Positions 1-64,000 of a stretch of DNA of 64,000 nucleotides are shown in pieces; positions within the stretch are counted from its first letter, which is position 1; every line of letters starts with the position of its first letter. Source of the DNA: Actinocorallia herbida (GTDB lineage Bacteria; Actinomycetota; Actinomycetes; Streptosporangiales; Streptosporangiaceae). The notes beneath the pieces were generated by a model, which saw only the letters and a program-made list of their open reading frames with translations, was not told where the DNA came from and searched no databases. Made by a program: the position numbers and the translations under genes. The DNA is taken from NCBI RefSeq assembly GCF_003751225.1, contig NZ_RJKE01000001.1, forward strand, positions 4,278,001 to 4,342,000. Reading direction: 5' to 3'.

Positions 1-180
1 GCGTCGGCGAGGATCTTGAAGCCGGGCAGCATGCCGCCGGGCGCGCCGTCGACGGGTGGGACGCCGGGGGCCTGGACTTCAGTGCGGGCCTGGGCGGCAA
101 TCGGACGGGAGCGGGCCGCGTCAGTGAGCGCGACCGGCCGCGACCCGGAGCAAAGACGCGCGGGAACTGCGCGTTGAGCG
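1..180 (-). CDS. Possible 5' end of a leftward gene running out of the window
   Basis: On the minus strand one frame is open from about 180 to the window edge and ends with residues resembling real coding sequence (GGMLPGFKILADA at the edge). The only ATG in that frame is at 32, so either just 10 codons are visible or an upstream alternative start is used. The product cannot be recognised. The mobile cassette starting at 201 sits just upstream and may have separated the gene from its promoter. Support is limited to an open, coding-like frame. Confidence 0.2.
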
Positions 181-200
181 CTGGCCGCCTCCTGCCGTAG

Positions 201-243
201 GGCCCTCCACTCGGGTCGGTGCGACGAGCCCCAAAGTAGCGCT
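201..243 (+). repeat. Left terminal inverted repeat of the cassette
   Basis: This 43-bp repeat begins GGCCCTCCAC and differs from the reverse complement of 2582-2624 at two positions only. The five bases before it, CGTAG (196-200), reappear directly after the right repeat. Confidence 0.8.
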
Positions 244-283
244 ATGTGATGTTTCTGGATCGGAACGTAACGGTCAAGGGCGG

Positions 284-493
284 GTGATAGCGCCTGGTAG
301 TGGATTTGTTACGGATGAACTTTCTCTTGGATCTCTGGTGTGGTTCGGGAGGAAGGGCCTGCGGTGCGGCGTGAGTGGAAGTCCGGAAGACCTGATCGAG
401 TGCTGGACGCTGGATGAGGCGGTGGCGTTCGCGGACTACCGGTGGTCGGGCAGCACGATTGGTCGGCCGTTTGAGACCGCGATCGATCCTTGA
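284..493 (+). CDS. Doubtful 69-residue hypothetical protein inside the cassette
   Basis: This is a short GTG-initiated frame between the left inverted repeat and the TetR gene. The preceding AAGGG is only a weak ribosome site. The deduced protein is acidic toward its C-terminus and contains WTLDEAVAFADYRW; no domain is recognised. Base composition is lower in GC than the neighbours, which could mean either a remnant of older passenger DNA or non-coding sequence. It is listed because nothing else explains 244-530. Confidence 0.25.
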   Translation: MIAPGSGFVTDELSLGSLVWFGRKGLRCGVSGSPEDLIECWTLDEAVAFADYRWSGSTIGRPFETAIDP

Positions 494-532
494 CACCTCG
501 ACGCCGATTCCTCGTCCCTGCGGTGGCGGGCG

Positions 533-1156
533 TCAGGCGGGGGCGGGCAGGAGGGCGGTGAGGGTCGCGGTGATGGTGGTGGTGAGCAGGACGGGGTCGT
601 GGCCGGCCCGTTCGCGGACGCGCAGGCCGAGGACCGTGGTGAACAGGAGTTCGGCGGTGGTGTCGGGGTCGGTGGCGGGGGTGAGTTCGCCGCGGGTTCG
701 GGCGGCGTGCAGGAGATCGCACAGGGCCTGGCGAGTGACGTCGAAGGCGGCTTCGGTGCGGGCTGTGACGTCGGGGTCGGTGGCGCCGAGTTCGGTGGCG
801 GTGTTGACGATGAAGCAGCCCTTGCGGGGGCCGTCGGCGGAAGCGCCGGAGCCGTCGTCGGCGGGGACCGGGCAGGTGACGAGCCAGAGCAGCCAGTCGC
901 GCAGGGTGTCGCGGACGGGATCGTCGATGCGGTCGAGGAGGGCGCGGGCCTGGGCGGACTCGGTGGCGCGGTAGTGGTCGAGGGCGCGCAGGAAGAGCGT
1001 GTGCTTGTCGGTGAAGGTGCGGTAGAGGCTGCTGGGCGTGAGGTCGAGTGCCGCGCCGAGGTCGCGGACGGAGGTGGCGTGGTAGCCGTGCCGCCAGAAC
1101 AGGTCGGTCGCCTGGACGACGGCGTCGTGTTCGTCGAACTGCCGGGGTCGGGCCAT
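533..1156 (-). CDS. TetR-family transcriptional regulator
   Basis: The 207-residue protein has an N-terminal TetR DNA-binding domain (about residues 8-55; the helix-turn-helix is around SVRDLGAALDLTPSSLYRTF) and a helical ligand domain containing KGCFIVNTATE, typical of one TetR subgroup. It starts at the ATG at 1156, directly before the conserved MARPRQFDEHDAV opening. It is divergent from the MFS gene at 1253, and the 96-bp gap holds two related palindromes. The simplest reading is a local repressor that controls itself and the efflux pump and is relieved by the pump substrate. Fold and pairing are clear; the ligand is unknown. It is cargo of the 201-2624 cassette. Confidence 0.9.
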   Translation of the reverse strand: MARPRQFDEHDAVVQATDLFWRHGYHATSVRDLGAALDLTPSSLYRTFTDKHTLFLRALDHYRATESAQARALLDRIDDPVRDTLRDWLLWLVTCPVPADDGSGASADGPRKGCFIVNTATELGATDPDVTARTEAAFDVTRQALCDLLHAARTRGELTPATDPDTTAELLFTTVLGLRVRERAGHDPVLLTTTITATLTALLPAPA

Positions 1157-1180
1157 GTCCGTCACTCTAGCCGAGTTGTG

Positions 1181-1196
1181 GAGCGTTCGTTCCCGT
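1181..1196. promoter_or_regulatory. Degenerate TetR operator copy
   Basis: GGAGCGTTCGTTCCCG resembles an imperfect version of the perfect palindrome at 1217-1232, in the same divergent intergenic space. It is probably a second binding site for the TetR protein encoded at 533-1156. Confidence 0.5.
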
Positions 1197-1216
1197 ACTA
1201 GGGTCCCTCGACATAC

Positions 1217-1232
1217 GGGAGCGATCGCTCCC
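1217..1232. promoter_or_regulatory. Perfect 16-bp palindrome, likely TetR operator
   Basis: GGGAGCGATCGCTCCC is self-complementary and lies 20 bp upstream of the MFS start, between the divergent TetR and MFS genes. Size, symmetry and place are those of a TetR-family operator. Confidence 0.7.
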
Positions 1233-1252
1233 AAATAGTGAGGGGGTGGACG

Positions 1253-2455
1253 GTGACGACTGCGGAACAGGACGCCGCCGAGACCGTCGGCGGCCCGGGG
1301 CCGGAGCGAACCCGGTGGGCGGCGGTCGCGGCGGTGGCGTTCGGCACGTTCCTTGTGGTGACCGCCGAACAGTTGCCGATCGGGCTGCTGACGGCGGTCG
1401 GGTCGGAGCTGTCGGTGTCGGAGGGCACGGCCGGGCTGATGGTGACCGTGCCGAGCCTGGTCGCGGCCGTCGCGGCTCCGCTGGTGCCGGTGCTGGTCGG
1501 GTCGCTGGACCGGCGGGTGCTGCTGCTCGCCCTGCTGGCGCTGATGACCGCGGCGAACGTGGGGACGGCGCTCGCACCGGGGTTCGCGGTGCTGGTGGCC
1601 TCGCGGGTGCTGGTGGGTGTGGCGGTCGGCGGGTTCTGGGCGGTGGCCGGCGGCCTCGCCGTCCGGCTGGCGGTCCCGGCACACGTGCCGCGCGCGACTG
1701 CCGTCGTCTTCGGCGGGGTCGGCGCGGCGAACGTGTTCGGGGTGCCGATCGGCACGCTGCTGGGCGAGTTCACCGGCTGGCGGATCGCGTTCACGGCGCT
1801 GAGCGCGCTGGCGCTGGCGGTGCTGGTGGCCCTGCTCGCGGTGCTGCCGCCGCTGGCGGCCGCCCGGCCGGTGCGGCCGGCGCTGCTCGCCGCGCAAATG
1901 CGCAACCCGGCCGTCCGGGTCGGGATCCTCGCGACCTTCCTGCTAGTGACGGGCCACTTCGCCGCCTACACGTTCGTGGCCCCGGCGCTGCGCGACCTGT
2001 CGGGGATCGACGCGCGCCTGGTCGGACCGCTGCTGTTCGGGTTCGGCGTGGCGGGCATGGCCGGCAACTTCGCGGCGGGGGCGGCGCTGGCGCGGCGCGC
2101 GCACCGCACGGTCCTGGTGATCGCCATCGCGCTGGCGGCGGTGCTGCCGCTGTTCCCGCTGCTGGGCCGGAGTCCGGTCGGCGGGATCGTCCTGCTGCTG
2201 GTCTGGGGTCTGGCCTACGGCGGGGTGTCGGTGGGCCTGCAGACCTGGATGATCAGGGTCGCGCCGCGGGCCGTCGAGGCGGCCTCGGCGCTGTGGGTGT
2301 CGGTGTTCAACCTGTCGATCGGGCTCGGCGCGCTGGTCGGCGGCCTTGTCGTGGACGCGGTGTCGGCGCGCGGGGTGCTGTGGCTGGGCGGGGCGTGCTG
2401 CCTGGCCGCGGCCCTGGCCGTCTGGACGGCCCGCGCCGATCAGCGGCTGGGCTGA
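1253..2455 (+). CDS. MFS drug/solute efflux transporter (DHA1-like)
   Basis: The 400-residue protein has about twelve hydrophobic segments, an inner-membrane exporter of the AraJ/YdhP/NepI-like DHA1 type. The conserved loop after TM2 is GSLDRRVLLL, and TM4-5 carries glycine-rich packing (GGVGAANVFGVPIGTLLGEF). The GTG at 1253 is chosen over one at 1238 because AGGGGG lies at the right distance upstream. It is divergent from its likely TetR repressor and followed by a strong terminator at 2471-2502, forming a self-contained regulated-efflux unit within the mobile cassette. The substrate cannot be deduced; antibiotic or metabolite export is the usual role. Confidence 0.88.
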   Translation: MTTAEQDAAETVGGPGPERTRWAAVAAVAFGTFLVVTAEQLPIGLLTAVGSELSVSEGTAGLMVTVPSLVAAVAAPLVPVLVGSLDRRVLLLALLALMTAANVGTALAPGFAVLVASRVLVGVAVGGFWAVAGGLAVRLAVPAHVPRATAVVFGGVGAANVFGVPIGTLLGEFTGWRIAFTALSALALAVLVALLAVLPPLAAARPVRPALLAAQMRNPAVRVGILATFLLVTGHFAAYTFVAPALRDLSGIDARLVGPLLFGFGVAGMAGNFAAGAALARRAHRTVLVIAIALAAVLPLFPLLGRSPVGGIVLLLVWGLAYGGVSVGLQTWMIRVAPRAVEAASALWVSVFNLSIGLGALVGGLVVDAVSARGVLWLGGACCLAAALAVWTARADQRLG

Positions 2456-2470
2456 CCGGCGCGGGGTGGT

Positions 2471-2502
2471 GCGCTGGGCGGGCCGGGCGGCCCGCCCAGC
2501 GC
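2471..2502 (+). terminator. Hairpin terminator of the MFS gene
   Basis: A 14-bp perfect stem (2471-2484 with 2489-2502) closes a 4-base loop 15 bases after the MFS stop codon. No U-tract follows, as is common in high-GC actinobacteria. Confidence 0.75.
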
Positions 2503-2505
2503 GGG

Positions 2506-2581
2506 TCAGACGGCCAGGGGGACGTCGTAGGCGCCGGGGCGGAGGCCGGGTGCGCTGCCCGAGCCGTCATCGCCGTCGCGT
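2506..2581 (-). pseudogene. Possible 3' scrap of a leftward gene
   Basis: Between the terminator and the right inverted repeat, the minus strand encodes about 24 residues ending GLRPGAYDVPLAV before a stop at 2506-2508. The piece looks like the C-terminus of a protein cut off by the repeat. It is too short to identify and may be chance. Confidence 0.2.
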
Positions 2582-2624
2582 AGAGCTACTTTGGGGCTCG
2601 TCTCACCGACCCGAGTGGAGGGCC
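2582..2624 (-). repeat. Right terminal inverted repeat of the cassette
   Basis: This is the reverse complement of 201-243 with two mismatches, and is followed immediately by the direct repeat CGTAG at 2625-2629. Confidence 0.8.
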
Positions 2625-2770
2625 CGTAGGGCGGCCGCAGGCCCTCCTCGGGGCTGCAGGGCGCGCGACCCGGGTCGGAACCCAGGGGCCGGTGAACCGG
2701 ATCGGTGTGGCGGGCGCGGCACGGGGCAAGGCGTTGCCGAAAGTGTCTGCACTCACACTTTGAGCAATGT

Positions 2771-3673
2771 CGTGTTCTGGCCCGGCGGAGGGCGCAGGCG
2801 CGCGGCGGAGGGGAGATCGCGCAATGACCCTGAGGCATCCCGCATCGAGGGCGGGCCGTCCGGCGAGGCGGACGTCGCCGACTTCGTTGCGTCGCCGGAG
2901 GCTCTGGAGCGGGCCAGGCGGGCTCACGACGAGCTGGCGATGCGGGGAGAGGAGATCAGGTTCGAGAGCAAGTGGTGGGGGTTCAAGCTCGTCTGCAATC
3001 AGGCCGCGATCGACACGATCGGGTCGTTGCGCGGCCTGATCGCGGACGTGGTCGGCGCGTTCCTGCCGTCCGGCCTGGCGCAGGCGATCAGCCTGGTGGT
3101 CACCGCGCATCTGTGGATCAAGTCCGTCTCCAAGGGGCGCGGCTGCACGCTGGTGTCGCCGTGGATCTCGCCCACCATGCTCATCCCGGTCGCCACTGGC
3201 GCGCCGGCCGAGGACACCAGCCTGTGGTTCACCGTCTTCGAGTCCGGCAGCGGCTGGGGCGAGGACGAGATGTAGCCCCCCCACGGCAGCGCCGCCAACC
3301 CCGCGCTGGCCGTCTACAACGGCAAGTGGTCTTCAAGGGCAACGCCGACGCCGACATCTGGTGGCGCTCCACCGCGGACGGCAGCACGTGGACCCGGCCC
3401 CAGGCCATCCCCCGCCACGGCACCGCGGCGGGCCCCGCGCTGGCGGTGTTCAACGACCGGCTGTACTGCGTCACCCGCGGCGACAAGGACGCCGACCTGT
3501 GGTGGACCGCCTTCAACGGCACCAGCTGGAGCGCCGACACGCGCCTGCCCAACCACACCAGCGCAGCAGGCCCCGCGCTGGCGGCGCGCGCGGTCAGCCA
3601 CCCCGGCGGCACCGGGCCCGACGCGCCGTTCGACGTCACCTTCGTCCTCCTGCTGCCCGGCCGGACCTCATGA
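2771..3673 (+). pseudogene. Decayed lectin-like beta-propeller gene
   Basis: One frame reads from about 2771 (GTG; a TTG at 2759 or ATG at 2940 is also possible) through a helical N-terminal region to GSGWGEDEM, then hits TAG at 3273-3275. The same frame continues past the stop into a repeat unit (PPHGSAANPALAVYNGK). Near 3330 a small deletion shifts the frame into the continuation (VFKGNADADIWWRSTADGS, then RLYCVTRGDKDADLWWTAF). These roughly 45-residue units with a D-A-D-x-W-W core resemble the blades of PLL/tectonin-type sugar-binding propellers, of which only two to three remain. One nonsense and one frameshift point to a dead gene, left beside the mobile elements. Confidence 0.6.
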
Positions 3674-3704
3674 CCCCGGTTCCCGACGACGAGGTGGCCG
3701 TGCC

Positions 3705-4193
3705 GTGGGCGCCGCCCGGCCCCGGCGGGGCCTCCTGCTCGCCGAGCCCGCCGGCCTGTCCGGCGCGCTCATCGGGTACGCGCGGGTCTCCACCAAGGAC
3801 CAGCGCCTGGACCGGCAGCTCATCGCGCTGAACGCCGTCGGCTGCCAGCGGATCTTCGCCGACAAGAAGTCCGGCAAGAACGCCGAGCGCGAGGAACTCT
3901 GGAAGGCCTTGGACTACATGCGGCCCGGCGACACCCTCGTCGTCCCCTCCCTGGACCGGCTCGCCCGCTCCCTCCAGGACCTCATCGCCCTCGTCTCCGG
4001 CCTGCGCGGACGCGGAATCGGCTTCCGCTCGCTGAAGGAAGCCCTCGACACCACCACGCCCGGAGAGCGCCTGGTCTTCCACGTCTTCGCCGCCCCGGCC
4101 GAGTTCATCCGCGAGCTCATCATCGAGGGCACCAACGAGGGCCTGGCCGCCGCCCGCGCCCGCGGCGTGAAACTCGGCGGCCTCCCGCGATGA
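3705..4193 (+). CDS. Serine recombinase (Tn3-type resolvase), catalytic part
   Basis: The 162-residue frame opens into the resolvase core at about residue 22: LIGYARVSTKDQ carries the catalytic serine (residue 29), and VVPSLDRLARSLQDL is the conserved active-site arginine segment. The E-helix region follows (RELIIEGTNEGLAAARARG). The first 20 residues are unlike the family, so the true start was probably lost or lies near 3765. The frame ends where the family has its C-terminal helix-turn-helix, and that domain is encoded in the next, overlapping frame at 4190. Its normal job is to resolve transposon cointegrates or invert DNA. It is either inactive through a frameshift or works as two chains. 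Confidence 0.75.
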   Translation: MGAARPRRGLLLAEPAGLSGALIGYARVSTKDQRLDRQLIALNAVGCQRIFADKKSGKNAEREELWKALDYMRPGDTLVVPSLDRLARSLQDLIALVSGLRGRGIGFRSLKEALDTTTPGERLVFHVFAAPAEFIRELIIEGTNEGLAAARARGVKLGGLPR

Positions 4194-4405
4194 CGCCCGA
4201 GCAGATCCGGCACGCCAAAGCGCTGCTCACCCAGCCCGACGCGACCATCGCCTCCATCGCCCGCCTCCTGAACGTCTCCCGCTCCACCATCTACAAGTAC
4301 ATCCCCGAACTGAAGGACGACGGCGGCCGCCAAGCCCTCCAAGCCGCACCCTCCCGGCCGGAACTCCAAGCCGCACCCGGCGAGGGCCCGACAGCCGCCC
4401 TCTGA
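4190..4405 (+). CDS. Detached helix-turn-helix domain of the resolvase
   Basis: The 71-residue frame begins MTPEQIRHAKALL and contains IASIARLLNVSRSTIYKYI, the Hin/resolvase C-terminal DNA-binding domain that normally follows the E-helix in one chain. Its ATG overlaps the stop of the upstream frame in an ATGA junction, so the break is a single-base frameshift or a translationally coupled split. The last 25 residues are alanine/proline-rich and unlike resolvases. A damaged single gene is more likely than two proteins. Confidence 0.6.
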   Translation: MTPEQIRHAKALLTQPDATIASIARLLNVSRSTIYKYIPELKDDGGRQALQAAPSRPELQAAPGEGPTAAL

Positions 4406-4432
4406 CCTGTACCAACACCGCCCCGAACGACA

Positions 4433-4487
4433 AACGAAAAGTCACGCTAACGAGCCCGAACCAGCCCGCTTAGCGGGACTTTTCGTT
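4433..4487. repeat. 18-bp inverted repeat around the resolvase 3' flank
   Basis: 4433-4450 and 4470-4487 are inverted copies with one mismatch around a 19-base spacer. The right arm is the inner part of the Tn3-type end at 4469-4506, so this may be a duplicated transposon end rather than a terminator, although it could fold in RNA downstream of the resolvase frames. Confidence 0.55.
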
Positions 4488-4506
4488 CCGATGTTCGTCG
4501 AGCCCC
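4469..4506 (-). repeat. 38-bp Tn3-family-like terminal repeat
   Basis: Read on the minus strand, the segment is exactly 38 bp, starts GGGGCTCG and ends GGAACGAAAAGTCCCGCTAA plus G. Tn3-family ends are about 38 bp, begin GGGG and finish with a GGAA...CGCTAAG-like block, so this is a very good match. GGGG lies on the outer (right) side, so the element extended leftward over the resolvase. No full-length partner repeat and no Tn3 transposase are in the window, so it is a relic or deletion derivative. Confidence 0.65.
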
Positions 4507-4586
4507 GATACCACGACATCCGGCCGCGACATCCCCGTCCTCCGGCTCGTCCCGGCCGCCTCCGCCTGATCCGGGCGGGCCCGGGG

Positions 4587-6146
4587 TCAGGGGGTGAGGT
4601 TGTCCAGGGCGTGGCGGGCGGCCTGGAGGGCGGTGTCACGGATGCTCTCGGCGAGGGTGGAGGGGCCGGAGCGGGTGAGCTGGAGGAGGAGCGGGCCGGA
4701 GCGGGCGTGGACGGTGGTGGTGGCGGTGTCGCCGAAGGAGCCGGTGGAGGTCTCGGACTGGGCGAAGGCCTCGTCACCGACGCCGGGGAGGTCCTGCGGC
4801 CGAGTGGTGACGACCTTGATGGCGGGCTCGGAGGAGGTGCCCGCCTCGCCCGCGGCCTGGCGCTTGCGGAGGGCGTAGGTGTCCTTCGCGACCTGTTCCG
4901 CGGACTTGCCGTTCTGCTCGGGCAGCACCCGGAACGTGATCTCCAGCTTGTCGTCGGCGTCGCCCCACGTGCAGGTGGTGGCGTTGGCCGCCGTGCCTTC
5001 GGGGTCGCCGATGAGGGTGCGGGCCTGGTCCTCGGTGAGCAGGGCGCACGGTTCGGGGGCCGCGTCCGGGTCGGCGGGCGCCGGGGTGCCGCCCGCGGCG
5101 GGCGGGGCCGAAGACGGGCCTCCGCCGGTCGGCGGCCGGTCTCCGTCGCCGCCTCGCAGGACGAAGAACGCTCCGGCGGCGACGGCGACCATGACGACGG
5201 CGGCGACCCCTGCGCCCACCGCCAGCAGCGCGCCCGCCCCGGAGCGGCCCGCAGACGGCCCGGCCATGGGGACGGTGGGCGGGAACCCCGGGGGCGCGGC
5301 CTGCGGCGGGGAGAACGCCATCGGGGCCGGGACGACGCCCGCCGCGCCTTCGAGGGTCCGGCGGATCTCGGCGGGGGCGGGCCGCCGGTGCGGGTCGCGG
5401 TGCAGCATCGCCAGCAGCAGCGGCCCGAGCGGCCCGGCGAGCCGAGGCGTCTCGGCGTCCTCGGTGAGGACGGCGCCGATCATCGCGAGGGCGTTGGGCC
5501 GCTCGTACGGGCGACGGCCTTCGACCGCCGTGTAGAGGGTCGCGCCGAGCGACCACAGGTCGGACGCGAGCCCGTTGACGGGTCCGTCCCCGAGTCGTTC
5601 GGGCGCCATGTAGCCGGGCGAGCCGACGATGCCCTGTTCGGCCGCCGCGCCCGGATCGCCGGCGACGGTGGCGATGCCGAAGTCGGTGAGGATGGCCCGG
5701 TCGCCCGACAGGAGCACGTTCGCGGGTTTGACGTCGCGGTGGGCGATGCCACGCGAGTGGGCCAGGAGGAGCGCGTCCAGGAGCTGCAGCCCGATCTCGG
5801 CGACGCGGCGCGGCGGCAGCGGCCCCTGCCGGGTCCTGACCGCCTCCAGGGACGGCCCGTCGATGAGGTCCATGACGATCCACGGGCGGCCGTCCTGCCG
5901 CAGCACGTCGTGCACGGTGATGATGGACGGGTGGGGCAGCGCGGCCGCGGCGCGGGCCTCGCTGAGGAGGCGTTCGCAGAACTCGGCGTGCTTGGCGGCG
6001 TCCAGGCCCTCGGGCGGCCTGACCTCCTTGACGGCGACGACCCGGCCGAGGAACTCGTCGCGGGCCCGCCACACGTCGCCCATGCCGCCGCTGCCGAGTT
6101 TGCTCTCCAGCCGGTAGCGTCCGGCGATCGGGGGGCGGTCATGCAC
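4587..6146 (-). CDS. Membrane Ser/Thr protein kinase, active type (kinase 4 of locus)
   Basis: The 519-residue protein is a PknB-like kinase. The catalytic domain (about 9-265) keeps the glycine loop GSGGMGDV, lysine 40 (VAVKEV), H-R-D at 136-138 with KPAN, and D-F-G at 155-157. A proline-rich linker precedes one membrane segment (about 304-331), and about 190 residues lie outside the cell, beginning PCALLTEDQ (cysteine 367) with a second cysteine in the TCTWGD region, resembling DUF3558-like lipoprotein domains. It is the last gene of a four-gene leftward operon and overlaps the preceding pseudokinase by 8 bp. It should autophosphorylate and signal in response to something at the cell surface; the signal is unknown. 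Confidence 0.9.
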   Translation of the reverse strand: MHDRPPIAGRYRLESKLGSGGMGDVWRARDEFLGRVVAVKEVRPPEGLDAAKHAEFCERLLSEARAAAALPHPSIITVHDVLRQDGRPWIVMDLIDGPSLEAVRTRQGPLPPRRVAEIGLQLLDALLLAHSRGIAHRDVKPANVLLSGDRAILTDFGIATVAGDPGAAAEQGIVGSPGYMAPERLGDGPVNGLASDLWSLGATLYTAVEGRRPYERPNALAMIGAVLTEDAETPRLAGPLGPLLLAMLHRDPHRRPAPAEIRRTLEGAAGVVPAPMAFSPPQAAPPGFPPTVPMAGPSAGRSGAGALLAVGAGVAAVVMVAVAAGAFFVLRGGDGDRPPTGGGPSSAPPAAGGTPAPADPDAAPEPCALLTEDQARTLIGDPEGTAANATTCTWGDADDKLEITFRVLPEQNGKSAEQVAKDTYALRKRQAAGEAGTSSEPAIKVVTTRPQDLPGVGDEAFAQSETSTGSFGDTATTTVHARSGPLLLQLTRSGPSTLAESIRDTALQAARHALDNLTP

Positions 6147-7422
6147 GTCTGAGCTCCTCGGCGATCCAGTAGGCGCCGCGGATGGCGGCTTGGCGCAGGG
6201 CGGCGCTGGCGGGGCCGGAGCGGGTGAACTCCACGGTGACGACCGCGTTGGCCTGCCGGAACACGACCTCGGTCATGAAGCGGTCCCCCGAGCCCGACAG
6301 GTTCATCAGGGTCTCCTTGACGAAGCCGTCGTCGCCGGGGCCGCCGAGTTCGATGACCTCCCCGCCGCCGTAGGAGGCCATCCGGCGTTCGCTCTTCAGG
6401 CTGTCGCCCGGGTTGTTGACGAGCGCGACCTTCACGTCGAGGGAGAGGCTGAGCGTGCCGGGCAGGTCGCCGAGCCCGGTGGCGGTCCGCCAGTTGCAGG
6501 TGCCCGCCATGTAGTTCATGGGCTCGTCGGTGCCGGGGACGAGCTGCGCGATCTGCTCGTCGGTGAGCAGCTTGCAGGCGTCGGGGACCGCGGTGAGTCT
6601 CGGCGACGTCGTCGTGCTCTTGGCCACCGGGTCCGGGGAGGCGAACGCGACGGTGACGGGCACGGTCACCGCGAGGAGCGCGAGCGCGGCCGCGCCCAGC
6701 AGCGCCGGGTGGATCCGCAGGGGGCCGCGGTCCCGGGCCGAGGGCACCAGCCGGCGCAGCCCCGCGGCCAGCGCGGGTGCGGTGGCGCGCCCCGCCGGGT
6801 CGGGGTGCAGGGCGGGCTGGACCGCCGCGGCGAGGCGGGGCGCGCGCACTGCGGGGAGCGGCTGGCCGTAGCGCAGCGCGTCGGGGCCCGCGAACGGCGG
6901 ACGGCCCTCGGCCGCCGCGCACAGCGTCGCGGCGAGCCCCCACAGGTCCGAGGCGGGCGTCCGGTCGGGTTCCGGCGGGGTGAAGGCGGGCGACGGGCGG
7001 GCGGTGCCGAATCCGGTGAGCGCGAACCTGCCGTCGGCGCACCGCACGACGGTGCCGGGCTCGACGCCGCCGTGCACGATGCCGAGCGCGTGCGCGTGGG
7101 CGAGCGCGTCGAGCAGGTCGAGGCCGAGCGCCGCGGCGACGGGCTGCGGCAGGAGGCCCGCGGTGTACAGGGTGGTCCCGTCGGCGGGTTCGGTGACGGC
7201 CCAGGCGGCACCCTCGTCGTCGGTGACGACGTCGTGCACGGTGACGACGCCGCGGTGCTTGAGCGCGGTCGCGGCGCGGGCGGCGGCCAGCGTGTCGGCG
7301 GGGACGCGCCGGACGGTGACGTCGCGGTGCAGGAGCTCGTCGGCGGCGTGCCAGGCGCTGCCCTCGGCATCGAGGGGGCGCAGCGGCCGGTAGCGTCCGG
7401 CCAGGGGGGCGTGGGGCGTCAT
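6139..7422 (-). CDS. Membrane pseudokinase (gene 3 of kinase locus)
   Basis: The 427-residue protein has the kinase/membrane/outer-domain layout of its neighbours, but the catalytic residues are gone. The VAVK lysine is arginine 38 (VTVRRV), the H-R-D motif is H-G-G (117-119, followed by EPGTV in place of KPxN) and D-F-G is G-F-G (137-139). The N-terminal glycine loop is also lost (PLDAEGSAWHA). The lobe is otherwise recognisable (SDLWGLAATL, EGRPPFAG). One membrane span at about 239-260 leads to an outer domain beginning CKLLTDEQ. It overlaps the upstream gene by 4 bp and the downstream kinase by 8 bp. Phosphotransfer is very unlikely; a scaffold or allosteric role is inferred. Confidence 0.88.
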   Translation of the reverse strand: MTPHAPLAGRYRPLRPLDAEGSAWHAADELLHRDVTVRRVPADTLAAARAATALKHRGVVTVHDVVTDDEGAAWAVTEPADGTTLYTAGLLPQPVAAALGLDLLDALAHAHALGIVHGGVEPGTVVRCADGRFALTGFGTARPSPAFTPPEPDRTPASDLWGLAATLCAAAEGRPPFAGPDALRYGQPLPAVRAPRLAAAVQPALHPDPAGRATAPALAAGLRRLVPSARDRGPLRIHPALLGAAALALLAVTVPVTVAFASPDPVAKSTTTSPRLTAVPDACKLLTDEQIAQLVPGTDEPMNYMAGTCNWRTATGLGDLPGTLSLSLDVKVALVNNPGDSLKSERRMASYGGGEVIELGGPGDDGFVKETLMNLSGSGDRFMTEVVFRQANAVVTVEFTRSGPASAALRQAAIRGAYWIAEELRRA

Positions 7423-8876
7423 CCGCTCTTCTCCAGTGCTGCCGCGACCCAGCCCGCGGCCTTCTCGGCGCAGGCCGCGAGGTCGGTGGTGAGCTGCTGC
7501 TGCGGCCCGGTCTCGGCGTTCTGTTCGCAGGTCACCCGCGCGGCGATGTTGCTCACGACGAACACGAGCCGGGTGGACTGGTCCTTGAGGCTCTCCCGGT
7601 ACACGTCGTAGGCGATCGCCTGGTCGCCGATGCCGGTCAGCTCGCGCACCGGGGACACGGTGCCGCTGCTCAGCGCTTCACTCGGCGCGTCCGCGCGCTC
7701 TCCGGTGATGAATTCGCGGGCGGTGGCGGGGCCGCCGCCGAGCGGTCCGGGCCGCAGCACGTACAACTCGGTCGTCACTCCGAGGTCCTTGTCGAAGTCG
7801 CCGTCGGAGAGCCGGCAGTAGGTGCCCGCCTCGCGGTCGCTGCCTCCGCCGGTCTCGCTGCGGGAGAACTCCGGCACGAGTTCCTCGGACTGCTCGTCGG
7901 TCAGGAGGCCGCAGGCGCGGGGCGCGGCGGCGTACCGGCCGGGGTCGGCGTCGGCGGCGTCGGGTGACGGCGCGACGGCGGGGGCGGGCGGGGAGGTGAG
8001 CAGGGCGGTGGCGATCGTGGTGGCCGCCGCGACCGAGACGACCAGGCAGGCGGCGGCCGCCGCCAGGATCGGGGGGCGGACGGGCACGCGCGGCCCGCGC
8101 GGGGCGGGCGTGGCGAGCCGGTCCAGGGTCGCGGACACCTCGGGCGGGCGCTTGGCGGGGTCCTTGGCCAGGAGGTCGAGCAGGACGGGCGCGAGGTCTC
8201 CGGCCCGTTCGGGCGGGCGGGGTTCGGCGGCCAGGACGGCGCTGAGCACCGACATGGGGTCGTCGCCGGGGAAGGCGGAGGTCCCTTCGACGGCGAGGTA
8301 GACGGTCGCGCCGAGTGACCACAGGTCGGCGGCGGGGGCGGGCTTGGCCGTCTGCTCGGGGGCGGTGTAGCCGGGGGTGCCGACGAGGGAGGCGTCGTGG
8401 GCGCGGGTGGTGGCGCCGCAGCCGAAGCCGGTGAGGACGCCTCGCCCGTCGGCGGTCACCCACACGTGGTCGGGCTGGACGTCGCCGTGCACGATCCCGA
8501 CGAGGTGGGCGCGGTCCAGGGCCCCGGCGAGGTCGGCGGCGATGCGGGCGGCGGCCTGCGGCGGGAGCGGCCCGGTCTGGGCGAGCAGGTCGCTCAGGGG
8601 GCGTCCGGCGATGGTCGGGCCGATGATCCACGGGTCGCCGTCGTGCACGACGGCGTCCAGGACGGGGTGGGCGGCCGGGTGCCGGACGCGGGCCGCGGCG
8701 GCGGCGTCGCGCAGGACGTCCTGGGCGAGGGTCTCGCGCAGCCGTTCGCTCAGTTCCGGTGGGAGCGGCACGTGCCGGGCGAACACCGCGGCGCCCGTGC
8801 TCTCGTCGTAGGCGAGGTGCAGGCGCGGTCCGAGCGGCTGCTGGAGGACGTACCGTCCGCCGATCCTGGTGTGCAC
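7419..8876 (-). CDS. Membrane pseudokinase (gene 2 of kinase locus)
   Basis: The 485-residue protein has a kinase-like domain (1-260), a membrane span (about 269-293) and an outer domain beginning CGLLTDEQ. The lysine of VAVK is arginine 34 (VFARHV). H-R-D is H-G-D (130-132) with QPDH instead of KPxN, and D-F-G is G-F-G (150-152), removing the metal-binding aspartate. The activation-segment end VGTPGYTAPEQ and ADLWSLGATVY are kept, so the fold is maintained. GTG start at 8876, 3 bp after the stop of the upstream kinase and in tight operon spacing. Catalytically dead by family rules; role as partner of the two active kinases is inferred. Confidence 0.88.
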   Translation of the reverse strand: MHTRIGGRYVLQQPLGPRLHLAYDESTGAAVFARHVPLPPELSERLRETLAQDVLRDAAAAARVRHPAAHPVLDAVVHDGDPWIIGPTIAGRPLSDLLAQTGPLPPQAAARIAADLAGALDRAHLVGIVHGDVQPDHVWVTADGRGVLTGFGCGATTRAHDASLVGTPGYTAPEQTAKPAPAADLWSLGATVYLAVEGTSAFPGDDPMSVLSAVLAAEPRPPERAGDLAPVLLDLLAKDPAKRPPEVSATLDRLATPAPRGPRVPVRPPILAAAAACLVVSVAAATTIATALLTSPPAPAVAPSPDAADADPGRYAAAPRACGLLTDEQSEELVPEFSRSETGGGSDREAGTYCRLSDGDFDKDLGVTTELYVLRPGPLGGGPATAREFITGERADAPSEALSSGTVSPVRELTGIGDQAIAYDVYRESLKDQSTRLVFVVSNIAARVTCEQNAETGPQQQLTTDLAACAEKAAGWVAAALEKSG

Positions 8877-8879
8877 GCC

Positions 8880-10523
8880 TCAGCCCCTGTCGAGCGCCGC
8901 GACGACCCAGCGGGCCGTCGTCAGCGCGTTCTCGCGGATCTTCGCGGGTTTGGTCTTGTTCGTGACGTCGGCGTAGGTGACCTCGAAGATGAGGTTGCTG
9001 ACGCGGAAAACCACGTCGGTCATCTGCGCGCCGAGCCGTCCGTAGGTGTCGGTGGTGTGCGCCTCGTCGCCGAGGTCGTCGATCTTCTTGGCCTTGGTGC
9101 CGGGCCCGGAGGTGATGGACTCCCCGCCGATGCCGTCGTAATGCCAGATGATCTTGTCCGAGCCGTCGGCGGCGCGCAGGGAGCCGAGGTAGGCGTCGTG
9201 GGCCTGCGCGGGGGTCCGGCCCGTCCACGGGTCGGGGTTGTCGTAGTCCTTCTTGACCTCGACGCTGACACCGGCGCCCGGCGCGTCCCAGGAGCAGGCC
9301 GGGGCGTCGGTGTCGCCGGACGCGACGCCTTCGGCCTTCTTGTAGCGCGGGACGACCTTCCGTATCTGTTCCGCGGTGATCAGCCCGCACAGGTCGATCG
9401 GCACGGTGAACCGGGCGGCCTCCTCCGTCGGGGTCACCGCGGGGGCGGGCGGGGAGGTGACGGTCGCCGTGGGGGCGGCGGTCACGGCGGCGGCGGGCTC
9501 CCGGTCGTCGGTCGCGACGACCACGAGGGCGGCGGCGACCAGCGCGGCGGTCGCCACGACGCCGCCGGCCAGCAGCACCTGGCCCGCCCGGGAGCGGCGG
9601 GGCAGCGCGCCGGGGAGGGTGGGCGGCGGCCCCGCGGGTGCGGCGGGCGCGGCCGGGGCCGGCAGGTCGGGCAGCGCGATGTCGCCGGACGGCTGCCCCG
9701 TCGCGACCCGTTCCAGGACGGCCCGTACCACCTCGGCGGTGGGCCGGGCGCGGGGGTCGCGGCCGAGCAGCCGCAGCAGGACGGGCCCCAGCTCCCCAGC
9801 GCGCGTCGGCGGGACGGGGTCGGCGGTGAGCACCGCGGCCAGGACGGCCATGTGACCGGCGCCGGGGAACGGGTGGTGGCCCTCGACGGCGCGGTAGAGC
9901 GTCGCGGCCAGCGACCACAGGTCCGAGGACGGCCCGGGGCGCTCCCCGCGCAGCCGTTCGGGGGCGATGTGGCCGGGTGAGCCGACGAGCATCCCGGACC
10001 GGGTGATGGTGGCCTGGCCTTCGACGGTGGCGATGCCGAAGTCGGTGACGACGGCGCGCCCGTCGGAGGTGAGGAAGATGTTGCCGGGCTTGATGTCGCG
10101 GTGCAGGATGCCGACGGCGTGCGCGGCCTCCAGCGCGCCCAGGACGTCGAGGCCGACGCGGGCGGCGTGCTCGGGGGTGAGGGCGCCGCGGTCGGCGAGC
10201 ACCCGGTCGAGGGTGGCGCCGTCCAGGAGCTGCATGATGATCCACGGTCGGCCGTCGTCGAGGAACGCGTCGTGCACGACCACGACCCCGGGGTGGCGGA
10301 GCCGCGCCGTGGCCTGCGCCTCCCGGACGGCCCGCTCGGCGGCCTCGGCCCGCACGGTCGCGTCGAGGTCGGGCGCGATCTTCAGTTCCTTGACGGCGAC
10401 GTCGCGGCCGAGGGTCTCGTCCGTGGCCCGCCACACCGTGCCCATGCCCCCGCTGCCGAGGACCTCGAGCAGGAGGTAACGGTCGGCCAGCCTTGTCCCG
10501 ATCTCTCCTGGCATGCGAGGCAT
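8880..10523 (-). CDS. Membrane Ser/Thr protein kinase, active type (kinase 1 of locus)
   Basis: The 547-residue protein has a complete PknB-like domain: glycine loop GSGGMGTV, lysine 45 (VAVKELK), H-R-D 141-143 with KPGN, D-F-G 161-163 and the activation-loop end VGSPGHIAPERL. An alanine/proline linker, one membrane span (about 315-338) and an outer region of about 200 residues follow (LCGLITAEQ near its start, a second cysteine at ACSWDAPG). It is the first gene of the operon; a second in-frame ATG three codons downstream is possible. Upstream (10524-10571) separates it from the STAND gene's terminator, so its promoter should lie there. Expected to be an active sensor kinase of unknown signal. 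Confidence 0.9.
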   Translation of the reverse strand: MPRMPGEIGTRLADRYLLLEVLGSGGMGTVWRATDETLGRDVAVKELKIAPDLDATVRAEAAERAVREAQATARLRHPGVVVVHDAFLDDGRPWIIMQLLDGATLDRVLADRGALTPEHAARVGLDVLGALEAAHAVGILHRDIKPGNIFLTSDGRAVVTDFGIATVEGQATITRSGMLVGSPGHIAPERLRGERPGPSSDLWSLAATLYRAVEGHHPFPGAGHMAVLAAVLTADPVPPTRAGELGPVLLRLLGRDPRARPTAEVVRAVLERVATGQPSGDIALPDLPAPAAPAAPAGPPPTLPGALPRRSRAGQVLLAGGVVATAALVAAALVVVATDDREPAAAVTAAPTATVTSPPAPAVTPTEEAARFTVPIDLCGLITAEQIRKVVPRYKKAEGVASGDTDAPACSWDAPGAGVSVEVKKDYDNPDPWTGRTPAQAHDAYLGSLRAADGSDKIIWHYDGIGGESITSGPGTKAKKIDDLGDEAHTTDTYGRLGAQMTDVVFRVSNLIFEVTYADVTNKTKPAKIRENALTTARWVVAALDRG

Positions 10524-10571
10524 CTTAGGACAAGATCACTGGGGAGATCACGGAGATGGCCCGTCCCGTCA

Positions 10572-10618
10572 CCCGAGATCCCGTTTCCGGTCCTCCCCAC
10601 CGGCGTCGGGATCTCGGG
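10572..10618 (-). terminator. Nested hairpin terminator after the STAND gene
   Basis: CCCGAGATCCCG (10572-10583) pairs with 10607-10618, and an inner CCGGT/ACCGG stem lies inside. It sits directly downstream of the leftward gene ending at 10640 and upstream of the kinase operon, isolating the two transcripts. Confidence 0.7.
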
Positions 10619-10639
10619 GTGCGGACGGCCGCCGGGCCG

Positions 10640-12703
10640 TCAGACCGTGGGCAGGGCGGGCGTCAGGGGGGTGTCCAGGCCGGACAGGAACGCCTTCTCG
10701 TAGTCGGCGTCGCCGATGGCGGCGCGGATCTGCTGTTCGCAGGCCTGGCGGGCGGCGGCGAGTTCGGGCGAGCCGAACTGGGCGGTGCCGAAGGTGGCGC
10801 GCCAGGCCTGCTCGCCGGTGCCCAGGACCGTCGCGGCCTGCTCGCTCTCGCCCAGCCCCGCGAGCGCGAGGGCGAGGGAGTCCAGGACCAGGGCCATGCC
10901 CCAGTAGTCGCCGAGCCGCCGGTTGGCCTCCAGCGCCTGGCGGGCGTGGTCGACCGCGGTCGGCAGGTCGCCGGTGCCGAGCGCGGCCAGCGCCCAGATG
11001 TAGTCGCCCCAGGACCGGTACTTGAACTCGCCGCGCCGCTCCCCTTCGGCCCGGATCCAGCGGGCGAGCGCGACCGCCTCCGCGTAGTCGCCGCGGACGA
11101 TGTGGATGTAGGACACGCACGCCTGGACCATCAGCGCGGTCGCCTCCCGCATCCCCTCGGCCTCGTGCGCTCCGCCGGCCTCGGGCAGCGTGTCGAACGG
11201 CGCGACGATCCGCATCGCCAGGTCGGCGTCGCCGCGGATGGACCACGCGGTGCCGCGCAGGTAGGCCGAGGCGCGCGCGGACACCCCGGTCGGCGGCTTG
11301 TCCTCGCCGACGGCGGCGGAGGTGCAGATCTCGACGGCGCCGTTGCACGCCTCGACGTCGCCCTGGGCCAGGACGACGAGCCCGTAGGCCCAGGACGCGC
11401 GCATCCGGTGGTAGCCGGGGGTCGCGTCGTGGGCGAGCGCGCGCTCGAAGTAGTGCCGGCCTTCGCGCTGGTGGCCGCAGCAGTACCAGAAGAACCACAG
11501 CGCGCCGAGCAGTTCCAGGACCGCGTCGCCGGGCTCGGTGAAGCAGGTCTCCAGCGCGACCTGGAGGTCGGCGAAGTCCTGGGCGAAGCGCTGCGCGAGG
11601 TCGGCCTGGCCGGCGGTGAACCACAGGCCGAACGCGTGCCGGGCGGCGGCGCGGTAGTGGTCGCGGTGGCCGAGCCGCAGGGCGCGGTCCTCGCCGAGTT
11701 CGCGCAGCCAGTGCGCGCCGAACTCGGCGATGGTGTCGAGCAGGGCGTACCTGCCGTCGCGGGTCTTGACCAGGGACTTGTCGACGAGCTGGGCGAGCGT
11801 GCCGCGCACGTCCTCGGGGGTCAGGGGGCCGCCCGAGCACACGTCCTGGGCGGTGGCGGAGGTGAAGGACCCGGCGAAGACCGACAGGCGCGCCCACAGC
11901 AGCCGTTCCTCCGGCGTGCACAGCTCGTGGCTCCAGCCGATGGCCGTCCACAGCGTCGCGTGGTGCGCCGGGGCGCCTCCGCCGCGCTTGCGCTCGGTCT
12001 CCAGGGCGAACCTGTCCTGGATGCGGGCGCCCAGGTCGGCGACGGGCAGTTCCGCGACGAGCGCGGCGGCGAGCTCGACCGCGAGCGGGATGCCGTCCAG
12101 GTGCGCGCAGACCCCGGCGACGATCGGGCGGGTGGCCTCGGTGAGCGCGAAGCCGGGGGCGACGGCGGCGGCGCGTTCGGCGAACAGCTGGACGGCCTCC
12201 CGGTCGGCGGCCAGGGGCGTGAGGTCGATGCGGGACTCGCCCCGGACGCCGAGCGGCTGCCGGCTCGTGGCGATGATCTTGACGCCGGGCGCGACGCCCA
12301 GCAGCAGCATGATCATCATGGCGCAGGACTCCAGCAGGTGCTCGCACCCGTCCAGGACGAGCAGGCACCGGGCCCCGGCGAGCCGGTCGGCGAGGACCTC
12401 GGCCATCGGCCGCGTGGTCTGGTCCTGCAGCCGCATCTCCCGGCAGATGAGGTGCGGCAGCAGGGTGCCGTCGCGCAGCTGCGACAGGCGCACCACCCAC
12501 ACCCCGTCGGGGAAGTCGGGCGCCGCCGTGACCGCGGCCTCCAGCGCCGTCCTGGTCTTGCCGACGCCGCCGACCCCGGTCAGCGTGACCAGCCGTTCGG
12601 TGCGCAGGACCCGTTCGATCGCGACGAGTTCGGCGTCCCTGCCCACGAAACTCGACAGATCGGTGGAGATGTTGCCGCGGCGCGGGTGCGTTTCCCTGGT
12701 CAT
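10640..12703 (-). CDS. STAND/NB-ARC-type ATPase with helical repeats
   Basis: The 687-residue protein has a signal-transduction ATPase core: FVGRDAEL, the P-loop GVGGVGKT (about residues 45-52), a Walker B stretch CLLVLDGCEHLLE and GIPLAVELAAALV of the winged-helix side. The C-terminal half is alpha-helical and TPR-like. Homologues often end in a LuxR helix-turn-helix or start with an AfsR/SARP domain; neither is seen here, so it may act through protein contacts. The ATG at 12703 is preceded by GGAG. It points toward the kinase operon, separated by a terminator, and is divergent from the PP2C-like gene. AfsR-like signalling downstream of Ser/Thr kinases is a reasonable guess only. Confidence 0.8.
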   Translation of the reverse strand: MTRETHPRRGNISTDLSSFVGRDAELVAIERVLRTERLVTLTGVGGVGKTRTALEAAVTAAPDFPDGVWVVRLSQLRDGTLLPHLICREMRLQDQTTRPMAEVLADRLAGARCLLVLDGCEHLLESCAMMIMLLLGVAPGVKIIATSRQPLGVRGESRIDLTPLAADREAVQLFAERAAAVAPGFALTEATRPIVAGVCAHLDGIPLAVELAAALVAELPVADLGARIQDRFALETERKRGGGAPAHHATLWTAIGWSHELCTPEERLLWARLSVFAGSFTSATAQDVCSGGPLTPEDVRGTLAQLVDKSLVKTRDGRYALLDTIAEFGAHWLRELGEDRALRLGHRDHYRAAARHAFGLWFTAGQADLAQRFAQDFADLQVALETCFTEPGDAVLELLGALWFFWYCCGHQREGRHYFERALAHDATPGYHRMRASWAYGLVVLAQGDVEACNGAVEICTSAAVGEDKPPTGVSARASAYLRGTAWSIRGDADLAMRIVAPFDTLPEAGGAHEAEGMREATALMVQACVSYIHIVRGDYAEAVALARWIRAEGERRGEFKYRSWGDYIWALAALGTGDLPTAVDHARQALEANRRLGDYWGMALVLDSLALALAGLGESEQAATVLGTGEQAWRATFGTAQFGSPELAAARQACEQQIRAAIGDADYEKAFLSGLDTPLTPALPTV

Positions 12704-12844
12704 GCGTTCTCCGCTCACTGGGGGGATGGTGACGTCGAGGAATTGCGACGATACTCCCCGCAATGCCGACTTGTTCGCTCTTTGAGTCCACCGCCTCACG
12801 GACCGCTAATATGAACACTCGGCTTGGTCACGAGAGGCTGGGCA

Positions 12845-13579
12845 TTGGAATCGTTCGACGCACAGGTGACGTCCGCGTATTGCGGATCGGTCAGGGTGGA
12901 AAGGAGACGTGCCTCCAATGGCGCCGGCACGGGCGGGACCCGGTGCGAGGTCATCCATTCGCCCTTCGGGGTGCGCGCGGCGGCCGTGCGCGCGGTCGGT
13001 CCCGATCGCGGCGCCCTCCTGCACGAGGTGCTGCGCGGCTTCCGGGAACTGGCGATGCACGAGACCTCGGTCGCGGGCATCGCGTTCCGCATCGACGGCT
13101 TCCTGGCCGACCGCGAAGAGGAGTACGCGACCGCGGTGCTCGTCGAGTTCGGCAAGCACGGCCTGGACGCCGAGGTGACCTGCTGCGGGCACGCCCCGCC
13201 CGTCGTCGTCCGCGACGCCGGCGGCGCCGACCCCTACGCGCTGCCCGCCGCGCTGCCGCTGGGTCTCCAGGCACTGGACGACGACGGCTGGTACACCACC
13301 ACGTGGGTGCCGCTCAGCTCGGGCGACGGCCTCCTCCTGCACACCGGCGGAGTGCGCGCGGCACAACGGCCGTTCCCCTATCTGACCCGCATTCCCCGGC
13401 TCGCGAACGGCGATCCCGCGGTGTTCGTGGAAAGGCTCGCCGGGGAACTCGCCGGCCATTCCGAGGACGACCTCGAACTGCTCCTCCTGCTGCCCGAAAC
13501 GCCGGTGTCCCAGGTGCGGCGGCCCCAGCCGCGCGTGCCGACCCTCGGCCCCGGCTGGTCTGACTTCTCCGCTTTCTGA
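12845..13579 (+). CDS. PP2C/SpoIIE-like protein, probably a pseudophosphatase
   Basis: The 244-residue protein shows the last two thirds of a SpoIIE-type PP2C fold: ATAVLVEFGKHGLDAEVTCC, GHAPPVVV, LPLGLQAL and SSGDGLLLHTGGV. The aspartate normally found in the last motif (TDG) is glycine, and the earlier GGDW-type and GDV-type metal-binding motifs are not recognisable (the region reads CEVIHSPFG and AVRAVGPDRG). Catalysis therefore looks lost. The start is taken as TTG 12845, which has AGAGG at proper spacing; TTG 12824 is an alternative. Divergent from the STAND gene and close to the kinase operon, it probably belongs to the same signalling group. Confidence 0.7.
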   Translation: MESFDAQVTSAYCGSVRVERRRASNGAGTGGTRCEVIHSPFGVRAAAVRAVGPDRGALLHEVLRGFRELAMHETSVAGIAFRIDGFLADREEEYATAVLVEFGKHGLDAEVTCCGHAPPVVVRDAGGADPYALPAALPLGLQALDDDGWYTTTWVPLSSGDGLLLHTGGVRAAQRPFPYLTRIPRLANGDPAVFVERLAGELAGHSEDDLELLLLLPETPVSQVRRPQPRVPTLGPGWSDFSAF

Positions 13580-13580
13580 G

Positions 13581-13623
13581 ACCGAAGACCGGTTCCCCGC
13601 GGGGCGGGGAACCGGTCTTCGGT
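13581..13623. terminator. Strong bidirectional hairpin terminator
   Basis: An 18-bp perfect stem (13581-13598 with 13606-13623) lies between the convergent PP2C-like gene and the membrane reductase gene ending at 13638; it can serve both. Confidence 0.85.
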
Positions 13624-13637
13624 GCGGAAACGCGGGG

Positions 13638-14453
13638 TCAGGCCGCGGGCTTGGGGCGGCGCGGCGGCCGGGGGAAGAAGCCGCTGGTCCGCGCGAGGTA
13701 GTCGGTGTACTCCTGGCCGCGGCGACGCGCCATCTGACGCTCCAGGAGCGCCTTGCCGCTGCGGTTGACCAGCAGGTGGGTCATGAACGCCGGGCCGATG
13801 ACGGTGAGCAGGCCGGTCCAGTGGGAGCAGGCGACGAGGAACAGCCCCCACCAGACGACGGAGTCGCCGAAGTAGTTCGGGTGCCGGGTCCAGCCCCACA
13901 GTCCCCGGTCCATCACCTTGCCCTGGTTGGCGGGGTCGGCCTTGAACCGGGCGAGCTGCCGGTCGCCGACGCTCTCGAACAGGAACCCGACCGCGAACAC
14001 CGCGACGCCGAGCCAGGTGAGCACGCCGAGCGAGGCGTTCTGGTACATCGCCACCTGGACGGGCAGCGACACCATCCACATGATCCAGCCCTGCGCGAAG
14101 TAGATGTGCCGCAGCACGAACGGCACGACCGGGCCCTTGTTGCGGCGCAGGAGCGCGGCGTAGCGCGGGTCCTCTCCCTTGCCGTGGTTGCGGCGGAAGA
14201 TGTAGGCGCCGAGCCGCAGCCCCCACAGGGCGGTGAGGGCCAGGACGAGCACGCGCCGCCCGGTGACGCCCTCGCCCTGCACGCCCGACAGGGCGAACGA
14301 GGTGAGCGCGATGACGACGAACCCGAGCCCCCACACCACGTCGACGACGCTGTGGGTGCGGGTGCGCAGGGCGTAGGCCATGGTGAGGCCCATGGCGACG
14401 GCGACGGCGAGGGCCGTCCCGGCGAGGTTGACCAGCAGGGGGATGAGGTTCAC
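13638..14453 (-). CDS. DUF1295-family membrane protein (steroid 5-alpha-reductase-like)
   Basis: The 271-residue integral membrane protein has about seven hydrophobic segments. The C-terminal half carries the family signature: GLWGWTRHPNYFGD, a polar stretch used by isoprenylcysteine methyltransferase/steroid reductase relatives for cofactor binding, then GQEYTDYLARTSGFFP. The GTG start at 14453 overlaps the stop of the upstream SDR in GTGA, so translation is probably coupled. It is the third gene of the thiolase-SDR operon. Members reduce or modify lipophilic enones using NADPH in characterised eukaryotic cases; here a reduction step on a hydrophobic intermediate is inferred. Confidence 0.8.
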   Translation of the reverse strand: MNLIPLLVNLAGTALAVAVAMGLTMAYALRTRTHSVVDVVWGLGFVVIALTSFALSGVQGEGVTGRRVLVLALTALWGLRLGAYIFRRNHGKGEDPRYAALLRRNKGPVVPFVLRHIYFAQGWIMWMVSLPVQVAMYQNASLGVLTWLGVAVFAVGFLFESVGDRQLARFKADPANQGKVMDRGLWGWTRHPNYFGDSVVWWGLFLVACSHWTGLLTVIGPAFMTHLLVNRSGKALLERQMARRRGQEYTDYLARTSGFFPRPPRRPKPAA

Positions 14454-15340
14454 GGGGTGCTCAGCTCTCGGGCGAAGTCCTGGAAGGCGTCCTGGGCGTG
14501 GACGTAGGAGTGGGCGGGGCCGGAGCGGCTGAGCTCCAGCAGTGCGGCCAGGCCCGCCCCGTCGAGCGGCCCGTCGTGGCGGACGGTGCCGTACTCGACG
14601 GCGTCGGCGACGCGCAGCCCTCCGGCGGCGGCGACGATGACCTGCCCGTTGACGGTCGAGGCCGGGTCGCACAGGGCGGCGACGAGGGGCGCGACGGCGG
14701 CGGCGTCCATGAGGCCGCGGTGGTCGGGGTCCATGCCCCGGTCGGTCATCTGGGTGAGCGCGTACGGCAGGAGCACGTTGGTGAACACCCCTCGCGGGGC
14801 GCCTTCGACGGCGATGGTCCTACCGAGCGCGATGACGGCGCCCTTGCTGGCGGCGTACGCCGACACGGTGGGCTCGCCGTGCAGGCCCGCGGTGGAGGCG
14901 ACGAGCACGATCCTGCCGTGTCCGCGCTCGCGCATGACCGCGGCGCAGGCGGCGGCGATCTGGGAGGTGCCGAGCACGTTCGTGCGCAGGACCGCGGCGA
15001 AGTCCTCGGGCGGCGACTTGTGGAACATGGCGGGGCCGGAGACGGCGGCGCTGGTGACGCAGCCGTCGAGGCGGCCCCAGGTGTCGAGGGCGAGCTTGAC
15101 GAGGTTCTGCGCGGTGGCGGGGTCGGCGACGTCGCCGTGTTCGGCGACGGCCTCGCCACCGAGCGCCCTGATCTCGGCGACGACATGGTCGGCGGGGCCG
15201 AGTCCCTGGTCGTCGACGATCCGGTTGCGGTTGTTGACGACGAGGCGGGCGCCCCGCTCGGCGAGGTGGAGGGCGAAGGCACGGCCGAGGCCCCGTCCGC
15301 CGCCGCTGATGACGATGACCTGTCCGTCGAGGCCGCTCAT
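14450..15340 (-). CDS. Short-chain dehydrogenase/reductase (hydroxyacyl-CoA type)
   Basis: The 296-residue classical SDR has the Rossmann motif SGGGRGLGRAFALHLAERGA near residue 12, an NAG-like NxA region (TSAAVSGPAM), catalytic serine in VASTAGLHG and YAASK with tyrosine and lysine. The stretch NNRNR after beta-2 and the length resemble the 3-hydroxyacyl-CoA dehydrogenase domain of multifunctional enzyme type 2. ATGA overlaps join it to the thiolase upstream. It likely oxidises a 3-hydroxyacyl-CoA or a ring alcohol, feeding the thiolase. Fold and catalytic residues are seen; the substrate is inferred. Confidence 0.85.
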   Translation of the reverse strand: MSGLDGQVIVISGGGRGLGRAFALHLAERGARLVVNNRNRIVDDQGLGPADHVVAEIRALGGEAVAEHGDVADPATAQNLVKLALDTWGRLDGCVTSAAVSGPAMFHKSPPEDFAAVLRTNVLGTSQIAAACAAVMRERGHGRIVLVASTAGLHGEPTVSAYAASKGAVIALGRTIAVEGAPRGVFTNVLLPYALTQMTDRGMDPDHRGLMDAAAVAPLVAALCDPASTVNGQVIVAAAGGLRVADAVEYGTVRHDGPLDGAGLAALLELSRSGPAHSYVHAQDAFQDFARELSTP

Positions 15341-16545
15341 GCGGGGATCCTTTCGATGAGGACCGCGACGCCCAGGCCCGCGGCTCCGGAGACCGCGGCG
15401 ACGCCGTAGCGGCCTTCGCGGCGTTCCAGTTCGGCGAGGCACCCGCCGACCATGATCGCGCCGGTGGCGCCGAAGGCGTGGCCCATCGCGATGGTCCCGC
15501 CGTTGGGGTTGAGCCGGTCGGGGCCGACGCCGAGGTCGCGCCGGAGCTTCAGGCACAGGGCGGAGAAGGCTTCGGCGAACTCGTAGACGTCGATGTCGTC
15601 GGGGGCGAGCCCGGCGCGGGCGATGACGGCCTCGACGGCCTGCTGCCCGGCCGTCAGCATGATCACGGGGTCGGTGGCGGCGGTCGCGGAGGCGACGATC
15701 CGGGCGCGGGGCCGCAGCCCCGCGGCCTTGGCGGCGTCGGCGTCGCCGAGCAGGAGCAGGGCGGCGCCGTCGGCGAGCGCGGGTGAGGTGCCGACGGTGT
15801 GCAGGTGCCGGATCTCGCCCGCTTCGGGGTGGGCGGCGAGCGCGATCGCGTCCTGGCCCTGGGCGCCGAGTTCGGTGAAGGCGGGCGGGAACTTGGCGAG
15901 GCCCTCGGGGGTGGTGCCGGGCCTGATCAGTTCGTCGCGGGCGAAGACGGTGCCGTCGTCCAGGGCGATGGGCACGATGGCGCCGTCGTGGTGGCCGGCG
16001 TCCCAGCCCGCGGCGGCCTTGCGCTGGGTCTCCGCGCCGTAGGCGTCGAGTTCCTCGCGGGTCAGGCCGGCGAGGGTGGCGTTGAGGTCGGCGGCGATGC
16101 CCATGTGGACCGAGCCGACGGCCTGGATGGTGGCCGGGTCGTTCCACAAAGGTCCGCGGTCGCTGAACATCGCGACGCGCGAGACGCTCTCGACGCCGCC
16201 GGCGACGGCGAGGTTCAGGTCACCGCCGCGGATGCGGCCCGCGGTCTGCGCGACGGCGTCGATGCCGGAGGCGCAGAACCGGTTGAGCACTCCGCCGGGG
16301 ACGCCGTGGCCCCATCCGGCGAGCAGGGTCGCGGTGCGGGCGAGGTTGGCGCCCTGCTCGTCGACCTGGGACGCCGAGCCGACGACCACGTCCTGGACGC
16401 GCGATGTGTCGAGGTCGGTGCGCTCGGCGAGCGCCTTCTGGAGCCGGACGACGAGGTCGACCGGTCCGATGCCGTGCAGGGACCCGCGCGGTGATCCTTT
16501 CCCGCGGGCGGTCCGCACGTAGTCCAATACGAGGGCCTCGGCCAT
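15337..16545 (-). CDS. Thiolase (acetyl-CoA acetyltransferase family)
   Basis: The 402-residue thiolase has the nucleophilic cysteine 91 in LNRFCASGIDAV, the NPNGGTIAMGHAFGATGA histidine motif and a family-typical length. The C-terminal CxG motif, which normally provides the second catalytic cysteine, reads AAVSGAAGLG with serine in that position. Some degradative thiolase lineages vary here, so activity cannot be excluded. ATG 16545 follows a GGAG-rich leader. First gene of a leftward three-gene operon under the divergent operator region 16546-16738, opposite the SCP-x-like thiolase. Role: thiolytic cleavage at the end of a beta-oxidation-like pathway. Confidence 0.9.
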   Translation of the reverse strand: MAEALVLDYVRTARGKGSPRGSLHGIGPVDLVVRLQKALAERTDLDTSRVQDVVVGSASQVDEQGANLARTATLLAGWGHGVPGGVLNRFCASGIDAVAQTAGRIRGGDLNLAVAGGVESVSRVAMFSDRGPLWNDPATIQAVGSVHMGIAADLNATLAGLTREELDAYGAETQRKAAAGWDAGHHDGAIVPIALDDGTVFARDELIRPGTTPEGLAKFPPAFTELGAQGQDAIALAAHPEAGEIRHLHTVGTSPALADGAALLLLGDADAAKAAGLRPRARIVASATAATDPVIMLTAGQQAVEAVIARAGLAPDDIDVYEFAEAFSALCLKLRRDLGVGPDRLNPNGGTIAMGHAFGATGAIMVGGCLAELERREGRYGVAAVSGAAGLGVAVLIERIPA

Positions 16546-16568
16546 GCGGCCTCTCCTCTCCTCCTCGG

Positions 16569-16590
16569 TTACTCTTTTAAATGTAGTGAG
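16569..16590 (+). promoter_or_regulatory. Shared operator copy 1
   Basis: The 22-bp site begins TTACTCTTTTAAATGTAGTG. It matches the motif T[TC]ACTCTnTT-TGTAG found also at 16670, 31254 and 31348. It lies 24 bp upstream of the leftward thiolase start, well placed to repress it. Confidence 0.6.
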
Positions 16591-16661
16591 ATCCACCGGT
16601 CGGGACAAGGCCCGGTTTCGCGGAGACTTCGGCTCTGTACTGGGCTCCCGCAGCGAGTACA

Positions 16662-16690
16662 TTGACGGCTTACTCTCTTTGTTGTAGTAA
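16662..16690 (+). promoter_or_regulatory. Rightward promoter of the thiolase/oxygenase operon
   Basis: TTGACG (16662-16667) and TAGTAA (16685-16690) are separated by 17 bp. The operator at 16670 covers the spacer and the -10 box, so a bound repressor would block polymerase. The ATG of the downstream gene is at 16739 after GGAGGGA. Confidence 0.5.
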
Positions 16691-16691
16691 G
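16670..16691 (+). promoter_or_regulatory. Shared operator copy 2
   Basis: The 22-bp site begins TTACTCTCTTTGTTGTAGTA. Its outer bases TTACT and AGTAA are inverted copies, as for a dimeric repressor. The same core occurs upstream of the ABC-importer operon (31348). Confidence 0.65.
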
Positions 16692-16738
16692 TGTTCGGGT
16701 GGCCTCCCGGCCGCACCACCCCCGGAGGGAGCGAGCAG

Positions 16739-17956
16739 ATGACCGCTGGAACATGGGTTCTGGGCGGGTACCAGAGCGACTTCGCGCGCAACTGGTCCCG
16801 GGCCGGCCTGGAATTCTCCGATCTCACCGAGGAGGTCGCGACGCGGACCCTCCAGAACGCGGGGATCGAGCCCGGCGACGTCGAGGTGATCCACGTCGGC
16901 AACGCCTTCGGCCAGCTGTTCACCGGCCAGGGCCAGCTCGGCGGCATGCCCGCGACGGTCCTGCCCGAGCTGTGGGAGGTCCCCTCCTCCCGGCACGAGG
17001 CGGCCTGCGCGTCCGGCGGCATCGCGATCCTCGCCGCGATGGCCGACCTGGAGTCCGGCCGCTACGACGTCGCCCTCGTCCTCGGCCTGGAGCTGGAGAA
17101 GACCGTCCACGGCGACCAGGCCGCCCGCCACCTCGGCGCCGCCGCCTGGGTCGGCCACGAAGGCCAGGACGCGTCCTTCATGTGGCCGTACATGTTCAGC
17201 GCCCTCACCGACGAGTACGACCGCCGCTACGGGATCGACGACGCCCACCTGCGCGCGATCGGCGAGCTCAACTTCCGCAACGCCCGCGCCAACCCCCTCG
17301 CCCAGACCCGCGGCTGGGAGCTGACCGAGGCGAGCTTCACAGCCGACGACAAGGTCAACCCCCTGGTCGAGGGACGGCTCCGCCGCCACGACTGCAGTCA
17401 GATCACCGACGGCGGCGCCGGGGTCGTCCTGGTCAGCGACCGCTACCTCGCCCGCCGCCCCGAGCTGCGCGGTCTCGCCCGCGTCCAGGGCTGGGGCCAC
17501 CGCACCGTCGGCCTGCCGCTGGGCCAGAAGACCGAGCGGTCCCGCGACGACGCCTACGTCCTGCCGCATGTGCGCCGGACCGTCACCGACGCGTTCGCCC
17601 GCGCCGGAATCGGCGGCGTGGCCGACGTGGACGCGATCGAGACGCACGACTGCTTCACCATGTCGGAGTACATGGCGCTCGACCACTTCGGGATCACCGC
17701 GCCCGGCGAGAGCTGGAAGGCGGTGGAGAGCGGCGACCTGGAGAAGGACGGCCGCATCCCCGTGAACCCGTCCGGTGGCCTGATCGGCGGCGGCCACCCC
17801 GTCGGCGCGACCGGCGTGCGGATGCTCGTGGACGCCGCCGCGCAGGTCACCGGCGCCGCGGGCGCCACCCAGGTGGACGGGGCCCGCCGGGTCGCGACCC
17901 TCAACATCGGCGGCAGCACCACCACCGCCGTCAGCCTCATCATCGGCACCGACTGA
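16739..17956 (+). CDS. Thiolase-family protein, SCP-x/lipid-transfer type
   Basis: The 405-residue protein has a thiolase fold: cysteine 90 in HEAACASGGIAIL, the motif HDCFTMSEYMALDHFG and NPSGGLIGGGHPVGATG. The spacing and the HDCF stretch are those of SCP-x/nonspecific lipid-transfer thiolases, which cleave branched or steroid-side-chain 3-ketoacyl-CoAs and often pair with a DUF35 partner (none is adjacent). ATG 16739 has GGAGGGA upstream; an in-frame upstream extension lacks a site. First gene of the rightward operon with the carotenoid-oxygenase-like gene 13 bp later. Probably processes a bulky acyl-CoA. Confidence 0.87.
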   Translation: MTAGTWVLGGYQSDFARNWSRAGLEFSDLTEEVATRTLQNAGIEPGDVEVIHVGNAFGQLFTGQGQLGGMPATVLPELWEVPSSRHEAACASGGIAILAAMADLESGRYDVALVLGLELEKTVHGDQAARHLGAAAWVGHEGQDASFMWPYMFSALTDEYDRRYGIDDAHLRAIGELNFRNARANPLAQTRGWELTEASFTADDKVNPLVEGRLRRHDCSQITDGGAGVVLVSDRYLARRPELRGLARVQGWGHRTVGLPLGQKTERSRDDAYVLPHVRRTVTDAFARAGIGGVADVDAIETHDCFTMSEYMALDHFGITAPGESWKAVESGDLEKDGRIPVNPSGGLIGGGHPVGATGVRMLVDAAAQVTGAAGATQVDGARRVATLNIGGSTTTAVSLIIGTD

Positions 17957-17968
17957 AGGAGTCCCCCC

Positions 17969-19483
17969 ATGGACGTGGAGATTCTCGGCAGGGTCCTGTC
18001 GACCCTGCCCGATGACGACGACCACCCCTACCGGACCGGTCCGTGGCGGCCCCAGACGACGGAGTGGAAGGCCGACGACCTCACCGTCGTCGAGGGAGAG
18101 ATCCCGGCCGACCTCGACGGCCTGTACCTGCGCAACACCGAGAACCCGGTGCACCCCGCCCTGGAGCGCTACCACCCGTTCGACGGCGACGGCATGATCC
18201 ACGCCGTCGGGTTCCGCGACGGCAAGGCGTTCTACCGCAACCGGTTCGTGCAGACCGACGGGCTCATCGCCGAACGTGAGGCGGGCGTCCCCCTGTGGGC
18301 CGGCATCGCCGACCGCCCCGAGAAATCGCCCCGCCAGGACGGCTGGGGCGCGCGCGGCAGGATGAAGGACGCCTCCAGCACCGACGTGGTCGTGCACGCC
18401 GGGGTCGCCCTCACCAGCTTCTACCAGTGCGGCGACCTGTACCGGCTGAACCCGCTCACCCTGGAGACCCTCGGCAAGTCCGACTGGGGCGGTGAGTTCC
18501 CGTCCTGCGGGGTGTCGGCGCACACCAAGTCGGACGAGAACACCGGTGAACTGCTGTTCTTCAACTACGGCAAGGACGCCCCCTACATGCACTACGGCGT
18601 CGTGGACGCCGACGACAGGCTCGTCCACTACACCGAGGTCCCGCTCCCCGGCCCGCGCCTGCCGCACGACATGGCGTTCACCGAGAACTACGCGATCCTC
18701 AACGACTGCCCGCTGTTCTGGGACGCCGACCTGCTCGCCAAGGGCCACCACGCCGCCCGGTTCCGGCCCGACCTGCCGCTGCGCCTCGGCGTGATCCCGC
18801 GGCGCGGCACCTCCGCCCAGATCCTCTGGTTCGAGGCCGCCCCCACCTACGTGCTGCACTTCGTCAACGCCTACGAGGAGGGCGACGAGATCGTCCTCGA
18901 CGGGTTCTTCCAGGGCGACCCCGAGCCGCGCGACACCGGCGACGGCAGCTTCTACCAGCGGATGTTCCGGTTCCTCGCCCTCGACCGGATGCAGACCCGG
19001 CTGCACCGCTGGCGGCTGAACCTGCGGACCGGCCAGTGCCGGGAGGAGCGGCTCACCGACTCCATCACCGAGTTCGGCGTCCTCAACAACACCTACGGCG
19101 GCCGCCGCAACCGCTACACCTACGCCGCCAGCGGCGTCGAGGGCTGGTTCCTGTTCAACGGCCTGGTCAAGCACGACCTGCTGACGGGAAAGGAAGAGCG
19201 CTACACCCTTCCCGAAGGCGTCTACGGCAGCGAACCCGCCATGGCGCCAAGGGTCGGATCCACCGCCGAGGACGACGGCTACCTTGTTACCCTGACGACC
19301 GACATGAACGAAGATCGCTCCGAGTGTCTGATCTTCGATGCCGCCCGCCCGGCCGACGGCCCGCTCGCCCGCCTCCTGCTGCCCGAACGCATCTCCAGCG
19401 GCACGCACGCCACCTGGGCGCCCGGATCCGCCATCCCCGGCTGGGCCGGCGCGGATTCTCCGGCGACGTCCGTCGGACTGTGA
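17969..19483 (+). CDS. Carotenoid-cleavage/lignostilbene dioxygenase family enzyme
   Basis: The 504-residue protein is a seven-bladed-propeller non-haem iron oxygenase. N-terminal landmarks: IPADLDGLYLRNTENP and HPFDGDGMIHAVGF. The iron-ligand histidines appear to lie in FPSCGVSAHTKSD, GPRLPHDMAFTENY, VLHFVNAYEEGDE and the terminal GTHATW. AAGGAG precedes the ATG. Members cleave C=C bonds in carotenoids, apocarotenoids, stilbenes or phenylpropenoids such as isoeugenol, giving aldehydes. Placed between an SCP-x thiolase and a double HxlR regulator, with acyl-CoA ligases nearby, it is the likely signature reaction of the pathway. The substrate is not deducible. Confidence 0.88.
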   Translation: MDVEILGRVLSTLPDDDDHPYRTGPWRPQTTEWKADDLTVVEGEIPADLDGLYLRNTENPVHPALERYHPFDGDGMIHAVGFRDGKAFYRNRFVQTDGLIAEREAGVPLWAGIADRPEKSPRQDGWGARGRMKDASSTDVVVHAGVALTSFYQCGDLYRLNPLTLETLGKSDWGGEFPSCGVSAHTKSDENTGELLFFNYGKDAPYMHYGVVDADDRLVHYTEVPLPGPRLPHDMAFTENYAILNDCPLFWDADLLAKGHHAARFRPDLPLRLGVIPRRGTSAQILWFEAAPTYVLHFVNAYEEGDEIVLDGFFQGDPEPRDTGDGSFYQRMFRFLALDRMQTRLHRWRLNLRTGQCREERLTDSITEFGVLNNTYGGRRNRYTYAASGVEGWFLFNGLVKHDLLTGKEERYTLPEGVYGSEPAMAPRVGSTAEDDGYLVTLTTDMNEDRSECLIFDAARPADGPLARLLLPERISSGTHATWAPGSAIPGWAGADSPATSVGL

Positions 19484-19499
19484 AAGGCGACCTTCTCTC

Positions 19500-20480
19500 G
19501 TGACCCGGCAGAGCGCTACCCCGGCAGCGGCGACCACCGAACTGGCGCACCCGCCGGACCGGCCCACCCGGCTCCCGCGCGGCGGCACCAACGCCGTCGG
19601 CCTGACCCTCGGGCTGATCGGCGACGAGTGGAACCTGCTGATCCTTCGGTACGCGATGCTGGGCGCCCGCCGCTACGTCGACTGGAAAGAGGCGCTGCCG
19701 ATCTCCGACGCGGTTCTCACCCGCAGGCTCGCGTCGCTGACCGCGATGGGCGTGTTCGAGAAGGCCGAGTACCAGGCGAGCGCCCGCCGGTACGAGTACC
19801 TCCTCACCAAGCGCGGCCGCGACCTGTGGCCGGTGCTGCTGTGCATCTGGGCGTGGGAGGCCGCGTGGGTGCCCGACCACGGCGAGCGGCTGCCGCGGAT
19901 GGTGCACCAGACGTGCGGAAAGGACTTCCGGCCGGTGTTCGGCTGTGGCGCCTGCGGCCGGCCGGCCGAGGCCCGCGACGTCACCGGCGGATTCGGGCCG
20001 AGCGGCACGTGGAGCCGCTCGGTCCCCACCGCGACCACCCGCCGCCGCTCGCAGACCGCCGGTGAGGCGGGCCTGTTCCCCGAGACGATGGCGCTGATCG
20101 GCAACCGCTGGTCCGCCGCCCTCCTGGGCGCGTCCTTCCAGGGCGCGCAGCGCTTCCGCGACTTCGAGCAGTGGCTCGGCGCGCCGCCCACCATCATCGC
20201 CGACCGGCTGCGGGTGTTCTGCGATCTCGGCGTCTTCGCCCAGTCGCCGGGCGCCGAGCGCGCCGACTGGCCCGACTACCGCCTGACGGAGAAGGGCCGC
20301 GCCTTCTTCCCCGCCGTCATGACCGCCATCGACTGGGGCCAGCGCTGGTTCCGCGCCGCCGAAGGCCCCGCCCTCGTCTACACCCACCGCGCCTGCGGCC
20401 AGGACCTGAAGATCAGGCTCACCTGCGACCAGTGCGCCGCGGTGCTGCGCGGCACCGAGGTGTCCGTGCTGCTCGACTGA
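19500..20480 (+). CDS. Double HxlR winged-helix regulator with two zinc-ribbon-like tails
   Basis: The 326-residue protein holds two HxlR-type winged helices in tandem. The first (about 30-135) contains IGDEWNLLILR, SDAVLTRRLASL and the wing YEYLLTKRGRDLWPVL; the second (about 195-300) has IGNRWSAALLG and YRLTEKGRAFFPAV. Each is followed by H-x3-C-G and a CxxC pair (HQTCGKDF...CGAC; HRACGQDL...CDQC), suggestive of metal-binding knuckles. GTG 19500 is chosen as the first start after the oxygenase stop; the ribosome site is weak. A paralogue lies at 38526. A single chain with two half-sites could bind a palindrome without dimerising. Likely the pathway regulator. Confidence 0.85.
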   Translation: MTRQSATPAAATTELAHPPDRPTRLPRGGTNAVGLTLGLIGDEWNLLILRYAMLGARRYVDWKEALPISDAVLTRRLASLTAMGVFEKAEYQASARRYEYLLTKRGRDLWPVLLCIWAWEAAWVPDHGERLPRMVHQTCGKDFRPVFGCGACGRPAEARDVTGGFGPSGTWSRSVPTATTRRRSQTAGEAGLFPETMALIGNRWSAALLGASFQGAQRFRDFEQWLGAPPTIIADRLRVFCDLGVFAQSPGAERADWPDYRLTEKGRAFFPAVMTAIDWGQRWFRAAEGPALVYTHRACGQDLKIRLTCDQCAAVLRGTEVSVLLD

Positions 20481-20513
20481 TCCACCCCACCCACCCCTGG
20501 TGAGGAGCACACC

Positions 20514-22034
20514 GTGCCGTTGTCCGTCCCCGAACTCCTCCGCCACTCCGCGTCCTCGCGCCCCGACGCCCTCGCCGTCACCGGAGACGGCCGCCCGATC
20601 CGCTACGGCGAGCTCGCCGAACGGTCCGACCGGGTCGCCGACCTGCTGTCCGCGCTGCCGCCCGGCTCCCGCGTCGGCTACCTCGACCGGAACGCCACCG
20701 AGTACTTCGAGCTGCTGTTCGGCGCGGCCAAGGCCGGGGTCGCGCTCGTCCCGCTGAACTTCCGCCTGTCGCCGCCGGAGATCCAGTGGATCCTCGGCGA
20801 CGCCGAGGTGTCCCTGGTCGTCACCGCGCCCGAGCACGCACCCGCCCTGGCCGGGCTCGACGTGCCCGTCATCGAAGTCGGCGCGCCGTACGAGGCGTGG
20901 GTCGCCTCCGGCAGGCCCGTGGACCCGCGCCGCGACGCCTCCGGCGACGACCTCCTGGTCCTCATGTACTCCTCCGGCACGACCGGACGCCCCAAGGGTG
21001 TGCGGATCAGCGCCGACGGCCTCGCCTCGGCCGCCGACCTGTTCGGCGCTTGCTTCGACGTCGACGCGGGCTCGCGCAGCATGGTCCCGATCCCGTACTT
21101 CCACATCGCGGGCGCGGGCTGGGCGCTGATCACCCTCGCGCGGGGCGGCACCCTCGTGCAGTCGCGGGAGCCCACGCCGTCCTCCATGCTCGCCCAGCTG
21201 ACCGAGCACCGGGTGACGCACACCGCGATGGTCCCGGCGGTGATCCAGGTGATCTGCGAGATGCCCGCCGCCAAGGACGCCGACTTCTCCGCGCTCCGCC
21301 AGATCGTCTACGGCGCCTCACCGATCTCCGAGCCCCTCCTGGCGCGGGCGGTCGCGCTGTTCGGCGCGGAGTTCTTCCAGTCCTACGGCCTCACCGAGAC
21401 GATCGGCGTGACGACGCTGCTGGGCCCCGACCAGCACAGTCCTGACAACCCGGTCGCGGGACGGCTGCGGTCGGCGGGCGCGGCGGTGCCGGGCATGCGG
21501 GTCGCGGTCCTGGACCTGGCGACGGATGAGCTCGCCGGACCGGACGTCGTCGGCGAGGTCGTGGTGAAGGGCCCGTGCGTGACGCCGGGCTACTGGCGCA
21601 ATCCTTCGGCGACGGCGGAGGCGTTCACCCCCGACGGCTGGTTCCGCACCGGCGACGCCGGCTCCCTGGACGCCGACGGCTACCTCTACCTGCACGACAG
21701 GCTCAAGGACCTGATCGTCACCGGCGGCGAGAACGTCTACCCGGCCGAGGTCGAGAGCGTCCTGGCGGGCCACCCGGCGGTCCTGGAGTCCGCGATCATC
21801 GGCATCCCGTCCGAGCGGTGGGGGGAGACGCCCCTCGCCGTCGTCGTCCGCCGCCCCGGCGTGGACGCGACCGAGGCCGACCTGATCGCTTGGCTCCGCG
21901 ACCGCCTCGCCCACTTCAAGTGCCCGACCGCCGTCGAGTTCGCCGACGCCCTCCCGCGCAACGCCTCCGGCAAGCTCCTCAAGCGCGAGCTCCGCGAGCC
22001 CTGGTGGCACAACGCCGACCGCCAGGTCGGCTGA
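20514..22034 (+). CDS. Acyl-CoA synthetase / AMP-dependent ligase
   Basis: The 506-residue adenylating enzyme has the P-loop YSSGTTGRPKG (around residue 150), YGLTETIG, GWFRTGDAG, the hinge HDRLKDLIVTGGENVYPAE and the C-terminal catalytic lysine in NASGKLLKREL. GTG 20514 follows GTGAGGAGCAC with good spacing. It is the last gene of the 16739 operon and is followed by a terminator (22045-22079). It forms a CoA thioester of a carboxylic acid, presumably the pathway substrate or the acid produced after oxygenase cleavage. It is similar in organisation to the ligase at 26552, which suggests a duplicated activity for related acids. Confidence 0.9.
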   Translation: MPLSVPELLRHSASSRPDALAVTGDGRPIRYGELAERSDRVADLLSALPPGSRVGYLDRNATEYFELLFGAAKAGVALVPLNFRLSPPEIQWILGDAEVSLVVTAPEHAPALAGLDVPVIEVGAPYEAWVASGRPVDPRRDASGDDLLVLMYSSGTTGRPKGVRISADGLASAADLFGACFDVDAGSRSMVPIPYFHIAGAGWALITLARGGTLVQSREPTPSSMLAQLTEHRVTHTAMVPAVIQVICEMPAAKDADFSALRQIVYGASPISEPLLARAVALFGAEFFQSYGLTETIGVTTLLGPDQHSPDNPVAGRLRSAGAAVPGMRVAVLDLATDELAGPDVVGEVVVKGPCVTPGYWRNPSATAEAFTPDGWFRTGDAGSLDADGYLYLHDRLKDLIVTGGENVYPAEVESVLAGHPAVLESAIIGIPSERWGETPLAVVVRRPGVDATEADLIAWLRDRLAHFKCPTAVEFADALPRNASGKLLKRELREPWWHNADRQVG

Positions 22035-22044
22035 CCCGGGCAGT

Positions 22045-22079
22045 GCCCGGCGGCGGCCCCGCACCCGCCGCCGCCGGGC
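22045..22079 (+). terminator. Terminator of the oxygenase operon
   Basis: GCCCGGCGGCGG (22045-22056) pairs with 22068-22079, followed by CCTTCTC. Confidence 0.7.
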
Positions 22080-22241
22080 CCTTCTCGGGGAGATCTCCGG
22101 ACGGACCTGGAACCCGCCTACCAGAAATTGCCTTCGTCTCGACATAAGAAGAACCGATCTTGGCCTGGTGTCATTGACCACGGGGTAGTTGAGAATTGCA
22201 TGATCACTTTCCATCTGCCCATATAGATCTGGACACCAGCC

Positions 22242-23066
22242 ATGATCGACCCCAAGCCGTCAAAATTCACGTGGCTCACGACCCCGCTCCTGCTTCCCCT
22301 CTCAGTGGCGGCCATTGTGGTGTCGGCGTACGCTCCCGCGGCCTCCGCATTCTCGAACGAGCCCGATTGCCACAGGAAGCAGTGTCACGGCAAGCCAGGA
22401 CCTCCGGGACCCCCCGGGCCCCCTGGATCCGTCGGGCCTGCCGGGCCCGACGGGCCTGCTGGACCGATGGGGCCGGCAGGCCCGCCGGGACCCGACGGGG
22501 CCACTGGGCCTAGCGGACCTGCCGGTCCCGATGGGCCTGCCGGACCGATGGGACCGATGGGACCGGCGGGTCCCCCGGGACCTGACGGGTCGGTCGGGCC
22601 TGCTGGACCCGATGGGCCTGCCGGGCCGATGGGGCCGGCGGGCCCCCCGGGACCCGACGGGCCCGACGGGCCTACCGGGCCCATGGGGCCGGCAGGCCCC
22701 CCCGGACCCGACGGGGCCACTGGGCCTCCCGGACCAACGGGACCGGCAGGTCCTGCCAAGTGCGTCGGTACAGCGGCCGCCCAAGGCCAGACGAAGGCCG
22801 TCGTGGCCGTCCGCAATGGGAAGGTGTTCGGCCAAACGGTCAACGAGGCCACAAATCCGCCTACGCCTACCCCACTGACCAACTTCACCGCGGCATTTGG
22901 TGCAATTTCGGTGGACTGCGCATCGGTGGCAATTCAGGGCAACGCCAATGTGTACGTCACCGTGCGCACCAGCACCGATCAGCTCCTTGAAGTCGGATGC
23001 ACGTTGAACAACTTCCCGACCAGCTGCGGCGGGACGGTGGTCAACCTCGGAACGATACCCATGTAG
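22242..23066 (+). CDS. Secreted collagen-like protein
   Basis: The 274-residue protein has an N-terminal hydrophobic segment (about 12-36, ending AASAFS), two cysteines ([11 protein letters not shown]), an uninterrupted run of Gly-X-Y triplets from about residue 50 to 175 rich in GPP, GPA, GPM and GPD, then a cysteine-containing C-terminal domain of about 95 residues. Such proteins form collagen-like triple helices without hydroxyproline; the outer domain may trimerise the chains or bind surfaces. The upstream 130 bp are unusually AT-rich for the window. It has its own transcription unit between a catabolic operon and an unrelated gene. Surface adhesion or spore/hyphal coat role is inferred. 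Confidence 0.85.
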
Positions 23067-23234
23067 GGCGCACACCGGTCGGTGCTGATGGTCTCCGTCC
23101 GCTGCATCCGCCCGCGCGCGACCGGCGGCGTGCCACCATCACCACCATGACCCTCGCGCACGGCAGGACGAGCCGGAACCCGCCACGGCGCCGGAGGGCC
23201 TCGTCCTCCCGGGTTCGTTCGAGGCGGGCCCTCG

Positions 23235-24080
23235 GTGTCTCCTTCCGGTGAGCGGGCGGCCGGGCACGGCCGGTTCGGCGCGGTGCGGCTCGGCGACGGG
23301 CCGGTGGTCACCCGGATGGGGTGTGCGGCGGTGGCCCCGGCGGGCGGCGCCGAGGCGGGGCGGGCGGTGCTGCGGCGGGCACTGCGGCTCGGGATCACCT
23401 ACTTCGAGGTGGGCGCCGGTGCCGGGGACCTGGTGCGGGAGGCACTGCACCCCTACCCGCGGGAGGTGGTCCTGGCTGTGACGGTCGGTGCGGCGGAGGG
23501 CGCGCACGCGCGGCCGGAGAGCCTGCGCGGGCAGGTGGAGCGGATGCTGCGGGTCCTGGACGCCGACCGGATCGGCCTGGTCCACCTGCGCGCGGCCGAC
23601 GGGGTGCCGGTGCGGGAGTCGTTCGGCGCGCTCGCCGACCTGTGCGCGGCGGGCCTGGTCGGCCGGCTCGGGCTGCGAGGAGCGGGCGTGGAGGAGATAG
23701 CGGACGCCTGCGCGGTGGCCCCGGTGGCGGCCGTCCACCGCGACGTGTTCCCCGGACCCCGCGGACCGCGGCGGTTCGCCCGAGCCGGGCGTGACGACGA
23801 CGTCCTTGAGCTGTGTGAGAACGAGGGCATCGCCTTCGCGGTCTCCTCCCCGCTCGCTCCTGGCTCCTTGTCTCCGTCCGCCTTGGCCGTCCTGGACGGT
23901 GTGGCGGCCCGGTATGAGGCCACGCGCGCGCAGATCGCGCTGGCCTGGCTGCTGTGCCGCTCCCGCGCGACCCTCGCCGTCCCCGCGGCCGCGGACCCGG
24001 CGCGTCTGCGCGAGCTCGTGTGCGGCGCGGACCATCTGCTGGATCCGGAGGATCTGACCGTCCTGGACGGCCTGCGGTGA
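23235..24080 (+). CDS. Aldo/keto-reductase-fold protein, likely non-catalytic
   Basis: The 281-residue protein follows the AKR barrel order: GITYFEVGAGAGDLVREAL where FDTA..YG is expected, REVVLAVTVG where the lysine motif (ATKVG) is expected, IGLVHLRAADG for the D-LxxxHxxD motif, SSPLAPGSL and AWLLCRSRATLAVPAA near the end. The catalytic aspartate (replaced by E), tyrosine and lysine are all missing, so NADPH-dependent carbonyl reduction is unlikely. GTG 23235 is the only good start. The 168 bp upstream hold no recognised feature. It is convergent with the HelR-like gene. A binding or regulatory role is possible; confidence is in the fold, not the function. Confidence 0.7.
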   Translation: MSPSGERAAGHGRFGAVRLGDGPVVTRMGCAAVAPAGGAEAGRAVLRRALRLGITYFEVGAGAGDLVREALHPYPREVVLAVTVGAAEGAHARPESLRGQVERMLRVLDADRIGLVHLRAADGVPVRESFGALADLCAAGLVGRLGLRGAGVEEIADACAVAPVAAVHRDVFPGPRGPRRFARAGRDDDVLELCENEGIAFAVSSPLAPGSLSPSALAVLDGVAARYEATRAQIALAWLLCRSRATLAVPAAADPARLRELVCGADHLLDPEDLTVLDGLR

Positions 24081-24117
24081 CCCCGCCCGGTGAGGGCCGG
24101 GCGGGGCCGGGCCGGGG

Positions 24118-26283
24118 TCAGGGGGTGGTGAGGACGACCAGGCGCTGGGTGGCGCGGGTCATGGCGACGTAGCGGTCGACGGCGCCGGTGATGCCGTCGC
24201 CGAAATCGTCGGGGTCCAGGAGGACGACGAGGTCGAATTCGAGGCCCTTGGACAGTTCCGGGGTGAGGGTGCGGACGCGGGGGCGGGGCGGGAGTGGGGC
24301 GGTGGTGATGACGCAGGCGGTGCCGTCGGTGTGCTCGGCGAGCCAGGTGTCGAGGAGCGCGTCGAGTTCGGCGGTGGAGCCGTGGTGGACGGGGACGCCG
24401 TTGGCGCGGATCGAGGTGGGCACGTTGGCGTCGGGGAGGGCGGCCCGGATGACGGGTTCGGCCTCTGCCATGACCTCCTCGGGGGTCCGGTAGTTGACGG
24501 TGAGGGACGCCTGGGTGATCCGGTCGAGCCCGACCCGTTCCAGCCGCTCCTGCCAGGACTCGGTGAACCCGTGCCTGGCCTGGGCGCGGTCCCCGACGAT
24601 GGTGAAGCTGCGGGAGGGGTTGCGGGACAGGAGCATCTGCCATTCGGCGTCGGTGAGTTCCTGGGCCTCGTCGACGACGATGTGCGCGAACGGCCCGGCG
24701 AGCATGTCCGGGCTCACCTCGGGCAGGACGGTCTCGTCGATCAGGCTGACCTGGGCGTCCTGGCCCCGCAGCATGGTGACCAGGCCGTGGCCGGACTCGT
24801 CGGGCTCGACGCGTTCGGCGGCTTCGATGAGGGTGTCGACGACCTTGGCCATGTGCTCGCGCTGGGCGGCCAGGGCGGCGTCCTGACGGCGCTTGCGGCG
24901 GGAGGACTCGGGGTCGCCGAGCCGCTGGCGGGCGGCGTCCAGGAGCGGCAGGTCCGACACCGTCCAGGCGTCGGCGTCCGCGCGCTGGAGTGCGCGGATC
25001 TCCTCGGGGGTGAGCCAGGGCGCGCACAGCCGCAGGTAGGCGGGCACCGTCCACAGGTCGCCGATGACGTCGGTCGGCTCCAGGATCGGCCACGCCGAGT
25101 TGAGCGCCATGTGGAGTTCGCGGTGGCGTTCCAGCGACCTGCGCAGCTGGTCTTCGGGGACGTCGTCGCCGCGCTTGTCGATGAGGATGGTGAGGAGTTC
25201 CTGCCAGATCCGCTCGCGGGCCTCGTTGTGCGGGGTGCCGGGGTCTGGGGCGAGGAACGCCTCGGCCCAGTCCTCGACGGTCACCCGCAGGTCCGACCAG
25301 TGGGTCTCCACGAGCAGTCCCTTGGTGGGGGGCTTCTCGTAGAACGCGACGGCCTTGTCGACGGCCTTCACCAGGTCCGCCGACGCCTTGAGCCGGGCCG
25401 CTTCGGGGTCGGGTTCGGTGCGGGCGGCGGGGCCTTCGGGGACGAGGTCGCGCAGGGTGCAGGTCTGGACGCCTTCTTCACCGAGGCTGGGCAGGACGTC
25501 GGCGACATAGGCGAGGTAGGGCTGGTGGGGGCCGACGAACAGGACGCCGCCGCGGTGGTGGCCCAGGCGCGGGTCGGAGTACAGCAGGTAGGCCGAGCGG
25601 TGCAGCGCGACGACGGTCTTGCCGGTGCCGGGTCCGCCGTCGACCACGAGGGCGCCGGTGGATCCGGCGCGGATGATCGCGTCCTGGTCGGACTGGATGG
25701 TGCCCAGGACGTCGCGCATGCGGGCGGAGCGGTGGGTGCCGAGGCTGGCGATGAACGCGGACTGGTCGTCGAGGGCGGCGTGCCCTTCGAATCCGTCGGC
25801 GGTGAACACCTCGTCCCAGTAGTCGCTGATCCGGCCGCGGGTCCACCGGTAGCGGCGGCGGCTGGCCAGGCCCATGGGCTTGGCGTGGGTGGCGCCGAAG
25901 AACGGTTCGGCGGCCGGTGAGCGCCAGTCCAGCAGGAGGCGGCGGCCGTCGGCGTCGGTGAGGCCGAGCCGGCCGACGTAGACGGGGTCGGCGCCGTCGT
26001 CGCCGACCATGTGGCCGAGGCACAGGTCGAGTCCGAAGCGGCGCAGGGTGCGCAGGCGGGAGGCGAGCCGGTGGATCTCCAGGTCGCGGTCCAGCGCGGC
26101 CTGGCCGAGCCCGCCGGGCGCCAGCCGCAGGTCCTCCAGCCGGTCGGACAGTTCCCCGATCGCGTGCCGGAGGCTGGCGTCGATGGCGGCGAAGTGCCGC
26201 TCGTCGCCGGAGATGAGCTTCGGGTCGGCCTTGGCGGCGAGGTTGCCGGGCAGGGCGAAGACGCCGGAGGTGAGCGGGTTCAC
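24118..26283 (-). CDS. helR: HelR/HelD-like RNA polymerase recycling ATPase
   Basis: The 721-residue UvrD/Rep-like superfamily-1 motor has Walker A in VDGGPGTGKTVVALHR, Walker B VVDEAQELTDAEW, VNYRTPEEV, VAMTRATQRLVVLTTP at the end, and an N-terminal region (MNPLTSGVF...) typical of actinobacterial HelR rather than UvrD. HelR proteins release stalled RNA polymerase and dislodge rifamycins. GTG 26283 starts the conserved N-terminus. The 5' region contains a palindrome (26415-26436) resembling the rifamycin-associated element, as described for such genes. Rifamycin-inducible protection is therefore likely. No rifamycin-modifying enzyme is adjacent. Confidence 0.83.
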   Translation of the reverse strand: MNPLTSGVFALPGNLAAKADPKLISGDERHFAAIDASLRHAIGELSDRLEDLRLAPGGLGQAALDRDLEIHRLASRLRTLRRFGLDLCLGHMVGDDGADPVYVGRLGLTDADGRRLLLDWRSPAAEPFFGATHAKPMGLASRRRYRWTRGRISDYWDEVFTADGFEGHAALDDQSAFIASLGTHRSARMRDVLGTIQSDQDAIIRAGSTGALVVDGGPGTGKTVVALHRSAYLLYSDPRLGHHRGGVLFVGPHQPYLAYVADVLPSLGEEGVQTCTLRDLVPEGPAARTEPDPEAARLKASADLVKAVDKAVAFYEKPPTKGLLVETHWSDLRVTVEDWAEAFLAPDPGTPHNEARERIWQELLTILIDKRGDDVPEDQLRRSLERHRELHMALNSAWPILEPTDVIGDLWTVPAYLRLCAPWLTPEEIRALQRADADAWTVSDLPLLDAARQRLGDPESSRRKRRQDAALAAQREHMAKVVDTLIEAAERVEPDESGHGLVTMLRGQDAQVSLIDETVLPEVSPDMLAGPFAHIVVDEAQELTDAEWQMLLSRNPSRSFTIVGDRAQARHGFTESWQERLERVGLDRITQASLTVNYRTPEEVMAEAEPVIRAALPDANVPTSIRANGVPVHHGSTAELDALLDTWLAEHTDGTACVITTAPLPPRPRVRTLTPELSKGLEFDLVVLLDPDDFGDGITGAVDRYVAMTRATQRLVVLTTP

Positions 26284-26414
26284 GTGATCAGCCCCGATCC
26301 GTCGCCGTGGCCCGGGTGTCCCCGTTCCCGCACGACCTGTAGGTCGCCCCTGTACTGCGCATTCCTGTCCCCCGCACGTCGATTTCGCTGAGCTCGACGA
26401 TTGTCGGGCATGAC

Positions 26415-26436
26415 GGGGGTCTTGTGGCAAGCCCCC
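26415..26436. promoter_or_regulatory. Rifamycin-associated-element-like palindrome
   Basis: GGGGGTCTTGTGGCAAGCCC plus CC is an imperfect inverted repeat (CTTG/CAAG inside GGGG/CCCC). From memory of the published element (GGGGCTTGC-GCAAGCCCC style) it is a close match. It lies about 130 bp upstream of the HelR-like start. Confidence 0.55.
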
Positions 26437-26498
26437 TTATGCGCTATAGGTTAAGAGTGGAGGGGAGCGGTCTGTGCCCTTTCCCTTGATCATCGCCC

Positions 26499-26528
26499 GC
26501 GAGGGGGACGGAATTCCGTCCCCCTCGC
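26499..26528. terminator. Perfect 30-bp palindromic terminator
   Basis: GCGAGGGGGACGGAA and its exact complement form a continuous palindrome, 24 bp downstream of the leftward ligase gene that ends at 26552. Confidence 0.8.
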
Positions 26529-26551
26529 GCCGTTTCCGCACTCCCGCAGGG

Positions 26552-28153
26552 TCAGCGGTGGGTTTCGCGGAGCCGGTTCTTCAGCAGCTTGCCCGAGGCG
26601 TTGCGGGGCAGGGCGTCGCAGAACGCGACGCCGGACGGGCATTTGAAGTGGGCGAGGCGTTCCCGGGCGAACGCGATCAGCTCCCGTTCCTCCAGCCGGG
26701 CGCCGGGCCGCCGCACGACGATCGCGTACGGGGATTCGCCCCACCGCGCCGACGGGATCCCGATCACCGCGGCCTCCAGCACCGACGGGTGCTCGGTGAG
26801 GACGCTCTCGACCTCGGCCGGGTAGACGTTCTCGCCGCCGGTGACGATCATGTCCTTGAGCCTGTCGTGCAGGTAGAGGAATCCGTCCTCGTCGAAGGAT
26901 CCGCCGTCGCCGGTGCGCAGCCGCCCGTCGGGCAGGAGCGCCTCGGCGGTGGCCTCGGGCCGCCGCCAGTACCCCTGCATGACGTGCCCGCCGCCGATGA
27001 CGACCTCGCCGCGCTCCCCGGCGGGCAGCTCCTTCAGCGTCTCGGGGTCGACGATCTGGATCGGCACGCCCAGCATGGGCCTGCCGGCCGACACCAGCCG
27101 CCGTTCCTGCCCGGGTTCCGGCAGGTGGTCGGCGGGGGCGAGCATGGTCACGCCGCCGGTGGATTCGGTGAGCCCGTAGGACTGGAGGAACTTGCAGCCG
27201 ATCGTGCGGGTCGCCTCGTGGATCACCGGCAGCGGGATGGGCGACGCCCCGTACACGACGTACTTGAGCGCGCTCCAGTCGGCGTCCTGGACGCCGGGCA
27301 GGGCGATGAGCCGCTGGATGAGGGTGGGGACGAGCGCGGCGTGCGAGACGCGGCGGGCGATCAGCAGGTCGCGCAGGCCCTCGGGGTCGGCGGCGAGTTC
27401 CAGGAGGAGGGCTGCGCCGTTGACGAGCGCGACCATCGCGAGGCCGAATCCGGAGACGTGGAAGTACGGGATCGGCGCCATCGCCACCGACGTGGTGTCG
27501 AGTTCGATGCCGTAGTGCATGGTGGCGAGGGCCTGGCCGAGGTTCCGGCCGCTCAGCATGATGCCCTTGGGCAGCCCGGTCGTCCCGGAGGTGTAGAAGA
27601 TGAGCGCGGTGTCCTCGGGGTCGGCCCGGTGGCCGGGGTCGCCGCCGTCGGGCGCGGCCGCGAGCCACGCCTCGTACCCGGTGGTGCCGGGGGCTGCGTC
27701 GGCGGTGACGACCCGCGCGAGTGACGGGACGGTCCCGGCCTCGGGGGCGAGGCCACCGTCTCCGGCGCCGAACACCACTGCGGACGGTTCGGCGTCGCGG
27801 AGGATCTGGAGGACCTCGCGGGGGTGCAGCCGGTTGTTGACGGCGGTGGCGATCGCGCCGATCTTCGCGGCGCCGTGCAGGACCTCGAGGAACGCCGCGG
27901 AGTTCACGCCGATGTAGGCGACCCGGTCTCCGGGGCCGACGCCGTCGGCGAGCAGGGCCCGCGCGACGCGGGAGGCGCGTGCTTCGAGCTGCCCGAACGT
28001 GGTGGTCCTGCCGGGTTCCAGGACGGCGGGCAGGTCGGGGGTGGCGGCGGCGCGGCGGCGCAGCAGGTCGGCGAACCGCTCGACGCGGGTGCCGTCGGCG
28101 TGCAGCGCGTAGTGCGGGTGGGGGCTGGCCTCCTGGACGGCGGTGGCGCTCAC
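26552..28153 (-). CDS. Acyl-CoA synthetase / AMP-dependent ligase
   Basis: The 533-residue ligase has FYTSGTTGLPKGIML (about 190), YGLTESTGG, LRTGDGGSFDEDGF, the hinge HDRLKDMIVTGGENVYPAE and catalytic lysine in NASGKLLKNRL. The GTG start at 28153 overlaps the preceding gene's stop (GTGA). It is last in the six-gene leftward operon beginning at 31212. It shares motif wording with the ligase at 20514, so the two are probably paralogues acting on related acids in one pathway. Activation of an aromatic, terpenoid or fatty acid is inferred from context only. Confidence 0.9.
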   Translation of the reverse strand: MSATAVQEASPHPHYALHADGTRVERFADLLRRRAAATPDLPAVLEPGRTTTFGQLEARASRVARALLADGVGPGDRVAYIGVNSAAFLEVLHGAAKIGAIATAVNNRLHPREVLQILRDAEPSAVVFGAGDGGLAPEAGTVPSLARVVTADAAPGTTGYEAWLAAAPDGGDPGHRADPEDTALIFYTSGTTGLPKGIMLSGRNLGQALATMHYGIELDTTSVAMAPIPYFHVSGFGLAMVALVNGAALLLELAADPEGLRDLLIARRVSHAALVPTLIQRLIALPGVQDADWSALKYVVYGASPIPLPVIHEATRTIGCKFLQSYGLTESTGGVTMLAPADHLPEPGQERRLVSAGRPMLGVPIQIVDPETLKELPAGERGEVVIGGGHVMQGYWRRPEATAEALLPDGRLRTGDGGSFDEDGFLYLHDRLKDMIVTGGENVYPAEVESVLTEHPSVLEAAVIGIPSARWGESPYAIVVRRPGARLEERELIAFARERLAHFKCPSGVAFCDALPRNASGKLLKNRLRETHR

Positions 28154-29205
28154 CGGGTGCCTCCCTTGAAGTCGAACGGGGCGAAGACGGGCGGCTCGAA
28201 GATGCCGGGCGGGGCGGCGACGACCTCGTGCAGGGCCCGGATGACGGGTCCGGAGGTGATGAACTGGCCCGCGGTGGTCCTGCTGGAGGGGTCGTCGGGT
28301 TCGATGAGGTTGAGGGTCATCGTCATGCCGGGCCTGCCCTGGACGGTGATGGTCCAGTGGTCGCGTCCGGCGTATTCGGGCAGGTCGGGGTCCATCGTCC
28401 AGATGATCGCGAGGGTGAGGACGCGGCGGCCGCCGCTGACGACGTGCCAGCGCCACTCGGTGGCCGCGACGGTGCCCTCCTTGATGGTCCCGGCGGGCAC
28501 TTCGAGGTCGCGGACCGACGCCCGGACCTTGTGGTCGGACTCGATGCGGTCGACGGGCAGGTTCATCCGCTCGGCCATGAACGCGAGGGTCTCGCCGTAC
28601 AGCATCCCGTACATCACCGGCAGGTCCCCGCCGGTGAGGTCGACGGTGGCGGGGTCGGCGCCCATGCCCATGACGTCGAACACGAAGTTCGGGTCGGGCA
28701 CGCGGCTGGCGTCCAGGACCTCGTCGATCTGGACGTGCTCGACGTCCAGGCAGGCGCCGGTCAGGGCGAGGGCGATCCGTTCGCCGACGACGCCGGGGCT
28801 GATCCCGACCCCGTACAGGGTCGTGCCGCCCGCCTCGCACGCGTCCAGGAACATCCGTTCGCGGTCGGCGCCGTGGGCGCGCGGGAAGTGGTGGCCGGCG
28901 GTGGTGATGACGTTCTTGCCCGACCGCAGGAGCGCGCACAGGTCGGCGTCGTGGGTCTCGTAGGGGACCTGGAGGCGGGGCGCGTGGATGACGACGTCGG
29001 CGGGGGTCGCGAGGATCTCGGCCCGGTCGCGGGTGGCGATGACGCCGGTGGGCGCGCGGCGGGCGATGTCGCCGGCGTCGCGGCCGGCCTTGCGGTCCCC
29101 GTAGACGAACAGTCCGGCGAGTTCCAGGCCGGGGGTGTCCAGGACGGCGCGCAGGGTGGTCTTGCCGATCGCGCCGGTGGCCCACTGGATCACGCGGAGG
29201 GTCAT
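28150..29205 (-). CDS. DapB-fold dehydrogenase (2,4-diaminopentanoate dehydrogenase-like)
   Basis: The 351-residue protein begins LRVIQWATGAIGKTTLRAVL, a Rossmann nucleotide site, followed by ELAGLFVYGDRKAGRDAG, the layout of dihydrodipicolinate-reductase-like oxidoreductases. The C-terminal part is longer than true DapB and matches the NAD(P)-binding family often seen beside acyl-CoA genes in actinobacteria. Four-base overlaps with both neighbours show tight coupling. The substrate is not known; reduction of an aldehyde/ketone or an amino-acid-like intermediate is possible. Named by fold only. Confidence 0.75.
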   Translation of the reverse strand: MTLRVIQWATGAIGKTTLRAVLDTPGLELAGLFVYGDRKAGRDAGDIARRAPTGVIATRDRAEILATPADVVIHAPRLQVPYETHDADLCALLRSGKNVITTAGHHFPRAHGADRERMFLDACEAGGTTLYGVGISPGVVGERIALALTGACLDVEHVQIDEVLDASRVPDPNFVFDVMGMGADPATVDLTGGDLPVMYGMLYGETLAFMAERMNLPVDRIESDHKVRASVRDLEVPAGTIKEGTVAATEWRWHVVSGGRRVLTLAIIWTMDPDLPEYAGRDHWTITVQGRPGMTMTLNLIEPDDPSSRTTAGQFITSGPVIRALHEVVAAPPGIFEPPVFAPFDFKGGTR

Positions 29206-29900
29206 GCGGTCTCCTTCGGGGTGAGGCGCAGGAGGAGCCCGGCGACGGTGTGCTCGGCGGCCTCGGGCGCGGCGATGTCGGCGGCGACGAGGCCGCGCCG
29301 CCCGGTGGCGGGGACGAACCTGATCACGGCGTCCCCGGCGGTGATCGCGGTGGGCCCGGCGGGCTCCGCGTCGAGGAGTTCGGCCCACAGTGCCGCGGCC
29401 TGCTCGGGTTCGGTGACGGCGAGGTCGACGGCCAGGAGCCGGCCGGTGGGGGCGTCGGCGGGCCGGGCGGGGGTGTCCCAGGTGTCGTAGTGCCAGTGGG
29501 CGCCGTCGGGCAGCCGGTCGGCCTCCAGCATCGCGCCGAGCCTGCCGGGCTTGAACTGGACGATGTCGGCGCCGTGGAAGTCCTGCCGGTGCGCGACCTC
29601 GACGCCGAGCTTCGCGGCGCGTTCCACGAGTGCGTCGGTGTCGGGGACCTTCACGCCGACGACGTAGCCGCCTTCGCCGCGCTTGAGGAACCCGTGCAGG
29701 GCGGATTCGGGCGTGGCGGGGGCGACGATCTCCAGGTAGGTGCCGTCGCCGAGCCCGAGGATCTCGTTGACGATGCCCCAGGAGGCCAGTTCGGGGTCGG
29801 GGAAGCCGGGCGGCACGCCCAGGAGGGCGCGGGCCGCCGCCGCGGCCGGGGCGAGGTCGGCGGCGGCGACGGTGGCCTGGACGAGGAGCGGCCCGCTCAT
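29202..29900 (-). CDS. VOC/glyoxalase-like domain protein
   Basis: The 232-residue protein comprises two beta-alpha-beta-beta-beta modules (YLEIVAPATPESA in the first, LLAVDLAVTEPEQAAALWAEL in the second), as in vicinal-oxygen-chelate proteins. Histidine/glutamate metal ligands are plausible (AHRQDFHGADIV) but not certain. It sits in a run of overlapping genes with a DapB-like dehydrogenase and an SDR, so an isomerase, dioxygenase or binding role for the pathway intermediate is likely. Confidence 0.75.
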   Translation of the reverse strand: MSGPLLVQATVAAADLAPAAAAARALLGVPPGFPDPELASWGIVNEILGLGDGTYLEIVAPATPESALHGFLKRGEGGYVVGVKVPDTDALVERAAKLGVEVAHRQDFHGADIVQFKPGRLGAMLEADRLPDGAHWHYDTWDTPARPADAPTGRLLAVDLAVTEPEQAAALWAELLDAEPAGPTAITAGDAVIRFVPATGRRGLVAADIAAPEAAEHTVAGLLLRLTPKETA

Positions 29901-30649
29901 CGGCCGGTCCGCAGTTCGGTGGCGTGCAGGAGCCTGGCCAGGCCGCGCTGGTAGCGGGCGGGGTCGCGGGCGAGGCGGGCGCGGGAGTCCACGGCCATCC
30001 AGTCGGTGTCGCAGACGTGCTCGCCGCGCAGCATCGCCTTCAGTCCTGCCTTGGCGATGTCGGAGGGCTGCTCCTTGTCGCCGGCGACGTGCCCGGCCAT
30101 GCGGGTGTCGACGGAGCCGACGATGAGGGCGGTGACGCGGGTGCCCTGGGGCTCGAGTTCGTCCCGGGTGATGCCGCTCAGGTAGAGGGTGGCGACCTTG
30201 GAGGTGGAGTAGCCGCCCATGAAGGGGGTGGGGGCGATCGCGGCGACGGACAGCACGTTGATGATGGCGCCGCCGCCGTTGGCGCCCAGGACGGGCGCGA
30301 ACGCGCGGGTGGTGTTGAGGGGGCCGAAGTAGTTGACCTCCATCTCCTGGCGGGCGGCGTCCGGGTCGTCGGCCAGGACCAGGCGCTGCCCGGCGTGGTA
30401 GCCGGCGTTGTTGATGAGCAGGGACACGTCGGAGCAGGCCGCGGCGGCCTTGGCGACCTGGTCGCGGTCGGTGACGTCGATCGCGACGGCCTCGGCGCCG
30501 GCGTCGAGGAGTTCGGCGGGGACGGAGCCGGGGTCGCGCGCCCCGGCGTAGACCTTGGCGCCGCGGGCGAGGAGTTCGGCGGCGAACGCGGCGCCGATGC
30601 CGCGGTTGGCGCCGGTGACCAGGGCGGTGAAGTCCTTGAGGTCGCTCAC
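29897..30649 (-). CDS. Short-chain dehydrogenase/reductase
   Basis: The 250-residue SDR has TALVTGANRGIGAAFAAEL near the N-terminus, NNAGYHAG, catalytic serine in NVLSVAAIAPT and YSTSK (tyrosine, lysine). GTG 30649 overlaps the upstream stop (GTGA) and the 3' end overlaps the VOC gene. Oxidation or reduction of an alcohol/ketone in the same pathway is expected; cofactor preference for NADP(H) is suggested by the basic residues GARDPGS after beta-2. Confidence 0.87.
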   Translation of the reverse strand: MSDLKDFTALVTGANRGIGAAFAAELLARGAKVYAGARDPGSVPAELLDAGAEAVAIDVTDRDQVAKAAAACSDVSLLINNAGYHAGQRLVLADDPDAARQEMEVNYFGPLNTTRAFAPVLGANGGGAIINVLSVAAIAPTPFMGGYSTSKVATLYLSGITRDELEPQGTRVTALIVGSVDTRMAGHVAGDKEQPSDIAKAGLKAMLRGEHVCDTDWMAVDSRARLARDPARYQRGLARLLHATELRTGR

Positions 30650-31212
30650 TGGGCGGCCCCGTTCGCCTGGGCGCGGGCGGTGCCGGCGTAGACGGGGTCG
30701 GCGGGGTACTTGGCGCCGCGGGTGAGGACGTCGGTGTCGGGGACGAGCATGCCGAACAGCCAGGTCTCGGCGGCGGCGGCGTCGTGGCTCCACTCCCACA
30801 GCAGGGCGCGGTGGGCGATGCCCCAGCGGCCGTCGTGGCGCTCGAGGCGGTCGAGGATGCGGGCGCCGACGAAGCTGCTGCCGGGGCCGTCGGGGGTGCG
30901 GACGGCGCTGAAGGTGACGACGTAGGACTCGGCGGCGGCGGTGTCGCCGTCGAGGTCGATCAGCACGTTGGTCATGCAGTGCATGGTCCGGCCGCGGGGG
31001 TGGGTGAGGACCGGGGTGATGTCGGCGACGTAGTCTTCGGCGGTGCCGGTGAACACGCCGCCGTGGTCCTCGGTGGCGCCGGGAAGGTAGCAGGCGGCGA
31101 GGCCCGCGGCGTCGCCGCGGTCGGCCGAGCGCAGGTAGCGGGTCAGCAGCTCGGTGATCTCCTGCTTGTCGAGCAGGGCGCGTACGGCGCTGTCGTGGTC
31201 GGGGTGGGACAT
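30646..31212 (-). CDS. SnoaL/NTF2-like protein
   Basis: The 188-residue protein has an N-terminal helix and cone fold typical of SnoaL-4 proteins: ITELLTRYLRSADRGDAAGL, GRTMHCMTNVLIDLDGD, then ESYVVTFSAV. Family members are small hydratases, isomerases or dehydratase-like enzymes in aromatic and steroid pathways. ATG 31212 follows a GGAGGAGG leader. First gene of the six-gene leftward operon controlled from the divergent operator region 31213-31428. Confidence 0.8.
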   Translation of the reverse strand: MSHPDHDSAVRALLDKQEITELLTRYLRSADRGDAAGLAACYLPGATEDHGGVFTGTAEDYVADITPVLTHPRGRTMHCMTNVLIDLDGDTAAAESYVVTFSAVRTPDGPGSSFVGARILDRLERHDGRWGIAHRALLWEWSHDAAAAETWLFGMLVPDTDVLTRGAKYPADPVYAGTARAQANGAAQ

Positions 31213-31253
31213 GGGACCTCCTCCTCTTTCGCGGGGTGTGACCCCCGCCTCCC

Positions 31254-31276
31254 TCACGCTACAACTAAGAGAGTGA
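31254..31276 (-). promoter_or_regulatory. Shared operator copy 3
   Basis: On the minus strand it reads TCACTCTCTTAGTTGTAGCG plus TGA, with inverted TCAC/GTGA ends. It lies 42 bp upstream of the leftward SnoaL-like start. Confidence 0.65.
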
Positions 31277-31338
31277 ATCGGCCAAGGGGTCTCTTCGCCG
31301 AACCGGCAAGATCGACATATCGGCCTCATAACAAGCCG

Positions 31339-31369
31339 TTGACGTGGTCACTCTTTTTGTTGTAGCAAG
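31339..31369 (+). promoter_or_regulatory. Rightward promoter with shared operator copy 4
   Basis: TTGACG (31339-31344) and TAGCAA (31363-31368) flank an 18-bp spacer. The operator TCACTCTTTTTGTTGTAGCA (from 31348) covers spacer and -10, the same arrangement as at 16662-16691. A second inverted pair, TCACA/TGTGA, lies at 31389-31405. Confidence 0.55.
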
Positions 31370-31428
31370 GGTGTGACCGGACCCACACTCACAACTGAAG
31401 TGTGAACGGCGAGAGGAGCCCGCCGCCC

Positions 31429-32208
31429 ATGTCCCACGATCCGCCCCCCGAACTGAGGGTCGGCGACCTGACGCTCAGCTTCGGTGGAGTGACCGCACTC
31501 GACCGGGTGTCCCTCACCGTGGCCCCCGGCGAGATCTGCGGTCTCATCGGGCCCAACGGCGCAGGCAAGACCACCCTGTTCAACTGCGTCACCCGCCTGT
31601 ACCGGCCCGACTCCGGCACCATCGCCTTCGCCGGGCACGACCTGCTGCGGACCCGCCCCGACCGGATCGTCCGGCTCGGCATCGCCCGCACCTTCCAGAA
31701 CCTCGCGCTGTTCCCGTCCCTGACCGTCCTGGAGAACACCCTCCTGGGCGCGCACTCCCGCGACGGATCCGGGTTCACCGCATCCCTGCTCGGCCTGCCC
31801 GCCACCCGCTCGGCGCACCGCCGCCTCACCACCGAGGCACGCGAGATCCTCGCCGACCTGGGCCTGTCCGACGTCGCCGACCAGCCCGCGGCCGGGCTCC
31901 CGTTCGGCACCCTCAAGCGCGTCGAACTCGCCCGCGCCCTCGCCGGCCACCCCCGCCTGCTCCTGCTCGACGAGCCCGCGGGCGGCCTCACCCACGCCGA
32001 GGTCGATGAGCTGGGCGAACTGATCCTGCGGCTGCGCGCCGAACGCGGCCTGGGCGCCCTCCTGGTCGAGCACCACATGGGCCTGGTCATGGGCATCAGC
32101 GACCACGTCGTCGCCATGGAGTCCGGCCGCGAGATCGCCGACGGCACCCCCGAGGACGTCCGCGCCGACGAACGGGTCCTGGCGGCCTACCTGGGGAGGA
32201 CCGCATGA
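31429..32208 (+). CDS. livG: ABC transporter ATPase, LivG-type
   Basis: The 259-residue ATPase has Walker A GPNGAGKTT, Q-loop TFQNLALFPSLTVLEN, signature-like GLPFGTLKRVELARAL and LLLLDEPAGGL, then the LivG-specific C-terminal helix (HHMGLVMGISDHVVAMESG). ATG 31429 is preferred over GTG 31402 because AGAGGAG lies 9-12 bases upstream. First gene of the importer operon. With LivF it powers uptake of a branched-chain amino acid or, in catabolic clusters, aromatic or other organic acids. Confidence 0.92.
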   Translation: MSHDPPPELRVGDLTLSFGGVTALDRVSLTVAPGEICGLIGPNGAGKTTLFNCVTRLYRPDSGTIAFAGHDLLRTRPDRIVRLGIARTFQNLALFPSLTVLENTLLGAHSRDGSGFTASLLGLPATRSAHRRLTTEAREILADLGLSDVADQPAAGLPFGTLKRVELARALAGHPRLLLLDEPAGGLTHAEVDELGELILRLRAERGLGALLVEHHMGLVMGISDHVVAMESGREIADGTPEDVRADERVLAAYLGRTA

Positions 32209-32915
32209 GCCTGCTCGAGGTCACCGGCCTGTGCGCCGGATACGGCCCGGCCCGCGTCCTGCACGGCCTCGACCTGACCGTCGAGGCGGGCGAGGTCGTC
32301 GTGGTGCTCGGCGCCAACGGCGCCGGCAAGACCACCACGATGCGCGCCCTGTCCGGGCTCATCCCGCACACCGGCGCCATCTCCTTCGACGGGACCCCGC
32401 TGGACGGGCTCGCCCCGCCCCAGATCGTCGCCGCCGGTGTCAGCCTCGTCCCGCAAGGCCGCGGCACGTTCTCGCACCTGTCGGTCCTGGACAACCTGCG
32501 GGTCGGCGCCGCCCTGCGCAAGGACACCGCCGGGATCGCCGCCGACATCGACACCTGGTGCGGGGTGTTCCCGATCCTCGCCCGCCGCGCCGGGCAGGAG
32601 GCCGGGACCCTGTCGGGCGGCGAGCAGCAGATGCTCGCGGTCGCCCGCGCGCTGATGAGCCGCCCCAAACTCCTGCTGTGCGACGAGCCGAGCCTCGGCC
32701 TCGCCCCCAAGATCGTCGGGGAGCTGTTCGACGTGCTCGCCGAGGTCAACCGGGAGCAGGGCACCGCGCTGCTGCTGGTCGAACAGAACGCCGACCTCGC
32801 ACTCCGCCTCGCCTCCCGCGTCTACCTGCTGGAGGTCGGCCGGGTCGTCGCCGAGGGCGACGCCGACCGCTTCCGCGGCGACGAGTCCATCCGCCGCGCC
32901 TACCTCGGCCTGTAA
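32205..32915 (+). CDS. livF: ABC transporter ATPase, LivF-type
   Basis: The 236-residue ATPase has Walker A GANGAGKTT, VPQGRGTFSHLSVLDNL, signature LSGGEQQMLAVARALM and LLLCDEPSLGLAPK, all LivF-like. ATG overlaps the livG stop (ATGA). Pairs with LivG as the nucleotide-binding heterodimer of the importer. Confidence 0.93.
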   Translation: MSLLEVTGLCAGYGPARVLHGLDLTVEAGEVVVVLGANGAGKTTTMRALSGLIPHTGAISFDGTPLDGLAPPQIVAAGVSLVPQGRGTFSHLSVLDNLRVGAALRKDTAGIAADIDTWCGVFPILARRAGQEAGTLSGGEQQMLAVARALMSRPKLLLCDEPSLGLAPKIVGELFDVLAEVNREQGTALLLVEQNADLALRLASRVYLLEVGRVVAEGDADRFRGDESIRRAYLGL

Positions 32916-32927
32916 GGGGAGACAGAG

Positions 32928-33824
32928 ATGGACATCTTCCTGGAACGCCTCTTCGACGGCGTCACCAACGGAACCGTCTACGCGATCATGGCGCTGGCCC
33001 TGGTCGTGGTGTTCCGCGGCACCGGCACCATCAACTTCGCCCAGGGCGAGATGGCGCTGTTCACCACCTACATCGCCTGGGCCCTCACCACCCAGGACGT
33101 CCCCATCTGGGCCGCCGCCCTCGTCGCCTGCGCGGTCGGGTTCCTCCTCGGCGCGATCACCGAACGGACGCTGATCCGGCCCGTGCGGCGCCGCAACGAC
33201 ATGGCGACCCTCATCGTCGCACTGGGCCTGTTCACCGGGTTCAACGCGCTGGCCGGGCTGCTGTTCGACGCCGACACCAAGACCCTGCCCGGCCTGTTCC
33301 CCGGCGGCCAGGACGACTACCTGTCCGTCGGCGGGGCCCGCCTGTACTTCGACGCGCTCGGCGTCTGGCTGGTCGTCGCCGTCCTCATCGGCCTGGTGTT
33401 CGCCCTGTTCAACCGGACCCGCCTCGGCCTGCACATGCGGGCGGTCGCCGACAACCCCGAGTCCGCCGCGCTCAGCGGCGTCCCGACCGGCCGGATCCTC
33501 ATGCTCGGCTGGGGCCTGGCCGGGGTCATCGGGTCGCTGGCCGGGATCCTCATCGCGCCGCTGTCGTCGCAGCAGCTCAGCCTGACGACGATGTTCCCGA
33601 TCCTCATCTACGCCTCGGCCGCCGCCCTGTTCGGCGGACTCGACAGCCCCGTGGGCGCGGTCGTCGGAGGTCTGGCGATCGGCCTGCTGGAGTCGATGCT
33701 CACCGGCTACGTCGACGTCATCGGCGGCACCCTCCAGCAGACCGCGGCGCTCGTCGTCATCGTCCTCATCCTGCTCTTCCGGCCGACCGGCCTGTTCGGC
33801 ACCCGACAGATGGAGCGGCTGTGA
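32928..33824 (+). CDS. livH: ABC transporter permease, LivH-type
   Basis: The 298-residue inner-membrane permease has about eight hydrophobic spans and the family loop GLHMRAVADNPESAALSGV. AGGGGAGA precedes the ATG 12 bp after livF. The 3' end overlaps livM by four bases. Confidence 0.92.
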   Translation: MDIFLERLFDGVTNGTVYAIMALALVVVFRGTGTINFAQGEMALFTTYIAWALTTQDVPIWAAALVACAVGFLLGAITERTLIRPVRRRNDMATLIVALGLFTGFNALAGLLFDADTKTLPGLFPGGQDDYLSVGGARLYFDALGVWLVVAVLIGLVFALFNRTRLGLHMRAVADNPESAALSGVPTGRILMLGWGLAGVIGSLAGILIAPLSSQQLSLTTMFPILIYASAAALFGGLDSPVGAVVGGLAIGLLESMLTGYVDVIGGTLQQTAALVVIVLILLFRPTGLFGTRQMERL

Positions 33825-34951
33825 CCACCACCTCCGCCAAACCCCCCGCCCCCGCCGTCGCCCCCGCCAAGGCCCCGCGCGGCCCGCTCCTCACGCTCGT
33901 GCGCGGCACCCCGCGCCACCGCGCGGCCGTCGCGGCAGGGCCGGTCCTCGCGCTGGCGGCCCTGTACCTCGGGTCGGGCCTCGAGCCGTTCCGGGTCGGC
34001 CAGCTCACCAGCGTGCTGATCTTCGCGATCGCGATCAGCGGCCTCAACCTCGTCACCGGCTACACCGGCCTCCTGTCGATCGGCCACTCGGCGTTCTTCG
34101 GCCTCGGCGCCTACACCACCGGCGTCATGATCGTCTCCTATCAGGTGGAGCCGCTGCTCACCCTGCCCGTCGCGGCGGTGCTGTGCTTCGTGCTCGGCTT
34201 CATCGTCGGCCTGCCCGCCCTGCGGATCCGCGGCCTGTACCTCGCCCTGGTGACCCTGGCGGTCGGCGTGGCGTTCCCCGAGCTGGTCAAGCGGTTCACC
34301 GACCTGACCGGCGGCGCGGCGGGCCTGGTGATCCGCTCCCGCCAGCTCGCCCCGCCGCAGTGGACGGGGCTGGGCGCCGGGCAGCGCTACCTGTGGCTGT
34401 ACTGGGTGAGCGCGGTCGTGCTGATCCTGGTGATCGTCCTCCTCCGCAACCTCACCCGCAGCCGGCTGGGCATGGCGATGCTCGCGGTCCGCGACAACGA
34501 GCTGTCCGCGGCGTCCTCCGGCGTGCACATCGCCTCGGTGAAGACCCTCGCGTTCGGCCTGTCCGGCGCGGTCACGGGCCTGGCGGGCGGCCTGTTCGCC
34601 ATGTACGTCGGCGCCCTGTCCCCGGACGGGTCCTTCACCCTCCTGAAGTCGATCGAGCTGATCACCGGCCTGTTCCTCGGCGGCGCCGCCACCCTCTACG
34701 GGCCCGTCGCCGGCGCCCTGGCGGTGGTGTTCCTGCCGTACTTCACCGCCGACCTGGTGTCCGGGCACGTGTCGGGCATCCTCTTCGGCGCCGTGCTCAT
34801 CGCGATCGTGTTCCTCATGCCCGAGGGCATCGTCGGACGGCTCGGCGCGACCGCGCGCCGCCTCGTCCGGGTCGAATCCCGCCCCGGCACCCCTGACCTC
34901 CCCTCCGATCCCACCCCCCGCGCGCCCCAGGGCGACGCGCGAAAGAAATGA
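33821..34951 (+). CDS. livM: ABC transporter permease, LivM-type
   Basis: The 376-residue permease has a charged/proline-rich N-terminal extension, then about nine membrane spans with GLNLVTGYTGLLSIGHSAFF and the cytoplasmic loop GMAMLAVRDNELSAASSGV. GTG 33821 overlaps the livH stop (GTGA). A C-terminal tail of about 30 polar residues is added. Confidence 0.92.
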   Translation: MTTTSAKPPAPAVAPAKAPRGPLLTLVRGTPRHRAAVAAGPVLALAALYLGSGLEPFRVGQLTSVLIFAIAISGLNLVTGYTGLLSIGHSAFFGLGAYTTGVMIVSYQVEPLLTLPVAAVLCFVLGFIVGLPALRIRGLYLALVTLAVGVAFPELVKRFTDLTGGAAGLVIRSRQLAPPQWTGLGAGQRYLWLYWVSAVVLILVIVLLRNLTRSRLGMAMLAVRDNELSAASSGVHIASVKTLAFGLSGAVTGLAGGLFAMYVGALSPDGSFTLLKSIELITGLFLGGAATLYGPVAGALAVVFLPYFTADLVSGHVSGILFGAVLIAIVFLMPEGIVGRLGATARRLVRVESRPGTPDLPSDPTPRAPQGDARKK

Positions 34952-36228
34952 GTACGACCATGACAACGATGCGACTCGCCGCCGTCGGCGCCGCCGCGGC
35001 GCTGCTGCTCGCCGGCTGCGGCACCGGGGCGAGCGAAGAGACCGAGGCCGCCGCGGGCGGCGTCGTCACCGCCGAGGACTGCCTGGACCCCGCAGCCGCC
35101 GAGGCCGCGATCAGCGGCACCCTCAAGGTCGGGTGGAGCGCGCCGCTGTCCGGCCCGCTCGCCGCCGCCGCGGGCGCCGTCATCGACGGGATGAAGGCCC
35201 GCTTCGCGGTCGCCAACGCCGCGGGCGGCATCGGCGGAGTCAAGCTCGAGGTCGTCGCCAAGGACGACGCGTTCAACCCCGAGCGCGCCAAGGCCAACGT
35301 CAACGAGCTGATCCAGAAGGACGGCGTGCACGTCCTCGAGGTGTTCGGGTCGGGGCAGCTGAACGCGGCGGCCGACGACCAGAACGAGGCGTGCGTGCCC
35401 CTGCTGTACGCGCAGGCCGCGGTGCCGGAGTACCGGGACGCCGCGAACTTCCCGTGGACGACGGAGTACCTGCCCTCCAGCGAGGTCGAGATGGCCGTCG
35501 TCGTCGCGCAGCTCCAGCAGAAGTACCCGGACGGGGTGAAGGTCGCGCTCGCGGCGAACCAGACCGAGTCCGGGCAGAGCTACGCCAACGGCTTCAAGAA
35601 GGCCATCGAGGGCACGAACGTCACGATCGCGGCCGAGGCTCCCCTCACCGACCCGAACGCGGCCGTCACCACGCTCAAGGAGAGCGGCGCGCCGGTCCTG
35701 ATCGACGCGGGCGTCACCACCGACTGCCTGGCCCTCAGCATGGCCGTCGGCAGGTCGGGCTGGAAGCCCGAGACGTTCGTGCAGCCCGCGAACTGCGTCG
35801 ACGGCAAGAGCCTCTACGAGCCGGCCGGCGCCGCCGCCGACGGCCAGCAGGTCATGGTGTGGCTGAAGGACCCGGCCAACCCGATCTACGCCGATGACGC
35901 CGGGGTGAAGCAGTACCTCACCGACGCCGCCGCGCAAGGGGTGAAGGCGCCGCTGAACAACTACACCGTCAACGGGTGGGCGATCGGCGACCTGATGGTC
36001 GACGCGTTCACCAAGGCCGCGGCGTCCGAGGACGGGCTGAGCCGCCTGGGGATCATCAAGGTCGCCCGGACCCAGACGTACTCGCCGCCGATGTTCATCG
36101 ACGGCATCGACTGGAAGATGACACCCGAGACGTCCCTGGGCATCGGCGCGTTCCGCCCGTTCACCTGGAGCGCGGCCAAGAAGGCGTTCGAGCCCGCGGG
36201 CGACGTCATCACCATCGACGGCCACTGA
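34948..36228 (+). CDS. Substrate-binding lipoprotein of the ABC importer
   Basis: The 426-residue periplasmic-binding-fold protein of the LivJ/amide-urea-like type has a lipoprotein signal with the lipobox LLLAGCG (cysteine at about 23), so it is anchored outside the membrane. After it: KVGWSAPLSGPLAAAAGAVI and AANQTESGQSYANGFKKAI. It overlaps livM by four bases and is followed by a strong terminator (36242-36269). The ligand is not predictable; the operon context suggests the pathway substrate rather than leucine. Confidence 0.88.
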   Translation: MSTTMTTMRLAAVGAAAALLLAGCGTGASEETEAAAGGVVTAEDCLDPAAAEAAISGTLKVGWSAPLSGPLAAAAGAVIDGMKARFAVANAAGGIGGVKLEVVAKDDAFNPERAKANVNELIQKDGVHVLEVFGSGQLNAAADDQNEACVPLLYAQAAVPEYRDAANFPWTTEYLPSSEVEMAVVVAQLQQKYPDGVKVALAANQTESGQSYANGFKKAIEGTNVTIAAEAPLTDPNAAVTTLKESGAPVLIDAGVTTDCLALSMAVGRSGWKPETFVQPANCVDGKSLYEPAGAAADGQQVMVWLKDPANPIYADDAGVKQYLTDAAAQGVKAPLNNYTVNGWAIGDLMVDAFTKAAASEDGLSRLGIIKVARTQTYSPPMFIDGIDWKMTPETSLGIGAFRPFTWSAAKKAFEPAGDVITIDGH

Positions 36229-36241
36229 GCCGTCCCCTGCC

Positions 36242-36269
36242 GGGGCGCGGTCGGCGCGGACCGCGCCCC
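36242..36269 (+). terminator. Terminator after the importer genes
   Basis: GGGGCGCGGTC (36242-36252) pairs with 36259-36269, followed by CCTTTCCTCCCC. It may partly separate the importer from the ligase gene at 36312. Confidence 0.75.
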
Positions 36270-36311
36270 CCTTTCCTCCCCTCCATTCCGGACTTTGCGA
36301 AGGAGCACCTC

Positions 36312-38036
36312 ATGCACCGCGGCCTGCATCCGGCCGACCGCGTCGCCGACTACACCGCACGCGGCTGGTGGGGCGACGAGACCATGGACGGCCTGTTCCG
36401 GGCCCGCGTCGCGGCGGGCCCCGACCGGGAGGCGCTGCTCGACCCGGCCGACAAGGAGGCGCTGACCGGCCAGAGCCCGCGCCGCCTCACCTGGCGGGAG
36501 GTCGACGCCGAGACCGACGGGCTGGCCGATCTGCTGCTGGCCCACGGGATCGGCGCGGGCGACGTCGTCGGCCTCCAGCTCCCCAACACCGTCGAGCTGG
36601 TGGTGGCCTATCTGGCGTGCTGGCGGATCGGCGCGATCGTCTCGCCGCTGCCCGTGCAGTACCGGGAGCGGGAGATCACCGAGCTCGGCACGCTGGCCGG
36701 GTTCGCGGCGTTCCTCACCGCGGCGCGGGTCGGCGAGCGGCGTCCGGCGGCGGAGATCGCGGCGCTGCGCGGGGCCCTTCCGGCACTGCGGACGGTCCTG
36801 GCGTTCGGCGACGGCCCCGACGGCCTGCCCGAAGGGGTCCTCCCGGTCTCCTACGCGCCGGGTGCGGCCGCGCGGGTCGCGGCCCACATGGCGGCGCATC
36901 CGGCGGATCCGAACGACTGTGTGACGATCTGCTGGACGTCGGGGACCGAGAGCACCCCGAAGGGGGTGCCGCGCACACATCTGGACTGGCTGGCGATGAG
37001 CTGGGCGACCGTGGACGCGCCCCGCCTGACCGGTGACGACGTGCTGCTGAACCCGTTTCCGATGGTGAACATGGCCGGGATCAACGGGATGTTCCTGCCG
37101 TGGCTGCGGGTCGGCGGCGTCCTGGTCCAGCACCATCCGTTCGACCTGCCGACGTTCCTGGCGCAGATCGAGGCCGAACGGGTCACCTACACGGTGGCGC
37201 CTCCGGCGCTGCTGACGATGCTGCTGGCGCGCGAGGAACTGCTGGCGGCGACGGATCTGTCGTCGCTGCGGCTGATCGGTTCGGGGTCGGCGCCGCTGGC
37301 CCCGCCGATGGTCCGCGGCTGGCAGGAGCGGCACGGGATCGGGATCATCAACTTCTTCGGCTCGAACGAGGGCATCGCGCTGCTCACCGACCCGCACGAC
37401 GTGCCCGATCCCGAGGAGCGGGCCCTGTACTTCCCGCATTTCGGGGCGCCGGGCGTGACCTGGTCGTCGCGGATCTCCGGGCAGGTCGCGGTCCGGCTCG
37501 TCGACCCCGACACCGGCGCCCTGGTCACCGAGCCGGGGGTGCCGGGCGAGCTGCGGATCAAGGGGCCGATGGTGTTCTCCGGCTACCTGGGCGGGGACGC
37601 CCTGCCGTCGCCGTTCGACGAGGACGGCTACCTGAAGACCGGCGACGTGTTCGTCGTCGCCGGGGAGGACGGCAGGTTCCTGCGGTACGTGGACCGGGCG
37701 AAGGACCTGGTGATCCGGGGCGGGATGAACATCGCGCCCGCCGAGCTGGAGGGCCTGCTGGCGGGGCATCCGGCGGTCGCGGAGGTCGCGGTCGTCGGCT
37801 ACCCCGATCCGGTGCTGGGCGAGAAGGTGTGCGCGGTGGTCGTGCCGCGGCCCGGCGCGGCGCCCGCGCTGGCGGACCTCGTGGAGTTCCTGCGGGCCTG
37901 CCGGATCGCGTCGTTCAAGCTGCCCGAGCGACTGGAGCTCCGCGCGGAACTGCCCCGCAACCCCGTCGGCAAGATCCTCAAGCGCGAGCTGCGCGCCGCG
38001 CTGTCCCGACCTTCGAGCCCCGACGATACGGAGTGA
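36312..38036 (+). CDS. Acyl-CoA synthetase / AMP-dependent ligase (EntE/CaiC-like)
   Basis: The 574-residue ligase has CWTSGTESTPKGVPRTH (about 215), NFFGSNEGIAL, GYLKTGDVFVV, RAKDLVIRGGMNIAPAE and the catalytic lysine in NPVGKILKREL. It is longer and of a different subfamily from the two ligases at 20514 and 26552, resembling cyclohexanecarboxylate- or carnitine-type CoA ligases. ATG 36312 has AAGGAG upstream. It is downstream of the importer and overlaps the next SnoaL-like gene, so it probably activates the imported acid. Confidence 0.88.
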   Translation: MHRGLHPADRVADYTARGWWGDETMDGLFRARVAAGPDREALLDPADKEALTGQSPRRLTWREVDAETDGLADLLLAHGIGAGDVVGLQLPNTVELVVAYLACWRIGAIVSPLPVQYREREITELGTLAGFAAFLTAARVGERRPAAEIAALRGALPALRTVLAFGDGPDGLPEGVLPVSYAPGAAARVAAHMAAHPADPNDCVTICWTSGTESTPKGVPRTHLDWLAMSWATVDAPRLTGDDVLLNPFPMVNMAGINGMFLPWLRVGGVLVQHHPFDLPTFLAQIEAERVTYTVAPPALLTMLLAREELLAATDLSSLRLIGSGSAPLAPPMVRGWQERHGIGIINFFGSNEGIALLTDPHDVPDPEERALYFPHFGAPGVTWSSRISGQVAVRLVDPDTGALVTEPGVPGELRIKGPMVFSGYLGGDALPSPFDEDGYLKTGDVFVVAGEDGRFLRYVDRAKDLVIRGGMNIAPAELEGLLAGHPAVAEVAVVGYPDPVLGEKVCAVVVPRPGAAPALADLVEFLRACRIASFKLPERLELRAELPRNPVGKILKRELRAALSRPSSPDDTE

Positions 38037-38038
38037 CC

Positions 38039-38443
38039 GTGACCGACGAAGAGAAGATCGCCGCCGCCCAGGCGATGGTGGCCGCCTGGAACGCCAGGGA
38101 CTGGGACGGCATCGTCGCGCTGTTCGCGCCCGACGGCGTCCTGCACAGCGTCATGCAGGAGCCGCTGCGGGGCCGGGCGGCGATCGCGGCGCGGCTCCGG
38201 CTGCTCGCGGCCGGCCTCACCCACCTGGACCTGCAGGTCCGTGCGCTGGGGGTGATCGGCGGGCGGGTGTTCGTGGAGCGGCGCGACGTGTTCGCCAACG
38301 CGCACGGCCGCACCGAGGTCCCCGTCGTGGGCGTCCTGGCCTACGACGACGCCGGGCTCGTCGCCGAATGGCTGGAGTACTACGACCGGGCGACGTTGCT
38401 GGCGGGGTTCGGCAGGACCGCCGCCACCGATTTCGACGCCTGA
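38039..38443 (+). CDS. SnoaL-like polyketide-cyclase-fold protein
   Basis: The 134-residue protein is a compact NTF2 fold, MVAAWNARDWDGIVALFAPD and LAYDDAGLVAEWLEYYD, like limonene-epoxide hydrolases and SnoaL cyclases. GTG 38039 is preferred (GGAG six bases upstream); GTG 38033 overlaps the ligase stop. Likely a hydration or isomerisation step in the pathway. Confidence 0.78.
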   Translation: MTDEEKIAAAQAMVAAWNARDWDGIVALFAPDGVLHSVMQEPLRGRAAIAARLRLLAAGLTHLDLQVRALGVIGGRVFVERRDVFANAHGRTEVPVVGVLAYDDAGLVAEWLEYYDRATLLAGFGRTAATDFDA

Positions 38444-38525
38444 CCGGCCCGCCCGCCTCCACTTCGGCAACGAAAGCCAGCGATCCGGGTAGCATCGGCG
38501 CCAGGCGGCGGAGGGAGGCGGGCCC

Positions 38526-39467
38526 ATGGCGGGCGAGACGGCGCGGGCGGGCGCGGTCGGCCAGGCGCTGCTGGCGATCGGCGACCAGTGGACGCTGCTG
38601 ATCCTCCAGCGGGCCTTCCACCTGAGGGTGCGCCGCTTCGCCGACTGGCGCGACGCCCTGGGCGTCTCCGAATCGGTCCTGTCGGCCCGCCTCAAGGAGC
38701 TCCAGGCCGGCGGCCTCCTGGCCCCGTCGCCCTACCGGACCGACGGCCGGACCCGCACCGAGTACCTCCTCACCGAGAAGTCCCTGGACCTGTGGCCGCT
38801 GCTGATCGCACTGTGGTCGTGGGAGCGGGCGTGGGTGCCCCGCCGCGCGGCCCTGCCCGCGCTGCTGCACCATGGCTGCGGCGCCCCCACCGACGCCGAT
38901 CTCGGCTGCGCGGCCTGCGGGGCCGCGCCGGTGACCGCCCGCGACGTCGCCACCGAGCGGGGCGCCGCGACGTTCGCGCAGGTCGCGGTTCCGCGCCTGC
39001 ACCGCAGGACGGTCCGGCCCCCGGCGCAGGACGATCCGCTGTCGTACTTCCCCGAGACGTTCGAGATCCTCGGCGACCGGTGGGCGACCGTGCTCCTGGC
39101 GGCCTCGCTCCTGGGCGTCCGGCGTTTCGCCGACTACGAGCGGGAGCTGGGCGTCGCCCCGTCGGTCCTGGCCGGCCGGCTGCGCCGGTTCACCGACCTG
39201 GGCGTCCTGGCCCTCGACGCCGCCGACGGCAGGCCCCGCTACCGGCTCACCGACAAGGGCCTCGCCTTCTTCGGGGTGTTCGCGCTGCTCACCGACTGGG
39301 CGCAGCGCTGGTACACCGGCCCGCCCGGCACCGACCTGCGGCTGGTCCACCGGGCGTGCGGGCGGCGGCTGCGGCCGTTCCTGCGCTGCCGGGGCTGCGG
39401 GCAGGCTCTGGAACGGACCGCCGTGGGGTTCGCGCCGGCCGGCGGGGCCGCGCCCGCCGGCCGGTGA
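38526..39467 (+). CDS. Double HxlR winged-helix regulator (paralogue of 19500)
   Basis: The 313-residue protein carries two HxlR modules: IGDQWTLLILQRAF, VSESVLSARLKELQAGGLL and YLLTEKSLDLWPLL in the first, LGDRWATVLLAASL, VAPSVLAGRLRRF and YRLTDKGLAFFGVF in the second. Each is followed by a histidine/cysteine knuckle (HHGCG...CAAC; HRACG...CRGC). The architecture is identical to the gene at 19500. It has its own upstream gap (38444-38525) without a copy of the shared operator. One of these two proteins, or an unlinked TetR, probably binds the four shared sites. Confidence 0.85.
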   Translation: MAGETARAGAVGQALLAIGDQWTLLILQRAFHLRVRRFADWRDALGVSESVLSARLKELQAGGLLAPSPYRTDGRTRTEYLLTEKSLDLWPLLIALWSWERAWVPRRAALPALLHHGCGAPTDADLGCAACGAAPVTARDVATERGAATFAQVAVPRLHRRTVRPPAQDDPLSYFPETFEILGDRWATVLLAASLLGVRRFADYERELGVAPSVLAGRLRRFTDLGVLALDAADGRPRYRLTDKGLAFFGVFALLTDWAQRWYTGPPGTDLRLVHRACGRRLRPFLRCRGCGQALERTAVGFAPAGGAAPAGR

Positions 39468-39474
39468 GCGGCCC

Positions 39475-40455
39475 TCAGCCCGCGATGCGGCGCAGCCGCT
39501 CCAGGGTGGCGCGGCCGCCGGGGTCGCCGTCGACGCTCGCGGGGATGACCGCGACCTCCTCGACCCCGGCCGCGGCATAGGCGGCGAGCTGCGCTTTCAC
39601 CTCGGTGTCGTCGCCGACCAGGCCGACGGCGGCGACGAGCGCGCGCGGGACCGCGGCCAGGAGTTCCTTGGGGTGGGGGCGGGTGCGGGCGAACGCGACG
39701 AGGTCGGCGAATCCGGCGGCGGTGAACATCTCGGCGTAGCCGGGGGCGGCGAGGTAGCCGACGACGCCGCGCCGCACCTGGTCGACGGCCTCGGGGTCGG
39801 CGGCGTCGGCGGCGGTCACCCAGGCCGTCACCCGCGGCGGGGTCCGGCCCGCCTTCCCCGCCTCCTCGCGCATGGCGGTGACGAGGGCCGCGGCGGAGGC
39901 GGGCGTGAGGAGGTTGAGGACCATCCGGTCGGCGTGCCGGGCGGCGGTCCGGACGGCGGCGGGGCCGAACGCGGCGACGGCGAGCTCGCTGCCGGGAGGG
40001 GCCAGGCGCAGGTGGTAGCCGCGGGTGGTGACGACCTCGCCGCGGAAGTCGGCCTTGTCGCCCGCCAGCAGGGGCCGCAGCGCCTGCACCGACTCGCGCA
40101 GCGCCGTCGCGGACCGCTCGCGGGGCCTGCCGTGCCAGTGGGAGACCACCAGGGGGCTGGAGGTGCCGACGGCGACGTCGACGGGCCGCCCTGACAGGTC
40201 GGCGACCGAGGCGGCGCCGCGGGCGATGAGCATGGGGTCGCGGACCGCGACGGCCAGCGGCCCGACCGTCAGGCGCAGGCGGGTGCCGGCGGCGATCCGG
40301 GTGGCCAGGGCGAACGCGTCGTAGGTGGCCATCTCGCCGATCCACAGCCGCCCGTAGCCGAGCTCGTCGGCGTGGCGGGCGGTGTCCAGGGCCTCGCCGG
40401 GCGGCCGGTCCTGCCAGAACCCCAGTGATACCGCGAGCGACGGCAGCGTGCTCAT
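39475..40455 (-). CDS. LLM-class flavin/F420-dependent oxidoreductase
   Basis: The 326-residue luciferase-like monooxygenase barrel has LWIGEMATYDAFALATRIA, RDPMLIARGAASVADLSG, VAVGTSSPLVVSHWHG and a family-typical length. Actinobacterial members use coenzyme F420 or FMN to oxidise alcohols or reduce enones. ATG 40455 is preceded by a GTAAGGAGAC-like site. Convergent with the regulator at 38526. A redox step of the same pathway is likely; the cofactor is inferred from family. Confidence 0.82.
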   Translation of the reverse strand: MSTLPSLAVSLGFWQDRPPGEALDTARHADELGYGRLWIGEMATYDAFALATRIAAGTRLRLTVGPLAVAVRDPMLIARGAASVADLSGRPVDVAVGTSSPLVVSHWHGRPRERSATALRESVQALRPLLAGDKADFRGEVVTTRGYHLRLAPPGSELAVAAFGPAAVRTAARHADRMVLNLLTPASAAALVTAMREEAGKAGRTPPRVTAWVTAADAADPEAVDQVRRGVVGYLAAPGYAEMFTAAGFADLVAFARTRPHPKELLAAVPRALVAAVGLVGDDTEVKAQLAAYAAAGVEEVAVIPASVDGDPGGRATLERLRRIAG

Positions 40456-40509
40456 GGGCGTCTCCTTACCTTTCCGGGCGGCCCCTCCGGGCCGCCGCGT
40501 CCGCCGGGG

Positions 40510-41385
40510 TCAGCCGCGGCGGAAGAACAGGCCCTCCTGGGCGAGGGAGGCCGCCAGGCGCCCGTCGGCGCCGAACACGTCGGCCCTGACGAGCGAGCGG
40601 CCGTCGGCGGCGACGGGCGAGTCCTGCACGAACAGGAGCCAGTCGTCGGCGCGGACCGGGCGGTAGAACCAGACGGCGTGGTCGAGGGACACCGCGTCCC
40701 AGACCTCCCCGTCGCGCTCCTCCACGCCGAGCGGCATGCCGTGCGGGACGAGGGCGCCGGCGAGGGTCGTCACGTCCGACAGGTAGACCAGCAGGGCCTG
40801 GTGCAGGGCGGGGTCGTCGGGGGCGGCGCCGGCCATGCGGTGCCAGGCGGTGCTGCCGTGCGGCGGGGTGTCGGGGGCGACGCGGGTGTCGACCGTCGGC
40901 ATGTCCCACAGGTGCTCGGGGTCGGCGCCGTGGCCGCCGCTCCACTCCACCAGGGTCGGCAGGTCGTCGGGGGGTGCGACGTCGGGGGCGGCCGCCTGGT
41001 GGTCGAGCCCTTCGGAGGGGACGGCGAACGACACCGTCATGGTGGCCAGGACCCGCTCGTCCTGGCTGATCTCGACCGACCTGCTCGACAGGCGCCGTCC
41101 GTCGCGCAGCCGCCGGACGGCGAACGCGGTGTCCTTGCGGGGGTCGCCGCCGCGCAGGAAGTAGGCGTGCAGGGAGTGGGCGGGGATCGCGCTCGCGACG
41201 GTGCGCGCGGCGGCGACGAGGGCCTGGGCCAGGAGCTGGCCGCCGTAGGAGCGGGGGGCGTCGATGCCGTGGAAGGCGGGCGCGGTGTAGGTGTCGGGGC
41301 CGGTCTCGGCGAGGTCGAGCGCCTCGAGCACCCCGTTGATCGGTGCGGTCTCGTGTGTCGCCGCCCGTCCGTCGATCCCGCCCAT
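40510..41385 (-). CDS. Acyl-CoA thioesterase II (TesB family)
   Basis: The 291-residue double hot-dog protein has YGGQLLAQALVAAARTV, HSLHAYFLRGGD, SLDHAVWFYRPVRADDWLLF and QEGLFFRRG, all TesB landmarks, and the length is typical. ATG 41385 is preferred; upstream TTG/ATG extensions to 41442 run through an AT-rich promoter-like stretch. It releases CoA from acyl-CoAs, perhaps for export or to relieve CoA trapping in the pathway. Confidence 0.88.
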   Translation of the reverse strand: MGGIDGRAATHETAPINGVLEALDLAETGPDTYTAPAFHGIDAPRSYGGQLLAQALVAAARTVASAIPAHSLHAYFLRGGDPRKDTAFAVRRLRDGRRLSSRSVEISQDERVLATMTVSFAVPSEGLDHQAAAPDVAPPDDLPTLVEWSGGHGADPEHLWDMPTVDTRVAPDTPPHGSTAWHRMAGAAPDDPALHQALLVYLSDVTTLAGALVPHGMPLGVEERDGEVWDAVSLDHAVWFYRPVRADDWLLFVQDSPVAADGRSLVRADVFGADGRLAASLAQEGLFFRRG

Positions 41386-41471
41386 GCGCGCCCGCTTTCT
41401 CCAGTCCTGCCCTGCCGAAGTCACTATCATAAACAGAGCCAACCCCTGGAGCGCCAGCCCCCGGTGACGCG

Positions 41472-41510
41472 CGTGCCCGCATCCCCCGGCGCGTCGGGGA
41501 TGCGGGCACG
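41472..41510 (-). terminator. Hairpin terminator after the azoreductase gene
   Basis: A 15-bp perfect stem (41472-41486 with 41496-41510) lies just downstream of the leftward gene ending at 41524. Confidence 0.8.
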
Positions 41511-41523
41511 GGGGATGCGCGGA

Positions 41524-42156
41524 TCAGCCGCGGGCGAGGGCGCGGGCCGTCTCACGGGCGGTGTCGAGGGCCGCGGTGCGGGCCTCGGCGGCGAGGTCGC
41601 GCAGCGGCTCCATCGCGGGGGTGGACTCGGCCAGGGTCAGCTCCCGCTTGATGAGGGTCAGGTCGGCCTCCCACACGTCGCGCACGATCCGCTCCAGGTA
41701 GCCGGTGGAGTGGTCCCAGCCCTCGCGGGGCGTGCCCGGCCCGTAGCCGCCGCCCAGAGTGGTGATCAGGATCGTCGGGGTGTCCTTGAGGACCGGGGTC
41801 GCGGCCCCCGCGCCGGCCAGGACGAGGTCGATCCACACCTTGACGTGCTGGGACACCCCGTAGTTGTACAGCGGGACCGCCAGCAGGACGGTGTCGGCGG
41901 CGCGCAGCTCGTCGGCGAGCTCGGCGACCAGGGCCAGGGCCTCCTTCTGGGCGGGGGTCCGGTCGGCCTCGGGGGTGAAGGACGCGGTGGTGGCGTTGGC
42001 CCAGGCGTCGGAGGGCAGCGGGTCGGTGCCGAGGTGGCGGCGCACGACGGGCGCGCCGGGGCGGGCCGCGCGCCACTCGGCCTCGACGACGTCGGCGAGC
42101 TCGGCCGAGGCGGAGGTGGCGGGCAGGATGCTGGCGTCGAGCCGGAACAGGGTCAT
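41524..42156 (-). CDS. FMN-dependent NADH-azoreductase-like flavodoxin-fold quinone reductase
   Basis: The 210-residue protein of the AzoR/NQO family starts TLFRLDASILPATSASAELA (flavin phosphate site), with AVPLYNYGVSQHVKVWIDL and ITTLGGGYGPGTP near the active site. It uses NAD(P)H to reduce quinones, azo dyes or nitro compounds. Divergent from the TetR gene at 42264, which is its most likely regulator. Pairing of a quinone reductase with a TetR sensor suggests a response to electrophiles. Confidence 0.87.
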   Translation of the reverse strand: MTLFRLDASILPATSASAELADVVEAEWRAARPGAPVVRRHLGTDPLPSDAWANATTASFTPEADRTPAQKEALALVAELADELRAADTVLLAVPLYNYGVSQHVKVWIDLVLAGAGAATPVLKDTPTILITTLGGGYGPGTPREGWDHSTGYLERIVRDVWEADLTLIKRELTLAESTPAMEPLRDLAAEARTAALDTARETARALARG

Positions 42157-42250
42157 GGCGGTCCCTCGAGGGGGTAGTGGCGGGCCGCTTCTCGGCGCCG
42201 CCGCACCCCCACAGCATAAGCGGACTTCACCCCGTTTTTGTAGGGCTGTG

Positions 42251-42256
42251 TAGATT
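42251..42256 (+). promoter_or_regulatory. Candidate -10 box giving a leaderless TetR transcript
   Basis: TAGATT lies seven bases before the GTG start at 42264, so transcription would begin at or next to the start codon. A TTCACC at 42226-42231 could be a weak -35. Confidence 0.4.
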
Positions 42257-42263
42257 CTGCACT

Positions 42264-42875
42264 GTGGACCGCCCCGTAGTGCCCTTCGGCCGCCCCCGAC
42301 CCGAACGCGCCGACGCCGCACGCAACCGCGCGCACCTCCTGGAAGTCGCCCGCGCGATGATCGCCGAACACGGCGTCGAAAAACTCACCATGGACGCCCT
42401 CGCCGACCACGCCTGCCTGGGCAAAGGCACCGTCTTCCGCCGCTTCGGCACCCGCGCCGGCATCTTCCGCGCCCTCATCGACGAAGACGAACGCGCCTTC
42501 CAGCAAAAGGTCATGTCCGGCCCGCCCCCGCTCGGCCCCGGCGCCGACCCCGTCGCCCGGCTCATCGCCTTCGGCCACGAACGCATCACCTTCCTCGCCG
42601 AACGCCACGCCATCGCCCGCGCCTCCCTGGAACGCGACGACCCCGCCCCCGCCGGCGAAGGCAACATCTCCCGCATCCACCTGCGCATGCTCCTCATCCA
42701 GGCCGGCCTCACCCGCCCCGACCCCGGCCCCCTCGCCGTCCAGCTCGCCTCCGCCCTCGAAGGCCCCTTCCTCCTGCACCTCGCCGACCCCGGCCGCGAC
42801 GACCCCGACGACACCGCCATCGCCCTCCTGTCCACCAGCTGGCGCTTCCTCATCGAACGCCTCACCCGCCCCTGA
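42264..42875 (+). CDS. TetR-family transcriptional regulator
   Basis: The 203-residue protein has an N-terminal TetR domain (about 12-62: ARNRAHLLEVARAMIAEHG, MDALADHACLGKGTVFRRF) and a helical sensor domain. GTG 42264 gives the natural N-terminus and no upstream ribosome site, fitting leaderless translation. Divergent from the azoreductase gene and convergent with the molybdenum hydroxylase genes. From here to about 54.8 kb codon use shifts to C-ending codons with many GAA/CAA on the + strand. Confidence 0.88.
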   Translation: MDRPVVPFGRPRPERADAARNRAHLLEVARAMIAEHGVEKLTMDALADHACLGKGTVFRRFGTRAGIFRALIDEDERAFQQKVMSGPPPLGPGADPVARLIAFGHERITFLAERHAIARASLERDDPAPAGEGNISRIHLRMLLIQAGLTRPDPGPLAVQLASALEGPFLLHLADPGRDDPDDTAIALLSTSWRFLIERLTRP

Positions 42876-42909
42876 CCCCACACGGCAGGAACGGGCCCGC
42901 CCCGCACGC

Positions 42910-45114
42910 CTACAGGAGCCGGTCGATCGTGATCGGCAGATCCCGGATCCGCCGACCGGTCGCATGGAACACCGCGTTGCCCACGGCCGCGGCGATCCCG
43001 ACCAGGCCGACCTCCCCGACACCCTTGGTACCCGTCGCGGTCGCCCGGTCCGGGCCCCCGACGAACACGACATCGACGTCCGGCACATCGGCGTTCACCG
43101 CGATCAGGTAGTCGCCGAACGTGGCATTGGCGATCCGCCCCGTCGGATCGGTGACCGTCTCCTCCAACATCGCCTGGCCGATGCCACCGACCGTCCCGCC
43201 GACGATCTGACTCGCCGCGGTCTCGGCATTGAGGATCCGGCCACCGTCGATCACCGACACCACCCGCACGACCCGCAGCAACCCCAGCTCCGGATCGACC
43301 CGCACCTCCACGAACTTCGCACCGAACGCCCCCGCGCACGCCATCCCCAGCTCCCCGGAGTCCGGCGGGACGCTCCGGCCGTCCGCGGCCAGCTCCACCA
43401 GATCGTGCCGCACCAGGATCTCCCCGAACGCCTCGCCCCGCGACGGATCGGCCACCAGATGGATCCGGCCACCACCGACCGCCACCTCACCCGGGCCCGC
43501 CCCGCACAGCGGCGACGCCGGATCATCGCGCACCAGATCACAGAACTCCTGCACCAGCCGCAGGCACGCCGAATGGACCGCGTTCCCCAGCGCCCCCGTC
43601 AACCCCGACCCGCCCGCCTGCGGCGCATACGGCATGTCGGAATCACCCAGATCGAACCTGACCCGTCCCGGATCCAGCCCCAGCAGACCCGCCGCGAGCT
43701 GCGTCATCACCGTGTACGTGCCCGTACCGATGTCGGTCGCGGCACTCCGCACGAACGCCGACCCGTCCCGGCCGACCGACGCGCGCGCCTGACACGCCAC
43801 CTGGTAGCCCGGATACGACACCGCCGCCAGCCCGTACCCGACGAACCGGCGGCCGTCCCGCATCGACCCCGGCTCCGGAGACCGCCGCGCCCACCCGAAC
43901 CGGCGCGCACCCTCCGCATAGCACTCGCGCAACGCATTGCTCGACCACGGCATCCCCGACACCGGATCGACCTCCGCGAGATTCCGCAACCGCACCTCCA
44001 GCGGATCCATCCCCAGCCCGTACGCGAGCTCGTCGATCGCCGACTCCAACGCCCAGTTCCCCTGCGCCTCCGCCGGCGCCCGCATCGACCCCGGGCCCGG
44101 AATGTGCAGCCGCGCCTGCCGGTCCCGCGTCCGCACGCTCCCACACGCGTACGCACCCGCCGAACAGCGCGACACCGGCTCGAAGTCCTCGTCCTCCATC
44201 CCCAGGCTCGACACGCTCTCGTGGCTGATCGCGGTCAGCACGCCGTCCCCGCGCGCCCCGATCCGAATCCACTGGACACTGTCCGGCCGGTGCCCTACGG
44301 AGCTGAACATCTCCGGCCGGCTCAACACCAACTTCACCGGCAGCCCGACCTCCCGCGCGGCCGCCGCGGCCAGCAGCACATGCGGCCACACCCGCAATCC
44401 CGCACCGAACCCGCCCCCGACGAACGGCGCCAGCACCCGCACCCCCGCCTCCGGCACCCCGAACACCGCGGCCAGCGTGGACCGGACGTTGTGCGGCCAC
44501 TGCGTCGCGTCATGGACCGTCAGCGCCTCCCCGTTCCAGTACGCGACCGTCCCCATCGGCCCGAGCGGATTGTTGGTGTTGTCCGCGGTGGTGAACCGCC
44601 CCTCGACGACCACGTCCGCGGCCGCGAACCCCGCCTCGACGTCACCGCGCACATGATCCAGACCCCACGGGTCGTCGATGAGCTCCGCCCGCGGGTCGTC
44701 CACGTGCAAAACCGGCTCGGCCGGCGCGTACCCGACCTCCACCAGCGACGCCGCGTACCGGGCCTCCTCCGCGCTCGCCGCGACCACCACCGCGACCGGC
44801 TGCCCGTGATACAGCACCCGGTCGTCCCGCAGCGGAACGGGCGGGGACGCGCCGATGATCGTCATAGGGCCCGCCGCCAGACGCGGCATGTTCCGGTGCG
44901 TCAGCACCGCCAGCACCCCCGACGCCGCCCCCGCCCGCGCGGTGTCCAGCCGGGTGACCCGGCCCGCCGCGACCGTCGACCGGACCACGACGGCATGGAC
45001 CATGCCCGGCACGTCCACATCATTGAAGTAACGGGCGCGGCCGGTCACCTTCAACGGCGCCTCCACCCGCACCAGGCCCTCGCCGACCATGGGACGCATC
45101 CGCGTCGACGTCAT
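42910..45114 (-). CDS. Molybdenum hydroxylase large subunit (xanthine/aldehyde oxidase family)
   Basis: The 734-residue molybdopterin-binding subunit has LVRVEAPLKVTGRARYFND (N-terminal a/b hammerhead), APFVGGGFGAG, GSMRAPAEAQGNWALES, QAGGSGLTGALGNA and the catalytic glutamate in GTKGVGEVGLVG. ATG 45114 overlaps the stop of the FAD subunit. It is part of a small-medium-large subunit operon resembling the bacterial PaoABC/YagTSR aldehyde dehydrogenases. Oxidation of aldehydes with water as oxygen donor is the likely chemistry. Coding strand is unusually G/T-rich compared with leftward genes elsewhere in the window. Confidence 0.9.
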   Translation of the reverse strand: MTSTRMRPMVGEGLVRVEAPLKVTGRARYFNDVDVPGMVHAVVVRSTVAAGRVTRLDTARAGAASGVLAVLTHRNMPRLAAGPMTIIGASPPVPLRDDRVLYHGQPVAVVVAASAEEARYAASLVEVGYAPAEPVLHVDDPRAELIDDPWGLDHVRGDVEAGFAAADVVVEGRFTTADNTNNPLGPMGTVAYWNGEALTVHDATQWPHNVRSTLAAVFGVPEAGVRVLAPFVGGGFGAGLRVWPHVLLAAAAAREVGLPVKLVLSRPEMFSSVGHRPDSVQWIRIGARGDGVLTAISHESVSSLGMEDEDFEPVSRCSAGAYACGSVRTRDRQARLHIPGPGSMRAPAEAQGNWALESAIDELAYGLGMDPLEVRLRNLAEVDPVSGMPWSSNALRECYAEGARRFGWARRSPEPGSMRDGRRFVGYGLAAVSYPGYQVACQARASVGRDGSAFVRSAATDIGTGTYTVMTQLAAGLLGLDPGRVRFDLGDSDMPYAPQAGGSGLTGALGNAVHSACLRLVQEFCDLVRDDPASPLCGAGPGEVAVGGGRIHLVADPSRGEAFGEILVRHDLVELAADGRSVPPDSGELGMACAGAFGAKFVEVRVDPELGLLRVVRVVSVIDGGRILNAETAASQIVGGTVGGIGQAMLEETVTDPTGRIANATFGDYLIAVNADVPDVDVVFVGGPDRATATGTKGVGEVGLVGIAAAVGNAVFHATGRRIRDLPITIDRLL

Positions 45115-46100
45115 GACACCACCCCCGCCGCCGTCTCCAGGGCCCGCACCAGCGTCCGCCTGGCCAGCTCCACCTTGAACTCCGTGCCCGGCAGGGTCCG
45201 CGCCCCCGCCAGCGCCGCCTCGGCCGCGTCCCGGAACACCGCACGGTCCACACTCGCCCACGTCAGGACGTCCTCGGCGTCCCAGGAGCGCCACGGGATC
45301 GTGCCGACCCCGCCCAGCGCCACCCGCGCCCGCACGATCGTCTCACCGTCCAGCTCCAGCACCACCCCGGCCGACGCCAGCGCGAACTCATACGACGCCC
45401 GGTCCCGCACCTTCAGATAATGCGAGCGCGCCCCCTCCGGCAGCAGCGGCACCTCCACCGCCGTGATCAGCTCACCACGCCGCAGCACGTTCTCCAGATG
45501 CGGAGTGTCGCCCGGCGGCACATAGAAGTCCGTCAGCGGCACCGTCCGCGGCCCGGCCACCCCCAGGACGTGCACGACCGCGTCCACCGCCGTGAGCGGC
45601 ACCGCCACGTCCGAGGCGTGCAGCGCCACACAGTGCGGGCTCGTCCCCAGCACCGCGTGCATCCGCGCCGGCCCCGCGACCGCCGCGCACCCCGAACCCG
45701 GAGCACGCTTGTTGCACGCCGCGACCGACGGATCCCGGAAATAGCGGCAGCGCGCCCGCTGCAGCAGATTCCCGCCGATCGTCGCCATGTTCCGCAACTG
45801 CGGCGACGCCCCCGCCAGCAGCGCCTCCCGCACGAACCCCAGCCGCGCCCCCACCACCGGATCCGCGGCCAGCTCCTCCATCGTGGTCAGCGCCCCGACC
45901 CGCACCACCCCGTCCCCATGGACGATCCCGCCCAACGGCAGCCGCGTGACGTCGACCAGCCGGGACGGCGCCAGCACCCCGTCCTTCATCAGATCCACCT
46001 GCGTCGTGCCGCCCGCCAGGAACGCCGCCCGCGGATCCGCCGTCACCACCGCGACGGCCCGCTCGGCGTCCTCGGCCCGCACATACTCGAACGGCCCCAT
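45111..46100 (-). CDS. Molybdenum hydroxylase FAD subunit (YagS/PaoB-like)
   Basis: The 329-residue FAD-binding subunit has FLAGGTTQVDLMKDGV, RNMATIGGNLLQRARC and LITAVEVPLL. The cysteine-rich insert ARCRYFRDPSVAACNKRAPG...GC is typical of the YagS group, which holds an extra 4Fe-4S cluster. ATG 46100 shares one base with the TGA of the small subunit (TGATG); GTG 46103 is an alternative. It passes electrons from the molybdenum site via FeS to an acceptor. Confidence 0.88.
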   Translation of the reverse strand: MGPFEYVRAEDAERAVAVVTADPRAAFLAGGTTQVDLMKDGVLAPSRLVDVTRLPLGGIVHGDGVVRVGALTTMEELAADPVVGARLGFVREALLAGASPQLRNMATIGGNLLQRARCRYFRDPSVAACNKRAPGSGCAAVAGPARMHAVLGTSPHCVALHASDVAVPLTAVDAVVHVLGVAGPRTVPLTDFYVPPGDTPHLENVLRRGELITAVEVPLLPEGARSHYLKVRDRASYEFALASAGVVLELDGETIVRARVALGGVGTIPWRSWDAEDVLTWASVDRAVFRDAAEAALAGARTLPGTEFKVELARRTLVRALETAAGVVS

Positions 46101-46621
46101 CACACGCCCCCCGCCACATCGCCGATCGCCGCCCGGATGTTCTGGTACGCCCCGCACCGGCACAGGTTCCCGCTCATGAACTCCGCGATCTCCCGCGCCG
46201 ACCCGGCCCGCCCCTCGGCCAGCAGCGCGACCGCCGACATGATCTGACCCGGCGTGCAGTACCCGCACTGGAACGCGTCCCGTCGCGCGAACGCCTCCTG
46301 CACCGGATGCGCCGCACCCCCACCGGACAGGCCCTCCACGGTCGTGACCGCACGGCCCTCGCACTGCGCCGCGAGCATCAGGCACGCCACCACCCTCCGG
46401 CCGTCCACCAGCACGGTGCACGCACCGCACGCCCCCTGATCACACCCCTTCTTCGCCCCCGTCAACCCCAGATGATCACGCAGCGCGTCCAGCAGGGTGA
46501 CCCGGGAATCCACCCGCAACCGGCGCGCCGCCCCGTTCACCGTCAGGCCGACCTCCACCTCGAAGACCGCCCCCGCGACCGTCCCGCCCGAAGGCCGCAC
46601 CTCACTGCCCGTCCTGTCCAT
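46100..46621 (-). CDS. Molybdenum hydroxylase 2Fe-2S subunit
   Basis: The 173-residue protein has a plant-type ferredoxin domain (CDQGACGACTVL) and the second all-helical 2Fe-2S domain (QCGYCTPGQIMS, NLCRCGAYQNI). There is no obvious Tat signal, in contrast to PaoA, so the complex may be cytoplasmic. First gene of the three-gene leftward operon. Confidence 0.92.
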   Translation of the reverse strand: MDRTGSEVRPSGGTVAGAVFEVEVGLTVNGAARRLRVDSRVTLLDALRDHLGLTGAKKGCDQGACGACTVLVDGRRVVACLMLAAQCEGRAVTTVEGLSGGGAAHPVQEAFARRDAFQCGYCTPGQIMSAVALLAEGRAGSAREIAEFMSGNLCRCGAYQNIRAAIGDVAGGV

Positions 46622-46753
46622 GCCGCCCCGACTCCTCCCAGCAGGTCATACCCGACGGAAGAATCGTTGCCCGACCACCGCAAACCCCACCCCCGCCCCC
46701 GCCCAACGAATCCCGGCGAACCCGCCCGCACCCCGGCCCGGGCGGGACGGACG

Positions 46754-47575
46754 TCAGCGGCGCGGCACGTCGTCGCGGAACACCGGCAGATCCACCACCG
46801 TGTCCTGCGCACCCCGCGGCACCTCCGAAGCACGCGGCCGCACCACGGCACCCGCGGCATGACGGCCCGCACGCGGCGCGAAGAACGACCAAGGCGTCAG
46901 CACGAAGGTGAACACATGGCCGACCGGACCCGCGAACAACAGCAGGACCGCCGCGACCACCACGGCACCCCACACCGCGCCCGCCACCACGTCATGCGGG
47001 TAGTGCACGCCGACCAGCACCCGCAGCACCACCCCGACGACGCCCAACGGCAGCACCAGCCACGCCCACCGCGGCCGCAGCATCGCCAGGCCCGTCGCGA
47101 TCGCCATCGCGATCACCGAATGGTTGCTCGGAAAAGACCAGTCACCCGCCTCCGGGCAGTGCGCCGCGATCTCCGCCGCCACCACCCGGCACGGCCGCTC
47201 CTCGGCCACCGCCTCCTTCAGCACCTCACTCGCCCCGTACGCCGCCGTCGACCCCGCCACCACCAGCGACAACCCCGCCAGACCGACCACGTCACGCCGC
47301 AGCAGCGTCACCACCGACACCAGCGTGTACAGCACCACGAGCGTGATCAGCGCCGCGTCCGTCGCCACCTCCATCACCGGCGCCGACCACGACGGCCACC
47401 CCGCCACCGCCCCCACCACCGACCCGTACAGCGACGCCGACCACCCGTCCGCCACCCGCAGCGGCGACCCCGACCCCCCAGGAGTCAGCAGCACCACCAC
47501 ACCCGCACCCGCGACCAGCACGGCGACCGCGCCCCACAGCCGACGGCCGACCTCACGTCCATACCAAATCCCCAT
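46754..47575 (-). CDS. PAP2-family membrane phosphatase
   Basis: The 273-residue protein has about six membrane spans and the three phosphatase motifs: KEAVAEERPCR, PSNHS and GVHYPHDVVAG. A polar C-terminal tail of about 50 residues follows. Acts on lipid pyrophosphates or phosphatidate at the membrane. ATG 47575 is chosen; a TTG nine bases upstream is possible and no clear ribosome site exists. Divergent from the HAD gene. Confidence 0.85.
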   Translation of the reverse strand: MGIWYGREVGRRLWGAVAVLVAGAGVVVLLTPGGSGSPLRVADGWSASLYGSVVGAVAGWPSWSAPVMEVATDAALITLVVLYTLVSVVTLLRRDVVGLAGLSLVVAGSTAAYGASEVLKEAVAEERPCRVVAAEIAAHCPEAGDWSFPSNHSVIAMAIATGLAMLRPRWAWLVLPLGVVGVVLRVLVGVHYPHDVVAGAVWGAVVVAAVLLLFAGPVGHVFTFVLTPWSFFAPRAGRHAAGAVVRPRASEVPRGAQDTVVDLPVFRDDVPRR

Positions 47576-47694
47576 GAACAACAATTGTACGAAGATCGAC
47601 CATCAGCCCAACATAAACCGACAGACCCACCCGCCCCACCCCGCCCACGACCACCACCCGGCCACCACCCGACACCGGCGGTATCGTGGGACAC

Positions 47695-48378
47695 GTGGTC
47701 AAAGCCATCCTGTGGGACGTCGACGACACCCTCTTCGACTACGCCGGAGCCGACGGCACCGGAGCCCTCCGCCACTTCGCCGCCGAAGGACTCCCCGCCG
47801 ACCAGAACGCCCTCACCCACTGGCGCACCCTCACCACCACCCACTACGCCCGCTTCGAAACCGGCGAACTCACCTTCCTCGAACAACGCCGCGCACGCGT
47901 CCGCGCCTACCTCGGCCCCACCACCCCCGACACCGAAGCCGACGCCTGGTTCGCCCGCTACCTCACCCACTTCGAAGCCGCCTGGACCGCCTTCCCCGAC
48001 GCCGCCCCCACCCTCACCGCACTCACCCACCCCCACCGCCACGCCGTCCTGTCCAACTCCACCACCCCCCTCCAAGAACGCAAACTCACCACCCTCGGCC
48101 TACGCCACCACTTCGAATTCCTCGCCTGCTCCGACGAGATCGGCCACGCCAAACCCGCACCAGAAGCCTTCCACCACGCCTGCGCCGCCCTCGGCCTCCC
48201 ACCCGCCGACGTCGCCTACATCGGCGACCGCCTCGACATCGACGCCCACGCCGCCCGCACCGCAGGCCTGCACGGCATCTGGATCGACCGCACCCCCACC
48301 CCGCCGCCCCCACTCCCACCCGGCGTCCACCGCATCACCACCCTCACCGCGCTCCCCGCACTCCTCACCGCCCTCTGA
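47695..48378 (+). CDS. HAD-superfamily hydrolase
   Basis: The 227-residue phosphatase-like protein has motif I WDVDDTLFDY with the nucleophilic aspartate, motif II LSNST, lysine in HAKPAPEAFHHAC and motif IV YIGDRLDIDAHAA. Resembles YjjG-type nucleotidases and phosphoglycolate-like HADs. GTG 47695 places the conserved motif at the N-terminus; GTG 47686 is nine bases upstream. Codons are almost all C-ending, as in neighbouring + strand genes. Confidence 0.87.
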   Translation: MVKAILWDVDDTLFDYAGADGTGALRHFAAEGLPADQNALTHWRTLTTTHYARFETGELTFLEQRRARVRAYLGPTTPDTEADAWFARYLTHFEAAWTAFPDAAPTLTALTHPHRHAVLSNSTTPLQERKLTTLGLRHHFEFLACSDEIGHAKPAPEAFHHACAALGLPPADVAYIGDRLDIDAHAARTAGLHGIWIDRTPTPPPPLPPGVHRITTLTALPALLTAL

Positions 48379-48399
48379 CCGGCGCGCCCCGGCCCGCCT

Positions 48400-48430
48400 T
48401 TGACCTTCGACCAGGTCCAAGGCCCACAAT
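48400..48430 (+). promoter_or_regulatory. MerR-type promoter with palindromic operator
   Basis: TTGACC (48400-48405) and CACAAT (48425-48430) are separated by 19 bp, the long spacer used by MerR activators. Inside lies the near-perfect palindrome CCTTCGACCAGGTCCAAGG (48404-48422). The transcript would start at about the ATG at 48439, so the gene is probably leaderless and self-regulated. Confidence 0.7.
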
Positions 48431-48438
48431 CGGCTCCC

Positions 48439-49503
48439 ATGCACCCCATGAACCACCACGACGACCTCATGAGCATCGGGACCTTCGCCCGCGCCGTCGG
48501 ACTCACCCCCAGCGCCCTGCGCTTCTACGACGACTGCGGCGCCCTCACCCCCGCACACGTCGACCCCGCCACCGGCTACCGCTACTACAGCACCCGCCAG
48601 GAGACCCGCGCCCGCACCCTCCGCCGCCTCCGCGACGCCCAGATCCCCCTCACCGACGCCACCGCCATCCTCGACGGCACACCCGACACCGCCCGCACCC
48701 TCCTGCACCACCACGCCCACCGCGCCCGAACCACCGCCCAAGCCACCCAGAACGCCATCGACGACCTCCTCGCCGAACACACCCCCCACCCCGCACACAG
48801 CGCCCGCCTCGACGGCGCAGCCCTCGCCAGCGCCGTCCGCCAGGTCGCCCCCGCCACCGCCACCGGACCCACCCGCGACGCCCACCCCGCACTCGGCGCC
48901 ATCCTCCTCGAGATCGACACCACCGAGATCCGGCTCGCCGCCACCGACCGGTACCGCCTCGCCGTCCGCGCCCTGCCCGCCACCCTCCACCACGGCGAAC
49001 CCCACACCCTCCTCATCCCCGTCGAAGCCCTCCAGACCGCGGCCGCCTGGGCCCTGCACCACCCCCACATCGACCTCGACACCGACCAGACCGGCAGCCG
49101 CCTCCGCCACCACGACCACACCCACCCCCTGCCCACCCTCCACACCACCTTCCCCGACTACCGCCGCATACTCGACGACCTCCCCACCCCCCGCCAACGC
49201 CTCATCACCGACCGCGCCGCACTCCAAGCCGCCCTCACCACCGCCCACGGCCCCGTCACCTTCCACACCGCACCCGACCACCTCACCCTCACCAGCCCCG
49301 ACACCCCCGACCACACCCAACCCGCCCTCTGCACCGGACCACCCACCCGCCTGTCCTTCGACCCCACAGTCCTCCTCCCCGCCCTCGACACCGGACTCGG
49401 CCCCGACACCCTCCTGGAGATCACCGCCCCCGACCTCCCCGTCATCGTCCGCTCCGCCGACCAAGGCAGCTTCACCACCCTCGTCATGCCCGTCCGCGCC
49501 TGA
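48439..49503 (+). CDS. MerR-type regulator fused to a sliding-clamp-like domain
   Basis: The 354-residue protein begins with a MerR helix-turn-helix (MSIGTFARAVGLTPSALRFY, DPATGYRYYS) and a short coiled region (to about 110). From about 125 it continues with DNA polymerase III beta-clamp-like sequence: ILLEIDTTEIRLAATDRYRL, TFPDYRRIL and a final VMPVRA. Thus a DNA-binding activator domain is joined to DnaN-like clamp folds, at roughly two thirds the length of a full clamp. ATG 48439 is preferred because the MerR-type promoter points to it. Function is unknown: the clamp fold may bind a ligand or contact replication/repair proteins. Confidence 0.82.
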   Translation: MHPMNHHDDLMSIGTFARAVGLTPSALRFYDDCGALTPAHVDPATGYRYYSTRQETRARTLRRLRDAQIPLTDATAILDGTPDTARTLLHHHAHRARTTAQATQNAIDDLLAEHTPHPAHSARLDGAALASAVRQVAPATATGPTRDAHPALGAILLEIDTTEIRLAATDRYRLAVRALPATLHHGEPHTLLIPVEALQTAAAWALHHPHIDLDTDQTGSRLRHHDHTHPLPTLHTTFPDYRRILDDLPTPRQRLITDRAALQAALTTAHGPVTFHTAPDHLTLTSPDTPDHTQPALCTGPPTRLSFDPTVLLPALDTGLGPDTLLEITAPDLPVIVRSADQGSFTTLVMPVRA

Positions 49504-49614
49504 CCCCCGCACCACCACGGCACACCCCTCACCCGAAGCTGTTCAAGGCCCGTTGGCGAACCATTCGGACCACCGTGGCAAGGGTTTCGCACGTGAATGG
49601 TGGGGTGACCGCCC

Positions 49615-51639
49615 ATGGACCTCAACAGACGGCGCTTCCTCCAGATCACCGGCGGAACCGCGGCCTTCTCCGCCATGTCCCAGAGCATCGCCCGCGCCGC
49701 ACAGATCCCCGCCGCACGCCGCAGCGGCACCATCCGCGACATCGAACACATCGTCGTCCTCATGCAGGAGAACCGCTCCTTCGACCACTACTACGGCGCC
49801 ATGCGCGGCGTCCGCGGCTTCGGCGACCCCCGCCCGGTCGTCCTCCCCGGCGGCAAGACCGTCTGGCACCAATCCGACGGCACCCGCGACATCCTCCCCT
49901 TCCACCCCGACGCCGACGACCTCGGCATGCAGTTCCTCCAAGGACTCAACCACGACTGGCACGGCGGCCAGAAAGCCTTCAACCACGGCCGATACGACCA
50001 GTGGATCCCCGCCAAGACCGCCCCCACCATGACCTACCTCGAACGCGCCGACATCCCCTTCCACTACGCACTCGCCGACGCCTTCACCATCTGCGACGCC
50101 TACCACTGCTCCTTCATCGGCAACACCGACCCCAACCGCTACTACATGCTCACCGGCCACACCGGCAACGACGGCACCGGCGGCGGCCCCGTCCTCGCCA
50201 ACGAAGAACTCGGCTACGGCTGGACCACCTACGCCGAACGCCTCGAAGCAGCCGGCATCTCCTGGAAGGTCTACCAGGACGCCGGCAACGGCCTCGACGC
50301 CGCCGGCTACTGGGGCTGGACCAGCGACCCCTACATCGGCAACTACGGCGACAACTCCCTCCTCTACTTCAACAACTACCGCAACGCCGCACCCGGCAGC
50401 CCGCTCTACGAGAAGGCCCGCACCGGAACCGACGCCAAGAACGGCCAGAGCTACTTCGACATCCTCCGCGCCGACGTCACCACCGGAAACCTCCCACAGA
50501 TCTCCTGGATCGCCGCCCCCGAAGCCTTCTCCGAACACTCCAACTGGCCCACCAACTACGGCGCCTGGTACATCTCCCAGATCCTCGACGCCCTCACCGC
50601 CGACCCCGACGTCTGGGCCAAGACCGCCCTGTTCATCACCTACGACGAGAACGACGGCTTCTTCGACCACATCGTCCCGCCCCACGCCTCCGCCAACGGC
50701 GCCTCCACCGCCGACACCACCACCGAACGCTTCCCCGGCAACACCACCTACGCCCCCGGCCCCTACGGGCTCGGCCCCCGCGTCCCCATGCTCGTCGTCT
50801 CACCCTGGAGCAAGGGCGGCTGGGTCAACTCCCAGACCTTCGACCACACCTCCCTCCTCCAGTTCATGGAACGCCGCTTCGGCGTCCGCGAACCCCAGAT
50901 CTCGCCCTGGCGCCGCGCCGTCTGCGGCGACCTCACCACCGCCTTCGACTTCGCCAGAACCGACACCCGCCCCGCCCGCCTCCCCGACACCGACGCCTAC
51001 GAACCCAAGGACCGCCTCCGCCACCCCACCTACTACCCGGCCATCCCCGCAGCCCCCGAACTCCCCGCCCAGGAGAAGGGCAGCCGCCCCGCCCGCGCCC
51101 TGCCCTACGACCTCCACGCCGACGGCCGCATCGACGACGGCACCCTCAACGTCACCTTCGCCAGCAAGGGCAAAGCCGGCGCCTGCTTCTACATCACCTC
51201 CACCACCGACACCACCGGCCCCTGGACCTACACCGTCGAACCCGGCAAACAACTCACCGGCACCTGGGACGCCACCACCGCCTACGCCATCACCGCCTAC
51301 GGCCCCAACGGCTTCCTCCGCGAATTCGCCGGCGACACCACCACCCCCGGCCTGGAGATCCGCGCCGACCACCACGGCGACGACCTACGCCTCACCCTCA
51401 CCAACCACACCAAGAACACCCACACCCTCCAGATCACCGACGCCTACACCGGCGACCACGACAAGATCCGCCTCCGCCCCGGCACCACCCGCACCACCCA
51501 CCACCGCCTCGACCGCACCTCCTCCTGGTACGACCTCACCATCACCGCCACCGACGCACCCGCCTACCGCCGCCGCGTCGCAGGCCACATCGAAGACGGC
51601 CGCCCCAGCAAGAGCGAACCCGGCCTCCGCACCACCTGA
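49615..51639 (+). CDS. Tat-exported phospholipase C (phosphocholine-type)
   Basis: The 674-residue enzyme has a twin-arginine signal (NRRRFLQITGGTAAFSAMSQ). Catalytic domain motifs: EHIVVLMQENRSFDHYYG, GNTDPNRYYMLTGH, FITYDENDGFFDHIVPP and VVSPWSKGGWV. The C-terminal 200 residues form the two small beta domains (DUF756-like) of bacterial non-haemolytic phospholipases. It is secreted and hydrolyses phosphatidylcholine-type lipids, often for phosphate supply. The upstream region has GTTCA/GTTGG/ATTCG at 11-base steps (49539-49565), weakly reminiscent of a PhoP box. Confidence 0.9.
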   Translation: MDLNRRRFLQITGGTAAFSAMSQSIARAAQIPAARRSGTIRDIEHIVVLMQENRSFDHYYGAMRGVRGFGDPRPVVLPGGKTVWHQSDGTRDILPFHPDADDLGMQFLQGLNHDWHGGQKAFNHGRYDQWIPAKTAPTMTYLERADIPFHYALADAFTICDAYHCSFIGNTDPNRYYMLTGHTGNDGTGGGPVLANEELGYGWTTYAERLEAAGISWKVYQDAGNGLDAAGYWGWTSDPYIGNYGDNSLLYFNNYRNAAPGSPLYEKARTGTDAKNGQSYFDILRADVTTGNLPQISWIAAPEAFSEHSNWPTNYGAWYISQILDALTADPDVWAKTALFITYDENDGFFDHIVPPHASANGASTADTTTERFPGNTTYAPGPYGLGPRVPMLVVSPWSKGGWVNSQTFDHTSLLQFMERRFGVREPQISPWRRAVCGDLTTAFDFARTDTRPARLPDTDAYEPKDRLRHPTYYPAIPAAPELPAQEKGSRPARALPYDLHADGRIDDGTLNVTFASKGKAGACFYITSTTDTTGPWTYTVEPGKQLTGTWDATTAYAITAYGPNGFLREFAGDTTTPGLEIRADHHGDDLRLTLTNHTKNTHTLQITDAYTGDHDKIRLRPGTTRTTHHRLDRTSSWYDLTITATDAPAYRRRVAGHIEDGRPSKSEPGLRTT

Positions 51640-51691
51640 CCCCGCAACACACCCCCGGCCTCCGCACGCCCACCACGGGCCGCGGGGGCCC

Positions 51692-52000
51692 TCACCTTTC
51701 CACCACCTCCACATCCACCTTCCGGCCATCCGGATCCACCACCACATGCCGCCCCACCGACAACCCGCACGAACCCACCCCCACCACCACGCCCAACCGC
51801 AACCCCGCACCCGTCGCCGGCACCCGCTCCGACACCGGATACCACTCGCACACCACACCCGACCCCAGCTCCGCCGCGAAATGCGCCGGACCCCGCCCAT
51901 GCCGCTCCGCCACCAACCCTAGCCCCAACCCCGCATAGAACGCCCGGCACTCCGCCAACCGCTCCGTGTACACCACCACCAGCACCAACCACGCTTCCAC
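51692..52000 (-). CDS. Small VOC/glyoxalase-like protein
   Basis: The 102-residue protein begins LVLVVVYTERLAECRAFYAG and ends GRHVVVDPDGRKVDVEV, a single VOC module that would dimerise. GTG 52000 follows a GGTGGTGGG site. Convergent with the phospholipase gene (52 bp apart). Metal ligands cannot be assigned surely. Function unknown. Confidence 0.7.
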   Translation of the reverse strand: MEAWLVLVVVYTERLAECRAFYAGLGLGLVAERHGRGPAHFAAELGSGVVCEWYPVSERVPATGAGLRLGVVVGVGSCGLSVGRHVVVDPDGRKVDVEVVER

Positions 52001-52135
52001 GCCCACCACCCTGCCACACCCCACCCCACCCCGCATCCGACCCTGTGGATAACACACTTCGCCCGCCCACCTCCGCCTAAGATCAACTACACGCCGCACC
52101 GCGGCGCACCGCGCACCCGACCCCCCGGAGCGACC

Positions 52136-52822
52136 ATGACCGCCTTCGACAACGACGCCGTGCTCCCGCTCACCGGACTCGACCTCCTCACCACCACCCG
52201 CGCCGTCCGCAAACGCCTCGACACCACCCGGCCCGTCTCCCGCGACGCCCTCCGCGAATGCGTCCGCATCGCCCTCCAAGCCCCCGCGGGCTCCAACAAC
52301 GTCTCCATCCGCTACCTCATCGTCGACGACCCCGAACTCATCGCGAAACTCGGCGCCCTCTACCAGGCCGGATTCGACGTCTACCGCGGCCTCGACGGCA
52401 TCTACATCGGCAGCATCCACAAAGACGACCCCGCCGAAGCCGCCCAGCAAGCACGCACCGCCGCCTCCGCCGAAGACCTCGCCGAAAAAATGCCCCACAT
52501 GCCCGCCATCGTCATCGGCTGCGTCGAAGGCGTCACCCGCCCCGAGAACATGCCCGGCTGGGTCACCGCCTCCATGCACGCCAGCGCCATGCCCGCCCTC
52601 TGGTCCTTCATGCTCGCCGCCCGCCTCCACGGCCTCGGCACCTGCTGGACCTCCGTCCACCTCCAGCAGGAACAAGCCGCCGCCGAACTCCTCGGCATCC
52701 CCTACGACACCGTCAGCCAGCTCATGCTCACCCCCGTCGCCCACTACACCGGCGACACCTTCCAGCCCGTCACCCGCCCCGACCCCGACACCCTGATCCA
52801 CTGGAACCGCTGGGGCCACTAG
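52136..52822 (+). CDS. Nitroreductase-family flavoprotein
   Basis: The 228-residue protein has TTTRAVRKRLDTTRPVSRDA, APAGSNNVSIRYLI and HGLGTCWTSVHLQQEQAAAE, the FMN-binding landmarks of the nitroreductase fold. GGAG lies six bases before the ATG. Reduces nitroaromatics, quinones or enones with NAD(P)H; physiological substrate unknown. A promoter for the ABC-F gene begins just after its stop. Confidence 0.87.
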   Translation: MTAFDNDAVLPLTGLDLLTTTRAVRKRLDTTRPVSRDALRECVRIALQAPAGSNNVSIRYLIVDDPELIAKLGALYQAGFDVYRGLDGIYIGSIHKDDPAEAAQQARTAASAEDLAEKMPHMPAIVIGCVEGVTRPENMPGWVTASMHASAMPALWSFMLAARLHGLGTCWTSVHLQQEQAAAELLGIPYDTVSQLMLTPVAHYTGDTFQPVTRPDPDTLIHWNRWGH

Positions 52823-52833
52823 ACACCCTCAGG

Positions 52834-53087
52834 TACACTGGAAGGGTCCTGTCGTCTCCGATCGGGGGAACGTTGCTCATCTGAGGTCCGCGACCATCGC
52901 GCGGTACGGCCACGCCGTACGCCGCCACCCAACGCCCATCAGAGGCGAGTGGCCCGCGCGAACAGCGACCTCGGTGCCCACGTTCCACACAGGACCCGCA
53001 CCACCCTTCTCCACCGGCCAGGTCGCCGCGTGATGCTCGCAAAACGCCGCCCACCCGCACACCCGCGCAGCGACGAGCGAGAACACC
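52834..53087 (+). promoter_or_regulatory. Promoter and long leader of the ABC-F gene
   Basis: TACACT (52834-52839) is a good -10 box. It is followed by about 245 untranslated bases before the ATG at 53088. The leader holds a GTACGGC/GCCGTAC hairpin (52904-52920) and a possible 19-codon frame (52974-53033). Antibiotic-resistance ABC-F genes are frequently attenuated in such leaders; here it is a suggestion. Confidence 0.45.
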
Positions 53088-54767
53088 ATGTCCCAGCAAC
53101 TCACCGGCATCACCCTGGCCGACCTCACCTACCACCGGCCCGACGACACCCCCGTCTTCGACGGCCTCACCACCACCATCCCCCGAGGCCGCACCGGCCT
53201 CGTCGGCGCCAACGGCACAGGCAAGACCACACTCCTACGCCTCATAACAGGCGACCTCCACCCCACCCGCGGCACCATCACCACCCCGGGCACCCTCGCC
53301 TACCTCCCACAAGACCTCACCCTCGACACCACCGCACGCGTCGACGAGGCACTCGGCATCCACGCCAAACGCGCCGCCCTCACCGCCATCGAATCCGGCG
53401 ACCCCGACGAACGCCACTACACCACCCTCGCCGACGACTGGGACGTCGAAGAACGCGCCCAAGCCACGCTCGGCGCACTCGGCCTCGACCTCGACCTCGA
53501 CCGCACCGTCGGCGCCATGTCCGGCGGCGAGACCGTCCTCCTCCACCTCGCCGCACTCCTCCTGCGACGCCCCGACATCCTCATCCTCGACGAACCCACC
53601 AACAACCTCGACCTCCACGCCCGCCGCCGCCTCTACGACGCCGTCGACACCTGGCGCACCGGCACCCTCCTCATCGTCAGCCACGACACCGAACTCCTGG
53701 AGCGCGTCGACCGCATCGCCGAACTCCGCAACGGCGCACTCACCTTCCACGGCGGCACCTGGACCGACTACCAGAACGCCCTCGCCACCCAGGAGGAAGC
53801 CGCCACCCGCACCCTCCGCACCGCCGAAGCCGACGTCCGCCGCCAGCAACGCGAACTCCGCGACGCCCAGACCAAGAACGCCCGCCGCGAACGCCACAAC
53901 AAGAAGATGGACGACCAGCGCCGCGCCTCACGCATCGTCGCCGGCGCCAAGAAGCGCTCCGCCCAGGAGAGCGCGGGCAAACTCCGCACCCTCGCCGAGG
54001 ACCGCCTCACCGAGGCCCGCGAACGCCGTGACGCCGCCGCCGACGCCCTCCGCGACGACGCTCGCATCAGCGTCGACCTGCCCCACACCGCGGTCCCCGC
54101 CGGACGCACCGTCCTCACCCTCGACCACGTCAGGCCCCGGCACGGCGCCCTCCAGGACGCCCATCTGCACATCCACGGCCCCGAGCGCATCGCACTCGTC
54201 GGCCGCAACGGCTCAGGCAAGACCACGCTCCTGCGCACCCTCACCGGTGACCTCGAACCCGCCGAGGGGGAGGCCCGCACCCACGTCCCGACCCGCTACC
54301 TCACCCAGCGCCTCGACACTCTCGACCCCGCCCTGTCCGTCTACGACAACGTCAAGAAGGCGGCCCCGCAGGCCCCCGACAACCAGATCCGCGCCAGCCT
54401 CGCCCGCTTCCTCTTCCGCGGCGCCCGCGCCGACCAGCCCGCGGGAACCCTTTCCGGCGGCGAACGCTTCCGCGCCTCCCTCGCCGCGACCATGCTCGCC
54501 GAACCGGCCCCGCAGCTCCTCATCCTGGACGAACCCACCAACAACCTCGACACCACGAGCGTCCGCCGGCTCACCGAAGCCCTCGCCTCCTTCCAGGGTG
54601 CCCTCCTCGTCGCCTCCCACGACCTCCCGTTCCTCGACACCCTCGCCATCACCCGCTGGTTCGTCACGGGGGAGACCCTCACCGAGACCACCCGCGACGA
54701 TCTGCTCGCCCATCTCGACCCCGAGCCCCAGGGGAGCGACCCGACCGAGCCGACAAACACCCCATAA
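53088..54767 (+). CDS. ABC-F family ribosome-acting ATPase
   Basis: The 559-residue protein has two ATPase modules and no membrane segment: Walker A GANGTGKTT and GRNGSGKTT, signatures MSGGE and LSGGERFR, and two EPTNNLD Walker B/D-loop stretches. The charged linker (about 235-320, RRQQRELRDAQTKNARRERH) is the ABC-F interdomain arm that reaches the ribosomal E/P site. Members give resistance to ribosome-targeting antibiotics or tune translation. The 5' half uses extreme C-ending/GAA codons, the 3' half is closer to the window average. Long leader upstream suggests drug-sensing attenuation. Confidence 0.9.
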   Translation: MSQQLTGITLADLTYHRPDDTPVFDGLTTTIPRGRTGLVGANGTGKTTLLRLITGDLHPTRGTITTPGTLAYLPQDLTLDTTARVDEALGIHAKRAALTAIESGDPDERHYTTLADDWDVEERAQATLGALGLDLDLDRTVGAMSGGETVLLHLAALLLRRPDILILDEPTNNLDLHARRRLYDAVDTWRTGTLLIVSHDTELLERVDRIAELRNGALTFHGGTWTDYQNALATQEEAATRTLRTAEADVRRQQRELRDAQTKNARRERHNKKMDDQRRASRIVAGAKKRSAQESAGKLRTLAEDRLTEARERRDAAADALRDDARISVDLPHTAVPAGRTVLTLDHVRPRHGALQDAHLHIHGPERIALVGRNGSGKTTLLRTLTGDLEPAEGEARTHVPTRYLTQRLDTLDPALSVYDNVKKAAPQAPDNQIRASLARFLFRGARADQPAGTLSGGERFRASLAATMLAEPAPQLLILDEPTNNLDTTSVRRLTEALASFQGALLVASHDLPFLDTLAITRWFVTGETLTETTRDDLLAHLDPEPQGSDPTEPTNTP

Positions 54768-54910
54768 GGGGAGAGTGCGAGCATCCCGCCATAGATCGAC
54801 ATCACGGACTAAGACATCTCTAATACCGCAAACCACTCAAATAACACCTTAACCCCAGGCCCTTCCCAGGGGAGTCCGCAAGCCGCAGGCCGTCCGACGA
54901 CGGCCGAAGG

Positions 54911-54953
54911 CCGGTGCCCCGCCCCCTCACCGAGAGACGGGGAGGGGCACCGG
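54911..54953. terminator. Hairpin, probable terminator
   Basis: CCGGTGCCCC (54911-54920) pairs with 54944-54953, about 145 bp after the ABC-F stop. Confidence 0.55.
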
Positions 54954-54996
54954 ACCTGCCGAAGGGAGCGAACCGGGCGGCCCTCCCCTATCGAAT

Positions 54997-55081
54997 GAGT
55001 CTTTAGTCCTTTTGCATTCAGGGGTTGTGGGGTGGATCTGTGGGCGCAGCCCGCCCCGCCGCCTTTACGCAGTAAGGTTCT
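54997..55081 (+). repeat. Bipartite repeat, copy 1
   Basis: GAGTCTTTAGTCCTTT (54997-55012), then 48 variable bases, then CCTTTACGCAGTAAGGTT (from 55062). One base of box 1 differs from copies 2 and 3, and the end of box 2 is changed into a hairpin arm. No rightward gene follows directly. Confidence 0.75.
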
Positions 55082-55182
55082 CAGGGGAGAACCTTGGTCC
55101 TGAAGCAACGCACAGGCGGCCTCAGGACCCGCACGGGAGGGCTGTTCGGCCGCAGGGCTCGACACGCCTCGTCACCAACGCG

Positions 55183-56205
55183 TCAGGAGCGGGCGGTCTT
55201 GCGGGTGAGGCCGTAGTGGGCCAGGGCGTGGAAGGCCGCCTTGGGGGTCCAGGTGAGGGTGCCCGACGGGGCGGGGAGCGCCTTGACGATGCCGAAGCTC
55301 GCGAGGTCGAAGTCGCGGGAGGGATCGTCGGAGGCGGGCATGTCGCGGCGGATGAACGTGTTGACGAAGGCCGTGTCGACGCCGTCCTCGGCGAACCACT
55401 CGAGGGAGTCGAGGACGTAGGCGGCCTGCTCCCCCTCGTCGCGCACCACCGGCTCGCGCAGCCCCACGGGACGGGCGTCGTCGCCCCACACCACGACGTC
55501 CTCGCCGCGGCCGCCCCGCGCCGCCGCGCCCCGGTAGGTCGTGCAGCCGAACTCGGTGACCGCGTACGGCTTCGGGCCCGCCGTCTGCGTGCGCAGCCGC
55601 TCGCGGTGGTCGGCCGGCGTGCGGGCGTCCCGATAAGCGGCGTCGGTGGCGACCAGGTCGAACGGCGCCCAGTCCACGCCCTCCATCGGCAGGGACGCGT
55701 ACGTGATCCGGCCGCCGAACCGCGCCCGCACCTGCGGGACCACCTCGGCGAAGAACCCCCTGACCGCCGCCTGCACACCCGGAATCAGCTCCCGGAGCCG
55801 GACGGGATCGGCCAGCGCCGCCGCCCGCTCCGCCGGCGACTCCCCCGGCAGGAACCCCTCGGTGAACAGCGAGATCTCCGACCCCGTCACGAACACCACC
55901 TCCGCGCCCTCCCGGCGCAGGCGCTCGGCCCGCTCGGCCCCGTCCAGGAGGAAGTCCAGGAGCTCCGCCCGGCTGAGACCGTTGGTGAAGGGGCAGTACC
56001 AGACCTCCAGCCCGACGGCGGCGGCGTGCCGGGCGGCCGTCTCCAGCCGGTCCTGGACGCCGCCGGTCACCCGCACCGCGTCGCAGTGCAACTCCTCCCG
56101 GATCACCCGGAGGTCACGGGCGACCGCGTCGGCGTCGAACGGTTCGTGAGTGGTGGCCCCGCCGGAGCAGAAACCGGTGTCGTAGGTGAGCCCGTAGGCA
56201 CGCAT
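55183..56205 (-). CDS. TIM-barrel glycosidase-like protein of unknown function
   Basis: The 340-residue protein begins MRAYGLTYDTGF, then alternates strands and helices in (beta/alpha)8 style: CDAVRVTGGVQDRLETAARH, VVFVTGSEISLF, ITYASLPMEGVDW, AVTEFGCTT and DTAFVNTFIRRD. The two acidic residues in TGSE and TEFG are placed like the acid/nucleophile pair of clan-A glycosidases. No signal peptide is seen. GGGAGG precedes the ATG. Homologues are sometimes labelled abortive infection proteins, without clear basis. Divergent from a TetR gene which probably controls it. Confidence 0.65.
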   Translation of the reverse strand: MRAYGLTYDTGFCSGGATTHEPFDADAVARDLRVIREELHCDAVRVTGGVQDRLETAARHAAAVGLEVWYCPFTNGLSRAELLDFLLDGAERAERLRREGAEVVFVTGSEISLFTEGFLPGESPAERAAALADPVRLRELIPGVQAAVRGFFAEVVPQVRARFGGRITYASLPMEGVDWAPFDLVATDAAYRDARTPADHRERLRTQTAGPKPYAVTEFGCTTYRGAAARGGRGEDVVVWGDDARPVGLREPVVRDEGEQAAYVLDSLEWFAEDGVDTAFVNTFIRRDMPASDDPSRDFDLASFGIVKALPAPSGTLTWTPKAAFHALAHYGLTRKTARS

Positions 56206-56232
56206 GGAAGACCTCCCGTTGAGAACACATAG

Positions 56233-56247
56233 GGTACGTCGAGTACC
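56233..56247. promoter_or_regulatory. Inverted repeat, likely TetR operator
   Basis: GGTACGTCGAGTACC lies between the divergent TIM-barrel and TetR genes, with GGTAC/GTACC arms. It fits binding by the TetR encoded at 56321. Confidence 0.5.
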
Positions 56248-56320
56248 GTATGCGGCAAGGAGCAGATCCCGCAAGCGGCCGCCGACCGGTACGATCGAGA
56301 CCCTGCGACGGGAAAGGGCC

Positions 56321-56935
56321 ATGAGCGGAGATCCGAGCACACACCAAGGCGGCGGCCCCGCGCGGCGCCGCGGCACGGCCCTGGAGGAGGCGATCCTCGA
56401 CGCCGCGGTCGCCGAACTCACCGAGTCCGGCTACGCGGGCCTGACCATGGACAAGGTCGCCGCCCGCGCCGGCACCAACAAGAACGCCCTTTACCGCCGC
56501 TGGCCGAACCGCCTCGCTCTCGGCACCGCCGCCTATGCGCGGCTCACCAGGACGGTCCCGCCCCCCGACACCGGAGACCTGCGCGGCGACGTCCTGGAAC
56601 AGCTCCGCCGCGCCAACCGCTACTGGAGCTCCCCCCTGGGCGCGATCCTGCGGGAGCTCCTCGCCGCGGCCGGCGGCGCGGCCGAGTTCCTCAGCCGGCT
56701 CCAGGACCCGTCCGGAGAAACCGCCGCGGCCCCCTGGCTGACGATCCTGGGCCGCGCGGTAGCCCGCGGCGAGGTCGCGCCGGAGGCGCTCCACCCGAGG
56801 GTCGCCACCGTGGCCGTCGACCTGCTCCGCAACGAGTTCGCGGTACGCGGCGTACCGTCAGCCCCCGACACCGTCCTCATCGAGATAGTCGACGAGGTGT
56901 ACCTTCCCCTCGTCCGCGTCCGGGGCGGCGCCTGA
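56321..56935 (+). CDS. TetR-family transcriptional regulator
   Basis: The 204-residue protein has a TetR DNA-binding domain (LEEAILDAAVAELTESGYAG, MDKVAARAGTNKNALYRRW) and a C-terminal domain of the TetR_C-11-like type. ATG 56321 has GGAAAGG upstream; an in-frame extension to 56204 would cross the operator and is unlikely. Likely autoregulated and a repressor of the divergent gene at 56205. Its last 78 bases overlap the convergent gene ending at 56858. Confidence 0.87.
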   Translation: MSGDPSTHQGGGPARRRGTALEEAILDAAVAELTESGYAGLTMDKVAARAGTNKNALYRRWPNRLALGTAAYARLTRTVPPPDTGDLRGDVLEQLRRANRYWSSPLGAILRELLAAAGGAAEFLSRLQDPSGETAAAPWLTILGRAVARGEVAPEALHPRVATVAVDLLRNEFAVRGVPSAPDTVLIEIVDEVYLPLVRVRGGA

Positions 56936-57871
56936 CGGGCCGGGTCGGCCCGCCCAGCGGACGGGGTGGCCGGACGGGTCCGCGGTGAGCCACGACCCGT
57001 CGCCCAGGGGGACCAGGTCGTACGCGTCGGCGGCTGCCGTGGCGAGTTCAGGGCCGGGGACGCCCTCGGCCAGGTCCACGAGCCGGAAGCCGAACCAGTC
57101 CTCGCCGTCCTCGGTCTCCCCGACGAAGGCGACGACCGCGGTGCCGCCCGTCAGGAAGCCTCCGCCGAATTCGAGGTAGCGGTCCTCCTCGGGCCCGAAG
57201 TCCGCCACCTCAAGGCTCAGCAGGACCTCCCCCTCGGGATAGGTGTGGAAGGCGACGTCCTGGCAGCCGTGGTCCACCGTCATGAACCGGCTCCCGTCGG
57301 GTGAGAGATCCACGAGCACCCTGTCCGGCCACGGGAAGGGCGCGAGGTCCAGGGACCCGCCCTTCAGAGCGCCTCGGAACAGTGGCGCGCCGTCCTGCCC
57401 TTCGCCGACGGAGAGCAGCACCCGCCCGTCCGCCGGATGGACGAGCTGGGTCGCGCCGTGCCCCGACGTGCCGATCTCCGCGATCGCGCGGACGGCCCCC
57501 GTCCCGGCGTCCAGGACCAGCCAGTGGTCGGGCGTGCCCCGGCCGGCCATGTCGTCGGGCCGGAACACCCACACGTCGCGCCCGTCCGCCGACACGACGC
57601 ATCCCGCGTGGTTGATGAACGCGTGACCTTCGCCCGGCTCGAACGGCACCCGCCACGACTCGGCGCCTTCGGTGACGCTCACGACCGCGTTCGAGGTGGT
57701 GTAGACGGCCCGGCGCAGGTCCGGCGTGACCGCGTGGCCGTCCACCTCGTCGCCCTTCACCGGCTCGAACACCGCCGAAGGCGACAGGACTCCATAGACG
57801 TCCCGGGCGATGACGTACGCGCACACACGCCCGTCGACGGTCCTGGTGATGATCCTGGGAAAGTCGGCCAC
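56858..57871 (-). CDS. Hypothetical WD-like beta-propeller protein
   Basis: The 337-residue protein has repeating beta segments with HAVTPDLRRAVYTTSNAVVS, LVDLSPDGSRFMTVDHGCQD and LVPLGDGSWLTADPSGHPVR, suggesting a cytoplasmic propeller. GTG start. No catalytic motif. The 3' end overlaps the TetR gene tail on the opposite strand by 78 bp; the last 25 residues are acidic and could be an extension past a mutated earlier stop. Function unknown. Confidence 0.65.
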   Translation of the reverse strand: MADFPRIITRTVDGRVCAYVIARDVYGVLSPSAVFEPVKGDEVDGHAVTPDLRRAVYTTSNAVVSVTEGAESWRVPFEPGEGHAFINHAGCVVSADGRDVWVFRPDDMAGRGTPDHWLVLDAGTGAVRAIAEIGTSGHGATQLVHPADGRVLLSVGEGQDGAPLFRGALKGGSLDLAPFPWPDRVLVDLSPDGSRFMTVDHGCQDVAFHTYPEGEVLLSLEVADFGPEEDRYLEFGGGFLTGGTAVVAFVGETEDGEDWFGFRLVDLAEGVPGPELATAAADAYDLVPLGDGSWLTADPSGHPVRWAGRPGPSGAAPDADEGKVHLVDYLDEDGVGG

Positions 57872-57942
57872 CCCGGGAGCCTAGTGGAGCAAACCGCCAG
57901 ATCGCGGGCGTTTCGCCAGCCCAGGCCACTCCCCCGGTCAAT

Positions 57943-58022
57943 GAGTCTTCAGTCCTTTATAAGGTCTTTTCGGGGTACGTCAGGGGCGAACCGACCCGAC
58001 GCCTTTACGCAGTAAGGTTACT
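57943..58022 (+). repeat. Bipartite repeat, copy 2
   Basis: GAGTCTTCAGTCCTTT (57943-57958), 42 variable bases, then CCTTTACGCAGTAAGGTT (from 58002) and ACT. Box 2 lies 19 bp before the start codon of the nitrilase-fold gene, so it may be its promoter or operator. Confidence 0.8.
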
Positions 58023-58041
58023 GAGGGTGGAGAAGCTAACG

Positions 58042-58830
58042 ATGGACACGCTGCGCGTGGGGCTGGCCCAGCTCCCGTCCGTACCCGGCGACGTCGCGGG
58101 GAACGCCCGCATCGCGGCCGAAGCCGTGACGAGGGCCGCCGCCGAAGGGGCCCGGCTGATCCTCTTCCCCGAGCTGTCCCTCACCGGCTACGACCTTGAC
58201 CTGTTCCCCGATCCCGCCCTGGGCGTCACGGCCGACGACGCCCGCCTCGACCCCGTCCGGGAGGCCGCGCGATCCGCGGGCGCCACCGCCGTCGTCGGCG
58301 GCGCCTACCGCCACTCCCCCACCGGCACCTGGATCGCCTCCCTGGCCGCCCTCCCCGACGGGACCCTCCTCCCCCACGGCAAGCGCCACCTGCACGGCCG
58401 GGAACGCGACATCTTCGACCCCGCCCCGCCCGGCCCGCTCCTCGAGGTCGACGGATGGATCGTCGCCCTGGCCATCTGCTACGACGCCGGCGTCCCCTCC
58501 CACGCCGAGGAGGCGGCCCGCCGAGGCGCCGAGGTGTACGCCGCGTCGGTCCTGTACGACAACCCGCGCCGCTTCGACGTCCACTTGGCCGCGAGGGCCA
58601 TGGACCACCGGATGTACGCCGTCGCCGCCAACTATCCGGGCGGGCCCGGCGCCGGCCTCGGCGCGGGCTGGGAGTCGTGCGGCGGCAGCGGCGCGTGGCA
58701 CCCCGATGGAAGCCGCCTGTCCGACGCCGGAACCGCGCCCGGTCTCGTCCTGGTGGGCCTCGACCGCGCGGACCTCACCGCGCTGCGCGCCGGGGACGCC
58801 GACGCGGGTTTCCCGCGCGGCGCCGCCTGA
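58042..58830 (+). CDS. Carbon-nitrogen hydrolase (nitrilase superfamily)
   Basis: The 262-residue amidase/nitrilase fold has the catalytic triad: glutamate in FPELSLTGY, lysine in PHGKRHLHGRE and cysteine in LAICYDAGVP. Resembles small omega-amidase/carbamoylputrescine-amidase relatives. ATG 58042 (GGAG ten bases upstream) is preferred over GTG 58027. Repeat copy 2 occupies its promoter region. Confidence 0.87.
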   Translation: MDTLRVGLAQLPSVPGDVAGNARIAAEAVTRAAAEGARLILFPELSLTGYDLDLFPDPALGVTADDARLDPVREAARSAGATAVVGGAYRHSPTGTWIASLAALPDGTLLPHGKRHLHGRERDIFDPAPPGPLLEVDGWIVALAICYDAGVPSHAEEAARRGAEVYAASVLYDNPRRFDVHLAARAMDHRMYAVAANYPGGPGAGLGAGWESCGGSGAWHPDGSRLSDAGTAPGLVLVGLDRADLTALRAGDADAGFPRGAA

Positions 58831-58920
58831 CGCCCCCGGTCGCCGACGGCCGAAGGCACGCCCGGTAACGTCGAAGCTCCGCCGTCGCGCGCCCGCTCAA
58901 TCCCCCGGGGGTCTCCAGCC

Positions 58921-59553
58921 ATGCCCGTCATCCACCTGGTCCGGCACGCCCAGGCGTCGTTCGGCGCCGCCGACTACGACGTGCTCTCGCCGATCGGGCC
59001 CGAGCAGGCCTCCGCGACCGGGCGCGCCCTCGCCGCGCGCAAGCCGCGCGACCCGCTCGTCGTCGCGGGGTCGCTCACCCGGCAGCGCGAGACCGCGCGG
59101 GCCGTGGCCGAGGCCGTCGGGGCGGCGGAGCCGGTCGGCGAGGACCTGCGGCTCAACGAGTACGACTTCATCACCATGGTGTCCGGCGGCAAGGTCGCCA
59201 CCGACGGGGACCCGCAGAAGGCGCTCGATCGGCTCCTGCTCGCCTGGATCGAGCAGGACGCGCCCGACGGGTGGCAGGCCTTCTCCGGCGGGGCTCTGGC
59301 GGCCGTCACCGAGCTGGGCGCGCGCCTCGGCCAGGGCCGGGACGGCATCGCGGTGACGTCCGGCGGGGTGATCGCGGCGATCTGCGGGGCGCTGCTCGGC
59401 CTGCCGCCGGCGGGGGTCGTCGCGGTGAACCGGGTGATGGTCAACACCTCGATCACCACCCTGCTCGTCGGGGCGCGCGGCCTCAACCTGCTCACGCTGA
59501 ACGATCACGCGCACTTCACCGGCGACGCCGAGAACCTCCGCACCTACCGCTGA
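58921..59553 (+). CDS. Histidine phosphatase family protein
   Basis: The 210-residue protein has the RHG-type motif VRHAQASFG with the phospho-accepting histidine, then GSLTRQRETARAV, EDLRLNEYDF and VTSGGVIAAI. The last motif has SGG where many members have a second histidine (HGG), as in some phosphoglycerate-mutase-like phosphatases, so catalysis may be altered. GGGGG precedes the ATG. The substrate is unknown. Confidence 0.83.
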   Translation: MPVIHLVRHAQASFGAADYDVLSPIGPEQASATGRALAARKPRDPLVVAGSLTRQRETARAVAEAVGAAEPVGEDLRLNEYDFITMVSGGKVATDGDPQKALDRLLLAWIEQDAPDGWQAFSGGALAAVTELGARLGQGRDGIAVTSGGVIAAICGALLGLPPAGVVAVNRVMVNTSITTLLVGARGLNLLTLNDHAHFTGDAENLRTYR

Positions 59554-59653
59554 GCGACCGCCGGCCCGGCCCCGGGCGCCGGGTCACCCCACGGCCTGGT
59601 GGCGGGCTCCCAAGAGCCCGCCACCAGGCGCGATCAGCACGACCCGCGCCGGC

Positions 59654-59881
59654 TCACTGCTGGTAGCCCTCGACCTCGCCGACGGGACGGGAGTGCGCCT
59701 CCCCCGGATTGGCGCCGTACTCGCGGGCGGCACGGCGCTGGCGCAGCAGGTCCCAGCAGACGTCGAGCTCCTCCTCGATCGCCTTGACGCGTGCGGCGTG
59801 CCCGGGCTCGGCGGAGGTCCGCAGCTCGTGCTCCTCGTCGATCATGCGCTTGATCCGGTCCAGGATCTGCTCGTCACTCAT
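59654..59881 (-). CDS. DUF2630 family small protein
   Basis: The 75-residue helical protein, SDEQILDRIKRMIDEEHELR and EEELDVCWDLLRQRRAAREY, matches the short DUF2630 family of actinobacteria, probably a two-helix hairpin. ATG 59881 gives the natural N-terminus; frames farther upstream cross repeat copy 3 and are not expected. Function unknown. Confidence 0.83.
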   Translation of the reverse strand: MSDEQILDRIKRMIDEEHELRTSAEPGHAARVKAIEEELDVCWDLLRQRRAAREYGANPGEAHSRPVGEVEGYQQ

Positions 59882-59946
59882 GTGCGCAGCATTCCCAATA
59901 GCCCCGAATCCAGACATCGCACTCGCCCGGAAACCCTTGTTCCACC

Positions 59947-60020
59947 GAGTCTTCAGTCCTTTCCCGGGTCTCGCACCCTTCGGAGCCGCCGCCCCAGCGC
60001 CTTTACGCAGTAAGGTTACT
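59947..60020 (+). repeat. Bipartite repeat, copy 3
   Basis: GAGTCTTCAGTCCTTT (59947-59962), 36 variable bases, then CCTTTACGCAGTAAGGTT (from 60000) and ACT. It lies between the leftward DUF2630 gene and the rightward VOC gene; box 2 is 28 bp upstream of the VOC start codon. Confidence 0.8.
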
Positions 60021-60048
60021 CTTGGCCACGGTGGGGAAGGGCGCACTG

Positions 60049-60462
60049 ATGAACTGGACCCTCGAAGTCGTCATCGTGCCCGTGTCCGACGTCGCCCGCG
60101 CCAAGGAGTTCTACGCCGGGAGGCTCGGCTGGCACATCGACCACGAGACCCCGCTCCCCGACGGCCGGCTGATGCTCCAGCTCACCCCGCCCGGCTCCGG
60201 CTGCTCCATCGTCATCGCCCAGGGCCTCACCGACATGCCCCCCGGCGCCCTCCAGGGCCTCCAGCTCGTCGTCAACGACCTACGCGCCGCCCACGCGGAA
60301 CTCCTCGGCAACGGGGTCGAGACCAGCGACATCGTGGTCCTCGGTCCCCATGGGCAGCGCCCCTCCGACCTCGGCGACGACCTCGACAACGTCGGGTTCC
60401 TCTTCTTCACCGACCCCGACGGCAACGCCTGGGCCGTCCAGCAGATCACCGCCCGCGCCTAG
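60049..60462 (+). CDS. VOC/glyoxalase superfamily protein
   Basis: The 137-residue protein has VVIVPVSDVARAKEFYAGRL at the N-terminus and FLFFTDPDGNAWAVQQI at the C-terminus, a two-module VOC fold of bleomycin-resistance/extradiol type. GGGAAGGG precedes ATG 60049; an upstream TTG (60022) lies inside the putative promoter. Repeat copy 3 precedes it. Substrate unknown. Confidence 0.83.
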   Translation: MNWTLEVVIVPVSDVARAKEFYAGRLGWHIDHETPLPDGRLMLQLTPPGSGCSIVIAQGLTDMPPGALQGLQLVVNDLRAAHAELLGNGVETSDIVVLGPHGQRPSDLGDDLDNVGFLFFTDPDGNAWAVQQITARA

Positions 60463-60464
60463 CC

Positions 60465-60884
60465 GGCCCCGGCCTCCTCGCCTGGCTGCTGGAGCGCTGG
60501 AACGCCTGGAGCGACAACGGCGGCGACGTCGAGTCCGTCTTCACCGCGGGCGACCTGCTCACCCACGCCACGATCTACTGGGTGAACAACTCCATCGCCA
60601 CGTCGAGGCGCTACTACGCCAACGCCGACCGCTACCCCTGGGCACCCTCCCACGATCGCGCCCGGGTCGTGCAGGCCCCGGTCGGCCTCACCTTCGTCGC
60701 GTACGAGAATCCTCGCGGCGTCCGCACCGCCGACGAGCGCGTCCGGGCGTTCGAGCGCGGCCCGCAGGCCGCTTGGTTCGACCACGTCAACGCCCACGAC
60801 CACGGCGGCCACTTGATCCCCTGGGAGTACCCCGACGCCTGGACGAGCGACCTGCGCCGCGCCTTCCACGGCCGCAGGCCCTGA
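60465..60884 (+). pseudogene. 3' fragment of an epoxide hydrolase gene
   Basis: Directly after the VOC stop, one frame without a start encodes about 139 residues typical of the C-terminal third of EphX-like epoxide hydrolases: LLERWNAWSDNGGDVESVFT, LLTHATIYWVNNSIATSRRY and the catalytic-histidine segment HDHGGHLIPWEYPDAW. The N-terminal two thirds, including the nucleophile, are missing. A deletion probably joined it to the VOC gene. Confidence 0.75.
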
Positions 60885-60900
60885 AGGACCCGGCGCGCCA

Positions 60901-60945
60901 CCCGGAAGACCCTGCGGAGCATGCCGCTCAGCAGGGTCTTCCGGG
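60901..60945. terminator. Strong hairpin terminator
   Basis: A 15-bp perfect stem (60901-60915 with 60931-60945) lies between the epoxide hydrolase remnant and the convergent ABC permease gene. Confidence 0.85.
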
Positions 60946-61068
60946 TATCGAGGTCCTCTTCGAGGCGCACTGATCGTCCTCGGCGGTGCGCAGGCCGCCG
61001 ACCCCGCCCAGCTTCGCATTCCGCGCTCGGGCTTCTCGAAGGCCGGGATCCGCGTGGTCCCTCCCGTG

Positions 61069-62652
61069 TCAGGGCGTGAGGTCGCGGCGGCGCCAGGTGG
61101 TGAGGCCCGCCGCCGCCAGGGCGGCGGCGAGGACGAGGAGGACCGTGACGGGGAGCGGCTCGATCTCGCCGCCCGGCAGGGCCGGGGCGTGCGCGAAGGG
61201 GGAGAGGTCCAGGACCCAGGCGGGCAGGTCGAGGATGGGGGCGACCAGGGTCAGCAGGATGCAGGCGCCGAAGAGGCCCCAGGCGGCGTAGGCCTGGCGG
61301 GGCAGGGCGCCGAACAGCAGGAGCGCCGCGCCGCCGACGACCCAGGCGGGCGGGGCCTGCACGGCCCCTGCCGCGGCGAGCCTGCCGATCTGGCCCAGGT
61401 CGTCCGAGGCGAGGCCGTAGACGACGCCGCAGGCGAGACCGCCGACGGTCAGGAGCACGAGTGTTCCGGCGAGGGCGATCACGGTGTGCCCGGCGGCCCA
61501 CCGGATCCGGTTCAGGCCCGTGGCCAGGAGCGGTTCGAGCCGCCCGCCGCTCTCCTCGCCGCGCATCCGCAGCACGCTCTGCACGGTGAAGACCGTGGCG
61601 ATGAGCGCGAGCATGCCGAACGTCACCGCGAGGAACGCGTCGGTGAACGCGCCCTCCCCGCCCAGGGTCGCGAAGATCTCCTGAGTCGCGGTGCTCTCGC
61701 CGACCAGGTCCGCGACGCTCGGCGCGATCCCGCCGATGACGCCTCCGTAGACGGTGAACGCGGCGAGCCAGCCGAAGAACGAGCCGCGCTGCAGCCGCCA
61801 CGCCAGCGCGGCGGAGCCGGAGAGGCTCCCGGCGGCCGGGCCGAGGCGCGGCGGGAAGATCCCCGCGCCGACGTCGCGGCGGTCGGCGAGGGCGAAGGCC
61901 GCGGCGAGCAGGGCGGCGGCCAGCACGAGCGACAACCCCGCGACCCACCACCGCTCGTCGGCGAACGGGCGCAGCAGCGACGCCCAGCCGAGCGGTGACA
62001 GCCAGCTCAGCCAGGCCGCGTCCGCGGTGTCCCCTGCCGCGCGCAGCAGGTAGACCCCGCCGAGGACGGCGAAGGCGATGCCACGGGCGGTGCGGGTGCT
62101 CTCGCTGAGCTGGGCGGTCACCGCTGCGACGCCGGTGAACACCAGGCCGGAGGCGAACCAGGCGAGCGCGAACGCCGCGGAGCCCGCCACGGCCATGCCG
62201 GTCCCGGTGAGGCCGAGGAACGTGGTGAGGGAGAGCACCGCGCCTGCGGTGAGGGACGTGAGCACGCCCGAGGTCAGCGGCGCCCGCCGCCCGACGGCGG
62301 TCGCGCCGACCAGCTCCAGACGGCCTTCCTCCTCCTCGGCGCGGGTGTGCCGGATGACCAGCAGCACGCTCATCACCGCGACGAGCACCGCGCCGATGAC
62401 GCCGTTGCGCCAGGCGACCAGGCCGCCGACGGTCTCGGCGCCGACCGGCCCGTACAGCGCGACGGTGGCGGCGTTGCCCTTGACGCCCGCGGCGAAGACG
62501 TGCAGCTCCGCGGGGGTCCCGTACAGGGTGGCGAAGCTGCTCGCGGTCCCGGCCGCGGTGGCCGTGAGGGCGAGGACCCACAGCGGGATCATGACGCGGT
62601 CGCGGCGGAGCCACAGACGCAGCAGCGGGGCGGTGCCCGCGAGCGCGCTCAT
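61069..62652 (-). CDS. ABC-2 type exporter permease
   Basis: The 527-residue membrane protein has about twelve spans in two similar halves, each with a cytoplasmic loop carrying [20 protein letters not shown] or [20 protein letters not shown], the polyketide-antibiotic exporter type. ATG 62652 overlaps the ATPase stop (ATGA). Forms a drug/lipid exporter with the ATPase at 62649. Substrate unknown. Confidence 0.87.
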
Positions 62653-63554
62653 GCCCGGGCCCCGGCCGTCTCGGCGGTCTCATAATGCCGCAGGAACAGC
62701 TCCTCCAGCGTCGGCGGGCGGCTGTCGAGGCCGCGCACGCCGAGCGGGACGAGGGCGGTGAGGAGGTCGCCGAGCCGGTCGGTGTCGACCTGGCAGTGCA
62801 GCCTGGTGCCCTCTACGACGAGGTCGTGCACGCCGGGCAGGGCCTCCAGCCCCTCCGGCGGCGAGGCGAGATCGGCCTCGACGGACGTGCGGGTCAGATG
62901 GCGCAGGGACGTGAGGGTCCCGGTCTCGACGGCCTTGCCCGACCGGATGATGGTGACCCGGTCGCACAGCCGCTCCACCTCCGACAGGATGTGACTCGAC
63001 AGCAGGACCGTGCGCCCGGCGTCGCGGGCTTCGCGGACGCACTCCTGGAAGACCTCCTCCATCAGCGGGTCGAGGCCGGAGGTCGGCTCGTCGAGGATGA
63101 GGAGTTCGGCGTCGGAGGCGAACGCGGCGACCAGGGCGACCTTCTGTCGGTTGCCCTTGGAGTAGGCGCGGCCCTTCTTGCGGGGGTCGAGTTCGAACCT
63201 GTCGAGCAGCGCCGCGCGCTTGGCCGGGTCGGCTCCCCCGCGCAGCCTGCCGAGCAGGTCGATGGTCTCCCCGCCGGAAAGGTGCGGCCACAGGGTGACC
63301 TCACCGGGCACGTAGGCGAGCCTGCGGTGCAGGCGGGTGGCGTCCTTCCACGGGTCGCCGCCGAGCAGGCGGGCGGTGCCGCCGTCGGTGCGCAGGAGGC
63401 CCAGGAGGGCGCGGATGGTCGTGGACTTCCCTGAGCCGTTCGGGCCGAGGAAGCCGTGGACCTCGCCCGGGCGGACGGCAAGGTCGAGGCCGTCCAGGGC
63501 CCGGGTGGGGCCGAAGTCCTTGACGAGGCCGGAGACCTCGATGACATCGCTCAT
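62649..63554 (-). CDS. ABC exporter ATPase
   Basis: The 301-residue ATPase has Walker [10 protein letters not shown], signature-like [15 protein letters not shown] (SKGNRQK in place of LSGGQ, usual in this group), [14 protein letters not shown] and H-loop [12 protein letters not shown]; a DrrA-like C-terminal domain follows. First gene of a two-gene leftward operon, divergent from a GbsR/MarR regulator. Confidence 0.9.
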
Positions 63555-63574
63555 GACGAATAAGCTACACAGCT

Positions 63575-63609
63575 TTCACTAACTTGTGAACGTTCTGAAG
63601 GCGTAAAAT
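63575..63609. promoter_or_regulatory. Divergent promoter with inverted repeat
   Basis: TTCACTAACTTGTGAA (63575-63590) has inverted TTCAC/GTGAA arms, next to the palindrome GAACGTTC (63588-63595) and a -10-like TAAAAT at 63604-63609 for the rightward regulator. Likely the binding site of that regulator. Confidence 0.5.
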
Positions 63610-63615
63610 AGGCCT

Positions 63616-64000
63616 ATGGAACAACGGGATGACTCGGCGGTCAGGGACTTTGTCGAGCGGATGGCACTGATGTGGGCGGACTGGGGATTCCCCAAGATGG
63701 CCGCCCGCGTGCTCATGACCTTCATGGCCTCCGACGCCGAGTCGCTCACCGCGGCCCAGCTGCGCGAAGCGCTCGACGCGAGCGCCGGCGCCATCTCCGG
63801 CGCGGTCCGCTACCTCATCCAGATCAGGATGCTGCAGCGCCACCCGCTGCCGGGCTCCCGTGAGCACGCCTACAGCCTGCACGAGGACACCTGGTACGAG
63901 GCGACGGCCAAGAGCGGCTTCTACACGGCGCTGGCCGGCCTGACCGAGGAGGGCGTGAAGGCCACCGGCCCCGACAGCCCCGGCGGCCGCCGCCTCATCG
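63616..64000 (+). CDS. GbsR/MarR-type transcriptional regulator (cut by window end)
   Basis: At least 128 residues are visible: a winged helix around MAARVLMTFMASDAESLTAA, LREALDASAGAISGAVRYL and HPLPGSREHAYSLHEDTWYE, the GbsR-like style. ATG 63616 follows the -10-like TAAAAT closely, so the message has a very short leader. It probably controls the divergent ABC exporter. The 3' end lies beyond the window. Confidence 0.82.
   Translation, partial: MEQRDDSAVRDFVERMALMWADWGFPKMAARVLMTFMASDAESLTAAQLREALDASAGAISGAVRYLIQIRMLQRHPLPGSREHAYSLHEDTWYEATAKSGFYTALAGLTEEGVKATGPDSPGGRRLI

Follow-up and report, generated by a model that had tools for sequence, protein, structure and literature searches.

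A conserved four-gene actinobacterial operon with two live and two dead membrane kinases, which suggests pseudokinases serving as exchangeable receptor subunits

Bacterial pseudokinases are described as largely unexplored experimentally (PMC12599244). PknH is an active receptor Ser/Thr kinase with a membrane span and an external sensor domain (PDB 4ESQ) that contains two disulfides (PMC3601408), and the genes pknH1 and pknH2 show copy-number change and a linker deletion (PMC7785237). The PknB-type PASTA kinases consist of one active kinase with PASTA repeats and form back-to-back dimers. Among the pseudokinases, the ActPs3 group, exemplified by MviN, is actinobacterial, has lost the catalytic motifs, has a deletion in the activation loop and a C-terminal membrane span, and retains conserved Leu and Asp dimer contacts (PMC12599244), while the ActPs2 group is defined by a Lys to Arg substitution, a change of HRD to HRN and an activation-loop insertion of about 250 residues (PMC12599244). 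The cluster SCO4775-4779 in Streptomyces coelicolor also contains several consecutive Ser/Thr kinase genes, but these are five separately transcribed genes with gaps of 93-173 bp, and the word "pseudo" does not occur in the text that describes them (PMC4416010).

The operon is located on the minus strand of a 64,000-nucleotide stretch of DNA from Actinocorallia herbida (here called the window), where four consecutive genes each encode a kinase domain, a membrane span and an external domain. We refer to kinases with complete catalytic motifs as live and to those without as dead. The genes and domains are as follows, with positions counted from the start of the window.

8880..10523, minus strand: gene A (gene 1), live kinase, membrane span and external domain
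9729..10523, minus strand: kinase domain of A, with VAVKE / HRDIKPGN / DFG intact
8883..9407, minus strand: external domain of A, DUF3558-like, with a predicted structure resembling the PknH sensor
7419..8876, minus strand: gene B (gene 2), dead kinase with a shortened glycine-loop region, membrane span and external domain
8082..8876, minus strand: pseudokinase domain of B (Lys to Arg, HGD, GFG), predicted to fold as a whole kinase
7422..7946, minus strand: external domain of B
6139..7422, minus strand: gene D (gene 3), dead kinase, membrane span and external domain
6718..7422, minus strand: pseudokinase domain of D (Lys to Arg, HGG, GFG, short activation segment), which keeps the equivalents of PknB R10, L33 and D76
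6142..6666, minus strand: external domain of D, the domain that is exchanged as a cassette in relatives, although this was not shown for this genus
4587..6146, minus strand: gene C (gene 4), live kinase, membrane span and external domain
5352..6146, minus strand: kinase domain of C, with VAVKE / HRDVKPAN / DFG intact
4590..5114, minus strand: external domain of C

The first-pass annotation had described these genes as two active kinases enclosing two pseudokinases, and this observation was confirmed. There is a gap of 3 bp between A and B, an overlap of 4 bp between B and D, and an overlap of 8 bp between D and C. In B, the motifs are replaced by VFARH / HGDVQPDH / GFG, and in D by VTVRR / HGGVEPGT / GFG, with no glycine loop in either protein. 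The Pfam kinase domain (PF00069) scores 144.7 bits in A, 62.7 bits in B and 147.9 bits in C, but only 21.7 bits in D, which is below the cut-off of 31.7 bits. The external domains of genes 1-4 begin with CGLITAEQ, CGLLTDEQ, CKLLTDEQ and CALLTEDQ, respectively. However, two details needed correction. The genus of the window is unusual in that the live genes enclose the dead ones, and the external domains, which had been placed on the outer-membrane side, are extracellular in such actinobacteria.

To learn whether the operon is more than a local curiosity, we searched 297 genomes of the family, probably Streptosporangiaceae of GTDB, and found that 34 of them carry a B gene. Of these, 33 loci from 12 genera were counted, of which 29 have the order A-B-C-D, two, both from the genus of the window, have the order A-B-D-C, and two are shortened. 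The assignment of gene 3 as D and gene 4 as C is based on trees and profiles. A congener, G001, has the same four genes with open reading frames at 39-76% identity per kinase or external domain, and another 31 loci in 11 other genera have the same set or most of it. The junctions are usually overlapping, by 4 bp between A and B in 22 of 33 loci, by 8 bp between B and C in 25 of 30, and by 8 bp between C and D in nine of 29. The window and G001 share the operon but no flanking gene in the stretches compared with BLASTN and BLASTP, while 25 of the 33 loci share another site, with a response-regulator flank, so the four genes behave as a unit.

The first-pass annotation had named random losses in orthologous loci and decay in a single strain as outcomes that would speak against its reading, and neither was observed. 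The catalytic Lys, the catalytic Asp and the Asp of DFG are all kept in C in 32 of 32 loci and in A in 30 of 33, but in none of 33 B and none of 31 D proteins, so that the losses are specific to the paralog across genera. At seven catalytic sites, C is complete in 32 of 32, A in 28 of 33, B in none of 33 and D in none of 31. A thus departs at one or more sites in five loci, three of them at Lys, the catalytic Asp or the Asp of DFG. The dead domains are under purifying selection, with dN/dS values of 0.08-0.64 for B and 0.13-0.44 for D, based on six measurable pairs each.

The two dead kinases differ from each other. While D has lost the catalytic motifs, it keeps the equivalents of the PknB contact residues R10, L33 and D76 in 30 of 30, 29 of 30 and 30 of 30 proteins, although the Lys is kept in only one of 30. 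In four other loci (L112, L113, L116 and L117), one dead kinase also keeps this trio. However, the trio is also fixed in A and C, and other columns in the N-lobe are as conserved in D, so its retention may reflect fold stability. B, in contrast, has no aligned N-lobe in 27 of the 29 loci where a kinase match remains and no kinase match in four of 33, so B cannot work everywhere through such a contact. Over all loci, the remaining kinase part of B is no better conserved than its external domain, with a mean identity of 58.0% and 57.8%, respectively. D is absent from loci L101 and L102 and is a fragment of 111 residues in L093.

The external domain of D is exchanged as a cassette in several relatives. 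In one pair, the DNA identity is 0.85-0.97 through the kinase domain and membrane span of D, 0.47-0.56 over the external domain, and 0.90-0.93 after the stop codon. External-domain types have changed at least nine times on the tree of the D kinase. The DUF3558 profile (PF12079) scores 39.9 bits in gene A, with a cut-off of 34.1 bits, and is below the cut-off in the other three genes; for the external domains alone, matches at an E-value of 0.01 were obtained for nine of 13 members of A, nine of 10 of D and none of 10 of B. The external domains share a predicted sensor fold that resembles the PknH sensor, and the best PDB match of the AlphaFold model for the external domain of A (pLDDT 72.6) was 4ESQ, with a Foldseek E-value of 8.6e-5, a TM-score of 0.56 and 10% identity, whereas a profile search of PDB by sequence found nothing. 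Unlike PknH, the external domains usually have two cysteines, and the operon encodes four paralogs, of which two are dead.

The PknB-type kinases are the closest solved relatives of the B model and the D profile. However, the four proteins score only 224.5, 97.2, 38.6 and 203.4 bits against the PASTA kinase family (NF033483), which has a cut-off of 450 bits, and the best of these matches covers the kinase part only. D shares with ActPs3 the actinobacterial origin, the conserved Leu and Asp dimer contacts, the loss of catalytic motifs, the C-terminal span and the activation-loop deletion, with a segment of median length seven residues compared to 38 in A and C, as measured in 23 of 31 D proteins. 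We considered classifying D as ActPs3, but it lacks the bulky residue four positions before the contact Asp that fills the ATP pocket (the W789 site in MviN), where none of the 31 D proteins has a Trp, but V, A, T, I, P or no residue. D also sits beside live paralogs and has an external sensor head, and the 60 best PDB matches of its profile are active kinases such as PknB, PknA and PAK, or the pseudokinase ULK4, with none named MviN. Neither protein fits ActPs2, since D has HGG/LAA-type loops and a deletion and B has HGD. In contrast to the kinase cluster of S. coelicolor, the genes here overlap and two of them are dead. Literature searches, including on DUF3558 together with kinases and on pseudokinases and Ser/Thr kinases in Streptomyces, found no description of this system.

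The explanation that we consider most likely, although it is about as likely to be wrong as right, is that the operon encodes one hetero-oligomeric transmembrane receptor kinase built of four paralogous subunits. In this view, A and C are the catalysts, C being the invariant one, while D would be a dead allosteric subunit that has lost ATP and substrate handling but keeps the N-lobe face by which PknB-type kinases form back-to-back dimers, so that it could dock on and switch A or C while presenting an external sensor head that is exchanged between lineages. B would be a dead co-receptor kept mainly for its external domain and membrane span, with a C-lobe remnant in many lineages. A signal read by the external heads, above all that of D, would bring the N-lobe of D to a live kinase, which would autophosphorylate and signal. 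The gene content and order, catalytic status, constraint on the dead domains, retention of contact residues and cassette exchange are results of the analysis, whereas the assembly into a complex, the docking, the control of kinase activity and its direction, the ligand, the targets and the output are inferred. The proposal that dead subunits tune live ones, made in the first-pass annotation, is thus partly supported, with the contact residues in D as its one specific support. Against the hetero-oligomeric receptor stand the possible role of the contact residues in fold stability, the departures in A, the loci without an intact D, the weak conservation of the remaining kinase part of B relative to its external domain, and sister operons, called A2-C2, which do without B and D.

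Alternatively, the dead kinase domains could be passengers, with B and D kept only for their external domains and membrane spans as co-receptors or ligand-binding proteins beside the A-C kinase pair. The loss of the N-lobe or of any kinase match in B is consistent with this, as are the operons L115, L118, L125 and L126 of another genus (g4), which have a fourth gene with no kinase match, and the kinase-less relatives that occur elsewhere in the class, in a genus that is probably Streptomyces. However, the dead domain of D evolves slower than its external domain in 434 of 435 pairs, and the remnant in B is also constrained and has a recurring HGDVRPGS motif. We consider this explanation unlikely overall; that the dead domains are mere relics is unlikely for D but possible for B. 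It is equally unlikely that B and D are substrates or scaffolds that are phosphorylated by A and C, as the MviN pseudokinase is by PknB (PMC12599244), and recruit downstream proteins without controlling kinase activity. B has proline-rich linkers of variable length, but the linkers are the least conserved parts in most comparisons. Least likely is that the four proteins are independent receptors that merely share an operon, B and D being decoys that titrate ligand. The external domains within the window operon are only 29-34% identical to that of A, which is compatible with different ligands, but the stable gene set across 12 genera, the overlapping junctions, the joint relocation and the constraint on the dead domains argue against it.

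A more far-reaching and tentative possibility, less likely than not, is that the receptor combines a fixed intracellular engine, consisting of two live kinases and one dead N-lobe activator, with a variable recognition head carried by the dead subunit. The external domain of D would then be replaced by recombination as in recognition systems under diversifying selection, such as strain recognition or tracking of a changing ligand or antagonist, and a pseudokinase would be the exchangeable specificity subunit of a kinase receptor.

A defense role was also considered, but the PADLOC matches shown are to kinase models such as PD-T4-6 and mad6, mostly over the kinase part, and say nothing specific. 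A search for related loci with a single protein (P0003) as query gave only one proteobacterial kinase locus. The genes in the operons of genera g4 and g57 are only weakly assigned to B, C or D by external-domain score, and their live second kinase may or may not resemble the ancestor of B.

In this operon, live and dead paralogs are inherited together, and one dead paralog keeps dimer contacts while losing catalysis. This makes it possible to address directly whether a pseudokinase can be a dedicated regulator of a bacterial receptor kinase, and why its sensor head is exchanged between lineages. Sister operons with only live kinases (A2-C2), or with other members dead, are natural controls. 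Of the 13 A2-C2 operons, 12 have a kinase-less third gene with a weak external-domain match.

Four minus-strand genes at 10523-4587 form a single overlapping unit. The genes, here called A, B, D and C, were numbered 1, 2, 3 and 4 in the first-pass annotation:

8880-10523, minus strand, gene A
7419-8876, minus strand, gene B
6139-7422, minus strand, gene D
4587-6146, minus strand, gene C

Each gene encodes a kinase domain, one hydrophobic span and an external domain of about 175 residues. While A and C have every catalytic residue that was scored, B and D do not. Since the genome, a single 9.8 Mb contig, contains 78 kinase matches, it is the arrangement rather than the kinase that is of interest.

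The operon is not a local accident. Of three genomes of the genus, G001 has the same operon, in which D is 50% identical, whereas G002 has no match to B. A profile based on ten B external domains identified 34 genomes with scores above 170 bits among 297 genomes of the family, the next best score being 104 bits, although all ten rows of the profile come from these 34 genomes. A sample of the order gave matches at the set cut-off in this family only. In a sample of 394 genomes from the class, no match outside the family exceeded 75 bits, but 12 genomes of one other genus, from another family, showed weak matches. In the 5 of 12 loci that were inspected (L130-L134), these nearest relatives of the external domain are kinase-less proteins with a lipoprotein-like start, two in a row. 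External domains of the A type were found in 16 of the 394 genomes, all in the family.

We collected the loci of all 34 genomes with a B gene. One of these, L072, is aberrant and was left out of the counts, and the remaining 33 loci represent 12 genera. A tree inferred from 67 external domains of the first loci contains clades A, B, C and D. In this tree, the D protein of the window falls beside, not in, the D clade with weak support. However, its best profile is D, although rows from the window were included in that profile, and its kinase domain groups with the D kinases and a few other dead ones (SH-aLRT 89, long branches). The gene order is A-B-C-D in 29 loci, A-B-D-C in two (the window and G001), A-B-C in one (L101) and A-B in one (L102). 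Sister operons were also identified. These include 13 A2-C2 pairs in which both kinases are live, 12 of which (L073, L075, L076, L079, L081-L084, L088, L114, L122 and L128) are followed by a kinase-less third gene with a weak external-domain match. They also include four-gene sets in the genera g4 and g57 in which other members are dead or kinase-less. In the sister four-gene operons L112, L113, L116 and L117, genes 3 and 4 are dead, while in L115, L118, L125 and L126, genes 1-3 are live and gene 4 has no kinase match.

The catalytic status was scored at seven sites: the Lys, the alpha-C Glu, the catalytic Asp, the HRDxK Lys, the Asn, the DFG Asp and the APE Glu. All seven are present in C in 32 of 32 loci. 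In A, all seven are present in 28 of 33 loci, and the Lys, Asp and DFG Asp in 30 of 33. The five departures in A are L085 and L090 (HRDxK Lys), L105 (DFG Asp), L109 (Lys to Arg) and L102 (three sites). The operon in L102, from genome G017, also lacks C and D and is thus reduced to A and a B gene, an apparent decay of a whole system. The seven sites are complete in B in 0 of 33 loci, with no kinase match at all in four of these (L074, L109, L110 and L111) and no aligned N-lobe in 27 of the other 29. In D, they are complete in 0 of 31 loci. One of these D proteins (L093) is a 111-residue fragment without a kinase match, while D in L070 keeps the Lys, the Asn and the DFG, but not the catalytic Asp.

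The selective constraint was estimated as dN/dS by domain (NG86) for 10 pairs, 7 of which come from the 33 loci. The ratio was 0.08-0.64 for the dead B domain (six measurable pairs), 0.13-0.44 for the dead D domain (six measurable pairs) and 0.04-0.53 for the live A and C domains. Between the window and G001, the identity of the kinase domains is 74% for A, 64% for B, 76% for C and 60% for D, and that of the external domains is 60, 45, 43 and 39%, respectively. The dead domains are thus held by selection. Over all pairs, the mean kinase and external-domain identities are 70.4 and 56.8% for A, 58.0 and 57.8% for B, 75.9 and 45.1% for C, and 59.2 and 34.3% for D. The dead domain of D is thus held better than its external part, while that of B is not.

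The D proteins lack the glycine loop, the lysine, the HRD and the DFG in nearly all loci, and also most of the activation segment, which has a median of 7 residues compared to 38 in A and C (23 of 31 D proteins measured). However, according to a mapping from the alignment, D keeps equivalents of PknB R10 in 30 of 30, L33 in 29 of 30 and D76 in 30 of 30. These three residues make the back-to-back contact of PknB. Support comes from PDB titles that name L33 and D76 mutants, and from the statement that L750 and D793 in MviN are analogous contact residues (PMC12599244). It should be noted that the trio is also fixed in A and C, and that other N-lobe columns of D are as conserved. Where B has an N-lobe, it contains a Thr at the site corresponding to L33 (2 of 2). 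In L112, L113, L116 and L117, one dead kinase keeps the trio and the other has lost L33, so two kinds of dead subunit recur.

The external domain of D has been exchanged between relatives. The identities of the kinase and external domains correlate at 0.49 in D, compared to 0.90, 0.86 and 0.87 in A, B and C. In L085 and L090, which belong to the same genus, the DNA identity is 0.85-0.97 through the kinase and span of D, 0.47-0.56 over the external domain and 0.90-0.93 after the stop codon, while the rest of the operon stays at 0.75-0.97, except for the linker of B at 0.64-0.81. In L080 and L098, the D kinases are 90-91% identical and the external domains 27-31%, while the external domains of A and B are 84-86% identical. 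In these two pairs, the external domain of the dead kinase is replaced as a cassette between close relatives, with borders at the membrane span and near the stop codon. However, not every pair shows a sharp downstream border, as L092 and L099, and L086 and L097, stay low beyond the gene. Leaving aside the window, L040 and L070, the D external domains form three groups of 18, 7 and 3 members, which require at least 9 changes on the D-kinase tree. A single clade on that tree is rejected for the second and for the third group (AU p 1.9e-11 and 3.3e-31), and also for the second group without L109 (4.0e-5). The groups were named from the external domains before the test on the kinases, but after clusters had been seen in the identity comparisons. 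A milder case is seen in the live kinase C of L091 and L100, where the kinase is 96% identical and the external domain 61%, while the external domain of D is 92% identical. The exchange is shown in other genera, not in that of the window.

The kinase part of B in the window is predicted to adopt a whole kinase fold (pLDDT 87.7, with the four paralogues of the window as alignment), nearest to PknB and PknA. The model of the A external domain is of moderate quality (72.6), and its best match in the PDB is the sensor of PknH, followed by PsbP and TiME structures. A cysteine pair, counted as exactly two cysteines, is present in A in 32 of 33, B in 29 of 33, C in 32 of 32 and D in 28 of 31 proteins, while three D proteins have none. 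Literature searches, which covered few subscription papers, listed no description of this arrangement, and the publications consulted were PMC12599244, PMC4416010, PMC6333020, PMC6428115, PMC3601408 and PMC7785237.

Of the 33 loci, 25 have a response regulator and a histidine kinase on the upstream side, and 25 have a SURF1-like gene downstream, as judged from our reading of the sequences. The operons in the window and in G001 are not located at that place. Between positions 1-25000 of the window and the 20 kb of G001, no flanking protein matches (51 against 45 ORFs), and the DNA matches lie only in the operon, so the four genes moved as a unit or the surroundings were rebuilt. Upstream of gene A in the window, on the same strand, there is a large ORF (10640-12799, minus strand) with a GVGGVGKT P-loop, which was read as a putative STAND-type ATPase, and just downstream of the operon, there is an ORF (3705-4193, plus strand) that by eye has a serine-recombinase-like start (GYARVSTKDQ).
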